Shown piece by piece: positions 1-47,440 of a DNA stretch of 47,440 nt. The first letter of the stretch is position 1. The number at the start of each line of letters is the position of its first letter. The translations under genes were made by a program, and so were the position numbers. Source of the stretch: Sulfuriferula sp. (GTDB lineage Bacteria; Pseudomonadota; Gammaproteobacteria; Burkholderiales; Sulfuriferulaceae). The notes under the pieces were generated by a model, which worked only from the letters and a program-made list of their open reading frames with translations, ran no database searches and was not told the DNA's origin. Location of the stretch: NCBI GenBank assembly GCA_013140765.1, contig JABFSE010000031.1:1-47440 (forward strand), in the 5' to 3' direction.

Positions 1-22
1 TCGTGACACGAGCTGCCGTTGA

Positions 23-256
23 GTTCCGTTTAGTGCGCAAATCCCAATCTGCTATACTCTATCACGTTTGGTGTTGCGCCGTTTGAATGTTCCGTTTAGT
101 GCGCAAATCCCAATCTGCTATACTTTCAGACGGAACCCAAGACGAGGCCATTAAGTTCCGTTTAGTGCGCAAATCCCAATCTGCTATACTGTAACCGTCA
201 ACAGGCGGCGGACATATTCAGTTCCGTTTAGTGCGCAAATCCCAATCTGCTATACT
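23..256 (+). CRISPR. Type II-C CRISPR array end, four 36-bp repeats
   Basis: Four identical 36-bp repeats lie at 23-58, 89-124, 155-190 and 221-256, separated by three unique 30-bp spacers. Bases 1-22 are part of another spacer, so the array continues off the left edge. Each repeat starts GTTCCGTTTA and ends TGCTATACT, an extended -10 promoter element reading on the + strand. In Neisseria and Campylobacter II-C loci, repeats carry such promoters and each crRNA starts inside its own spacer; the same layout is visible here. The anti-repeat of the tracrRNA at 4704-4800 complements the repeat in this orientation, so crRNAs are read on + and converge on cas2. Spacer origins cannot be judged without a search. 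Confidence 0.97.
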
Positions 257-259
257 CGT

Positions 260-302
260 AACACAACAACCACCTGATTATTAAGGTGGTTGTTGTGTTT
301 TT
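260..302 (+). terminator. Hairpin terminator closing the CRISPR transcript
   Basis: A perfect 16-bp inverted repeat (260-275 with 284-299, 8-nt loop) is followed by a run of five T on the + strand. It sits four bases after the last repeat and before the end of cas2. The T-run is only on the + side, which fits termination of array transcription before it runs antisense into cas2. On the - strand it could still act as a 3' stabilising hairpin for the cas mRNA. Confidence 0.8.
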
Positions 303-327
303 GGCTATTGAAAACCATTGTTTATCC

Positions 328-654
328 CTAAAAAAGATCAAATTGATCGGGCGATTTTTTGCTGGGTTGTTTGCGTTTTCCGTTAAAAGTGATAATGCGC
401 TCATACTGTTTGTCGGTAAATTGCAAAATATTCACTTTGCCACCTTTAGGTAAGTTACGTTCCACTTGGGTGCAATAGGTTTCTATTTGCACCGTGCTAC
501 TACAAAAACGCATATAAACTGAAAACTGGGACATTTGGAATCCCATGTCTAACAACGCATTACGGAAATCTGTTGCCGCCTTGCGCTCGATTTTTTCAAC
601 GACGGGTAGATCAAACATCACGACCATCCACATAAAGCGATATCCCGATAACAT
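328..654 (-). CDS. cas2: CRISPR-associated endoribonuclease Cas2
   Basis: A 108-aa Cas2 of the type II kind. It forms the central dimer of the Cas1-Cas2 integrase that inserts new spacers. The ferredoxin-like start WMVVMFDLPV carries the conserved Asp of the first strand (about residue 15). The end is basic and then acidic (KRKQPSKKSPDQFDLF), as in other II-C Cas2 proteins. It starts five bases after the cas1 stop, so it is the last gene of a cas9-cas1-cas2 operon, next to the array as expected. Length and position are normal for the family. Confidence 0.95.
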   Translation of the reverse strand: MLSGYRFMWMVVMFDLPVVEKIERKAATDFRNALLDMGFQMSQFSVYMRFCSSTVQIETYCTQVERNLPKGGKVNILQFTDKQYERIITFNGKRKQPSKKSPDQFDLF

Positions 655-659
655 ATGGT

Positions 660-1589
660 TTACTCATTTTGTAATGCGGCGGCTAAGTCCAGTGGCATAC
701 TGGGTAGCGGCAAGTCTAATTTGTCTTTTTCACCTATGTAAATTTGTGCCAATGATGTGGCTAGATTTTGTGCGCAGACCATGACAGGTGTCACGCCCAT
801 GCTGGTTTGCATATCGTCATATAGCGTTCGTACCAGTGCGCGTTTGCTATCGGGTGTGACTTGGTGTTCACCCTGACGATTGAGTTGCCATACTTTCAAA
901 TCTATCATGGGACGGAATGGCTCCATCAAGTCGTCCACCAAGCGCATTGCGTTACCTGCATTGCTATGATGTAAGCTCAACGTTGGGTGTAAGCCTGCGG
1001 CGACTACTGCACGGGCAGTTGCCGCACGTAATACAGTATAGCCGTAATTCAACATGGCGTTGATGCCATATCCTTGCTGATCACGGCGAAATTCACTACC
1101 AAATAACAGGCTCCAATATCGCCGTGCGCCTTGCGCTTCTATGTTGTCTGGATCACCCGATTTTACTTTGCGTACCAAGGCGGCTAAGGGTATGTGCGGC
1201 GCACCTGCGGCTTCGAGGGCGGCGGCTTGTTGTTGCAGCTTGGATTTGACAATATCCGCCCATAAGCGTTTACGCAATGGTTGGCTTGCCGCTATTTGCG
1301 CATCAAACCGTTTGGCTTGCTGAAAATTGCCCTCTATCGGTAGTAACATACCCACCGCATTATGGTTTGCCGCACAAATTACTAGGGGGGTATTGCGTTC
1401 AGCCAATGCGACCAATAAGTTGTTAGTGTAGCTCAAGCCGTGCGCATTGGCGATGACGGCGGTAATATCGTCTAGGGGGATTTGTCCCAGCTCTTTACGT
1501 TCACCATCGGTATCTTGTACCACCAGGAAACCTCGCGACAGAAACAAATGCCGTTTATCGTCCGCGACTTCTACTATACGACCTATCAT
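660..1589 (-). CDS. cas1: CRISPR-associated integrase Cas1 (type II)
   Basis: A 309-aa Cas1, the metal-dependent integrase that joins protospacers to the repeat. The likely metal-binding residues are Glu151 (DNIEAQGARRYW), a His in LSLHHSNAGN (about 207-208) and the acidic pair in LVDDLMEPFRP (about 219-223), matching the family pattern. The reading frame stays open 20 codons further upstream, but those codons overlap cas9. The ATG at 1589 begins MIGRIVEVADD, the usual type II Cas1 start, and lies five bases after the cas9 stop, so I chose it. It is translated from the same - strand operon as cas9 and cas2. Confidence 0.96.
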   Translation of the reverse strand: MIGRIVEVADDKRHLFLSRGFLVVQDTDGERKELGQIPLDDITAVIANAHGLSYTNNLLVALAERNTPLVICAANHNAVGMLLPIEGNFQQAKRFDAQIAASQPLRKRLWADIVKSKLQQQAAALEAAGAPHIPLAALVRKVKSGDPDNIEAQGARRYWSLLFGSEFRRDQQGYGINAMLNYGYTVLRAATARAVVAAGLHPTLSLHHSNAGNAMRLVDDLMEPFRPMIDLKVWQLNRQGEHQVTPDSKRALVRTLYDDMQTSMGVTPVMVCAQNLATSLAQIYIGEKDKLDLPLPSMPLDLAAALQNE

Positions 1590-1594
1590 GATGT

Positions 1595-4500
1595 TTATGC
1601 TTTGAAACTTACGTCGCGTAGTTCTCCGATGGGGGAGATGGTAACGCAACGTGCATTACTTTTTTGCAAAGAACTTGGAGCTTTGAATACATATCCTATT
1701 TCTTTTGTTCTTGTCCTAGCATCCACATTCGCCTGATTTACATCGGCCAACGCAATAGTACCCTCACTAGTCATTTTGCAAACTCGCAATGTACGTACAT
1801 TACCCTCATGCACAAGCCTAACAAAATCATTCCGTATCAACCGCATCACCAGCGACTTGCCACTCACGCTCAACGTCGCATGTCTCAATTTCTCCACACC
1901 TTGAGTGCGTGCAATTTGATAAGCGTCAAATGTGGAAATTACCTCGCCTTCCCATTTTCCTTTTTCGTTGCGAATTATCTCCATGCAATAATTACTATCG
2001 CCTTTGTAGCCCTTGTATGGTTTGGGGTCGCCATTTTCCAGTATGCCATGCCTATCATTGGCTTTTGCGCTGGCAAATGGAATTACTTTAAGATTTTCTT
2101 CTATGCGGGTGCGTTCGCCATCAATTGTTTTATGGGTCACGACCATGCCATTGGCAAGTAAGCCGTATGCGGTATCGTTGTGCATCGCCCCTTCATGACT
2201 ATGATCTGGCTTATGGCTCACCCAAATCGCATCTATCGCGCGTTGCACATGCTCGCGATAAGTGTCCCAAGGTAGGGGCATGGATTCGACTAAGCGGTTA
2301 AGTTGCTTTTCACGTGCGCGGGCACTGGCTTGGGCAAAGCGTTGTAACATGCCTTGGTCGGTCACGGCTATCACGCAGGCATCGACTGCATGGTGCCTAT
2401 GGTCGTTGCGGTTTTTTTCACCATTCAAGCCGAGTATGTCATTTAGCCCAAATTTAGCACGCAACATAGCTGTCATTCGCCCAGGGATAACGCGTGTGTT
2501 TGGGCATATCAATTTGACATACTCAAACGCCACTTTGCTTAAATGCCGCGTATCGTTTAACGCTCTAGGCAAAAAGCCTGCATCGTCTTTTAGCCACTGC
2601 TGATAACCATCTTCAGCAAAACGATAGCGTTTGTTCTTAGGCATACGTGCCGCACGCGCCAATATGTCGGCATACTCAAAACCTGCTACAGCTTGTGCGC
2701 CAAACGCTTCAAATGGCGTGAGATTGCCTTTGATTCGATTCGCACGGCGCAGAGCGACGGTTTTGTTGTTGAGGCTGTCATCCAGTGTGCGTGAAAATGG
2801 CAGAATGTGCTCAATCTCGACTTCGTCGCTCAATAACATGGTGGCACTAATTTGCTCGCCAGAATAAGGACAACGGCGGTCAGCAATATCGGAACTCAAT
2901 TCTTCCCACAATATCATTTTTTCTATGTCCGCTCGCTTAACGCGCTCTTCGCTCATGCCCAATATGTTTGCAATGTCGGCACGTAGGCGTGTATTGCGGT
3001 TTTGATTAAGTGTTTGCCGCTTGTTATCCTCATCGCGCTGATCTTTGCTTTGCTTCAAATCACGTGCCAGCTCAATGATGACTTCACTGGGGTGTCCATA
3101 GCGTTTAATCAGAGCATTGACGACCAAACGCACTTGGTTTAAGCCTATATGAACGGTGGGGTTGGCGATTTTCCCATAGCGTTTTTCGGCATTGTCTTCA
3201 GGATTGCCTGTGCCGAAACCGACATGCCGCTGTAACGGTTCGCCGTAATAAGGCAAGCTCAAGAGTACCTCGCCTGTGGCGGATGGGTTGAGGTTGCTGT
3301 GATGCTCAAAACCAGCAGCAATGACTGCCTTGTCGTATGTAATTACGTCGCCTCGTAATTCTGGCAAAATGCGTGCTAACGCGGCTACGCACAAGCTGCC
3401 ATAACCTTCGGGTAAGCCTGTTTTTGCGATTCTTTCAGCGTGTGTTTCATCGACACCTGTTTCATCTTGTAACCAACGGATTAACTTGGCTTCGTTTTCT
3501 TCCTGCACTAACTGCAATACAATCGTATCTTGTTTGCACTCATTAAAATCAAACCAAACCGCGCCAAAATGCTCGGCTTTACTTAATATCGCGCTCGTTG
3601 TATTGCCTTTTAACTCGGTGCGTTTAGCGTCTTCCAGATTAAATTCAACTGCGCCACCAACGCCCAGCATTTTTTTAACTTGGGTAAAGCTAAGTTTATT
3701 TTTCTTTTCCAGCTCCGCGATAATGATGTTGCGTTGCGCCAAGGTGAGTGGCGCGGTTTGCAGTGCGCTATCCAGTAACCGTAAATTATTGATTTCCTGA
3801 TACATGCGGAAACGTTGTACTGAGGGGAGTGCCAGCGGTGCGCGTTCGTGGTCTGGCATGAGCGTACAACGACCTGGTTTAACGGGTTTGAGTGGGCGCT
3901 GAAATAACAATACATTTTTCAAATCGTCATGCGCGTTTTGATTAAACAAGACTGGATTAAACGCACGTTGTTTTTGCCATAAAACATCAAATTCCTCTTC
4001 TATCATGGCACGGTCTATGTATAAATCATAGTATTTATCTGTTTTTGTTTTACCTTCGGCTGTCAGCACTTTAGCCACGTGATAACGGGCACGAATGGGT
4101 AGTCCTGCACTGTCTCGTTTATGCAACCACTCGCCGACTGTACGGCAATTTTCATTCTTGATTTTTTCACGCAATTGGATAATTGCGGTTTTTAGTGCGC
4201 CACTATCGTTCTCATTTTTATCTGTTTTGCGATTGCTTTTGAATCCGCGACGCTGATTGATGTGGAATAAAGCGCGGGCAAACTCAGCTGGCGTGAGGGC
4301 TTCATTCAAGCCTTTGGCACGTAAGGTATAGGGATTTAATACGGCTAGTGCTTTGCGTGCTGTGATGTCGTTTGGGAAAAAACCATGCTCAATTAAACTG
4401 CGCATCATACCTGCCTTACGTTTAAGCAAGCGGTCACGGCGACGACGCATGGCACGAGCTTCACGTCTCGTTACTGCAAGTGAAGCCTTTGTTTTTGCAT

Positions 4501-4639
4501 CTCGTCCGTCAGAAAAAATCCGCACGCCAGCTTTAATGATGGCAGATGGGTGGTTGTCAACATCTAAACGCACCATTGCCCATCCTAATGAGGTTGTGCC
4601 TAAATCTAGTGCTAACCGATAACGCATTTTACCCAACAT
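1595..4639 (-). CDS. cas9: Compact type II-C Cas9 nuclease
   Basis: A 1,014-aa RNA-guided nuclease that cuts both strands of target DNA. Visible parts are RuvC-I LALDLGTTSLGWA (Asp12), an arginine-rich bridge helix at 58-75, RuvC-II IIELARDL (Glu523), HNH EIEHILPFSR (His611, with Asn624/625), and RuvC-III HHAVDACVIA (Asp753). A PAM-interacting region fills the rest. All catalytic residues are present, so it should be active. The length lies between Campylobacter Cas9 (about 984 aa) and Neisseria Cas9 (about 1,082 aa), and the absence of csn2/cas4 beside it fits subtype II-C. The ATG at 4639 has AAGGGG about 8 bases upstream. A TATAAT-like box on the - strand near 4694-4699 could be its promoter, without a clear -35. 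Confidence 0.97.
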   Translation of the reverse strand: MLGKMRYRLALDLGTTSLGWAMVRLDVDNHPSAIIKAGVRIFSDGRDAKTKASLAVTRREARAMRRRRDRLLKRKAGMMRSLIEHGFFPNDITARKALAVLNPYTLRAKGLNEALTPAEFARALFHINQRRGFKSNRKTDKNENDSGALKTAIIQLREKIKNENCRTVGEWLHKRDSAGLPIRARYHVAKVLTAEGKTKTDKYYDLYIDRAMIEEEFDVLWQKQRAFNPVLFNQNAHDDLKNVLLFQRPLKPVKPGRCTLMPDHERAPLALPSVQRFRMYQEINNLRLLDSALQTAPLTLAQRNIIIAELEKKNKLSFTQVKKMLGVGGAVEFNLEDAKRTELKGNTTSAILSKAEHFGAVWFDFNECKQDTIVLQLVQEENEAKLIRWLQDETGVDETHAERIAKTGLPEGYGSLCVAALARILPELRGDVITYDKAVIAAGFEHHSNLNPSATGEVLLSLPYYGEPLQRHVGFGTGNPEDNAEKRYGKIANPTVHIGLNQVRLVVNALIKRYGHPSEVIIELARDLKQSKDQRDEDNKRQTLNQNRNTRLRADIANILGMSEERVKRADIEKMILWEELSSDIADRRCPYSGEQISATMLLSDEVEIEHILPFSRTLDDSLNNKTVALRRANRIKGNLTPFEAFGAQAVAGFEYADILARAARMPKNKRYRFAEDGYQQWLKDDAGFLPRALNDTRHLSKVAFEYVKLICPNTRVIPGRMTAMLRAKFGLNDILGLNGEKNRNDHRHHAVDACVIAVTDQGMLQRFAQASARAREKQLNRLVESMPLPWDTYREHVQRAIDAIWVSHKPDHSHEGAMHNDTAYGLLANGMVVTHKTIDGERTRIEENLKVIPFASAKANDRHGILENGDPKPYKGYKGDSNYCMEIIRNEKGKWEGEVISTFDAYQIARTQGVEKLRHATLSVSGKSLVMRLIRNDFVRLVHEGNVRTLRVCKMTSEGTIALADVNQANVDARTRTKEIGYVFKAPSSLQKSNARCVTISPIGELRDVSFKA

Positions 4640-4668
4640 GTTAATCCCCTTGGTTGTTTGAAATTTAA

Positions 4669-4697
4669 TTGACCTATATGCGCCACTATATTATTAT
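4669..4697 (+). promoter_or_regulatory. Promoter for the tracrRNA
   Basis: TTGACC at 4669-4674 is followed, after 17 bases, by TATTAT at 4692-4697. This predicts a start near 4704, just before the anti-repeat. It is divergent from cas9 on the opposite strand. Confidence 0.7.
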
Positions 4698-4703
4698 AAA
4701 TTC

Positions 4704-4800
4704 CATCAGTTGATTGGGATTTGCGCTCTGAACGCTAACAAGCTGTCAAAAGCACCAAATGTAAGAGCCGCTACATGCGGCTCTTAGTCTAATCGTTCTT
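4704..4800 (+). ncRNA. tracrRNA of the II-C CRISPR locus
   Basis: The anti-repeat core at 4712-4726 (GATTGGGATTTGCGC) is a perfect 15-nt complement of the CRISPR repeat interior. Pairing continues imperfectly to about 4739 through CTGAACG, leaving a bulge, so nearly the whole repeat can pair. A tail with short stems follows, then a perfect 10-bp terminator stem (4762-4771 with 4777-4786, 5-nt loop). The sequence after it (AATCGTTCTT) resembles the end of Neisseria tracrRNA. The position upstream of and divergent from cas9 is normal for II-C loci. Exact ends need RNA data. Confidence 0.88.
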
Positions 4801-4832
4801 GAATCTCGATACCCCCACAGGCGCATTCCACA

Positions 4833-5255
4833 TCACAACGTAAACCAGTTGTCCAGTCGCAATCCTGCGATATTGGCAAAGTCTTTGGTGTTGCGGGTAA
4901 CCAGTGTTAATCCATGCGTCATAGCGATGGCGGCAATTTGACCATCTACAAACGGGAGTGATAGCCCCATTTTTTCCTGCTTGCTACGCAATTCGGCATG
5001 AATACGGGCGGCACTGGCATCGTAGGGTAATATCGGTAAAGTGGCGACGACATCTTGTATATATCGACCTATTGCATCTTTACGTTGACCATCAGGCATA
5101 CGCAACCAGCCGTAGCGTAGCTCGTGCCATATCGGCGCGGCAATCGCCAGTTCACCATCAAACCGAGCAAGCTGGCTCATGACTAGTGCGTCAGGGGATG
5201 GGCGCAATGCTTCTGATAGTATATTGCTATCGAGTAACCAGCTCAGTGTATTCAC
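4833..5255 (-). CDS. vapC: VapC-family PIN-domain toxin
   Basis: A 140-aa PIN-domain ribonuclease, the toxin of a type II toxin-antitoxin pair that usually cuts tRNA or rRNA. The acidic metal-binding residues are visible in SWLLDSNILSE (Asp9), the IWHELRYG segment and LPFVDGQIAA. The C-terminal LTLVTRNTKDF carries the usual conserved TRNxxDF. The GTG start at 5255 overlaps the antitoxin stop (GTGA), which indicates translational coupling. The longer ATG start at 5342 would run deep into the antitoxin gene, so I rejected it. The gene ends about 45 bp from the tracrRNA terminator and converges with it. Confidence 0.93.
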   Translation of the reverse strand: MNTLSWLLDSNILSEALRPSPDALVMSQLARFDGELAIAAPIWHELRYGWLRMPDGQRKDAIGRYIQDVVATLPILPYDASAARIHAELRSKQEKMGLSLPFVDGQIAAIAMTHGLTLVTRNTKDFANIAGLRLDNWFTL

Positions 5256-5524
5256 CAAGAAAAATCCCTGCCATCGGTGGTGTCGCGTAATTGCGTAAAT
5301 GGGTCGGCTTCCAGCAGCTCGGTTGCGTAATTGATGCGCCATTGTGCTAAACGCGCGGCAAAATTTTGCTCTGTACCTATCAGTTGCGCATACTTAGCAG
5401 GTGAAATTAATACCGCCGCCGCTTTCCCTCGTCGAGAAATAGTGAGTGGTTGTTGTTCTGTTTCTAGCTGTTGTATTGTTTCTGCGAAGTGTGCTCTGGC
5501 TTCGGAAAATGGAATGGTTTGCAT
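5252..5524 (-). CDS. Phd/YefM-family antitoxin
   Basis: A 90-aa antitoxin of the Phd/YefM fold. It starts MQTIPFSEARAHFAE, followed by PLTISRRGKAAAVLIS, the typical DNA-binding and dimerisation core. The C-terminal part would wrap the VapC toxin. The ATG at 5524 has GGGAG at a good distance. An upstream in-frame ATG at 5563 would lie inside the palindromic operator, so I rejected it. It is the first gene of the pair, with vapC overlapping by four bases, and is very likely self-repressed through the palindrome at 5533-5573. Confidence 0.93.
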   Translation of the reverse strand: MQTIPFSEARAHFAETIQQLETEQQPLTISRRGKAAAVLISPAKYAQLIGTEQNFAARLAQWRINYATELLEADPFTQLRDTTDGRDFSW

Positions 5525-5532
5525 GGCGTGCT

Positions 5533-5582
5533 CCCGCGCTAAATGTACAGTTGTATTGTACATTTAGCGCGGGGTATGTCAA
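5533..5582 (-). promoter_or_regulatory. Toxin-antitoxin promoter with palindromic operator
   Basis: On the - strand, TTGACA (5577-5582) and TACAAT (5555-5560) are spaced by 16 bases. A 17-bp perfect inverted repeat (5533-5549 with 5557-5573, 7-nt centre) covers the -10 box and the predicted transcription start. TGTACA lies at the inner edges. Occupation by the antitoxin-toxin complex would block RNA polymerase, the usual autoregulation of such operons. Confidence 0.85.
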
Positions 5583-5739
5583 TGCGTTGTTGGTTGGTTG
5601 TCGTTGCTTAATTGCGTTAAAGCATAATACCTGCCCACCCCCCGCGCCTAGGTGTTGTCCACCCAACATTAGCATTGCCTGATGCCGTGTGGACGAGTAG
5701 AATTGAGGCAATTTCGCTTTTACTTTGATATGACTCCCA

Positions 5740-8700
5740 ATGGACAGACAGAGCTGGTTGCAAGGGACTTTATATAGCCCCGATTTTGAACAGGATAGTT
5801 GCGGCTTTGGGTTGATGGCGCAATTGGATAACGAGCCTAGCCACTGGCTGGTTAAAACCGCGATTTCGTCGTTGGCTTGCTTGACGCACCGTGGTGCGGT
5901 GGCGGCTGATGGCAAGTCGGGTGATGGCTGCGGTTTGTTATTCAAGAAGCCTGATGCTTTTTTGCGTGCGGTGGCGGCTGAATGCGGTTTTCAGCTTAAT
6001 GCGCATTATGCGGCTGGCTTGGTTTTCCTTAATCAGGATACGGCATTAGCAACGGTGGCGCGTGATACGCTTAACCGTGAGTTGGCGGCGCAGGGGTTGA
6101 CGGTGGCTGGCTATCGTTTACTGCCTGTGGATACGTCGGTTTGCGGTGAGTATGCGTTGGCGACGTTGCCGCATTTTGAGCAGATTTTTGTTAATTGCCC
6201 TGCGGTGATGGATGCTGAGGCATTTGAACGTAAGTTATATATTGCGCGGCGTTTGACTGAAAAAGCATTGGCTGGCGATAAGGCTTTTTATATTCCTACG
6301 CTGTCGGGCAATGTGATTCTGTATAAGGGTTTGGTGATGCCTGCGGCGTTGCCTGTGTTTTATCAGGATTTGAGTGATGAACGTTTTGCTTCAGCGCTTG
6401 CGGTTTATCATCAGCGTTTTTCTACCAATACTTGGCCTGAATGGCGTTTGGCGCAACCTTTCCGCTATCTTGCGCACAATGGCGAAATTAATACGGTGGA
6501 AGGTAACCGTAATTGGTCATTGGCGCGTGAGCGTAAATTTGCCACACCGCTAATCCCGAATATGGATGATGTGCGTCCTATCGTCGGTCGCAATGGTTCA
6601 GATTCTTACAGCATGGACAATATGCTTGAGGGTCTGGTCATGGGCGGCGCGGGCTTGTTCCGCAGTTTGCGTATGATGATACCGCCTGCTTGGCAAAATG
6701 TGCCTGAGATGGACGCAGATTTGCGCGCGTTCTACGAATACAATTCCATGCACATGGAGCCGTGGGATGGTCCTGCGGGTGTAGTGCTGACCGATGGTCG
6801 CTATGGCGCGTGTTTGCTGGATCGCAATGGTTTGCGTCCTGCGCGTTATGTGATTACTAAAGATAGGCATTTTACGATTGCGTCCGAAATCGGTGTGTGG
6901 AATTACGCGCCTGAGGATGTGGTGCAAAAAGGTCGCATCAAGCCAGGTCAGATGATAGCGGCAGATTTGCTGACGGGTAAGGTGTTATTGCCTGCTGATA
7001 TTGAGGCTGAATTAAAAGCCGCGCATCCTTATCGCGAATGGCTGAAACAGTCGCAGCATTTAGAATTAGGCATGGCGCAAGATGCCGATACGGTTAAATT
7101 TGACGCGCCAACCTTGTCAGTTTATCAAAAACTATTTGGTGTGAGTTTTGAAGAGCGCGATCAGGTGTTGCGTGTGTTGGGTGAGGATGGTCAAGAGGCT
7201 ATCGGCTCTATGGGCGACGATACGCCTATGGCTGTGTTGTCGCAAAAAGTGCGCTCGCCATTTGATTACTTGCGTCAGCAATTCGCGCAGGTGACTAATC
7301 CGCCTATCGACCCTATCCGCGAAGCGGTGGTGATGTCGCTAAATACCTGCTTTGGTCCTGAGCGCAATTTATTTGAGCAAACGCCAGAACACGCACATCG
7401 CTTGGAAATCCCATCGCCGGTGTTGTCGCATGATGCGTTTGTGTATTTGACGACGCTGACTGATGCTAATTATCGTAGCGCACAATTTGAGTTGAGCTAT
7501 GACCCTAGCACCAGCGATTTGCAAGCGGCTGTGCAAGAAATTACGCAAGCGGTCGTTGCTTCGGTAGCGGCTGGCAATGTGGTGATAGTGCTGTCTGACC
7601 GCGCTATTAGCAAAGCGCGTTTACCTGTCCATGCGCTGTTTGCGGTAGGTGCGGTGCATCATGCGCTGATTAAAGCGGGCTTGCGTTGCAATTGTAATTT
7701 AATCGCCGAAACTGCCAGCGCACGCGATCCGCACCAGATTGCGGCATTGTTGGGTTACGGCGCGACAGCGGTTTATCCTTACCTTGCTTACCAAGTCATT
7801 ATGGATATGGTTGCGTCGGGCGACATCAAACATAAACTTGAAAAAGCACTAACGAATTACCGTAAAGGTATAGACAAAGGCTTGCTGAAAGTATTGTCTA
7901 AAATGGGTATTTCTACCATAGCGAGCTATCGCGGTGCGCAATTGTACGAAGCGGTGGGCGTGCATGAAGAAGTGGTCGCGTTGAGTTTGCATGGCACGGT
8001 TTCACGTATTTCGGGTGCGAATTTCGCTGATTTTGAAGACGATCAGAAACAATTGGCTCGCCTCGCATACAATCCTATGCGTCCTATCGCGCAAGGCGGT
8101 TTGCTGAAGTTTATCCACGGTGAAGAATATCACGCGTATAACCCTGACGTGGTATCGCAGTTACAGCAAGCGGTACAAAAAGGTGATTACGCACTGTATA
8201 AATCTTACGCTGATTTGGTCAATGGTCGCCAAGTGGCGATGTTGCGCGATTTGATGGGCTTGAGTGAAGACGCAGAGGCGATTTCTATAGACGAAGTTGA
8301 GTCAGTAGAAGCAATACTGAAACGCTTCGACTCGGCTGGTATGTCCTTGGGGGCGTTGTCGCCTGAGGCACACGAGGCTTTGGCTATCGGTATGAACCGT
8401 ATCGGCGGTCGCTCCAATTCGGGCGAAGGCGGCGAAGACCCTGTGCGTTACGGCACGATGAAAATGTCCAAAATTAAGCAAGTGGCTTCTGGGCGTTTCG
8501 GTGTTACCGCGCATTATCTGGTCAATGCTGAAGTATTGCAGATTAAAATTTCACAAGGTGCAAAGCCAGGTGAAGGCGGACAGTTGCCAGGACATAAAGT
8601 CTCGGAAACGATCGCTAAATTACGCTGTGCCAAGCCTGGTATTTCATTGATTTCACCACCGCCGCATCACGATATTTACTCTATTGAAGATTTGGCGCAG

Positions 8701-10185
8701 TTGATTTTTGACTTGAAGCAAGTTAATCCTAAAGCCTTGGTGTCGGTGAAATTAGTTGCCGAGCCTGGCGTGGGTACGGTCGCGGCAGGTGTGGCTAAGG
8801 CGTATGCCGATTTGATTACTATTTCAGGTTATGACGGCGGCACGGGCGCATCGCCGCTTACCAGTGTGAAATACGCAGGTACGCCGTGGGAGCTAGGTTT
8901 GACCGAAGCGCAACAAGTATTGCGTGCCAACGGCTTGCGTGGACGCGTGCGTGTGCAAACCGACGGCGGCTTGAAAACGGGCTACGATGTGATTAAAGCG
9001 GCGATTTTAGGCGCGGAAAGTTTCGGCTTTGGTACTGCACCTATGATCGCTTTAGGTTGCAAATACTTGCGTATCTGCCATTTGAATAACTGCGCAACAG
9101 GTGTCGCAACGCAAGATGACAGACTACGTAAGCAGCACTTCATAGGCTTGCCTGAAATGGTGGTGAATTTCTTCACTTTCGTCGCCATGGAAACCCGCGA
9201 ATGGATGGCTAAACTAGGCGTGCGCACCATAGAGGATCTCATTGGTCGCATAGATTTGCTCAAGCTCAATGCGGGCGACACACCACGTCAAGGACGTTTG
9301 AATCTACAAACTTTGTTGACGCAAGGCGGTATTCCAGCGTCTGAGCCGCGTTTCTGTATCGAAAAATCCAATCCGTCATTCGATAAAGGCGAGTTGGCCG
9401 AGCAAATGGTGGTGGATGCGATGGACTGCATACGCACTAAAACGCCAACGACATTGCATTACGCTGTACATAATGTGAACCGCTCTATCGGTGCGCGTTT
9501 GTCAGGCGAAATCGCCCGTGCACACGGTGCTGTTGGTTTGCCTGATGGCTGTTTAACGCTGAAACTACACGGCTCTGCTGGACAAAGTTTCGGTGTGTGG
9601 AACCACAACGGTTTGAATTTACTGTTAGAAGGCGATGCCAACGACTACGTGGGTAAAGGTATGTCGGGCGGTATTGTTGCCATACAGCCTTCACCTAAAG
9701 CGGGTTTTGTTGCCCACGAAGCGGTGATTATCGGCAATACTTGCTTATATGGTGCGACGGGCGGGCAACTGTTTGCCGCTGGGATGGCGGGCGAGCGTTT
9801 CGCAGTGCGCAATTCGGGTAGTTATGCGGTCATCGAAGGCGCGGGTGACCATTGCTGCGAATACATGACGGGCGGCTGTGTTACCGTGTTGGGCGAAACG
9901 GGGATTAACTTCGGTGCGGGGATGACAGGCGGTTTTGCGCTGGTTTACGATGCCAAAGGTGATTTCCCTGATCGTTATAATAACGAGCTGATAGATATAC
10001 ACCGCATCCATACTGAATCTACCGTTGAGTATCGCCATTTCTTGAAGCAGCGTCTGGAAGCGCACGCTCTGCACACCAATAGCGCACGTGCGAATTGGAT
10101 GTTGTCGAACTTTACCGACGTAGTGGCACAATTCTGGCTTGTTAAATCTAAAGCGACTACCTTAGATAGCTTGCTCAAAGATTGA
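5740..10185 (+). CDS. gltB: Glutamate synthase (NADPH) large subunit
   Basis: A 1,481-aa GOGAT alpha subunit (E. coli about 1,486). It makes two glutamates from glutamine and 2-oxoglutarate with GltD. The class II glutamine amidotransferase domain comes first, with the nucleophile in DSCGFGLMAQ (Cys21) after a propeptide-like leader. A central linker domain follows, then the FMN-binding synthase barrel (about 800-1,200). The 3Fe-4S motif CKYLRICHLNNC has cysteines near 1107, 1113 and 1118, and a GXGXG-type beta-helix ends the protein. The ATG at 5740 has only a weak ribosome site but gives the right distance to the cysteine. gltD follows 39 bases downstream. Confidence 0.98.
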   Translation: MDRQSWLQGTLYSPDFEQDSCGFGLMAQLDNEPSHWLVKTAISSLACLTHRGAVAADGKSGDGCGLLFKKPDAFLRAVAAECGFQLNAHYAAGLVFLNQDTALATVARDTLNRELAAQGLTVAGYRLLPVDTSVCGEYALATLPHFEQIFVNCPAVMDAEAFERKLYIARRLTEKALAGDKAFYIPTLSGNVILYKGLVMPAALPVFYQDLSDERFASALAVYHQRFSTNTWPEWRLAQPFRYLAHNGEINTVEGNRNWSLARERKFATPLIPNMDDVRPIVGRNGSDSYSMDNMLEGLVMGGAGLFRSLRMMIPPAWQNVPEMDADLRAFYEYNSMHMEPWDGPAGVVLTDGRYGACLLDRNGLRPARYVITKDRHFTIASEIGVWNYAPEDVVQKGRIKPGQMIAADLLTGKVLLPADIEAELKAAHPYREWLKQSQHLELGMAQDADTVKFDAPTLSVYQKLFGVSFEERDQVLRVLGEDGQEAIGSMGDDTPMAVLSQKVRSPFDYLRQQFAQVTNPPIDPIREAVVMSLNTCFGPERNLFEQTPEHAHRLEIPSPVLSHDAFVYLTTLTDANYRSAQFELSYDPSTSDLQAAVQEITQAVVASVAAGNVVIVLSDRAISKARLPVHALFAVGAVHHALIKAGLRCNCNLIAETASARDPHQIAALLGYGATAVYPYLAYQVIMDMVASGDIKHKLEKALTNYRKGIDKGLLKVLSKMGISTIASYRGAQLYEAVGVHEEVVALSLHGTVSRISGANFADFEDDQKQLARLAYNPMRPIAQGGLLKFIHGEEYHAYNPDVVSQLQQAVQKGDYALYKSYADLVNGRQVAMLRDLMGLSEDAEAISIDEVESVEAILKRFDSAGMSLGALSPEAHEALAIGMNRIGGRSNSGEGGEDPVRYGTMKMSKIKQVASGRFGVTAHYLVNAEVLQIKISQGAKPGEGGQLPGHKVSETIAKLRCAKPGISLISPPPHHDIYSIEDLAQLIFDLKQVNPKALVSVKLVAEPGVGTVAAGVAKAYADLITISGYDGGTGASPLTSVKYAGTPWELGLTEAQQVLRANGLRGRVRVQTDGGLKTGYDVIKAAILGAESFGFGTAPMIALGCKYLRICHLNNCATGVATQDDRLRKQHFIGLPEMVVNFFTFVAMETREWMAKLGVRTIEDLIGRIDLLKLNAGDTPRQGRLNLQTLLTQGGIPASEPRFCIEKSNPSFDKGELAEQMVVDAMDCIRTKTPTTLHYAVHNVNRSIGARLSGEIARAHGAVGLPDGCLTLKLHGSAGQSFGVWNHNGLNLLLEGDANDYVGKGMSGGIVAIQPSPKAGFVAHEAVIIGNTCLYGATGGQLFAAGMAGERFAVRNSGSYAVIEGAGDHCCEYMTGGCVTVLGETGINFGAGMTGGFALVYDAKGDFPDRYNNELIDIHRIHTESTVEYRHFLKQRLEAHALHTNSARANWMLSNFTDVVAQFWLVKSKATTLDSLLKD

Positions 10186-10209
10186 GGCACACCACTATGC
10201 ACTTATTAA

Positions 10210-11628
<1,419 letters not shown>

Positions 11629-11648
11629 TTCGTTTTATCCACATAAAG

Positions 11649-11678
11649 CACGAAAAGCCGTCGCGTTTTTCGTGTTTT
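11649..11678 (+). terminator. Terminator between gltD and hemE
   Basis: CACGAAAA (11649-11656) pairs with TTTTCGTG (11667-11674) around a 10-nt loop and is followed by TTTT. It lies 20 bases after the gltD stop. The stem is A/T-rich, so termination may be partial. Confidence 0.55.
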
Positions 11679-11708
11679 GTCTCGTAATTTCATCTCAGGT
11701 ATATCAGC

Positions 11709-12773
11709 ATGTCCCAACTTAAAAACGACACCTTTTTACGTGCTTTAATGCGCCAGCCGACTGACTACACACCCGTGTGGATGATGCGGCAAGCGGGACG
11801 CTATTTGCCTGAATATAATCAAACTCGTGCCCGTGCTGGGGATTTTTTATCTTTATGTAAAAACCCTGAGCTGGCGACAGAAGTTACTTTGCAACCATTA
11901 GCGCGTTTTCCATTGGATGCGGCGATATTGTTTTCAGATATTCTCACTATTCCTGACGCGATGGGCTTAGGCTTGTATTTCGCGCAGGGTGAGGGACCTA
12001 AATTTGAACGTCCGCTACGCGAAGAATGGGAAATTCGTGCCTTAACTGCGCCCAATCCACACGAAAAATTAGGCTATGTCATTGATGCGGTGAAAGAAAT
12101 TCGCCGTGCACTGGATGGTAGTGTGCCGTTGATAGGTTTTTCAGGCAGTCCATTCACGCTGGCGTGTTACATGATAGAAGGGCAGGGCGGTACTGACTTT
12201 GCGACGGTCAAAAAAATGCTGTATCAACGCCCAGATTTGCTACATCACATCTTGGCTGTGAATGCTAAAGCCGTGGTGGATTATCTGAATGCGCAAATTG
12301 TAGCAGGGGCGCAGGCGGTGATGATATTCGATACTTGGGGCGGGGCATTATCACACGCGGCGTATCACGAATTTTCATTGCGTTACATGCAGGACATCAT
12401 GGCAGGGTTGATACGCAAGCATAATGGTGTGGATATTCCAGCGGTAATATTTACTAAAGGCGGCGGTAATTGGCTAGAGAGCATGGCGGCAACAGGCTGT
12501 GATGCGCTGGGCTTAGACTGGACTGTCGATATTGGTGTGGCACGCCAACGCGTGGGCGATAAAGTCGCTTTGCAGGGCAATCTCGATCCGTCTATCTTGT
12601 TGACTGACCCCGATACCGTGCGTGCTGAGACGGCGAAGGTATTGGCCAGTTATGGCAATGGCAATGGTCATGTGTTTAATCTTGGGCATGGTATTTCACA
12701 ATTTGCGCCACCCGAAAATGCGGCGGCGTTGATAGCCGCCGTGCACGAATTAAGCCCGCAGTATCATCAGTAA
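11709..12773 (+). CDS. hemE: Uroporphyrinogen decarboxylase
   Basis: A 354-aa cytosolic enzyme that removes four acetate carboxyls from uroporphyrinogen III to give coproporphyrinogen III in haem synthesis. The N-terminal [15 protein letters not shown] is the family signature containing the substrate-binding arginines, and [16 protein letters not shown] is the second conserved block. DTWGG and the C-terminal LGHGI are also present. Length is typical. It follows gltD, as in many betaproteobacteria. The stretch after it to 13162 contains no gene. Confidence 0.98.
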
Positions 12774-13162
12774 TACAGGTATTATGCACGGCTCAGTGGC
12801 TGGGCATTGTTTTGGTGCGGCAATTTGACATTGCTGAGAGTGCCTATTTTGCTCGTTATTCTGGTGCGAAATGTAGTGTTAGTTTAGCGTTAAGTCTTAG
12901 CGTATTTTCTATGGAAATGAACTAATAGCTTAATGTTAAACAGTATTTTATATTGTCCACATATCCTGTGGATAACTTTGTGGGTAAAGTCCAGATAACT
13001 AGCTCAACATCAATAAAATATAGGCTGGTGCTGTTCAGCTTAAAAAAAGTGCAATAATTAAAATTTATTAAATTCAATGGTTTACTGTTTTTTATGAAAT
13101 ATACGGCACTTTTCGATTATCGCCTTACAAATGCACTAGAGATGTGCATAAGTAAATGCTGT
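12774..13162. other. Gene-free stretch with DnaA-box-like sites and AT-rich DNA
   Basis: No believable reading frame is present. There are 9-mers resembling the DnaA box: TTGTCCACA at 12953-12961 (one mismatch), TGTGGATAA at 12967-12975 (exact, inverted), TGTGGGTAA at 12979-12987 (one mismatch) and TGTGCATAA at 13143-13151 (fits TTATNCACA, inverted). About 90 bases of very AT-rich sequence lie between 13010 and 13105. The role is inferred, not shown. Confidence 0.5.
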
Positions 13163-13753
13163 TTATCTAAAATAACGCAGATTTTGTTCGGTCAGTATGC
13201 CGTGTAAGGGAACATCCCAGCTATCTGCAGGTAATGCTAGGGTAAGATGTTGGCAGGTAAACGCGATACCAATTAAGCGTGGTTTGATGTGATAACGACG
13301 ACGGCGCAAATACGCCAGGCTGGCATCATAATAACCCCCGCCCATACCTATACGTGAGCCAGCATCGTCATAGCCCACTAGCGGCATAAATAACACATCC
13401 AATTGCCGCGCCCGCACGCGAACGCTAGTCTGGTTTTCGGGTATGCCAAACTGATTAACATGCCAAGGTTGATGCGCTTCAATGCGATGAAACCACAGTT
13501 GCTTGCTACGCCCAAATGGCAATGCAGGCAAATACACTGTTTTGCCTAATGCCAGCAAGCGATTGATTAGCGGTAGCGTGTTGATTTCTGTCCCGTGCGC
13601 GAGGTATAAGCCGATATGCTGGTGGCGTAGCAGCAGCCGTGAACGGATGACGTGAATAAGCAATTGCTGTGCGGCGTGGTGACGTTGCATGGCGGTGAGT
13701 GCGCGGCGGCGTTGTAATAGCTGACGGCGAAGTTGGGATTTGGATGCTTGCAT
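13163..13753 (-). CDS. ygfA: 5-formyltetrahydrofolate cyclo-ligase
   Basis: A 196-aa cytosolic enzyme that converts 5-formyltetrahydrofolate to 5,10-methenyltetrahydrofolate using ATP. The N-terminus SKSQLRRQLLQRRRALT is the usual helical start. The conserved end of the family is present as LVGYDDAGSRIGMGGGYYDASLA, with the glycine-rich phosphate-binding loop. The ATG at 13753 is chosen because the longer open frame (to 13882) runs through the 6S RNA. The neighbour order zapA, 6S RNA, ygfA is conserved across proteobacteria, and the two transcripts are often joined. Confidence 0.94.
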   Translation of the reverse strand: MQASKSQLRRQLLQRRRALTAMQRHHAAQQLLIHVIRSRLLLRHQHIGLYLAHGTEINTLPLINRLLALGKTVYLPALPFGRSKQLWFHRIEAHQPWHVNQFGIPENQTSVRVRARQLDVLFMPLVGYDDAGSRIGMGGGYYDASLAYLRRRRYHIKPRLIGIAFTCQHLTLALPADSWDVPLHGILTEQNLRYFR

Positions 13754-13767
13754 AATTTTAAGAGGAG

Positions 13768-13940
13768 CTCCCCGCCAATGCCGTCTGACCGCTATCTTGA
13801 ACCTAGGGCTCAAGGGGTCACAGCGTAAGCACTTCAGGTACGTTAGCAAGTAACGCGCACAACAGCACTTATCAATAGCCACGACCGTTGCAAATTTATT
13901 GGTTCAAAGAATTCGCAATCTGGACGTACACCGCAGGGAA
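13768..13940 (-). ncRNA. ssrS: 6S RNA
   Basis: It lies between zapA and ygfA, the classic 6S locus. On the - strand it starts TTCCCTGCGGTGT and ends GGCATTGGCGGGG, which pair as the closing stem. The 3' half contains CCTTGAGCCCTAGGTTCAAG, resembling the CCTTGAACCAAGGGTTCAAG block of E. coli 6S RNA. The long double-stranded RNA with a central bubble binds sigma70 RNA polymerase and represses transcription in stationary phase. The ends are estimated from the stem. Confidence 0.9.
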
Positions 13941-13950
13941 CATAGTTGTG

Positions 13951-14286
13951 TCAGGATGTGGGTGTTTCTAACCTATCGAACAAAGTATCCTGAGGATGCA
14001 ATGTTTGCTCTATCATCGCTGACATAGTGTCGATTTTACGCGCCATAGCCTGTGTGTCAATGCCATTTTGCTTAGGCGTGTTCTGTAGCTCAAAAGCGAT
14101 ATTCAATGCCGCCATGACCGCTATGCGTTCGACACCAATGACTTTACCCTGCTCGCGGATTTCGCGCATTTTCTGATCCAGATACTGTGCGGCAGTTAGC
14201 AGTGCTTCCTGCTCAGGCTCAGGGCAGGCAACCCGAAATTCGCGTCCTAATATGCTAATATCCAAACCTTTACTATCGCGGCTCAT
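13951..14286 (-). CDS. zapA: Cell division protein ZapA
   Basis: A 111-aa FtsZ-binding protein that bundles FtsZ filaments at midcell. It begins with the usual globular strand-helix part (LDISILGREFRVACPEPEQEALL), then a long helix (AAQYLDQKMREI... AALNIAFEL) and a coiled-coil tail. Its start overlaps the previous small gene by four bases (ATGA), so both are translationally coupled, and 6S RNA follows directly. Confidence 0.94.
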   Translation of the reverse strand: MSRDSKGLDISILGREFRVACPEPEQEALLTAAQYLDQKMREIREQGKVIGVERIAVMAALNIAFELQNTPKQNGIDTQAMARKIDTMSAMIEQTLHPQDTLFDRLETPTS

Positions 14287-14483
14287 GCGTCACCCTCTGG
14301 TAAATTCGCTAATAAACTTTCCATGCGTGTACGTGCATAAATCACGCGCTCATCCAATTGCTTGTTATGATCACTGGCAACCGCAATTTGCTGGCGTAGT
14401 TTTTGATTTTCCGCACGCAAGTTCTGACACAATTCCAGCAACTGCGTGAGCTTAATTTCGAGAGAGTTTAGTTGAGATTCCAT
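14283..14483 (-). CDS. Small coiled-coil, ZapB-like protein
   Basis: A 66-aa, nearly all-helical protein with heptad spacing (LEIKLTQLLELCQNLRAENQ), resembling ZapB/TIGR02449-type proteins encoded upstream of zapA in beta- and gammaproteobacteria. It is probably a cytosolic cell-division partner of ZapA. The assignment rests on small size, coiled coil and overlap with zapA, not on a specific motif. Confidence 0.75.
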   Translation of the reverse strand: MESQLNSLEIKLTQLLELCQNLRAENQKLRQQIAVASDHNKQLDERVIYARTRMESLLANLPEGDA

Positions 14484-14557
14484 AGCTGTACTATAATTTG
14501 AAAAATTCAGTCACGTCAATGACGCAACGCTACTAATTGAAAGTAATTACTTAATAT

Positions 14558-14887
14558 ATGGATAATATCAGTCAATTTGTTGATCCGAACGCCAATTTCG
14601 ATGAAAACAACCCATTACGTGAAGATGCAGTATTCTACCGCGCCAACAACGCCCGTGGCAAAACTTGCGAACTCGTTGATAATACAGGAAATAATCTCGA
14701 CGCTACGGAATGCAACGACATTCTTAACAGTTTAGTTGAAAATGATGTTTTCGGTTTCCGCACCCTCTCAGCCAATGGTGGTGATGCCATCCGTATGGAC
14801 AGACGCGAATCCACCCATGTACAAGTCGGTGATGACTTGTATCGCCTGGTCGTATTCCGCTATCAGGCACGGATAGAGTTATTTTAG
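14558..14887 (+). CDS. Uncharacterised 109-aa protein upstream of MNT/HEPN pair
   Basis: I do not recognise this family. The protein is acidic and soluble with no signal peptide or membrane segment. Its N-terminus is rich in Asn and Asp (SQFVDPNANFDENNPL), and it ends in alternating hydrophobic strands (VGDDLYRLVVFRYQARIELF). It starts 74 bases from the divergent zap operon and ends nine bases before the nucleotidyltransferase antitoxin gene, so it is very likely the first gene of that operon. It may be unrelated to the toxin-antitoxin function. No function is proposed. Confidence 0.7.
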   Translation: MDNISQFVDPNANFDENNPLREDAVFYRANNARGKTCELVDNTGNNLDATECNDILNSLVENDVFGFRTLSANGGDAIRMDRRESTHVQVGDDLYRLVVFRYQARIELF

Positions 14888-14896
14888 AAAGCCTAT

Positions 14897-15178
14897 ATGC
14901 GTTTAGCGGAAAATGAGCAGTTAGCGATCAACCAAGCGATACATCAAACAGATGCCGACGCACGTATATACCTGTTCGGCTCTCGCATAGATGACAACGC
15001 ACTAGGTGGCGATATTGACTTATTAGTATTGTCCAAAAAGCTAAATATCATGGACAAACTTAACATTCTGGCACAGTTGCATATGCAATTAGGCGAGCGC
15101 AAGATAGACATTGCCATTTATCCTGATACACAACACCCTTTCCCACGTATGGTAATGGCAACAGGTGTGCCGTTGTGA
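14897..15178 (+). CDS. MNT-type nucleotidyltransferase antitoxin
   Basis: A 93-aa minimal nucleotidyltransferase. The motif FGSRIDDNALGGDIDLLV shows the Gly-Ser and, ten residues on, the metal-binding Asp-x-Asp (DID), with a third acidic residue in ERKIDIAIYP. Such proteins (MntA) neutralise their partner HEPN toxin by attaching AMP to it (type VII toxin-antitoxin). The stop overlaps the next gene start in GTGA, so the two are coupled. A second, unrelated copy of this arrangement is at 26047-26702. Confidence 0.88.
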   Translation: MRLAENEQLAINQAIHQTDADARIYLFGSRIDDNALGGDIDLLVLSKKLNIMDKLNILAQLHMQLGERKIDIAIYPDTQHPFPRMVMATGVPL

Positions 15179-15624
15179 CCTCCGCTAAAATTGAGTTATT
15201 ACAGATAGAACTGCAAGGCTTACAACTTGCAGCAGAACATTTGCGTTATTCCCTGACAAGATGTGATGGTTTAACGGGAGTGCCCAACTTACCGCCCGAG
15301 CCACTCGAACGACTCGAATCGTTGGCCAGTCGTTTTGCACGCCTTGCTGACTTACTCACTCAACGTTTATTTCGCCTGATTGATGATATTGAATTGGTCG
15401 GTAACAGCACTTTGCTTGATCGCATTTATCGTGCTGAAAAACGTGGCTGGGGTAATGCATCTGACCTTATCAAAATACGAGAATTACGCAATTTAATCGC
15501 CCACGAATACAGCGGTGACCGCATGATAGAAATCTACACAGCCGTTGCTGACCTTACACCCTCTTTGCTGAATGTCGTGCCCGCAGTCACCACTTACGCA
15601 AACACACTTATTCAACGCTACTAA
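15175..15624 (+). CDS. HEPN-type (HepT-like) toxin
   Basis: A 149-aa all-helical protein with the HEPN ribonuclease signature RX4HXY visible as RNLIAHEY near residues 105-112. HEPN toxins of MNT/HEPN pairs cut RNA and are silenced by AMP addition to the tyrosine of this motif, which is present. The GTG start at 15175 overlaps the antitoxin stop. It differs strongly in sequence from the second HEPN protein in this window (26334-26702), so the two modules were probably acquired separately. Confidence 0.85.
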   Translation: MTSAKIELLQIELQGLQLAAEHLRYSLTRCDGLTGVPNLPPEPLERLESLASRFARLADLLTQRLFRLIDDIELVGNSTLLDRIYRAEKRGWGNASDLIKIRELRNLIAHEYSGDRMIEIYTAVADLTPSLLNVVPAVTTYANTLIQRY

Positions 15625-15628
15625 CGCT

Positions 15629-16150
15629 ATGGCCTACCTCCTCGACTACATCAAATCCCGTTGGGCGCCCAAAGGCAGCGTGGTCACCGCAGGCGTGCCA
15701 CCAGAGCAGCGCGTAGAACAAGTGCCCGTCACGCCGGCACTCATCCAGCGCCATCTCGCCGCCTCGCCCGCCGTTCCACAAGACAGCGATGCGATACTGT
15801 ATACCGCGCTGTCTGACCCGTTTTTCATTCAGACTGGCCCACGCGTACTCGCACAGCAACTGATTGCCAACGGCTTGAACAGCGAGCTTGAGCCGCTGGT
15901 AAAGCTGCTTACCGTGCTCACGCAAGACGTCACTCGCCAGATGTATATTGATGCCGCACCCAGCCGCGACGGTGCTATAGGCATACAACTGTTTCCCGTC
16001 TCTCCCGAGCACGATGCAAAAATTGCCGTGTTATGCAGCACCGATATGTATGGTTTGGGTAAAGGTGTCTATCCATTTGATGCCGTCCCCGCCAACCCCA
16101 TACCTGGGCAGTCTTGCGGCTTCTACATCCGAGTCGTCATCAAGGAATAG
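15629..16150 (+). CDS. Uncharacterised 173-aa protein after the HEPN toxin
   Basis: Not recognised. The ATG at 15629, four bases after the HEPN stop, gives MAYLLDYIKSRWAPKG. A longer frame would overlap the toxin gene. The protein appears soluble, with a helical middle (VLAQQLIANGLNSELEPLVKLL) and a strand-rich C-terminus (SCGFYIRVVIKE). By eye its codons are more G/C-rich than those of the preceding genes. The tight spacing places it at the end of a four-gene operon before the B12 riboswitch. Confidence 0.72.
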   Translation: MAYLLDYIKSRWAPKGSVVTAGVPPEQRVEQVPVTPALIQRHLAASPAVPQDSDAILYTALSDPFFIQTGPRVLAQQLIANGLNSELEPLVKLLTVLTQDVTRQMYIDAAPSRDGAIGIQLFPVSPEHDAKIAVLCSTDMYGLGKGVYPFDAVPANPIPGQSCGFYIRVVIKE

Positions 16151-16170
16151 CGTCCGCACCTCAATTTCGC

Positions 16171-16176
16171 TATAAT
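16171..16176 (+). promoter_or_regulatory. -10 box of the btuB/cob leader
   Basis: TATAAT lies about 10 bases before the start of riboswitch homology. No good -35 is visible. Confidence 0.5.
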
Positions 16177-16180
16177 CCAC

Positions 16181-16350
16181 GTACTTTGTCAGGTGCGCTA
16201 CGCGAGTAGTGTTAAACGGGAAGCTGGTGCAATACCAGTGCTGCCCCCGCAACGGTAAGCAAGTGTGGACGTGTCATCCAGCCACTGTGTGTAAACATGG
16301 GAAGGCGACGCGTCAAGTCTTGCGAGCCCGGATACCGGCCTGATAATGAC
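16181..16350 (+). promoter_or_regulatory. Cobalamin (adenosylcobalamin) riboswitch
   Basis: The conserved order of a B12 riboswitch is clear: a P2-type start with the phrase GGTGC, then GGAAGCTGGTGCAATACC-like sequence (here 16218-16236), CTGCCCCCGCAACGGTAA, and the B12 box AGCCCGGATACCGGCC at 16325-16340. It lies 150 bases before btuB. Binding of adenosylcobalamin would switch off the receptor and the downstream cob genes. The spacer to btuB contains alternative pairing partners (see findings). Confidence 0.97.
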
Positions 16351-16453
16351 GACGAAACATTGCGGGGAGGCAATGATGACGTGCATCCTCACCGCGCCTG
16401 CCGCATGACGACCACTGACTGATCTATCTCTCCCCCTGTTTCATATTTGCCAC

Positions 16454-16476
16454 CGCAAGCGGGGAGCTTGCGTTAA
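16454..16476 (+). promoter_or_regulatory. Expression-platform hairpin before btuB
   Basis: CGCAAGC (16454-16460) pairs with GCTTGCG (16466-16472) around a GGGGA loop, and TTAATTT follows. The ribosome site AGGA at 16481-16484 lies just after it. Together with CTCCCC at 16430-16435 it may form the switching part of the riboswitch. Confidence 0.5.
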
Positions 16477-16490
16477 TTTCAGGACTTATC

Positions 16491-18323
16491 ATGCACCCAC
16501 GTCACACCTTGAGCGCCATTGCGCTTGCCGTTTTATCCACTATTTCTACCGCCCATGCTGATGACAGTTACACGCTGGACGATGTTATTGTTACCGCGAC
16601 ACGCACGCCCGTGACTGCCGCGCAAACCACCAGCGATGTCACTGTGATTAGCCAGGAACAAATCCGCAATGCGGGGCAATCCACACTGGTGGAATTATTA
16701 CAAGCCCAGCCAGGTTTGGAGCTGTCGCAAAATGGTGGTGCGGGCACGAGTGCCAGTATCTATATCCGAGGTGCGAATGCTGCCCATACTTTGGTACTGG
16801 TTGACGGTGTTCGCGTCGGCTCTATCACTTTAGGCACAACGCCACTGGAAAGTATTGCGCTCAACCAAATTGATCACATCGAAATCGTGCGTGGTGCGGC
16901 CAGCAGCTTGTACGGCTCGGATGCGGTAGGTGGTGTGATACAGATATTTACCAAGCAAGGCACTGGCGCACCTAAGCTCAATGCCGCTATTGGACTGGGT
17001 AGCTATGGACGCAATCAAGCACGCGTCGGCTATAACGGACAAGTTGGCGATACGCGTTTCAGTATGGGCGCAGGCTATGACAAAACCAATGGCGGATTTT
17101 CCGCAACGCGCCCAGGGACATATGGCTACAATCCCGATAACGATGGCGATACCAAATACAGCGCACATTTGAATGTAGATCAAAAAATCAACGCGCAGAA
17201 TAATGTGGGTTTAATCACGTTATACAACCGCGATCGTGTTGAGTACGACAGTAGCGCGACGACTTACGACGACAGTGTGAACCAAGTTAATTCGATTTCT
17301 GCCTACTGGAAGAGCCAGTTCAATTCATTTTGGCAAAGCCGTGTGTTAATCGGTCGTGGTGAAAATTTAAGCACAGCGTTTAGCAATAATAACGCCACCA
17401 GCCACTTCAATAGCAGCCAAGTTCAGTATCAGTGGCAAAATAACTTTGCCCTACCAGTAGGCACATTGACTGCGCTGGCGGAACGTAATGAGCAACAAGT
17501 TAATTCCAGCCAGACTTATACGATATATAACCGTAACGTCAATGCCTTGCAATTAGCCTACCAAGCCAATATTGGCGCAAACAGTGTGCAAGCCTCGTTA
17601 CGTCGTGATAATTACAGCGATTTAGGTAGCCATAGCACAGGCTCAGTGGGTTATGGTTATGCGTTTACGCCTAACTGGCGAGCGACAGCCAACTACGGCA
17701 CGGCTTTCCACGCACCGTCTTTCAACGATATGTATTATCCAAATATTGGCTTTTACACGGGCAATCCTAATTTGCGCCCTGAGCAATCACGTCAAGCTGA
17801 TATTGGCTTGCGTTACACCGCAGGCGTTAATCAGGCAGGTGTGACCGTATTCGAAAATCGCGTCAAAGATTTGATTATTTACGATAGCTCGGTCTTTCCA
17901 ACTACCATGTCCAACATTGCAAATGCGACCATACGCGGCGTAGAGTTGTCAGCAGGGACGCAACTGGCTGGCGTATTAGTCAAAACCAACTACACTTATC
18001 AAAGCCCAGAAGACGACGCAACAGGCAATTTATTAGCGCGTCGTGCTCGTCAGCATGGTACGGTGGATTTAGCTAAATCCTTGGGCGATTGGGCATTTGG
18101 CGCACAAGCCGTTGCCAGCAGTGCGCGTTATAATGATGCGGCAAACACCACGCGTTTAGGCGGCTATACTATCGTGAATTTACGCGCCAGTTATAAAGTC
18201 AATGCAGAATGGCGTGCCATTGCCAAGCTCAATAACGCGTTCAACAAAGACTACCAAACCGTCAGCGGCTACAACACCCCAGGCGCAAACATCTTTGTTG
18301 GTTTAGAATGGCAACAGAAGTAA
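16491..18323 (+). CDS. btuB: TonB-dependent vitamin B12 receptor BtuB
   Basis: A 610-aa outer-membrane beta-barrel receptor for cobalamin. A signal peptide (cleaved after AHA, about residue 23) is followed by a TonB box (DDVIVTATR), then the plug domain with the usual IYIRGANAAHTLVLVDGVRVG and LYGSDAVGGVIQIFTK segments, and about 22 strands to the end FVGLEWQQK. Control by the upstream B12 riboswitch identifies the substrate. It is the first gene of the B12 uptake and assembly cluster, and TonB itself is encoded at 38603-39490. Confidence 0.95.
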   Translation: MHPRHTLSAIALAVLSTISTAHADDSYTLDDVIVTATRTPVTAAQTTSDVTVISQEQIRNAGQSTLVELLQAQPGLELSQNGGAGTSASIYIRGANAAHTLVLVDGVRVGSITLGTTPLESIALNQIDHIEIVRGAASSLYGSDAVGGVIQIFTKQGTGAPKLNAAIGLGSYGRNQARVGYNGQVGDTRFSMGAGYDKTNGGFSATRPGTYGYNPDNDGDTKYSAHLNVDQKINAQNNVGLITLYNRDRVEYDSSATTYDDSVNQVNSISAYWKSQFNSFWQSRVLIGRGENLSTAFSNNNATSHFNSSQVQYQWQNNFALPVGTLTALAERNEQQVNSSQTYTIYNRNVNALQLAYQANIGANSVQASLRRDNYSDLGSHSTGSVGYGYAFTPNWRATANYGTAFHAPSFNDMYYPNIGFYTGNPNLRPEQSRQADIGLRYTAGVNQAGVTVFENRVKDLIIYDSSVFPTTMSNIANATIRGVELSAGTQLAGVLVKTNYTYQSPEDDATGNLLARRARQHGTVDLAKSLGDWAFGAQAVASSARYNDAANTTRLGGYTIVNLRASYKVNAEWRAIAKLNNAFNKDYQTVSGYNTPGANIFVGLEWQQK

Positions 18324-18376
18324 TTATCATGACTTGATGCGGTTACCGCCGCATCAGTTTTTATCAGGAGACTCAA

Positions 18377-18937
18377 ATGAACCTCACCACCCGCCAGCAA
18401 ATTAACATCGGCCTTATCCTCACGCTCATCATGGCGTTTACGCGTAGCCATCATTGGTCCACGTTGCACGCTTTGCCTGATGCGTCTTGGGCTATCTTTT
18501 TCCTCGTTGGCGTATATTTGCGTCCGCTGTGGATTATGCCGAGTTTAATTGCGGCGGCGATGGTGATAGATTATGTGGCAATTACTAAATTTGGCGTGTC
18601 AGATTTCTGTGTATCGCCTGCTTACTGGTTGCTGATTCCTGCTTACGCCTCGCTGTTTGTCGCGGGGCGTGTGTATGCGGCGCATCATCGTGTTGGTTTG
18701 TCGGCGTTATTGTGGCTGGCTGGCACGGCTTTAGTCGGTGCGGTGGCGGCTGAATTGCTCTCCAGCGGCGGTTTTTACTTCTTTTCGGGGCGTTTTGCTG
18801 AGCCGACATTGGCTGAATTCGTGCCGCGCTTTTTCAAATACTTCCCTTCCATGCTGACTTCGTTTGCGTTCTACTTGGGTGTTGCCGCTGTGGTGCATGT
18901 GTTGGTCAAACCTGAACAAGTAAAGCACGCTATATGA
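18377..18937 (+). CDS. Membrane protein of the B12 cluster
   Basis: A 186-aa protein with about five hydrophobic segments (near 11-22, 36-56, 58-72, 82-100, 110-130 and 160-178) and no enzymatic motif. It lies between btuB and cobO under the same riboswitch and overlaps cobO by four bases, so it probably moves cobalt, a corrinoid or a precursor across the inner membrane. It resembles the small substrate-binding membrane components of ECF transporters in size, but no ATPase or EcfT partner is nearby, so this remains a guess. Confidence 0.8.
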   Translation: MNLTTRQQINIGLILTLIMAFTRSHHWSTLHALPDASWAIFFLVGVYLRPLWIMPSLIAAAMVIDYVAITKFGVSDFCVSPAYWLLIPAYASLFVAGRVYAAHHRVGLSALLWLAGTALVGAVAAELLSSGGFYFFSGRFAEPTLAEFVPRFFKYFPSMLTSFAFYLGVAAVVHVLVKPEQVKHAI

Positions 18938-19554
18938 GCTTAACGCCAGAACAAACAGCAGAAAAAAACGCCCGCCATAATGCGCGTATGGCGCGTAAAA
19001 AAGCCGTCATTGACGCATCTATTGCGCGCGCCACCGAAGACAGGGGCTTGCTGATAGTCGTCACAGGTAACGGCAAAGGCAAAAGCACCTCGGCTTTCGG
19101 CACCATGGCACGGGCACTCGGCTATGGTATGAAAGTGGGCGTATGCCAGTTCATCAAAAGCCGCACCGATACGGGTGAAGAAGCCTTTTTTGGCAAACTG
19201 CCCAATGTCGAATGGCATGTGTTAGGCGACGGTTTCACTTGGGATACGCAAAACCGTGAGCAAGACATTGCCACCGCAGAACGCGGCTGGGCAGTTGCCA
19301 CTCGTATGTTAAACGACGCAAGTTATCAGTTAGTGGTACTTGATGAGCTGACCTATTTGCTCAAATACGGCTATCTCGATAACGAGATGGTGCTCGACAC
19401 CTTGGCAAACCGCCCCGATGGTCAACACGTGATTGCCACAGGGCGCGGCGCGACGGATGGTTTAATTGCCTTGGCCGATACCGTTTCCATCATTGCCGAC
19501 GAAAAGCACGCCTACCGTGATGGCGTAAAAGCGCAACGCGGGATAGATTTGTGA
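18934..19554 (+). CDS. cobO: Cob(I)yrinic acid a,c-diamide adenosyltransferase
   Basis: A 206-aa CobO/BtuR-type enzyme that transfers the adenosyl group of ATP to Co(I) corrinoids. The phosphate-binding loop GNGKGKST is at residues 45-52. It also has the family's CQFIKS and VVLDELTYLLKYG segments. Its ATG overlaps the preceding membrane gene, and its stop overlaps the GTG of the next gene. It is part of a run of six overlapping genes, so all are probably made from one riboswitch-controlled message. Confidence 0.95.
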   Translation: MSLTPEQTAEKNARHNARMARKKAVIDASIARATEDRGLLIVVTGNGKGKSTSAFGTMARALGYGMKVGVCQFIKSRTDTGEEAFFGKLPNVEWHVLGDGFTWDTQNREQDIATAERGWAVATRMLNDASYQLVVLDELTYLLKYGYLDNEMVLDTLANRPDGQHVIATGRGATDGLIALADTVSIIADEKHAYRDGVKAQRGIDL

Positions 19555-20849
19555 TTAGCTGCCCCGCATTATTCATTAGCGCACCTGCATCTAATCAAGG
19601 TAAAACCACGGTTACCGCTGGGCTGGCACGTTATCATCGCAATTTAGGGCGCACCGTGCGCGTGTTCAAAACAGGACCTGATTTCCTCGACCCGATGATA
19701 TTGGCGCGGGCTTCAGGTCACCCCGTTTACCAGCTCGATTTATTCATGGGCGGCGAGGCGCATTGCCGTGCGCTGCTGTGGCAAGCCGCACAAACAGCCG
19801 ATTTAATCCTCATCGAAGGCGTAATGGGCTTGTTTGACGGCGTACCATCTTCGGCTGATTTAGCGACGACTTTTGGCGTTCCCGTCTTGGCAGTGATAGA
19901 TGCAGGCGCAATGGCGCAGACTTTTGGTGCGTTGGCACACGGCTTGTCTAGCTATCGCGCTGATTTGCCATTTGCTGGCGTGTTAGCCAATCGCGTTGCC
20001 AGCGCAGGGCACGCCGATATGCTGAAGACCAGCGTGCGTGCCGATACGCGCTACTACGGTGCATTGTTCCGCGATGCCGATATGACCTTGCCTGAGCGTC
20101 ATTTAGGCTTGGTGCAAGCGGATGAAATCGCCGATTTGGAAGTGCGGCTAGATTTAATCGCCAGTAAATTTGCCAAGACCGATTTAGCCCAATTGCCGCC
20201 AGCAGTCACTTTCACCGCGCAGCCAGCTGACATTGCCGTGCCTGCTTTGTTGCAAGGCGTGCGCATTGCCGTTGCGCGTGATGATGCGTTTGCATTTATT
20301 TACCCTGCTAATTTGGATACCTTACGTGCGCTAGGGGCAGAATTAAGTTTCTTCTCACCGCTTGCCGATACCGAATTGCCGCCCGCCGACGCGTTGTATT
20401 TACCAGGCGGCTACCCGGAGTTACATCTGGACACCATCGCCAACAATACCGCCATGCGCGATAGCATCCGCCAGCATCACGCCGCTGGTAAATCTATCGT
20501 TGCCGAATGTGGCGGCATGTTGGCGTTGCTCGATAGCTTGACCGATAAAGACGGCAAACTTGCCGAGATGATGGGGATAATGACGGGCGACGCAGTCATG
20601 CAAACACGTTTGACCGCATTGGCGTTGCAAAGCGTTACCCTGCCTGAGGGCGCGTTGGGTGAGTTGCGCGGACACACTTATCACCATTCCCGCCTGACTA
20701 CGCCGCTCAACCCTGTCGCGCTCGGCGTATGCCCGAACGGCTATAAAACTGCTGAAGCGGTTTACCGCATCGGCAAACTCACAGCGAGTTATATCCACGC
20801 TTATTTTCCCAGCAATCCGCTGGCGGTCGCTCGTTTGTTTCTTGCATGA
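19551..20849 (+). CDS. cbiA: Cobyrinate a,c-diamide synthase
   Basis: A 432-aa amidotransferase (CbiA/CobB) that adds two amide groups to cobyrinate from glutamine and ATP. The N-terminal dethiobiotin-synthetase-like domain has SAPASNQGKTTVTAGL and EGVMGLFDG. The C-terminal glutaminase has LPGGYPELH, the nucleophile in VAECGGMLAL, and the His of GHTYHHSR. The GTG start overlaps cobO by four bases. Confidence 0.95.
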   Translation: MISCPALFISAPASNQGKTTVTAGLARYHRNLGRTVRVFKTGPDFLDPMILARASGHPVYQLDLFMGGEAHCRALLWQAAQTADLILIEGVMGLFDGVPSSADLATTFGVPVLAVIDAGAMAQTFGALAHGLSSYRADLPFAGVLANRVASAGHADMLKTSVRADTRYYGALFRDADMTLPERHLGLVQADEIADLEVRLDLIASKFAKTDLAQLPPAVTFTAQPADIAVPALLQGVRIAVARDDAFAFIYPANLDTLRALGAELSFFSPLADTELPPADALYLPGGYPELHLDTIANNTAMRDSIRQHHAAGKSIVAECGGMLALLDSLTDKDGKLAEMMGIMTGDAVMQTRLTALALQSVTLPEGALGELRGHTYHHSRLTTPLNPVALGVCPNGYKTAEAVYRIGKLTASYIHAYFPSNPLAVARLFLA

Positions 20850-21748
20850 ATATGGTGTTCGCGGTATTGCTCGATGCGTTATTGGGCGAGCCGCGCCGCT
20901 GGCATCCGCTGGTGGGTTGGGGCAAGCTGGCTTATTTAATCGAACGCACGCTTAACCTTGCCGTTGCGCCATTTTTCAGCCGTTGCCTAGGAGTGCTGGC
21001 ATGGTTGTTGATGGTGGTTCCGTTGGTTTTGTTGAGTTATTTCGCTGTTAATCTACCCCTGTATGGGCATTTCATCACTGTGCTGGTGCTGTATTTCAGC
21101 ATAGGCTTAAACAGTCTCGCCGCACACGCGCGCCCGATAGCGGCGGCGTTAATGCAAGGCGATTTAGCCAGCGCACGCATATTATTAGCCCGCGTTGTCA
21201 GCCGTGATACACACAATCTAAATGCAACCGACATTGCCAGGGCCAGCGTCGAAACCGTGTTGGAAAATGGTAATGATGCGGTGTTTGCCGCGCTGTTCTG
21301 GTTCGCCATTGCAGGCGCACCTGGCGCGTTGGCGTATCGGTTGGCGAATACGCTGGATGCAATGTGGGGTTACAAAACGGCGCAATTTTATTATTTTGGC
21401 TGGGCGGCGGCGCGATTAGATGATGGCTTAAATTATCTCCCTGCGCGTTTGACCGCCTTGAGTTACGCGCTGTTAGGCAATACTAAGTTAGCGCTCACTT
21501 GCTGGCGCACGCAGGCAAGTTGGCATGACAGCCCTAATGCAGGCGTAGTTATGAGCGCAGGTGCAGGCGCATTGAATTTACAGTTAGGCGGCGCGGCAAT
21601 GTATCACGGTGTGGTTGAGCAACGCCCGCAACTGGGCATAGGACGCAATGCAACCGCCACCGACATAGACCGCGCACTGCGTTTGGTACGGCGCACCGCA
21701 TTATTATGGGTCAGCATTTACCTCATTATCGAGGTGTGGCGTGCTTGA
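20846..21748 (+). CDS. cbiB: Adenosylcobinamide-phosphate synthase
   Basis: A 300-aa inner-membrane protein with several membrane segments. CbiB attaches the aminopropanol(-phosphate) arm to adenosylcobyric acid. The family start LLDALLGEPRRWHPLVGWGKL and the loops RDTHNLN, ENGNDAVFAALFWF and NTLDAMWGYKT are visible. It overlaps cbiA by four bases and cobD by eight. Its substrate arm is made by the next gene product. Confidence 0.95.
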   Translation: MNMVFAVLLDALLGEPRRWHPLVGWGKLAYLIERTLNLAVAPFFSRCLGVLAWLLMVVPLVLLSYFAVNLPLYGHFITVLVLYFSIGLNSLAAHARPIAAALMQGDLASARILLARVVSRDTHNLNATDIARASVETVLENGNDAVFAALFWFAIAGAPGALAYRLANTLDAMWGYKTAQFYYFGWAAARLDDGLNYLPARLTALSYALLGNTKLALTCWRTQASWHDSPNAGVVMSAGAGALNLQLGGAAMYHGVVEQRPQLGIGRNATATDIDRALRLVRRTALLWVSIYLIIEVWRA

Positions 21749-22733
21749 GCATGGCGGCAATTTGCGCCACGCGGCGGTTAAATATGGCATTCCGCTTAGC
21801 GACTGGTTGGATTTATCTACAGGTATTAATCCCAATGGCTGGCCCGTGCCGCCTATACCCGCCGACTGTTGGCAACGTCTGCCCGAAGATGACGATGGCT
21901 TGGTTGACGCGGCACGTGCGTACTATCTAGCCCCACACTGCCTGCCCGTCGCAGGCTCGCAAGCGGCGTTACTCGCCTTGCCCACATTGCGCACTCGTTG
22001 TCGGGTCGGCATGATAGCCCCCAGCTACGCCGAACACGCACACGCATGGCAACGCGCTGGGCATGAGCTGGTCACGCTCGATGCCAGAGATATGCACATC
22101 GACGCGATAGACGTGCTGTTACTCGTCCACCCCAACAACCCCACAGGCGCAACTTACACGCGCTCGCAATTATTAGCCTGGCACGCGCAACTGGCAAATC
22201 GCGGCGGCTGGCTCATCATCGACGAGGCCTATATCGACGCAGACCCCAGCCACAGCCTCGCCGCTGATACGCATCTCGACGGCTTAATCGTGTTGCGCTC
22301 ATTGGGTAAATTCTTTGGACTGGCAGGCGCACGCGTCGGCTTTGTGCTCGCCGCGCCGAATTTATTGCAGGCATTGCACAACTCCCTTGGTCCGTGGACT
22401 ATCAACCACGCCGCCCGCTGGATAGCCAAACAAGCCTTGCAAGATAGCGCATGGCAAGCCCGCGCTCGCCAACAACTGCAAGCCGACGCGCTACAGCTAT
22501 CGGCATTACTACAGCAACATAATTTAACCCCACAAGGCGGCACGCACTTATTCCAATGGCTCACCCACCCGCACGCCGCCGATTTGCACCACCACCTCGC
22601 CCAACACGGCATACTCACACGCCTGTTTACTAAGCCTGCGAGCTTGCGTATCGGCTTGCCAGCAAGGGCGGTGGGTTGGGTACGTTTGGAAAAAGCATTG
22701 ATGAACTGGCGCAACATGCGGTTGCACACTTAA
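21741..22733 (+). CDS. cobD: L-threonine-O-3-phosphate decarboxylase
   Basis: A 330-aa PLP-dependent fold type I enzyme (CobD of Salmonella, CobC of Pseudomonas), which makes the aminopropanol phosphate arm of cobalamin. It begins HGGNLRHAAVKYG and has the aminotransferase pieces HPNNPTGATY, IIDEAYID and the PLP lysine in LRSLGKFFGLAGARVGF. The GTG start at 21741 overlaps cbiB. The C-terminal LRIGLPARAVGW-LMNWR segment is echoed by a remnant 3 kb downstream (25797-25871). Confidence 0.94.
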   Translation: MLEHGGNLRHAAVKYGIPLSDWLDLSTGINPNGWPVPPIPADCWQRLPEDDDGLVDAARAYYLAPHCLPVAGSQAALLALPTLRTRCRVGMIAPSYAEHAHAWQRAGHELVTLDARDMHIDAIDVLLLVHPNNPTGATYTRSQLLAWHAQLANRGGWLIIDEAYIDADPSHSLAADTHLDGLIVLRSLGKFFGLAGARVGFVLAAPNLLQALHNSLGPWTINHAARWIAKQALQDSAWQARARQQLQADALQLSALLQQHNLTPQGGTHLFQWLTHPHAADLHHHLAQHGILTRLFTKPASLRIGLPARAVGWVRLEKALMNWRNMRLHT

Positions 22734-23332
22734 ACCGCCGCTTGATTGACGCCAATACGTCTGCGCCAGAGCATGAGTATGACCAGCATAAGACAAGCGA
22801 GCCCTGCCGCTGCGGGGAACAATACGGTGGATAATGTGTAATGCGCTAAAGCAAAAATAATCAGCGTGTTGCGCAGAATGAGGAACACCAGAAAAGTGAT
22901 GGATTCGGAATAGGGTGCGTGCCAAGCCTTGCTGAAAGTGGGCGCAAAACCCAGCAGCTCTATGAGTGTAAGCAATAGCACTGCCCAGACTGGGTCGTGT
23001 GCCAACCACCATAGCGGCATGGCGGCGAGTGCGGCGATAAAGAACATAATATCGGCATAAGAAATGGTCACATCCGCACGCTTTATATATGCGAGTGTAG
23101 CCACGATGAACGAGATGACAGCAGACAAACCTATCACCCATGCGCCCCATCCGCCGCCTGAATGATAAGCGGCGGCAAAAGCTAATAATGTTGCTGTGCC
23201 CCATATTACCCAAGTGAATATATGAGGGCGAACGCCGCCAAACAGGATAGACCATAAATAGGGCAAATAAGCCAATAATGTCAGCGCAGTTGCGGCTATG
23301 CTTAACCACGCCTTGAGTTCGATAGCCGCCAT
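22730..23332 (-). CDS. Seven-TM PQ-loop/SWEET-like membrane protein
   Basis: A 200-aa protein with about seven membrane helices arranged as two similar three-helix halves around a linker. The half starts LLAYLPYLWSIL and LLGFAPTFSKAW are alike, as in the PQ-loop/SWEET fold. Proteins of this fold move small molecules (sugars, amino acids). It starts four bases after the NTF2-like gene on the same strand, so the two are probably co-expressed, and its 3' end overlaps cobD by four bases. The fold is inferred from pattern only, and the substrate is unknown. Confidence 0.72.
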   Translation of the reverse strand: MAAIELKAWLSIAATALTLLAYLPYLWSILFGGVRPHIFTWVIWGTATLLAFAAAYHSGGGWGAWVIGLSAVISFIVATLAYIKRADVTISYADIMFFIAALAAMPLWWLAHDPVWAVLLLTLIELLGFAPTFSKAWHAPYSESITFLVFLILRNTLIIFALAHYTLSTVLFPAAAGLACLMLVILMLWRRRIGVNQAAV

Positions 23333-23336
23333 GCGC

Positions 23337-23690
23337 TTATTTCACCCCGTAACATGCTTGACCTTGCACGGCACGGCCATCCTGCCCCAAAGTCAGTACT
23401 TCAGCACTCAGTCCGCGATGCCCGCTATACACGATGGTCAGGCAATCGACCCCCACCAGTACATCAATCAGCTCGAAATGTAGGTCTGGTAGGCGTGATA
23501 GCCCAATTTCCCAATAGGAACGCACTGCATGTTTGCCAACCAGTCGCCCTGATTTTTCTTCAGTAAACTGGCAAATAAGCGGGGAAGAAAACACAAAATC
23601 ATCACTAAAATGCGCTAACACAGCATCGAGGTCATGTGCGTTCCAAGCAGCAATCCAGCTTTCGGCAAAGGTATAGGGTGTAAGGCTCAT
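23337..23690 (-). CDS. NTF2-like (SnoaL-type) protein
   Basis: A 117-aa single-domain protein of the NTF2-like fold. The signature opening SWIAAWNAHDLDAVLAHFSDDFVFSSP is the usual start of this family, followed by a curved sheet (HFELIDVLVGVDCLTIVY). Members are small-molecule binding proteins or enzymes, such as isomerases and cyclases. It sits between a cupin and a membrane protein gene on the - strand. Its activity cannot be deduced. Confidence 0.85.
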   Translation of the reverse strand: MSLTPYTFAESWIAAWNAHDLDAVLAHFSDDFVFSSPLICQFTEEKSGRLVGKHAVRSYWEIGLSRLPDLHFELIDVLVGVDCLTIVYSGHRGLSAEVLTLGQDGRAVQGQACYGVK

Positions 23691-23756
23691 GCTGATTTTC
23701 TCTTTAAGTTTGCAATCTGGTTCATGGTGAGGCTTGCTGTTTGGGTGTGATTGAGT

Positions 23757-24233
23757 TCAGTACGATATGCCATCTTTGTTGGTAAATACCCATATGTTAT
23801 TGACGAAGCGGGCACGCAGGTCATCATCTGGGTAAGTCACCTGGTCTTTGTCAGTGCGGTCACCGATCTCGAGATATACAACGACATGCTGCGTTTCGTT
23901 TATCAGCGCATGGGCATTACCTGTGTCAGCTTTGAATCCTGCGCACATGCCTGGCGATAGTATTTGTTTGCCGTCATTGGTGTGTAGCGTTGGTGTGCCT
24001 TCCAAGATGTATATAAATTCATCCTGTTTTGAGTGGGCGTGACGAAGTGACGAGGCGGCGTTAGGAAGCAGGCTGGTTAAATTGACACCAAAGTTGGTCA
24101 GCCCAAATAGTTCGCCCAGTGGCCGCTTCTCGCGTCCCTTGACTCTGGTCGCTAACATGGGTGGATAGACTGAGGGTTTAGCGCGTAACGGTGCGTCGTT
24201 TGCATGGGTGGCAACAACAGGGATGTTTGTCAT
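23757..24233 (-). CDS. Cupin-domain protein
   Basis: A 158-aa single-domain cupin. The metal-binding motif is partly visible as SLRHAHSKQDEFIYILEG (two His and a Glu), followed by the second cupin motif SPGMCAGFKADTGNAHALIN. Cupins of this kind bind small molecules or act as isomerases or dioxygenases. It is the first gene of a - strand run facing the MocR regulator at 24390-25796, which makes it the probable target of that regulator. Confidence 0.85.
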   Translation of the reverse strand: MTNIPVVATHANDAPLRAKPSVYPPMLATRVKGREKRPLGELFGLTNFGVNLTSLLPNAASSLRHAHSKQDEFIYILEGTPTLHTNDGKQILSPGMCAGFKADTGNAHALINETQHVVVYLEIGDRTDKDQVTYPDDDLRARFVNNIWVFTNKDGISY

Positions 24234-24292
24234 TGGGTGGGCTCCATTGAGTGATTGGCGATGAGTAACTTTAAGCTAGGGATTGCGTTGAG

Positions 24293-24349
24293 TACAGATT
24301 CAGATTATGTTTATAGTATCGGTACAGATAGTGCTTAGATAAATCTGTA
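24293..24349. promoter_or_regulatory. Likely MocR operator (TACAGAT repeats)
   Basis: The heptamer TACAGAT occurs at 24293-24299 and again exactly 30 bases later at 24323-24329, with an inverted copy ATCTGTA at 24343-24349. They lie in the 156-bp gap between the cupin gene and the divergent MocR gene. MocR regulators usually bind direct or inverted repeats at this kind of position. Confidence 0.55.
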
Positions 24350-24389
24350 TCTAATTTAATGTTTGGGACTGTACTGATTGGAGTGCTTT

Positions 24390-25796
24390 GTGGAGTCACT
24401 GTATCAGCAACTTGCGTTGGAGATGAAAGCCCGCATAGAGACTGGCGTATATGTTGCTGGTCAACGACTGCTTGGTGTGCGTAGTGTGGCGCGTATGCGT
24501 GGTGTGAGCGTGGCGACAGCGGTTGCGGCTTATCAAGTATTAACCGACACAGGTTATATTGAAGCACGATCACGTTCGGGCTTTTATGTGCTAACACGCC
24601 ATAGTATTCAGGCAATCGAGCCAAAAGCCATAGAAAAAACCGCACCGCCGCAATTAGTGACGGGGCAGGCGATGGCGATGGCTTTAATCAAAGCGGCAAA
24701 CGATCCCAGCATTGTTCAACTGGGTGCGGCCGTGCCTGATTCATCTTTTTTGCCAACGCATTCTATTGGGCGGGCATTGGTGCAAGTGATACGCACCCAG
24801 CGAACCCAGTCCGCCAGCTATATGATGCCGCCAGGGGCGGTGGAGTTGCGCCGTCAGATTGCGCGTCGTATGGGGGAATCGGGTAGCACGGTCTCGGCGG
24901 ACGATATTGTGATTACGACGGGGTGTCAGGAAGCATTGAGCCTTGCTTTGCGTGCCGTGACTAAACCTGGCGATGTGGTCGCCGTTGAGTCGCCAGCATT
25001 TTATGGTTTGCTGCATGTGATGGAATCGCTGGGGCTAGAAGCATTGGAGATACCAGCTCACCCGCGTAACGGCATTGTGCTCGACACGCTGGCTTTTGCT
25101 TTGGAGCGTTGGCCAGTAAAAGCCTGTGTATTTTCGCCTAATTTTAGCAACCCGCTTGGTTATTGCATGTCGGATGAAGCCAAACATGCGCTGATTCGAT
25201 TGCTCGAAAAACACAAAATACCGCTTATCGAGGATGATGTATATGGCGACCTTGGCTTTAACCAGCGCAGACCATCAACGTGTAAAGGGCTTGCGCCAAA
25301 TGCTGACATTCTTTATTGCAGTTCATTTTCTAAAACCTTGGCACCTGGGCTGCGTATTGGTTGGGTTGCAGCTGAAGGGGCGCGACGTGAACGCATCGAA
25401 TATCTAAAATATGTGACTAGCATCGCCAGTCCTACCGTGCCCCAGCTTGCTGTAGCTGAATTGTTGGCAAACGGACGATACGAGCGATATTTGCGCGAGG
25501 TGCGTGGAAAATATGCCAGTGCCGTGGCACGCATGAGTGATGTGGTTATGCAGATATTTCCCAGTGAAACACGTATTTCGCAACCACAAGGCGGTTTCGT
25601 TTTGTGGGTGGAGCTACCTGAAGGCGTAGATAGCTTCGCCTTGGCACGCCGCGCAATCGACCAAGGCGTAAGTGTTGCCCCAGGTCCACTTTTTTCAGCC
25701 GCTGGTAAATTTAGTAACTTTATTCGCCTTTCCAGTGCCAGGGTGTGGGATGCTCGCATGGAAAGCGCATTGGTGACATTGGCTAGGTTAATCTGA
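24390..25796 (+). CDS. MocR-type transcriptional regulator (GntR-aminotransferase)
   Basis: About 468 aa. The N-terminal winged helix of the GntR family (SLYQQLALEMKARIETGVYVAGQRL...VATAVAAYQVLTDTGYIEA) is joined to a fold type I aminotransferase domain. That domain has NFSNPLGYCM, EDDVYGDLGF and the probable PLP lysine in CSSFSKTLAPGLRIGWV. MocR proteins sense PLP or amino compounds through this domain and regulate a nearby gene. The GTG at 24390 has TTGGAG six bases upstream; I preferred it to the TTG at 24378. Confidence 0.93.
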   Translation: MESLYQQLALEMKARIETGVYVAGQRLLGVRSVARMRGVSVATAVAAYQVLTDTGYIEARSRSGFYVLTRHSIQAIEPKAIEKTAPPQLVTGQAMAMALIKAANDPSIVQLGAAVPDSSFLPTHSIGRALVQVIRTQRTQSASYMMPPGAVELRRQIARRMGESGSTVSADDIVITTGCQEALSLALRAVTKPGDVVAVESPAFYGLLHVMESLGLEALEIPAHPRNGIVLDTLAFALERWPVKACVFSPNFSNPLGYCMSDEAKHALIRLLEKHKIPLIEDDVYGDLGFNQRRPSTCKGLAPNADILYCSSFSKTLAPGLRIGWVAAEGARRERIEYLKYVTSIASPTVPQLAVAELLANGRYERYLREVRGKYASAVARMSDVVMQIFPSETRISQPQGGFVLWVELPEGVDSFALARRAIDQGVSVAPGPLFSAAGKFSNFIRLSSARVWDARMESALVTLARLI

Positions 25797-25871
25797 TTGC
25801 GTATCGGCTTGCCAGCGACGGAAATGGATAGCGGGAAGTTGCGGCAGGGATTGATGAAATGGCGGAGTTAG
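25797..25871 (+). pseudogene. Remnant of a second cobD 3' end
   Basis: Directly after the MocR stop, 25 codons read LRIGLPATEMDS / GKLRQGLMKWRS and then stop. The intact cobD gene ends LRIGLPARAVGW / VRLEKALMNWRN. The 20 bases TTGCGTATCGGCTTGCCAGC are identical in both (22644-22663 in cobD). There is no start or upstream part. This is a scar of a duplicated or replaced cobD at the edge of an inserted segment. Confidence 0.8.
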
Positions 25872-26046
25872 CATTTCTATAGTGCAAAATGGTGCTTACA
25901 AATCGAAACTTTATCTTTGGATTTGTAATGGCGATTGGCAAGTGGGATTGTGGTATATAAAAAATACGGGGTAATGCCAGAGAGTGATAAAATATTATTT
26001 CTCAATCGCTTACCGTTCCAGTAGATGTTAATAAGGAAAGCTATCT

Positions 26047-26337
26047 ATGCGACCATCGCAGGTGCTTGATCTCAAACGTAATGCCGTCCGCGAATCGATA
26101 AGTCGCTTTCGCGTGGCTAATCTGCGTGTCTTTGGTTCGGTAGTTCGCGGTACAGATCATGATGGTAGCGACCTTGATTTGCTGGTGGATGCGCTACCAG
26201 GCGCAACGCTGTTCGACTTAGGCGATCTGCAAGTTGAATTGGAATCCATACTAGGTATCCATGTTGATTTGTTGACCCCCGCTGACTTGCCGCCAAAGTT
26301 TCGCGCCAAAGTGCTTGCCGAAGCCCAGCCAGTATGA
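26047..26337 (+). CDS. MNT-type nucleotidyltransferase antitoxin (second copy)
   Basis: A 96-aa minimal nucleotidyltransferase with FGSVVRGTDHDGSDLDLLV (Gly-Ser followed by Asp-x-Asp) and the third Asp in GIHVDLLT. It is the antitoxin of an MNT/HEPN pair and would silence the next gene product by AMP transfer. Its last bases overlap the toxin gene start (ATGA). A ribosome site (AAGGAAAG) precedes the ATG at 26047. It interrupts the cob operon together with the MocR cassette. Confidence 0.9.
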   Translation: MRPSQVLDLKRNAVRESISRFRVANLRVFGSVVRGTDHDGSDLDLLVDALPGATLFDLGDLQVELESILGIHVDLLTPADLPPKFRAKVLAEAQPV

Positions 26338-26702
26338 ACGATCATCGTCTTGCTGATTATCTTGAACATATTCGTCAGGCCGCAACGGACGCGTGTAGCT
26401 TCGTTGACGGTCTAGAGCAGATTGATTTTGTTGATGATAAGCGCACTCAACAGGCTGTTATTATGAGCCTTATTATCGTTGGTGAGGCGGCAACAAAGGT
26501 GATGGATAATTACGCCGCGTTCACACAAGCACACGCAGAAGTACCTTGGCGCAGTATGCGTGGTATGCGCAACCGCATTGCGCATGGTTATTTCGACATT
26601 AACCTCGATGTCGTGTGGGAGACTGTGCAAACGGCGCTGCCTGAACTGTTAAAGAAATTGCCCACCGTGTGCGAAGACGCGAATAACGAAGACCCCAGCT
26701 GA
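26334..26702 (+). CDS. HepT-like HEPN toxin (DUF86)
   Basis: A 122-aa DUF86/HepT protein. The RX4HXY ribonuclease motif is present as RNRIAHGYFDIN near residues 82-89, followed by the usual VWETVQTALPEL helix. It is translationally coupled to the MNT gene. This is the better-conserved of the two HEPN toxins in the window. The first one (15175-15624) has a longer insertion and clearly different sequence. Confidence 0.92.
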   Translation: MNDHRLADYLEHIRQAATDACSFVDGLEQIDFVDDKRTQQAVIMSLIIVGEAATKVMDNYAAFTQAHAEVPWRSMRGMRNRIAHGYFDINLDVVWETVQTALPELLKKLPTVCEDANNEDPS

Positions 26703-26747
26703 TAAGTGCTGCGACTTATAGATACTGCATCATTAAACTCAGGCAAT

Positions 26748-28226
26748 ATGAATAACGTACCCAGCACACCGCATCCCGCCGCCACCCTCATGATCCAAGG
26801 CACGACCTCAGACGCAGGCAAGAGCACGCTGGTTGCCGCGCTGTGCCGCTGGTTGCACAGGCAGGGCATCGCCGTTGCGCCGTTTAAGCCGCAGAATATG
26901 GCGTTGAACAGTGCGGTCACTATTGACGGTGGCGAAATCGGGCGGGCACAGGCGGCGCAAGCGCAGGCGTGTGGTTTGCCGCCGCATACGGACATGAACC
27001 CGGTGTTGCTCAAGCCCAATTCTGACACGGGGGCGCAAGTCATTATCCACGGGCACAGTATAGGCAATATGCACGCGCTGGACTATCACGCTTATAAAAG
27101 CACGGCACGGGCGGCGGTGTTTGCGTCGTATCATCGGCTGGCAGCGCAGTATGATGCGGTTATCGTCGAGGGTGCGGGCAGTCCTGCGGAAATCAATTTG
27201 CGTGAGGGCGACATTGCCAACATGGGCTTTGCCGAGGAAGCCGATTGCCCCGTGATACTCATCGCCGACATCGACCGTGGCGGCGTATTCGCGCATCTGG
27301 TGGGGACGTTGGCGTTGTTATCTGAGTCCGAACAGGCGCGGGTGGTGGGCTTTGTCATCAATCGCTTTCGCGGCGATTTGAGCTTGTTGCAATCAGGGCT
27401 GGATTGGCTGGAGGCAAAAACGGGCAAGCCTGTGTTGGGCGTGTTGCCGTATCTGCATGGGCTGAATCTTGCCGCTGAAGATGCGATTCCGCGTGGTGCG
27501 AGTGCCACCACGACCAAATTCAACATCATCATTCCCGCTCTGCCGCGTATCAGCAATCATACTGACTTTGACGCACTGCGGCTGAATCCGCTGGTTAATC
27601 TGCAATTTATCGCCCCCGATGCCGCGCCGCCTGCCGCTGATTTGATTATTCTGCCAGGTTCCAAATCCGTCCGTGCTGATTTGGCTTGGTTGCGCCAGCA
27701 AGGTTGGGATAGCGCTATCCACAAACATCTGCGCTATGGTGGCAAAATTATAGGCATTTGCGGCGGCTTGCAAATGCTGGGCAACGCCATTCACGACCCG
27801 CTGGGCATAGAAGGTGCGGCGGGCAGTAGCGTGGGATTGGGCTTGCTGGATTTTGCAACCACGCTTGCCGCGCACAAACAGCTACGCAACGTCAGCGGTA
27901 CGCTCAGTCTCAATGGCGCACTAATAGCGGGCTACGAAATCCATGCAGGTATCACCAGCGGCGCGGCACTCGCTCACCCCGCCGCGCACTTGAGCGACGG
28001 GCGCACCGATGGCGCAATCTCCGCCGACGGGCAAATTCTCGCCAGCTACGTGCATGGCTTATTCGACACGCCAGCCAGTTGCGACGCGCTGTTGGCATGG
28101 GCAGGCTTGTGTCACGCCGCCAGCCCCGACCTGCACACGCTGTATGAAACCAGCCTGAATTGCCTCGCTGATAACATCGAAGCACACTTGGATATCGCCA
28201 AACTAAAAACATGGTTAAAAATATGA
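26748..28226 (+). CDS. cobQ: Cobyric acid synthase
   Basis: A 492-aa glutamine amidotransferase (CobQ/CbiP) that amidates the four remaining side chains of adenosylcobyrinate diamide. The N-terminal ATP domain has [19 protein letters not shown] and [10 protein letters not shown]. The glutaminase domain has [13 protein letters not shown], the nucleophile in [12 protein letters not shown], and His in AGYEIHAG. The ATG at 26748 is chosen over a GTG at 26706, because the family starts only a few residues before the P-loop strand. It resumes the cob cluster after the inserted segment. Confidence 0.95.
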
Positions 28227-28729
28227 CCCACCTAATACTCGGCGGCGCACGCTCAGGCAAAAGCCGCTATGCCGAACAATTGGCGATAGCCAGCCAGCAA
28301 GCCGTCACCGTCATTGTTACTGCGCAAGCGAATGATGACGAAATGGCATTGCGCATCGCCCATCATCAGGCTAACCGACCCGCGCATTGGCAAGTCGTAG
28401 AATCGCCATTTAATCTCGCTCACACGCTGAAAACACACGCACAAGACGGGCATTGCCTGATAGTTGATTGTCTGACATTATGGCTTACTAATCTGTTATG
28501 CCAAGCACCTGCGCAATTGCAACAAGAAAAAGCCGCGCTTATTGCCGCGTTGCCGACACTCAAAGGTACGGTGTTATTGGTCAGTAACGAAGTGGGTTCG
28601 GGCATCATCCCCATGGGCGAATTGACGCGGCAGTTTGTTGATGAAGCGGGTTGGTTGAATCAAGCTGTGGCAAGCGTGAGTGAACAGGTGACGCTGGTGG
28701 TGGCTGGGTTGCCGTTGGGGTTGAAATAA
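28223..28729 (+). CDS. cobU: Adenosylcobinamide kinase/guanylyltransferase
   Basis: A 168-aa CobU/CobP enzyme that phosphorylates adenosylcobinamide and then adds GMP for nucleotide loop assembly. The P-loop [24 protein letters not shown] and [12 protein letters not shown] are all visible. The ATG at 28223 overlaps the cobQ stop (ATGA); an ATG four codons earlier is possible. cobS, cobT and the phosphatase are not in the window, so the final steps must be encoded elsewhere. Confidence 0.94.
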
Positions 28730-28762
28730 GAAGTGAATTTTTATTAACTTGGAGCTTTTGAC

Positions 28763-29227
28763 ATGAAGAAATTATTTTTAGTGCTAATGTTGTTGAGTAT
28801 CACAGTACCCAGCTGGGCAAGTAGTAAAGCGATTTATGAACAACAAATCAAAGGCGAGCTGGCAAGTAATTACGACAAAATCAGTGCGGCATTGGAGGCT
28901 AATGGCTTTTATGTCATTTTTGAACCTAATGTGGGTAAAAACCTTGAGGGTATGGCCAGCGATTTAGGTAAAGATTACAACCGTAATCAACTTGAGGGCA
29001 TACGGAGCATGGTGTTTTGCAATGCGCGTTATGCTAATCGTCTGTCGAATGTCGATCCTGCAGCATTGGCATTATGCCCGTTACACCTTACGTTGATTCA
29101 AAAAAACGGCGTGACAACAGTCTTGTTTGTTAAACCTAGCGTGGTCACACAGGGTAGTCCAGCACAGCCTGTGGCACAAGAGATAGAAACGGCAGTTATT
29201 AAGCTAATAGCGACAACGGCCAAGTAA
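28763..29227 (+). CDS. Secreted DUF302-like protein
   Basis: A 154-aa protein with a clear signal peptide (KKLFLVLMLLSITVPSWA, cut after about residue 19), then a DUF302-type domain (YDKISAALEANGFYVIFEP, PLHLTLIQKNGVTTVLFVKPS). The two cysteines in the mature part (VFCNAR and ALCPLH) may form a disulfide. It is periplasmic. Its role is unknown, and it is not obviously part of the cob operon although it lies close behind. Confidence 0.8.
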   Translation: MKKLFLVLMLLSITVPSWASSKAIYEQQIKGELASNYDKISAALEANGFYVIFEPNVGKNLEGMASDLGKDYNRNQLEGIRSMVFCNARYANRLSNVDPAALALCPLHLTLIQKNGVTTVLFVKPSVVTQGSPAQPVAQEIETAVIKLIATTAK

Positions 29228-29303
29228 AATGCTTAGGTTAAATGGTAGATAATTAAATGGAATAAATCTATTTAATTTGTAGGTGTTTTTACTACAAAAT
29301 ATG

Positions 29304-29309
29304 TATAAT
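29304..29309 (+). promoter_or_regulatory. -10 box before the secreted two-repeat protein
   Basis: TATAAT lies 28 bases before the ATG at 29338, preceded by an inverted repeat (TTTGTAG at 29276-29282 with CTACAAA at 29292-29298). No good -35. Confidence 0.4.
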
Positions 29310-29337
29310 GACTAATCTCTATCGTAAGGAGTTAATC

Positions 29338-29865
29338 ATGCGTACCCTATTTACTATGTTTATTGTTCTGTTTTGCACTAATGTGGTGTATGCGGAATCT
29401 TGTATAAACGCGCACGGGCTGAAAAAGCCGCAGAGTAATACCAGTCCTTGTGCTGGTGATTCGTCTGTCAATAATCAGACAAAGTCTATAGAAAATCGTG
29501 CTATGCAGATGCCTTTATCTACGCAATTGAGCAGTGTGGGTAATTTGCATCGTGCAGCATCGTTGGCAATCGTGCCTGAAACTGCACCACCATCTGATTA
29601 TGCTTTTGTGCGTTGCCAGTCAGGTTACGAGCCTAGGCTCGCGCAAGCGCAAGATTTTACTTGTGTGAGTCATCATATTGCGATGCGAACAGCTATGGAA
29701 AATTCGAATGCTTTTGTAGCAGGGAAGCCAAATCCAATGACGACTAATCTTGATGGCTCTTGTAAGAGTCCTAGTTATTACCCTCGTCGTGCGACTGCGG
29801 ATGATAATGTTTGCGTACACCGCGCATCGTATGCCAGAGCGCAGGTTGATAATGACAATGAGTAG
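29338..29865 (+). CDS. Secreted protein with duplicated Cys motif
   Basis: 175 aa. The signal peptide (TLFTMFIVLFCTNVVYA) is followed by a mature part with six cysteines. Two copies of C-x-S-x-Y-x-P-R-x-A-x-A-x-D-x-x-C-V are visible, at Cys93-Cys109 and Cys142-Cys159 (CQSGYEPRLA... and CKSPSYYPRRA...). This pattern is found in assorted secreted bacterial proteins. The ATG at 29338 has TAAGGAG at seven bases; an upstream ATG at 29308 lies on the -10 box and is rejected. Function unknown. Confidence 0.75.
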   Translation: MRTLFTMFIVLFCTNVVYAESCINAHGLKKPQSNTSPCAGDSSVNNQTKSIENRAMQMPLSTQLSSVGNLHRAASLAIVPETAPPSDYAFVRCQSGYEPRLAQAQDFTCVSHHIAMRTAMENSNAFVAGKPNPMTTNLDGSCKSPSYYPRRATADDNVCVHRASYARAQVDNDNE

Positions 29866-30024
29866 GCGTTAAACAGAGGCTGTTGGTCTGTATGAGTGTG
29901 AATAGTCCCACGTGCAATATAGACCGAGCCTTTTCTTTGGTATTTCATGGCAGATACCGACAAATTTACGTGATTTTGTATATCTTTGGGTATAATTTAT
30001 CATTCCTTAGCCGATGATAATTAC

Positions 30025-31113
30025 ATGCAAACTCTTACCGTTGCCCTTGGTAGTCGTAGCTACCCTATCCACATAGACACTAATCTGCTTAACCAGCCTG
30101 AGCTTATCGTTGCGCATTTGCCGCAGAAGCGGGTGGCGGTGGTGACTAACACCACGGTTGCACCACTGTATCTGGAAAAATTGACGGCAGGTTTGGTCGC
30201 GCAGGGCGTGGCTGTTGTGCCGATTATTTTGCCTGATGGTGAGGCGTATAAAACCTGGGAAACGCTGAATCTGATTTTTGATGCGCTGCTGACCAATCGC
30301 TGTGAGCGCAAAACTACGCTAATCGCCTTGGGCGGTGGCGTGATAGGCGATTTGACGGGATATGCGGCGGCGAGTTATTTGCGCGGCGTGCCGTTTATCC
30401 AGATTCCGACGACATTACTGGCGCAGGTGGATTCGTCTGTGGGCGGCAAGACAGGGATTAACCATCCGCTGGGTAAGAATATGATAGGTGCGTTTTATCA
30501 GCCACAATTGGTGCTGGCAGATACCAGCACGCTGGCAACGCTATCTGCGCGTGAATTATCTGCGGGGCTGGCGGAGGTGATTAAATATGGCTTAATTTAC
30601 GATGCTGAGTTCTTTGTCTGGCTGGAAGACAACATGGCGGCGTTGCGTGCGCTGGATAAAGCCGCCATTGCATACGCGGTGCATCGTTCCTGCGAGATTA
30701 AAGCCGAAGTGGTGGCGCAGGATGAGCGCGAAGCTGGCATACGTGCGTTGCTGAATCTGGGGCATACGTTTGGTCATGCGATAGAGTCGGGTATGGGCTA
30801 TGGCAACTGGCTGCATGGCGAAGCCGTCGCTGCGGGTACGGTGCTGGCGGCGGATGTGTCGCAGCGTATGGGGTTGCTGAAAATCTCTCAAGTTGAGCGT
30901 ATTCGTACCTTGTATCGTGCGGCGGGCTTGCCTGATAGTGCACCTGATTTGGGCGCAGAAAAATATATGGATTACATGGGGCTGGACAAAAAAGTGGCGG
31001 GCGGGCGTATCCATTTTGTGCTGTTGCGTGGCATCGGTGAGGCGTTTGTGAGCGCAGATATACCTGAAGCTGATTTAACTGCCGCGTTGACGCATTATGT
31101 CCACGCCATTTAA
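30025..31113 (+). CDS. aroB: 3-dehydroquinate synthase
   Basis: A 362-aa shikimate pathway enzyme that turns DAHP into 3-dehydroquinate, using NAD and a metal ion. The motifs [38 protein letters not shown] and [13 protein letters not shown] (metal-binding His) are visible. The ATG at 30025 gives [14 protein letters not shown], the normal start; a TTG 13 codons upstream sits in the TATAAT box (29991-29996). aroK, its common upstream partner, is missing here. dgt overlaps its 3' end by 17 bases. Confidence 0.96.
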
Positions 31114-32233
31114 GCTGGCGGCGTATGCCGCGCATGATGTTGCCTCCCAAGGTCGTCACCACGTCGAGCCGTCTGCCGCGCCGCGTGGCGAGTTTCAGCG
31201 TGACCGTGACCGCATTATCCATTCGGGTGCGTTTCGGCGGCTGGAATACAAAACCCAGGTGTTTGTGAACCACGAGGGGGATTTATTCCGCACACGTCTG
31301 ACGCATAGCTTGGAAGTCGCGCAAATCGGGCGCTCTATGGCGCGGATATTGCGGCTGAATGAGGACTTGGTCGAGGCTATCGCACTGGCACATGATTTGG
31401 GGCACACACCATTTGGGCACGCAGGGCAAGATGCGCTTAATGCGTGCATGAAAAATTATGGCGGCTTTGAGCATAACCTGCAAAGCCTGCGTGTAGTGGA
31501 TAAGCTGGAACAGCGTTATGCTGAATTCGACGGCTTGAATCTGTGTTTTGAAACCCGTGAAGGCATACTCAAGCATTGTGCGTTGGATAATGCGCGGCAG
31601 TTGGGCGATGTCGGCTTGCGTTTCTTAAATCGCCAACAACCTAGCTTGGAAGCGCAATTGGCGAATCTGGCAGATGAAATTGCTTATAATAACCATGATG
31701 TGGATGACGGCTTGCGGTCGGGTTTAATTACGCTGGCACAATTGGCAGAGGTGGCTTTGTTTGCCCGTCATCTTGACGAAGTGCGGACGCATTATCCGCA
31801 ATTAAACGAGCGTCGTGTGGTGCATGAAACGGTGCGGCGGATGATCAATGCGCTGGTATCAGACTTAATCGCACATAGTCAGGCGGCGATAGCGGCGGCA
31901 GGTGTGGCAACGTTAGATGACGTGCGTGCCGCGCCGCCATTGATAGGCTTTAGTACAGAAATAGCTAAACAAAATCTCGAGCTGAAGCAGTTTCTGCGTA
32001 AAAATCTTTATCGTCATTATCGCGTCAATCGCATGACAACCAAGGCGGCACGTGTGGTTAGCGAGCTGTTCCAAGTATTTATTAGCACGCCTGCTTTATT
32101 ACCAACGGAACATCAGCCTAAATCAGGCGAAGACACGCCGCGTGTGATTGCAGATTATATTGCAGGGATGACGGATAGATACGCGATGCGCGAATATCGG
32201 CGTTTATTTGCGATTGAGGATGTGCTGGTTTGA
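31097..32233 (+). CDS. dgt: dGTP triphosphohydrolase-like HD protein
   Basis: A 378-aa HD-domain nucleotide hydrolase of the bacterial Dgt-like group, which hydrolyses dNTPs to nucleoside and triphosphate. Visible are [13 protein letters not shown] (first His), [14 protein letters not shown] (His-Asp pair and following His), and [14 protein letters not shown] (last Asp). It overlaps aroB, as is common in betaproteobacteria. Substrate specificity is not certain. Confidence 0.9.
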
Positions 32234-32236
32234 TGG

Positions 32237-32683
32237 TCATGGTTTGATATACACGTAACCTTCTTTTGCTTGTAGTCGGACTATTTCTACCACGCCAGAG
32301 GGAACGATGGTTGCTGGGTAAGCGACATCAGCGGCGGTGAGTTTACGACTTTTCAGTGTGTTATTGCAGACTTTGAAATCCACGCCTTGTTGTGCCAGCG
32401 TTTCCATGATGACGTTGTAAGGGTTGCCATTGGCATCTTGCGCATTTTTGAGCATAAAGTTAATTCCTGTACCGTAGCCGACCACAGCGATTTTGGTGTC
32501 GGGCGTTTCGGCTAATTGGTTTTCTACATTGCGTAGCAACATAGATGCGCGTGAGGCATCGTTAATTTGGTAAACCACTTTGATTTGGTCGGTGCCAGCT
32601 TTGTCGGCGGCAGCCGCCATGGGGGCTAACATCAAATTAAATAGTGCGGTGCTGAGTATGAAAAAATAGTGTATGGTTTTCAT
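32237..32683 (-). CDS. Secreted DsrE-family protein
   Basis: A 148-aa protein with a signal peptide (TIHYFFILSTALFNLMLAPMAAA), then a DsrE/DsrF-type Rossmann-like domain (IKVVYQINDASRASMLLRNVENQL...IAVVGYGTGINFML) with one Cys in DFKVCNNTL. Similar periplasmic proteins are found near sulfur or redox genes, but nothing of the sort is adjacent. The ATG at 32683 is chosen because only it gives a signal peptide; the longer frame reads across the divergent rsuA promoter. Confidence 0.8.
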   Translation of the reverse strand: MKTIHYFFILSTALFNLMLAPMAAAADKAGTDQIKVVYQINDASRASMLLRNVENQLAETPDTKIAVVGYGTGINFMLKNAQDANGNPYNVIMETLAQQGVDFKVCNNTLKSRKLTAADVAYPATIVPSGVVEIVRLQAKEGYVYIKP

Positions 32684-32741
32684 TGCGTTGGCATCTCTTA
32701 TCGTTAAGGTTAATGAAGTTGTTAAATAGGTTTTGTGCATC

Positions 32742-33449
32742 GTGAGTAAATTAAGTTTAGATAGAATACTACAATCGCAGGGTTTCGGTACACGCAAATA
32801 CTGCCAGCAATTGGTGGGTGAGGGTATGGTCAGCATAGCTGGCGCGGTGTTTACGGATGTGCGTGTCAAAATTGAAACGGCGGGTTTGGTGTTCAATTTG
32901 TTTGATACCGACTGGGTGTATCGTGAGCGGGTTTATATCGCGCTTAATAAGCCTGCTGATTTTGAGTGTTCGCGCAAACCTAGTCACCATCCCGGTGTGC
33001 TGTCTTTATTGCCTGAGCAATTTTCTTGGCGCGACGTTCAGCCTGTGGGGCGTTTGGATCATGATACGACAGGCTTATTGCTATTGTCGGATGATGGCGC
33101 GTTTATCCATGCGCAGTCATCACCTAAACGCCATGTACCCAAGCTGTATTTAGCGACCACGCATGTAGCAGTGACGGATGCGCTGGTTGCGGCTTTGATT
33201 AAAGGGGTGAAGCTGCATGATGAGCCTGCGCCATTGGCGGCAGTGATGTGTCGTCAAGTTGGTGAGTTCCAATTGGAGATAGTGTTGGCGCAAGGTAAGT
33301 ATCATCAGGTAAAACGTATGTTAGCAGCGGCTGGTAATCATTGTGATGCGTTGCAACGTATCGCGATAGGCGGCTTGACGCTGACGGAGTTGAATCTTGC
33401 TGAGGGTGATTGGCGTTATTTGGACGCGGCGCATTTAGCCATGCTTTAG
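32742..33449 (+). CDS. rsuA: Pseudouridine synthase of the RsuA type
   Basis: About 235 aa. The N-terminal S4 RNA-binding domain (LDRILQSQGFGTRKYCQQL) is followed by the catalytic domain with the Asp in VGRLDHDTTGLLLLSDDG. It makes the single pseudouridine in 16S rRNA helix 18 (position 516 in E. coli). The GTG at 32742 is preferred over a TTG three codons earlier; neither has a strong ribosome site. Its stop overlaps the end of the convergent GGDEF-EAL gene by 15 bases. Confidence 0.9.
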   Translation: MSKLSLDRILQSQGFGTRKYCQQLVGEGMVSIAGAVFTDVRVKIETAGLVFNLFDTDWVYRERVYIALNKPADFECSRKPSHHPGVLSLLPEQFSWRDVQPVGRLDHDTTGLLLLSDDGAFIHAQSSPKRHVPKLYLATTHVAVTDALVAALIKGVKLHDEPAPLAAVMCRQVGEFQLEIVLAQGKYHQVKRMLAAAGNHCDALQRIAIGGLTLTELNLAEGDWRYLDAAHLAML

Positions 33450-35075
33450 GCGTTGGCTGACGTAAGCGATGCTGTTTTTATTGTGCATAACTATCCAAGC
33501 GGCGACATCTTCTGCGGGCATGGGTTTGCTGAAGTAATAGCCTTGCGCAATATCGCAACCTAAAATTTGTAATACCTCTAGCACGTCGGCGGTTTCTACC
33601 CCTTCGGCAACGACACGATAACCCATATTGTGCGCCATGACGATGGTGGCGTGGACGATAATGGCATCGTTTTCGTCCGTGGTAATGTCGGTTACAAAAG
33701 ATTTGTCAATTTTAATCTCGGAAGCGGGCAGGCTTTTCAGGTAGGCAAGCGACGAGAAACCTGTACCAAAATCATCAATTGAACATTGCACCCCCAGTTT
33801 GCTTAAAGTAGTGAGCGTGGTATTGGCGAGTGTGGGGTTGCTCATCATGCTGCTTTCAGTGACTTCTAATATCAGACTGTCAGGCGGCGTATGGTAGGTG
33901 GCGATGGCTTTTGCAATGTCGTCGGGCAGGTTTTCGTCACTTAAATTACGCATGGAGAGGTTGATAGCTACTTTGACAGTCAGTCCTAATGCGTGCCATT
34001 CCTCAAGTTGCGCCAATACGCTGTGTAGCACGGCAAAGGTAATTGTTTTCATCACACCAACGCGTTCGGCGATGGGGATAAACTTGTCTGGTGGCACATC
34101 ACCTAAAATAGGGTGATGCCAGCGCACTAAGGCTTCTAATCCGCACGTAGTACCGTCATGTAAATTTATTTTGGGTTGGTAATGTACGCTTAGTTGTTTA
34201 GTGAGGTCTGAATGCTTGAGCGCGGCAATGAGATTGAGCTGGCTTAAACTGGCTTCATTGATACCTGCCGCATACAGTGTTACACCGCCACCACTGCGTT
34301 TAGCCGCATACATGGCGACATCGGAGTTTTGCAATAATTCTTGTGCGGCATCGCCATGTTCGGGATACATGGCGATGCCTATGCTGCCGCCTATACTCAA
34401 GCGATGGCCATCAATAATAAACGGCTCATCGACTAATGCCAGAATTTTTTTGCTTAATGCGAGTGCTTCTTTTTTGCTGAAATTTTCGAATACAAAACCA
34501 AACTCATCTCCCCCCATGCGTGCCACCATGCGCGATAGACTGGTTAAATGGCGCAAGCGTTGTGCTAACGCGATGAGTAATTCGTCACCGTAATGATGCC
34601 CTAGTGTATCATTCACATCTTTGAAACGATTTAGATCCATCATCAAAATCGCAATAGGTTTTTTGGTTACGTTAGCGGTGGTAATGGCGTTTTCTATGCG
34701 TTCCATGAGTAGCCGGCGATTGGGTAGGCTAGTGAGGCTGTCGTGTAGCCACCCACGACGTTCGCGGTACATGATTTCACGCACGTATTGCAAGGTCTTG
34801 ACGCTTACGTTCATAGTGATGAGCGTAAATAGACCGCCGCCACAGAAGATGCCAGATACAATGAGATCAACTATGCTGGTTTCACGACTTGCTATGCTGA
34901 GTGCGTAGGCGACAAATCCGAGTATGAATAGCCACAGGAAGCTAAATAACAAGCGCCAACCTGCTAAATTTCGAGTATGTTCGTCCTTGAGTAAGACGCG
35001 AGCATAAAGAATCGCGCGAAACATGAGGATGATGCCGATAGCAATAAGGGTGAGGCTGATGTTCTTCACGTGCAT
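33435..35075 (-). CDS. Membrane GGDEF-EAL cyclic-di-GMP protein
   Basis: 546 aa. Three membrane helices (about 7-29, 40-61, 68-88) with little periplasmic sequence are followed by a GGDEF domain and an EAL domain. The cyclase motif is intact (MGGDEFGF, 188-192). The EAL motif (LEALVRW, 314-316) and the metal ligands in INLS, EVTES, DDFGTGFSS, IKIDKSF and AEGVET are also present, so both activities are possible. The inhibitory RxxD site just before GGDEF is missing. It is a single gene between two convergent or divergent neighbours. Confidence 0.93.
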   Translation of the reverse strand: MHVKNISLTLIAIGIILMFRAILYARVLLKDEHTRNLAGWRLLFSFLWLFILGFVAYALSIASRETSIVDLIVSGIFCGGGLFTLITMNVSVKTLQYVREIMYRERRGWLHDSLTSLPNRRLLMERIENAITTANVTKKPIAILMMDLNRFKDVNDTLGHHYGDELLIALAQRLRHLTSLSRMVARMGGDEFGFVFENFSKKEALALSKKILALVDEPFIIDGHRLSIGGSIGIAMYPEHGDAAQELLQNSDVAMYAAKRSGGGVTLYAAGINEASLSQLNLIAALKHSDLTKQLSVHYQPKINLHDGTTCGLEALVRWHHPILGDVPPDKFIPIAERVGVMKTITFAVLHSVLAQLEEWHALGLTVKVAINLSMRNLSDENLPDDIAKAIATYHTPPDSLILEVTESSMMSNPTLANTTLTTLSKLGVQCSIDDFGTGFSSLAYLKSLPASEIKIDKSFVTDITTDENDAIIVHATIVMAHNMGYRVVAEGVETADVLEVLQILGCDIAQGYYFSKPMPAEDVAAWIVMHNKNSIAYVSQRLKHG

Positions 35076-35195
35076 CCATCCGTAATATGTTTTTTTAGTA
35101 TGTTTTTATAAACTTAAATTATTTTTTAACTCATCTCGCTAAGTGTTTATTTTTTTGTTATATTTAGCCAGTTCGTTATGATAAAGGTGATAGCC

Positions 35196-36155
35196 ATGAA
35201 AAATTTCCCGCGCCATGCAATGCTGTTTATTGCGCTCTTCGGCTCGTTGTCGGGCGTGGCACTGGCGGCAAATAAACAGCATGTTAAGCAAGTTGCTGAG
35301 TATAACAATGCCGTTGATGCGACTGAATTAGCTCAGTTGAGTGCTTTATCGGTCTTGGTATTAAATCAACAGGACGGACAACCTTTATACCAAAAAAATA
35401 TCGATATGGAAACGCCTATCGCATCTATTAGTAAACTAATGACGGCAATGGTGGTGTTAGATGCGCATTTGGATATGAGTGAGACGCTGGAAATTACGCA
35501 GGCGGATGTGGATAAACTGCGTCATACTAGCTCGCGTTTGGCGGTGGGTACGCAATTAAGTCGTAGCGAATTGATGCACTTGGCATTGATAGCGTCGGAA
35601 AACCGCGCGGCTTCTGCGTTATCACGTAATTATCCTGGTGGTTATGTGAAATTTATTGCCGCTATGAATCGCAAAGCCTTGCAGTTGGGAATGCAGCATA
35701 CTGTATTTGAGGATGCGACAGGTTTGTCGAGTAATAATCAATCAACAGCGGCTGATTTGGCTAAAATGGTGCAGGCGGCTGTGCGCTATCCCGTGATACA
35801 TGAAATAACCACCACAGGGAATTACGAAATTACGCGAACTGCGGCGGTGATGGTGGGGCGTAAGCATCACAAAAAAATACGCAACATTGAACGTCGCGTG
35901 GCTTTTCATAACACCAATCAGTTAGTCCGCGATCAGGATTGGGACATAGGTTTGTCTAAAACTGGTTTTATCAATGAAGCGGGACACTGCTTGGTGATGC
36001 AAGCTAAAATCGCACAAAAACCAGTGATTATCGTGTTGTTGGACGCGTATGGGCGTTATGGTCGGATTAACGATGCAAAACGGATTAAAACTTGGCTAGA
36101 GCAACAACCCGTTAATAAGGTGGCTTTGCGGATGGATAAAGCGATGTTGAATTGA
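35196..36155 (+). CDS. pbpG: D-alanyl-D-alanine endopeptidase PBP7 type
   Basis: A 319-aa periplasmic penicillin-binding protein that cuts peptide cross-links in peptidoglycan. A signal peptide (residues 1-25, ending GVALAA) is followed by the three active-site motifs: SISK (Ser-x-x-Lys), SEN (Ser-x-Asn) and SKTG (Lys-Thr-Gly). The ATG at 35196 has AGGTGA six bases upstream; an ATG six codons earlier is weaker. Its stop overlaps the next gene start (TGATG). Confidence 0.93.
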   Translation: MKNFPRHAMLFIALFGSLSGVALAANKQHVKQVAEYNNAVDATELAQLSALSVLVLNQQDGQPLYQKNIDMETPIASISKLMTAMVVLDAHLDMSETLEITQADVDKLRHTSSRLAVGTQLSRSELMHLALIASENRAASALSRNYPGGYVKFIAAMNRKALQLGMQHTVFEDATGLSSNNQSTAADLAKMVQAAVRYPVIHEITTTGNYEITRTAAVMVGRKHHKKIRNIERRVAFHNTNQLVRDQDWDIGLSKTGFINEAGHCLVMQAKIAQKPVIIVLLDAYGRYGRINDAKRIKTWLEQQPVNKVALRMDKAMLN

Positions 36156-36706
36156 TGTTGATTTACATACATGGTTTTAACAGCGGATCGGCTTCGGGTA
36201 AGGCGCGTTTGTTGCAGGCGTATATGGCTGAACGTGGTGCGGCGGATGCGTGTTTGTGTCCAGACTTACCCCACCGTCCAGCGGCGGCAATCGCCTTGTT
36301 GACTGAGCTTGCTGTGCAATACCCGCAAGCAACATTCATAGGGAGTTCGTTGGGCGGTTTTTATGCAACTTGGTTGACAGCGCGATTTGGGGTGAAATCA
36401 GTGCTGATTAACCCTGCTGTTCATGCGCATGTATTGCTGGCGGGTGAGCTGGGTGAGCAAACCAACTTTAGCACTGGTGAGGTTTATCAATTTACATCAA
36501 CACACATAGATGAATTAGCGGCACTGGATTTGCCCATTCCTGCTCATGCCGACAAAATGTTATTGATGGTAGAAACAGGTGACGCGGTTTTGGATTATCG
36601 CGATGCGGTGGCTTACTATCATGATAGCCGCCAAGTGGTTGTGGCTGGCGGCAATCATAATTTCCTCTCATTTCCGCAACATATCGCTACGATAGTTGCG
36701 TTTTAA
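36155..36706 (+). CDS. YqiA-like esterase (alpha/beta hydrolase)
   Basis: A 183-aa alpha/beta hydrolase of the YqiA/YcfP type. MLIYIHGFNSGSASGKA (oxyanion part) and the nucleophile elbow FIGSSLGGFYATWL, with Ser in GSSLG, are visible, followed by a late His in GGNHNFLSF. The natural substrate is unknown. It is translationally coupled to pbpG and precedes the RNB gene by 16 bases. Confidence 0.9.
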   Translation: MLIYIHGFNSGSASGKARLLQAYMAERGAADACLCPDLPHRPAAAIALLTELAVQYPQATFIGSSLGGFYATWLTARFGVKSVLINPAVHAHVLLAGELGEQTNFSTGEVYQFTSTHIDELAALDLPIPAHADKMLLMVETGDAVLDYRDAVAYYHDSRQVVVAGGNHNFLSFPQHIATIVAF

Positions 36707-36722
36707 GTACCCATAAACTGAT

Positions 36723-38597
36723 ATGTATTTACTGTACGAAGAAGACGGCCATTTTAAGGCTGGGACGATAGTTGCTGATAACGATAGCTCATTGCAGGTC
36801 GATAGTCAGCATGGCAAGCGCTTGAAGGTAAAGGCATTGAATATCATGATGCGCTTTGCCGCGCCTACGCCAGCGGAGTTAATGACAGCGGCACAACAAG
36901 TACGGGATGATACCGATACGGATTTTTTGTGGGAAGTGGCAAGCCAAGAAGAGTTCGGCTTTGTTGAATTAGCTACTGAGTATTTTGGGCACGTGCCTAC
37001 GCCTATTGAATCCGCTGGAATTTTGATGCGTTTGCATGAATCGCCTATGCACTTTTATAAAAAAGGACGTGGTCGTTACAAAGCCGCGCCTGCTGACGCA
37101 TTGGTGGCGGCAAAAGCGGGCATGGAGCGGCGGGCGCGTGAGGCTGAGGCATTGGCAATGTATGTGGCTGAGTTGATGCGTTTTGCTTTGCCTGATGCCT
37201 TAAGTGCGCAAGTGGATGAGTTACTCTATGCGCCTGATAAAAATCAAATTGCGTGGAAAGCGATAGATGCCGCATGTAAGCAAACTGGGCTAACGCCTGT
37301 TAAATTATTGCATCGTTGTGGTGCAGTGCCTTCTACGCATGATTATCATCTACAAGTGTTTTTGCGTGAGCAGTTCCCGCGTGGCGTGGACTTTGCTGAA
37401 AGCGCAAGTTTGCCAGCCACGCCTGATTTGCCTGTTGCAACGGTAGCGGCCTTTAGTATAGACGATGCGTCAACGACTGAGATTGATGACGCTTTTTCTG
37501 TGACCCCATTAGCCAATGGCAATACGCAAGTGGGTGTGCATATTGCCGCGCCTGCGTTGGGCTTGTTGCCTGATACGGAGATGGATAAGGTCGCCGCGCA
37601 ACGCTTATCTACCGTGTATTACCCTGGTGGTAAAATCACGATGTTGCCTGCAACCTTGGTCGATAATTATACCTTGAGCGCGGGTCGGGTCGTGCCTGCT
37701 TTGTCTATGTACATAGAGGTGGGCGCGGATTATCAGGTGGTCGGGCAATATACGAAATTAGAAGCTGTGCCGATAGTGGCTAATTTGCGCCATGAATGTT
37801 TGGAGCAAGATTTTAATCATAATAATCTAGTTGCGGGTTGCCCAGCTTATCCTTATCAGGATGAGCTGACTTTGCTATGGCATTTGTCTGGCACGTTAGA
37901 AGCGGGGCGCGGTAAAACACCAGACCCTAAATTGCCTGTGCGTGCAGATTATAATTTTAAGGTGGAAAACGATAAAGTTACCATTACCGACAGGTTGCGT
38001 GGTAACCCGATAGACCGCGTGGTGTCGGAGCTAATGATATTTGTTAATGCCAATTGGGGTAAATGGTTGGCAGATACTGAAACGATGGCGCTGTATCGCA
38101 CCCAGCAGAACGGTAAGGTAAAAATGAGTGCTAAACCCGGCCCACATGTGGGTTTGGGCGTAGAGCAATATACTTGGTCGAGCTCACCACTGCGGCGTTA
38201 CATTGATTTAGTTAATCAGCGTCAGTTGATAGCTTTAGCACTGGGCGTAGCACCACCTTATCCACCTAAAGCCAGTGTGCTTTATACTGTGTTGCGTGAT
38301 TTTGAGTTGGCGTATGACGCATATAATGATTTCCAACGTAAAATGGAGCGTTACTGGTGCTTGCGCTGGTTGCAACAAGAGGGTGTAACGACGATAAATG
38401 CCAGTATTATTAAGGAAAATCTGGTGCGCTTGGATGGCTTGCCATTTGTTACCCGCGTGCCTTCTTTACCTGAACTGCCTGTCGCAACACGGGTAAATTT
38501 AATAATAAATATAGTTGATTTATTGGAGGTAGAGCTAATGTGTGATTTCCATCATAAAATTGATGAGCCAGTGGCTGAAGCTGTTTGCGCTGGTTGA
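36723..38597 (+). CDS. RNB-domain exoribonuclease (RNase II-like)
   Basis: A 624-aa 3'-5' exoribonuclease of the RNase II/R superfamily. The RNB catalytic acids are in FSIDDASTTEIDDAFSV, the fold continues with VGVHIAAPALGL and YPGGKITMLP, and a short C-terminal RNA-binding S1-like part follows SSPLRRYIDLVNQRQL. The N-terminal part is shorter than in E. coli RNase R, so I give no symbol. It belongs to a cytosolic, probably housekeeping run with pbpG and tonB. Confidence 0.9.
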   Translation: MYLLYEEDGHFKAGTIVADNDSSLQVDSQHGKRLKVKALNIMMRFAAPTPAELMTAAQQVRDDTDTDFLWEVASQEEFGFVELATEYFGHVPTPIESAGILMRLHESPMHFYKKGRGRYKAAPADALVAAKAGMERRAREAEALAMYVAELMRFALPDALSAQVDELLYAPDKNQIAWKAIDAACKQTGLTPVKLLHRCGAVPSTHDYHLQVFLREQFPRGVDFAESASLPATPDLPVATVAAFSIDDASTTEIDDAFSVTPLANGNTQVGVHIAAPALGLLPDTEMDKVAAQRLSTVYYPGGKITMLPATLVDNYTLSAGRVVPALSMYIEVGADYQVVGQYTKLEAVPIVANLRHECLEQDFNHNNLVAGCPAYPYQDELTLLWHLSGTLEAGRGKTPDPKLPVRADYNFKVENDKVTITDRLRGNPIDRVVSELMIFVNANWGKWLADTETMALYRTQQNGKVKMSAKPGPHVGLGVEQYTWSSSPLRRYIDLVNQRQLIALALGVAPPYPPKASVLYTVLRDFELAYDAYNDFQRKMERYWCLRWLQQEGVTTINASIIKENLVRLDGLPFVTRVPSLPELPVATRVNLIINIVDLLEVELMCDFHHKIDEPVAEAVCAG

Positions 38598-38602
38598 TAC
38601 GC

Positions 38603-39490
38603 ATGAATAAACTATTGGCAGACATCGCTACTGCGGTGCGTTTACCTGTTGTTTTTGTACTGGCGTTGTTGATCTCATTTATCTTGCATGGTCTCGTATT
38701 GGCGATGCACTTCAGTTTCCCCAACGTGAGCGAAACGAATGTCTTTACGCCGCCTTTAGAAGTGGTGTTGGTCAATAGTAAATCAGCTACGCGTCCAAAC
38801 AAAGCCGATGCACTGGCGCAGTCTGATTTAGACGGTGGCGGCAATACCGATAGTGATAGACGTGCTAAAAGTCCGTTACCTGCTATGGCGCAAGATCAGC
38901 GTCAGTCTGAAGCAGCGGCCGCGCAACGGGTAGCGCAGTTAGAAGCCTTAAACCGCAAAATCATGACGCAGTTGAAGTCTAACTATAGCCTGCACGACGG
39001 TGCGCCACAAACAGCGCAAACACAGCCAGCGGAGGCGAAATCAGGTAAGGGAACGTTGCTAGAGCAGAGCTTGGAAATGGCGAAACTAGAAGCGCAAATT
39101 GCGCAAGAATATGATGCCTACCAAAAGCGTCCACGTAAAATGTTTATTGGTGCACGTGCGCAAGCGTATGTTTTTGCGCGTTACATCGAGGATTGGCGAA
39201 TTAAAGTTGAGCGTATCGGCAATCAAAATTACCCAGAAGAAGCGCGGCGACAAAAAGTATATGGGAAACTGCAATTGACCGTGTCGATTAAGGCGGATGG
39301 GAATTTGGATGATGTGGAGGTTACGCGCTCATCGGGCTCTAAAGTGTTAGATGCGGCGGCAGTTGCCATTGTTCGCCGTGCCGCGCCTTACGCGCCATTC
39401 CCCGAAGATGTACGCAAAAAAGCAGATGTGGTTGTGATTACCCGTACTTGGACGTTTGCACCTGGCGACCAAGTAATTACGGAGCAATAG
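38603..39490 (+). CDS. tonB: TonB-family energy transducer
   Basis: 295 aa. One N-terminal membrane helix (about 15-37) is followed by an Ala/Gln-rich periplasmic stretch with coiled-coil character, and a C-terminal TonB domain (YPEEARRQKVYGKLQLTVSI, DDVEVTRSSGSKVLDAAAV). It passes proton-motive energy to outer-membrane receptors such as BtuB (16491-18323). No exbB/exbD is nearby. The central part has little of the usual Pro repeats. It starts five bases after the RNB gene. Confidence 0.88.
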   Translation: MNKLLADIATAVRLPVVFVLALLISFILHGLVLAMHFSFPNVSETNVFTPPLEVVLVNSKSATRPNKADALAQSDLDGGGNTDSDRRAKSPLPAMAQDQRQSEAAAAQRVAQLEALNRKIMTQLKSNYSLHDGAPQTAQTQPAEAKSGKGTLLEQSLEMAKLEAQIAQEYDAYQKRPRKMFIGARAQAYVFARYIEDWRIKVERIGNQNYPEEARRQKVYGKLQLTVSIKADGNLDDVEVTRSSGSKVLDAAAVAIVRRAAPYAPFPEDVRKKADVVVITRTWTFAPGDQVITEQ

Positions 39491-39528
39491 TTGCGCGATA
39501 AACTTGAATCCGCATCAGTGTTAGCTCA

Positions 39529-39537
39529 TGCTATAAT
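39529..39537 (+). promoter_or_regulatory. Extended -10 promoter of fbp
   Basis: TGCTATAAT is a perfect extended -10 element, 38 bases before the ATG, with no consensus -35 at the right distance. Confidence 0.6.
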
Positions 39538-39574
39538 CTGATGACTAATTTTTTATTTTTAGAGAGGTTTTCTC

Positions 39575-40582
39575 ATGGCAATCGGAATCACCGTAGCGCA
39601 ATTTCTCGCTGATGAACAGCGTAAATTAAATACTCATAATACTGACCTGTTGGCATTGATGTCGCAAGTTGCAACGGCCTGTAAAGTTATCGCCAGCGCG
39701 ATTAACAAAGGCGCATTGTCTGGTGTCATGGGTAGCTTGGAATCAGAAAACATCCAAGGTGAAACACAAAAAAAATTAGATGTGATTACCAATGAAATTT
39801 TCATGGAAACCACAGAACGCGGTGGTTTGTTAGCAGGTATGGCTTCTGAAGAAATGGATGACGTTTACCATATCCCTAGCCAATATCCGCGTGGTAAATA
39901 CTTGTTGGTGTTCGATCCGTTAGATGGCTCTTCTAACGTGGATGTCAATATCTCTGTGGGTACTATATTCTCGGTATTGGAATATAAAGGCACTTCTGCA
40001 ACACCTGAGGCGGCAGAATTTTTGCAACCTGGTACACAACAAGTAGCTGCTGGTTATGCGTTGTATGGCTCTTCTACCATGTTAGTGATTACCACTGGTA
40101 ATGGTGTAAATGGCTTTACTTTAGATACCGACATAGGTGAATTTGTGTTGTCGCATCCTAATATGATGATTACGCCTGATACCAAAGAATTCGCGATTAA
40201 CGCATCGAACGAACGTTTCTGGGAAGCACCAGTGCAACGCTATGTCACCGAATGTGTGGCTGGCAAAACAGGTCCACGCGGTCGTGATTTCAATATGCGT
40301 TGGGTGGCTTCTATGGTGGCTGAAGTGCACCGTATTATTATCCGTGGTGGTGTGTTTATGTATCCTAAAGATACTAAAGATCCAGCTAAAGCAGGTAAAT
40401 TACGCTTGATGTATGAGGCGAATCCTATGAGCTTTATTGTTGAGCAAGCGGGTGGTTTGTCTAGCACAGGTCGTCAACGTATTTTAGATGTGCAACCAGA
40501 AGGCTTGCATCAGCGAGTGCCTGTGATTTTGGGCTCTAAAAATGAGGTTGAGGTTATTTTGTCTTATCATAAAGACATGTAA
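39575..40582 (+). CDS. fbp: Class I fructose-1,6-bisphosphatase
   Basis: A 335-aa cytosolic enzyme that removes the 1-phosphate of fructose 1,6-bisphosphate in gluconeogenesis (or in the Calvin cycle in autotrophs). The metal and substrate motifs [20 protein letters not shown] and [15 protein letters not shown] are intact. The ribosome site AGAGAGG is good. It ends before a bidirectional terminator. No other Calvin-cycle gene is in the window. Confidence 0.97.
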
Positions 40583-40596
40583 TTCTCGGGCGCATC

Positions 40597-40626
40597 AAAA
40601 AGCACAACTTAGGTTGTGCTTTTTTT
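40597..40626. terminator. Bidirectional terminator between fbp and tilS
   Basis: AGCACAAC (40601-40608) pairs with GTTGTGCT (40613-40620) around TTAG, flanked by an A-run on the left and a T-run on the right. It can end both the fbp (+) and the tilS (-) transcript. Confidence 0.9.
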
Positions 40627-40630
40627 ACGC

Positions 40631-41965
40631 TTAAACTTCAGCTTGCCAATCTAATGCTATGCTAGGTTCTCCAGCATGTGCTTGCCAAGCGCACGCTGTG
40701 CCGATATGCGGTACGTGGATAAGCGTGTCGCCGCTATACACTAACGGTAGTCGGTCGCGTTGCCAGGGTGGGATTTGCTGCTGTTGTAATAAGTCTTTTA
40801 GGCGACGGTTAGGGCGTTTGCAATCTGGTCGTAACATTTCGCCACCTTGGCGCAAGCGAATGTTGATATGCGTGAATTTTGCTAATGCGATGCCTGTTGC
40901 GTCACTGATATGTGTGCTGAAAGTACCATAAAATGGGATGTGTAATGTGTCGCCGTCCGACCATGACCAGCTTTGTTTTGGGTCGGATACGGGTAGGCGT
41001 TTAATCAAATACGCCTGATTAAGGTAGCGGTGTAGTGTGTAATCACCATGAGGAATAGCGGGGTGGTTGTCGTGCGGCGCACGGGTAAGCTGCGCTAACA
41101 TATCCGCTAATCTAACTTGGCTGGGCATTTGCAAATTATGTAGCGCGAAAAAGTAGCGCAATAAATTACGGGCGCGGCTAGGATTGATGCGCTGTAGGTA
41201 GTGGCAATCTAAGCGTTGTTCATGAATGCTTTGTTGCGCATCCATGCGGGCAAGTTCGTCGAGTAATTCGCTGGCTTCTGCCAAATTAGCAGCACTGCGT
41301 GCCAATGCCGTGCGCCAAGCTGGGTAGCGTTGATTGAGTTGCGGCAATAAGTCCAAGCGTAAAAAATTACGTGCATAATGCGTATCGCTGTTGCTGTCGT
41401 CTTCTATCCACTGCAACTGTTGAGCGTGCGCCCAAGCTAAAATTGCGCTACGCGGCATGTCTAGCAGTGGGCGTAAATAAGCGGGCTGGTTGGGCAGTTG
41501 GCGATATTTTGCCATGCCTGATAAGCCTTTGACACCTGCGCCGCGCAGTAGCTGTAACATTAGCGTTTCAGCCTGGTCGTCTTGATGGTGAGCGAGCGCA
41601 ATAAAGTCAGCGGGCTGTTGCTGGTATTGTTGGTAGCGTTGTTTACGGGCTTCGGCTTCCACGCCCAGCTTGTTATCGAGTGTGACGCGAGTCGTGGTGC
41701 AGGGTATGGCAAGTTGGGCGCACAATTGCTGGCAAAATAGCGACCACTCATCCGCATACTGGCTAATGCCATGATGTACATGAATAGCGGATAAGTGGAA
41801 TGTATGGCTGAGGCGTAGTTGCGCAAATAAATGCAATAAGACAACGGAATCAACACCACCACTTAAGCCCACACAAATTCGACTATCAGCCGTGATATGG
41901 GGTATCACGGCATGATGGAAATCGGCGTAGAGCTTATTTAACGGCGATTTCTTTGTAACGTCCAT
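40631..41965 (-). CDS. tilS: tRNA(Ile)-lysidine synthetase
   Basis: A 444-aa enzyme that changes C34 to lysidine in tRNA-Ile(CAU), needed to read AUA codons. The ATP-binding PP-loop is visible as [16 protein letters not shown], followed by HVHHGIS and the family's [20 protein letters not shown]. The C-terminal tRNA-binding domain is present. The only suitable ATG (41965) overlaps accA by 32 bases, and accA-tilS order is usual in this group. Confidence 0.94.
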
Positions 41966-42899
41966 AGCTCATTAAACGTTCATAGCGTGTTTTGAGCAGG
42001 GTGTCGATGGACTGTTTTTGCAATGTTGCCAGCGTTTCCTGCAGGACGATTTGCATGTTGTGCATCATCATGGCTGGATCACGGTGAGCACCGCCCACTG
42101 GCTCAGGGATAATACGGTCGATTAAGTCGAATGATTTTAATTTTGCCGCCGTAATACCCAAAGTTTCTGCCGCAGTGGGCGCGTGTTCAGCACTTTTCCA
42201 TAGAATAGACGCGCAACCTTCCGGCGAAATAACGGAATAGGTTGAGTGTTGCAACATGTTGAGTTGGTCGCCAACACCTATCGCTAATGCACCACCTGAC
42301 CCGCCTTCGCCAATAATCGTGCAAATAATCGGGGTGCGTAATTCTGCCATTACGTATAAATTACGGGCAATCGCTTCAGACTGTCCGCGCTCTTCCGCGC
42401 CTATGCCTGGGTATGCGCCTGGCGTGTCAATAAACGTCATGACGGGAATGTTGAATTTTTCGGCTAAACGCATCAGCCGTAGTGCCTTACGGTAGCCTTC
42501 AGGTCTGGGCATACCAAAGTTGCGATGTATTTTTTCTTTGGTATCGCGCCCTTTTTGATGTCCTATCACCATGACGCTGTGGTTATTGAAACGTGCTAAA
42601 CCGCCCACAATGGCGTGATCGTCAGCAAAAGCACGGTCGCCATGTAGTTCTTCAAAATCAGTAAATAACGCGCCTATATAATCAAGGCTGTATGGGCGTT
42701 GAGGATGGCGCGCAACTTGCGAGGTTTGCCAAGGCGTGAGTTTGGCATATGTATCTTGCGTTAGTTTTTCGCTTTTCTTTTGTAGCGCGAGTAGCTCTTT
42801 AGAAATATCTAAAGTATCGCCTTGTACGGAACGTAATTCTTCTATCTTGTTTTCTAATTCGGCGATAGGTTGTTCAAAATCTAAAAAAGTGGTTTTCAT
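41934..42899 (-). CDS. accA: Acetyl-CoA carboxylase carboxyltransferase alpha subunit
   Basis: A 321-aa cytosolic protein that pairs with AccD to move carboxyl from biotin to acetyl-CoA in fatty acid synthesis. It has an N-terminal helical start ([19 protein letters not shown]) and the crotonase-type pocket ([41 protein letters not shown]). Length matches the family. No terminator on its own strand separates it from slyD upstream, but a hairpin lies there. Confidence 0.97.
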
Positions 42900-42952
42900 G
42901 TATGCGTAGCACCGTCCAAAAAACGGGAATTGGTAGGGGGTGTGCGAAGCAC

Positions 42953-42983
42953 GGGCAACGTTGCGCTCGTCTGCACGTTGCCC
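42953..42983. repeat. Inverted repeat between slyD and accA
   Basis: GGGCAACGT (42953-42961) pairs with ACGTTGCCC (42975-42983) across 13 bases. A T-run follows only on the + strand, where no gene ends. It may stabilise the slyD message or be a weak attenuator. A smaller GTGC-GAA-GCAC hairpin lies next to it at 42942-42952. Confidence 0.6.
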
Positions 42984-42989
42984 ATGTTT

Positions 42990-43469
42990 TTAATGATGGT
43001 GACCGTGGTCGCCGTGTGCGTGACCGTGTGTGATTTCTTCTTCGGTTGCGGCGCGAACATCGGTGATGCGGCAGTTAAACTTCAATGTTTGCCCAGCTAA
43101 TGGATGATTGCCATCAACAAAGACTTCGGTGTCAGTTACATCAGTGACGGTGTAGAGCATGAATTCGTCAGTGCCTTCTGCCGCGCCTTCAAACTGCATA
43201 CCCTTTTCGACTTCGGCAGGGAACAAGTGGCGTGGCTCTGAGCGTATCAATTCAGCTTCGTATTCGCCAAAAGCGTATTCAGGTTCCATGACAACTTCAA
43301 CATCGTCGCCTACAGACTTGCCTTCCAAGGCTTCTTCTACGGTAGGGAAAATGCCATCATAGCCACCATGCAGGTAGCTAACGGCTTCGCTACCGTCTTC
43401 TAGCTGTTCGCCTGTGAGGCTGCTAAGTTGATAAGTGATGGTGACGATGGTGTTTTTTGCAATTTGCAT
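42990..43469 (-). CDS. slyD: FKBP-type peptidyl-prolyl isomerase SlyD
   Basis: A 159-aa SlyD. The FKBP domain (YQLSSLTGEQLEDGSEAVSYLHG) carries the inserted flap domain (AFGEYEAELIRSEPRHLFP), and the tail ends HGHAHGDHGHHH. The His-rich tail binds nickel and other metals, and the protein helps folding and hydrogenase or urease metal delivery. The tail here is short compared with E. coli. It lies upstream of accA on the same strand. Confidence 0.93.
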   Translation of the reverse strand: MQIAKNTIVTITYQLSSLTGEQLEDGSEAVSYLHGGYDGIFPTVEEALEGKSVGDDVEVVMEPEYAFGEYEAELIRSEPRHLFPAEVEKGMQFEGAAEGTDEFMLYTVTDVTDTEVFVDGNHPLAGQTLKFNCRITDVRAATEEEITHGHAHGDHGHHH

Positions 43470-43541
43470 GGTTAATCCTTAAGGGCAGGTAAATTTGGTA
43501 TGCGCATATTTTAACGCATTTTCAGATTATAATTCATCGCT

Positions 43542-44672
43542 ATGAATAAACAATTACTTGGTGGTATCAGTGCTGATGTTTTTTTGCGGGATTATTGGCA
43601 AAAAAAACCATTGCTAGTGCGTCAGGCCGTGCCTGATTTTCAAGGGCTAATTAGCCCTGCGACGCTGTTTGAATTAGCATCTGATGAAGATGCTCAGGCG
43701 CGTTTAGTGCGTCAAAAAGCGTCAGGATGGGATTTGGAGTTTGGGCCTTTTGCAGCAAAAACATTTAAGCCTAAGCGTGATAAATTGCCGTGGACGCTGC
43801 TGGTGCAGGAGTTGAATCATTATTTGCCTAGTGGTGTAGCCTTGTTGCAGCAGTTCGATTTTATTCCTCATGCACGGCTAGATGATTTAATGGTCAGTTA
43901 CGCGCCTGCAGGCGGTGGTGTCGGTCCGCATTTTGATTCATATGATGTATTTTTGTTGCAAGGCATGGGGCATAGGCGTTGGCAAATTAGTGCGCAGGAT
44001 GATTTGAGCTTAGTTGAAGGTGCGCCGTTACGGATTTTGAAAAATTTCCAAGCTACGGAAGAGTGGATATTAGCACCTGGCGATATGCTTTATTTACCAC
44101 CGCAATATGCACATAATGGCATTGCCGAAGATGAGTGTATGACCTACTCTATTGGCTTTCGTGCGCCAACGACGCAGGAAATTGCGACGCAGTTTCTTGT
44201 GTATATGCAAGACAAGCTACATATCCCTGGGCGATATGCTGACGCGGATTTAGTGGTGCAAAGTAACCCCGCTGAAATGAGTGAGGCGATGTTGGCGCAA
44301 TGGGCGAGCATGGTGGCGCAAGTGCAATGGGGGCAGGCAGATATTATTGATTTTGCAGGACGCTATTTAACTGAGCCTAAGCCGCATATATTTTTTCAAC
44401 CGCCTGATGAGCCGCTGAGTATGCGAATTTTTGTGACGGAAGTTAAAAAACAGGGCGTGCGCTTGTCACCATCTTCACGAATGTTGTTTTATCAACGGCA
44501 GTGCTATTTGAATGGTGACTTAGTTGTGTCGAATGCTGATTTGGATGCGTTAATTGTATTGGCAAATCAACGCGAGCTTGCTTTGCCTAGTTGGTCGAAC
44601 GATTTGTTGGAGTGGTTGTTTGAATGTTATTTAGATGGTTATGTGCTGGTAGGAATGTCTGCTATTAAGTAG
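43542..44672 (+). CDS. roxA: Ribosomal protein L16 arginine hydroxylase (RoxA/YcfD-like)
   Basis: A 376-aa JmjC/cupin oxygenase, Fe(II)- and 2-oxoglutarate-dependent. Its E. coli relative YcfD hydroxylates Arg81 of L16. The iron ligands are visible in GPHFDSYDVF (His-x-Asp) and a later His in YAHNGIAED. The opening FLRDYWQKKPLLVRQAVPDF and the C-terminal winged-helix part fit the family. Divergent from slyD. Confidence 0.88.
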   Translation: MNKQLLGGISADVFLRDYWQKKPLLVRQAVPDFQGLISPATLFELASDEDAQARLVRQKASGWDLEFGPFAAKTFKPKRDKLPWTLLVQELNHYLPSGVALLQQFDFIPHARLDDLMVSYAPAGGGVGPHFDSYDVFLLQGMGHRRWQISAQDDLSLVEGAPLRILKNFQATEEWILAPGDMLYLPPQYAHNGIAEDECMTYSIGFRAPTTQEIATQFLVYMQDKLHIPGRYADADLVVQSNPAEMSEAMLAQWASMVAQVQWGQADIIDFAGRYLTEPKPHIFFQPPDEPLSMRIFVTEVKKQGVRLSPSSRMLFYQRQCYLNGDLVVSNADLDALIVLANQRELALPSWSNDLLEWLFECYLDGYVLVGMSAIK

Positions 44673-44747
44673 TGCTTACGCATCTGGTTTTGGCTGTGAG
44701 GTGGCGTAAAATTAGGGAGGTAAAGTAAGCGTTGTGAAAATTTGTAA

Positions 44748-44784
44748 ATAATGAGTTGACAAGCAATTCATTATATTAGAAAAT
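44748..44784 (+). promoter_or_regulatory. Promoter and operator of the 44.8-kb small RNA
   Basis: TTGACA (44756-44761) and GAAAAT (44779-44784) are 17 bases apart. An inverted repeat with 11-bp arms and one mismatch (44748-44758 with 44764-44774, 5-bp centre) overlaps the -35 box, so a regulator probably controls it. The -10 is weak. Confidence 0.55.
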
Positions 44785-44790
44785 ACTAAT

Positions 44791-44891
44791 AACGCTGATT
44801 CTTTAGCTCTTTCCCAAGAGCATTAGTGTTGTCTCCTCCATCCTCCTTCATAAGAGGATTTCAAACCCAAGCGTGTGCTTGGGTTTTTTTT
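44791..44891 (+). ncRNA. Candidate trans-acting small RNA with anti-SD motifs
   Basis: A roughly 100-nt transcript unit between roxA and the ferritin-like gene, with no reading frame. It shows three stems. Stem 1: AACGCTGAT (44791-44799) with ATTAGTGTT (44822-44830), plus inner GCTCTT/AAGAGC around TCCC. Stem 2: ATCCTC/GAGGAT (44840-44845, 44854-44859). Terminator: 10-bp stem 44863-44872 with 44877-44886, followed by eight T. Between stems 1 and 2 is unpaired CTCCTCC, and CCTCC recurs in stem 2, so it can pair with Shine-Dalgarno sequences. A promoter lies at the right distance. I do not identify it with a named RNA; the shape resembles Hfq-binding small RNAs. Confidence 0.7.
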
Positions 44892-45016
44892 GTCTGCAAT
44901 TTGTGCAATGTTAGTGCTTATTGTGGACAAAGTGCTAATTGTTCTTTGATTTGTCATTTAATAGTATTAAATTTAGGTTACTATTTATTTCAATTATCAC
45001 AATGAAAGGACGCGTT

Positions 45017-45856
45017 ATGATTTATCCAGAAGCCTTTTTAAGTTTAGAGCGTGTGCGCTGGAATATGGCGCAAGATGTGCCGTGGGATAAGTTTGATAAT
45101 GCTTTGCTGACCGATGAGCAGGCAGAAACAATTAAAATGAATGCGATTACTGAATGGTCGGCTTTGCCTGCGACTGAAATGTTTATGCGTGATTTTCGGC
45201 ATGACAGCGATTTTTCGGCATTTATGTCAGTCTGGTTCTATGAGGAGCAGAAGCACGCTTTGGTGCTGATGGAGTATTTGCGCCGTTTCCGTCCAGATAT
45301 GATGCCAACGGAAGCGGAATTACACGCTGTGCGTTTTGAATTTGACCCTGCGCCGCCGATGGAAACCTTGATGTTGCATTTTTGTGGCGAAATCCGTCTA
45401 ACGCAGTGGTATCGCTGTGCAGGGCAATGGCACACCGAGCCTGTGATTAAGCATATATATGGTTTATTGTCGGGCGATGAAGCGCGTCATGGTGGTGTGT
45501 ATTTCCGTTATATGCAGCAGGCAATTGAGCGGCTGGGTAACGAGGCGCGGGTGGCGTTTGCAAAAGTCGGCGTGTTAATGACTAGCGCATCACGCACGGC
45601 AAAGGCTTTGCACCCCACTAATTTGCATGTCAATCAATCCATGTTCCCGAACGACACCGTGCAAAGTCGTATGCCTGACCCCGCTTGGTTGGAGCATTGG
45701 CTGGATGAGCAAATTAAGTTTGATAAGCCGTGGGAAGAAAAAATCGTCACGACGATATTAACCAAGTTGTCTAATTTATTAGGACGCAGTTTTGCTAATA
45801 CCAAAGAGTTAAATCTGTACCGTAAAGAAGTCGGTGCGGCTATAGCCGCTGCTTAA
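45017..45856 (+). CDS. Ferritin-like diiron protein
   Basis: A 279-aa, largely helical protein of the ferritin-like superfamily. It carries iron ligands Glu46, EEQKH (76-80), Glu124 and DEARH (154-158), two Glu-x-x-His motifs as in acyl-ACP desaturases and related oxygenases. It is probably cytosolic. The ATG at 45017 has AAAGGA seven bases upstream; the open frame extends 26 codons further but lacks a good site. Its 3' end overlaps the convergent alcohol dehydrogenase gene by 17 bases. Substrate unknown. Confidence 0.8.
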   Translation: MIYPEAFLSLERVRWNMAQDVPWDKFDNALLTDEQAETIKMNAITEWSALPATEMFMRDFRHDSDFSAFMSVWFYEEQKHALVLMEYLRRFRPDMMPTEAELHAVRFEFDPAPPMETLMLHFCGEIRLTQWYRCAGQWHTEPVIKHIYGLLSGDEARHGGVYFRYMQQAIERLGNEARVAFAKVGVLMTSASRTAKALHPTNLHVNQSMFPNDTVQSRMPDPAWLEHWLDEQIKFDKPWEEKIVTTILTKLSNLLGRSFANTKELNLYRKEVGAAIAAA

Positions 45857-47024
45857 TAATGCCACCTATCTCTTCATCCGTTAGGGTGATGGGATTGGTT
45901 TTCATACTGTTGCCGCGACTATTGGCAACGATACGTGCACAGTCCGTCAACTCAACACCGCAATCACCCAAGCGAGGTATTTGCATAGTCGAAGTCCAGG
46001 TTGTTAGGATGTTTATCAGCGCATCCTGAGCCGTCGTGTCGCTGAGTTCGTTATTTTGCGCTAATAATCTACCCACTTGCGCATATTTGCGTAGCGCATT
46101 GCTGGTCGGCAGGCGTAATCGCAATGCCTGTATATTAGTGTCTGTTGCACTGGCTAGTATCGTGCCGCAAGCCACACCGTGAGGAATAGGGAAAAACGCA
46201 CCTAGCGGCGCGGCCAATCCATGCACAGACCCTAGTCCAACCTGCGCCAAGCAAATGCCTGACAACAATGCGGAGTATGCCATTGCGGTTGCGCTGTCGG
46301 TGGCTGAGGGATGGTGATACCAGTTGAGTAAATGCTGGCTGGCGGCTTCGATGCCAGATATGGCTAAAGCGTCAGTAAATGGATGAGCTTTAATTGATAC
46401 AAACGCTTCGAGTAATTGCGTAAACGCATCCATGCCGTTTGCGGCAATTAAGGCGGGTGGGCAACTTGCTAATAAATCAGGATCAATAATCGCGTATTCA
46501 GGTACGAGGCTTTCATCACGGAAAGATTTTTTATAGCCTAGTGCGCCGTGTGTGCTTAATACCGCATTTTTCGTCGCCTCTGAGCCCGTTCCCGCAGTGG
46601 TCGGTATCGCAATAAAGGGGGTTGACGGCTCGGCGTAAGTCAGCTCAGGCCCAACGCCTTCTAAATAATCTAATACGGAATGAGCGGATGCCAGTAAACC
46701 GGCTATCGCTTTTGCCGCATCTAGCGCACTGCCGCCGCCTATCCCCACCACGACATCAAAATGCGTATTGCGCAGTTGCAGTACCGTAGTGTCAATAAAT
46801 TGCGGGGTGGGTTCACCCGCGACGCTAATGTGAGTGAATCGCAGATGTGCCTCGTGCAATCGTAACTGTAGTTGAGCCCATGCTGGTGTGTGAGTAAAAC
46901 TTGATGCGCCAGTAACTATCAGTAAATTATTGCCAAATTGCTGACATATATCAGTAAGCATGGCGATTTTGCCTGCGCCAAACTCAATACGTGGCAAACG
47001 TGAAATACTGAACGAGGTTTGCAT
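45840..47024 (-). CDS. Iron-containing alcohol dehydrogenase
   Basis: A 394-aa group III (iron-type) dehydrogenase. The NAD site is GIGGGSALDAAKAIAG. PTTAGTGSEATKNAVL, then a metal-binding Asp/His in NGMDAFTQLLEAFVS and HGLAAPLGAFFPIPHG follow. ATG at 47024 gives MQTSFSISRLPRIEFG, the normal start, and the extra 20 upstream codons are rejected. It oxidises or reduces an alcohol-aldehyde pair, but the substrate cannot be read from the sequence. Single gene. Confidence 0.92.
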   Translation of the reverse strand: MQTSFSISRLPRIEFGAGKIAMLTDICQQFGNNLLIVTGASSFTHTPAWAQLQLRLHEAHLRFTHISVAGEPTPQFIDTTVLQLRNTHFDVVVGIGGGSALDAAKAIAGLLASAHSVLDYLEGVGPELTYAEPSTPFIAIPTTAGTGSEATKNAVLSTHGALGYKKSFRDESLVPEYAIIDPDLLASCPPALIAANGMDAFTQLLEAFVSIKAHPFTDALAISGIEAASQHLLNWYHHPSATDSATAMAYSALLSGICLAQVGLGSVHGLAAPLGAFFPIPHGVACGTILASATDTNIQALRLRLPTSNALRKYAQVGRLLAQNNELSDTTAQDALINILTTWTSTMQIPRLGDCGVELTDCARIVANSRGNSMKTNPITLTDEEIGGIIKQRL

Positions 47025-47146
47025 GACTAAAGGCCAAAAATAAATAATAAGTGCGAATTGTATGATAACTACATAATAAATCACTAAAAATAGTCGTTTT
47101 AATAAGTAAAATGAATGTAGGTAAAAGCAATAAATGAAATAAAGTG

Positions 47147-47176
47147 TTGACTCGGATAGGCAAGGCTTGCTATAGT
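47147..47176 (+). promoter_or_regulatory. Promoter of the tRNA-fMet/rRNA leader
   Basis: TTGACT (47147-47152) and TATAGT (47171-47176) are spaced by 18 bases. It is the only strong promoter in the 206 bases between the dehydrogenase gene and the tRNA. Confidence 0.75.
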
Positions 47177-47230
47177 CTCACCTCTCGACGCGGCGTAAAC
47201 AACGTAGCGAAGAGTAAAGAAACAATCAGA

Positions 47231-47307
<77 letters not shown>

Positions 47308-47315
47308 AGTAATAC

Positions 47316-47350
47316 GCTCTTTAACAACAAGACAATCGATAAGTGTGGGT
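47316..47350 (+). promoter_or_regulatory. rRNA antitermination boxA leader
   Basis: GCTCTTTAACAA at 47316-47327 is the boxA of proteobacterial rRNA operon leaders, and GTGTGGGT at 47343-47350 matches the following boxC-like part of E. coli leaders. NusB-NusE bind boxA to prevent early termination. An 8-bp inverted repeat (GTATTTAC at 47349, GTAAATAC at 47417) may be part of a processing stem. The 16S gene would start beyond 47440. Confidence 0.8.
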
Positions 47351-47440
47351 ATTTACGGTAGTGAGTTTGGTTTGATTCTGGGCAACTAGGGTTAAACTGA
47401 AACGAAACTAAAAGTAGTAAATACGCATGCTGAAATAGAA

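Follow-up and report, generated by a model that had tools for sequence, protein, structure and literature searches.

The 47,440 nucleotides of Sulfuriferula sp. DNA analysed here, hereafter called the window, contain what is almost certainly a genuine small RNA (sRNA) gene. According to the reading we prefer, to which we give a probability of roughly 0.6, the product is an sRNA of the RF02278 kind which would mask Shine-Dalgarno sites and be de-repressed by sulfane sulfur. Sequence comparison provides the family core, a covarying structure, a predicted free seed and a conserved promoter with an inverted repeat, and also copies of this repeat at sulfur genes and its co-occurrence with a repressor gene; transcription, repressor binding, the sulfur response, the involvement of Hfq, cleavage and the targets are what we infer.

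Promoter, predicted fold and parts of the sRNA

The features of the sRNA gene are listed in Table 1. The TTGACA promoter named in a first-pass annotation of this DNA was confirmed, TTGACA and GAAAAT matching the consensus at 10 of 12 positions with a spacing of 17 nt; in a stretch of 461 bases two promoter-like sites were found, compared with 1.3 expected from shuffles. A strong intrinsic terminator, with a 10-bp stem and a T8 tract, was found as well. The interval 44748-44891 folds at −47.3 kcal/mol (z −6.69), a value which none of 200 shuffled sequences equalled. The 27-bp palindrome named in the annotation lies upstream of the inferred transcription start and is therefore a feature of the DNA, not an RNA stem.

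Table 1 Features of the sRNA gene in the window
Feature	Position	Strand	Remarks
27-bp palindrome of the first-pass annotation, over the −35 element	44748..44774		Present in the window, not conserved in relatives
−35 element TTGACA	44756..44761	+	Invariant across alignment A1 (16 sequences)
Conserved inverted repeat TATTAGAAAATACTAATA, a proposed operator for an ArsR repressor of the BigR/SqrR type	44774..44791	+	Over the −10 element
−10 element GAAAAT	44779..44784	+	17 nt 3' of the −35 element; within the conserved inverted repeat
5' helix UAACGCUGAU / AUUAGUGUUG, with inner hairpin 44806-44821	44790..44831	+	Predicted fold; covariation in 16 sequences
Transcript, inferred, about 102 nt	44791..44892	+	Placed from the −10 element and the terminator; start ± a few bases
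RF02278 match, model positions 1-64 of 64	44830..44892	+	3' 63 nt; 45.8 bits, cut-off 50, E 3.5e-8
Free anti-Shine-Dalgarno seed UCUCCUCC	44832..44839	+	Invariant in A1 and A2; RF02278 consensus has identical letters
First hairpin of the RF02278 core, AUCCUC / GAGGAU, loop 44846-44853	44840..44859	+	RF02278 alignment, predicted fold
Intrinsic terminator	44863..44892	+	10-bp stem, T8 tract; 5 of 8 stem pairs changed on both sides

Two C-rich seeds had been proposed. The first, UCUCCUCC, is single-stranded in the predicted fold (unpaired probability 0.98-1.0). The second did not hold up as a free site, being mostly paired: positions 44841-44845, in an arm of the hairpin, have unpaired probabilities of 0.02-0.06, and the segment is open only from 44846 on. 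With a free seed and its own promoter and terminator, the idea that an sRNA with an anti-Shine-Dalgarno seed could block the translation of many mRNAs is supported.

The annotation had also stated that no coding frame competes for the region. No open reading frame of at least 60 amino acids runs across the sRNA, but a frame of 59 codons with a GTG start does overlap it (44826-45005). A protein from this frame was rejected, the frame not being conserved: G001 and G008, two of the genomes compared, each lack one base inside it.

Relationship to the RF02278 family

At the curated cut-offs Rfam gave no name for the interval. The match to RF02278 (Betaproteobacteria_toxic_sRNA, the 'toxic' or double-hairpin RNA; ncS27 of Burkholderia, related to S17 of Bordetella) was obtained with a lowered threshold, the curated cut-off being 50 bits. 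This cut-off was reached neither by the window sequence (45.8 bits) nor by the copies from the same genus (about 37-50 bits, all below), and it is exceeded by relatives with the same promoter repeat, for example L082 at 65.6 bits. Because the genus copies stay below the cut-off while the repeat-bearing relatives pass it, the window RNA is, as judged from these scores, a divergent relative of the RF02278 kind and not a scored member.

The start of the core, UGUCUCCUCCA, matches the RF02278 consensus letter for letter, and the C-rich seed is therefore the seed of a described family. Two hairpins, the second of which is the terminator, are present as in the family, the first being one pair shorter than in the model. 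The open second C-rich loop site of the family is absent, CUCCUC of the model corresponding here to UCCUCC, which lies mostly in the stem. Other Rfam matches, all below the cut-offs (10 of 11 at 14-24 bits, 3 of 4 at 24 bits), were set aside as a shared terminator or chance. The first-pass annotation had regarded the RNA as new and could link it to no named RNA; with 45.8 bits and an identical UGUCUCCUCCA it belongs with RF02278. The RNA class is already known (PMC4603805, PMC5688073, PMC10987360, PMC11722255). The toxic sRNA was reportedly first described by Kimelman in 2012. Elsewhere in the window, a 6S RNA (13765-13942), a cobalamin riboswitch (16174-16357) and a tRNA (47231-47304) all scored above their Rfam cut-offs.

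RF02278 and the Burkholderia double-hairpin RNAs ncS03, ncS05, ncS27 and ncS62 share with the window RNA its 63-nt core of UGUCUCCUCCA, hairpin and terminator, which covers all 64 positions of the model. The window RNA differs from the RF02278 RNAs in its score (45.8 compared with 50 bits), its mostly paired second C-rich segment, an extra 5' helix of about 40 nt and its repeat-bearing promoter. S17 of Bordetella pertussis shares the C/U-rich 5' site, the hairpin and the terminator. S17L has about 190 nt, compared with about 102 nt here, and S17 follows the Bvg state, whereas control by sulfur is proposed here; S17 is bound by Hfq, cut by RNase E just before the core and represses through ribosome sites (PMC11722255).

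Conservation in the genus

A covariance search in relatives, proposed in the first-pass annotation, found the sRNA in 16 of the 17 other genomes of the genus Sulfuriferula (RF02278, E ≤6e-6, all below the cut-off), with pairs that covary as described below; G002, of the same genus, had no RF02278 match. At a loose E of 1, RF02278 matched 53 of 61 genomes but also 8 of 14 control genomes, and at the cut-off 15 of the 61 passed and none of the 14 controls.

Alignment A1 contained 16 sequences including that of the window. G003 was left out of both A1 and A2, since Ns replace part of its upstream sequence, including the −35 position. This genome has a second repeat-bearing promoter about 160 nt from the first (L113, G003:C208:3997 and 4158), with Ns between them, perhaps a tandem pair of sRNAs. 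The unit common to the 16 aligned sequences consists of TTGACA, 17 nt, a −10 element within the inverted repeat and then the transcribed part, in which a helix AACGCUGAU...GUGUU, starting from about the first transcribed bases, is followed by UGUCUCCUCC, the hairpin and the terminator. In the predicted structure 99.0 % of the cells pair over the 16 sequences, compared with 41-52 % in slid controls. Changes on both sides were seen in 9 of 25 pairs, and the covariation score was reached by none of 500 shuffles; the measure based on further pair types was unexceptional (62 of 500 shuffles). The pairs of the hairpin adjacent to the seed (44840-44859) are invariant in A2 except for gaps, so that covariation is uninformative there.

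The gene 3' of the sRNA (45017-45856), which has a weak FA_desaturase_2 match, is kept at 79-91 % identity in 10 of the 16 genus loci, seven of which also have roxA. Within the stretches fetched, nine of the loci are without roxA and six have neither neighbour of the window; these six have other surroundings, by eye of two kinds. From this comparison the RNA looks like an independent unit. That the interval merely forms the end of the roxA message, as the annotation itself had considered for the case of seeds without conservation, or a chance structure, is highly improbable. It does lie 118 nt past the stop codon of roxA and reads the same way, but it has its own conserved promoter and its pairs covary, and since the sRNA recurs in 16 of 17 genomes, with roxA found in 7 of the 16 stretches fetched and neither neighbour in six, it is not just the 3' part of that message.

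An inverted repeat over the −10 element

The palindrome at 44748-44774, with 11-nt arms and one mismatch, does exist; when 44680-44830 was resampled 1000 times with a first-order Markov model, 17 of the sequences held one as good. Its proposed role as a regulator site was rejected, as it is absent from the relatives in the alignment. The repeat which is conserved, over the −10 element, had been missed. An exact search with TATTAGANAATNCTAATA (44774-44791) in 399 genomes of the order gave 27 copies in 27 genomes, and none with the reversed control. Of these copies, 23 sit 51-59 nt upstream of TCTCCTCC, that is, just before the sRNA; 10 of them come from the genus and 13 from other families.

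Upstream regions of RF02278-like copies outside the genus (n = 35) had the repeat at 13-16 of 16 positions in seven cases and lacked it in 28, the 35 being the best copies in 15 genomes plus 20 further ones, which extend down to an E of about 3.3e-5 with the exception of one more G024 copy at 3.2e-6. By this comparison the repeat is a feature of one promoter branch and not of the entire RF02278 family.

Three RF02278-like loci, L212, L215 and L219 (in G049, G044 and G060), have a different seed, UUUCUCCUCUAUUUCUCC / UUUCUCCUCUAUUUCUCCUUUGUAG, and perhaps represent a sister sRNA; L212, which is among the 35, bears the −10 repeat in spite of its different seed. The repeat-less copies L083, L090, L092, L096, L213 and L214 often have a block similar to TGC-NN-TGCACAA or to GCACAAAAA before the −35 element, perhaps the 'common upstream motif' which is mentioned in PMC5688073.

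Copies of the repeat at other genes

Of the four exact copies in the order that lie away from the sRNA, one (L169/L196) is flanked by dsrE and an hdrC-like gene; tusA, rhodanese, DmsC-type and ferredoxin-type genes adjoin. A second immediately precedes the ribosome site of a DUF302 gene (L167), a third precedes a C_GCAxxG_C_C gene (L144), and the fourth (L147/L198) has no adjoining sulfur gene. A class-wide exact search for TATTAGAANNTTCTAATA gave copies in 5 of 369 genomes and none in the control. Two of the five precede rhodanese genes (L183, L184), one precedes tusA-dsrE2 (L185) and one a gene for a glycine-rich secreted protein without a Pfam match, which we take to be sulfur-globule-like in look; the remaining one is ambiguous. 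At L182 there was no adjoining sulfur gene, and no family was found for the nearby gene.

With two mismatches allowed, seven places besides the sRNA promoters were found in the genus and two in the control, so some of the genus sites are due to chance; the count excludes the second repeat beside the G003 sRNA, and six of the seven places were read (all except G007:C40:1864). One site lies upstream of a cytochrome operon that includes a SoxA/TsdA domain (L189, in G012), and two are found before one and the same gene for a PhsA-like molybdopterin oxidoreductase (L191 and L192, in G001 and G017). The sites before a nosZ-like gene (L190, G007:C13:72819, one mismatch), within a phage-like frame in G009 and before a gene of no known kind in G014 were not counted as support. 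Within two mismatches the window genome has no second site, that of the sRNA being the sole one, and TATTAG-N6-CTWATA with one mismatch gave 28 matches there compared with 27 for the reversed control.

Since the repeat also precedes sulfur-metabolism genes, these positions suggest reactive sulfur as the switch that turns the sRNA on. A rival reading is an ordinary RF02278 sRNA, in which the repeat would be a promoter or discriminator element kept by descent and control would be by growth arrest or nutrients, with no link to sulfur. Such an sRNA would agree with the coincidence of the repeat with the −10 element, with the other promoters found on most copies of the family (28 of 35 outside the genus are without the repeat) and with the rise of the Burkholderia relatives in biofilm, starvation and glucose medium (PMC5688073). 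We consider it unlikely, because in other families and orders this palindrome is also present at protein genes, several of which serve sulfur transfer, and because it co-occurs with an ArsR homologue.

A candidate ArsR-type repressor

The window genome has five HTH_5 matches, three of which are above the cut-off. The best PDB matches of one ArsR protein (G000:C40:2353-2679) are BigR, YgaV and HlyU, with 39 % identity to YgaV over 87 residues. It has cysteines at positions 40 and 106; the spacing of 66 is shared with HlyU (38/104) and SoxR (50/116), that of YgaV (31/98) being 67. Both cysteines were found in 51 of 59 ArsR loci, and of the eight exceptions two were wrongly picked frames, three had both cysteines on reading and three lacked the first one (G049, G093, G109).

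A homologue of this ArsR (E ≤1e-34) is present in all 18 genus genomes searched, including G002, which had no sRNA match, and a close homologue occurs in every one of the 17 genomes with an exact copy from the rest of the order (14 plus G031, G045 and G059). In the 14 further exact-copy genomes of the order it was found at 79-89 % in every case, whereas of 45 other genomes, taken in the order of their labels, 16 had it (Fisher 1.1e-5); these counts ignore relatedness, six of the 14 genomes being of one family. In the other set from the order (43 genomes, 16 with an ArsR homologue of at least 60 % identity), all six genomes with a repeat-bearing sRNA had such a homologue, compared with 10 of 37 others (Fisher 0.0013, relatedness again ignored). 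Co-occurrence in the class was weak, with ArsR at ≥72 % in four of five copy genomes (48 % in the fifth) compared with 19 of 50 others at ≥68 %.

Upstream of arsR itself, near copies of the repeat occur in G049 (14 of 16 positions) and G031 (13 of 16), most others having 8-12 of 16; in the window genome this promoter contains a degenerate block only (10 of 16), and an AT-rich block is common to many of 23 aligned arsR upstream sequences. The ygaV promoter of Escherichia coli holds AATTTAGAAAATACTTAAAT, which is close to TATTAGAAAATACTAATA of the window, a likeness noticed after the fact. According to PMC9774250, YgaV footprints near the start and sigma sites of the ygaV promoter, and the SqrR site is ATTC-N8-GAAT. 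Compared by eye with published operators, the repeat matches neither this SqrR site nor that of HlyU, TAATTCAGACTAAATTA.

Alternatively, the repeat could be the operator of another regulator, for example another redox or sulfur sensor of the same bacteria. The differing SqrR and HlyU sites, the degenerate blocks in the genus arsR promoters and the presence of ArsR also in 16 of the 45 order genomes that have no exact copy would fit with this. We nevertheless hold it to be distinctly unlikely, given that the ArsR accompanies the exact copy in 17 of 17 genomes from the rest of the order, and given the near copies before arsR in G049 and G031 and AATTTAGAAAATACTTAAAT in the E. coli ygaV promoter, where YgaV footprints. 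The BigR, SqrR, YgaV, SoxR and sHdrR regulons share with the system proposed here a two-cysteine repressor homologue in the genome and a repeat near sulfur-metabolism genes; the regulated gene here is an sRNA, whereas in the papers surveyed on those regulons the regulated genes were protein genes.

Seed, Hfq and predicted targets

The C-rich sRNAs of Neisseria work by a C-rich seed directed at Shine-Dalgarno sites; the likeness to the window RNA is one of working principle, and no kinship is claimed. GGAGGA-N2-9-ATG occurs 28 times in the window genome, compared with 8 times for the control; the naming of targets is weak, a frame of at least 60 amino acids opening at 13 of the 28. Both soxX and soxA, identified above the NCBIfam cut-offs, are among the 13 (L221 and L222, G000:C1:13939-13951 and 15237-15249), with the ribosome sites GGAGGAU and GGAGGAC. 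The best predicted sRNA duplex was with the mRNA of a putative outer-membrane protein (−23.2 kcal/mol). On this prediction soxX and soxA are possible targets.

Two Hfq matches are present in the genome (95 and 92.2 bits, cut-off 27). A CU-rich segment of the Burkholderia double-hairpin RNAs is reverse-complementary to ribosome sites, the same pairing is proposed for ncS27 and overproduction of ncS27 slows growth (PMC5688073); pairing of S17 with ribosome sites was tested in a reporter, and E. coli cells producing S17 grew exponentially without impairment (PMC11722255).

Proposed regulation and its meaning

In the mechanism we favour, the sRNA of about 102 nt would be made from its own sigma70-type promoter and end at its own terminator. 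A dimer of the BigR/SqrR/YgaV-like ArsR protein, bound to TATTAG-N6-CTAATA over the −10 element, would keep it off. Reactive (sulfane) sulfur would bridge the two cysteines of the repressor, as is reported for the BigR/SqrR/YgaV subfamily, so that the repressor is released and the sRNA made. The sRNA would probably act with Hfq, perhaps after cleavage just before UGUCUCC, and UCUCCUCC would pair with ribosome sites of the GGAGGA type and lower the translation of many mRNAs, with the outcome that translation is re-set while reduced sulfur is available. The targets may include sulfur-oxidation genes (soxX, soxA), which would give a feedback brake. On balance we lean towards the view that in sulfur-oxidising Burkholderiales a Shine-Dalgarno-masking sRNA is under the direct control of an ArsR repressor responsive to sulfane sulfur and forms an RNA branch of a regulon of the BigR/SqrR type.

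A sulfur-controlled RNA of the RF02278 kind was not found in the literature searched, judged by titles or the beginnings of abstracts, and the Burkholderia authors describe the regulator of sRNA accumulation there as yet unknown (PMC5688073). What seems new is the conserved repeat, together with its connection to sulfur genes and an ArsR protein of the sulfane-sulfur type. The double-hairpin RNAs are widespread in Betaproteobacteria, and one branch of them has a conserved, recognisable promoter repeat and a candidate repressor in the same genomes. If the proposed regulation is true, the sensing of reactive sulfur would be tied to a wide control of translation.
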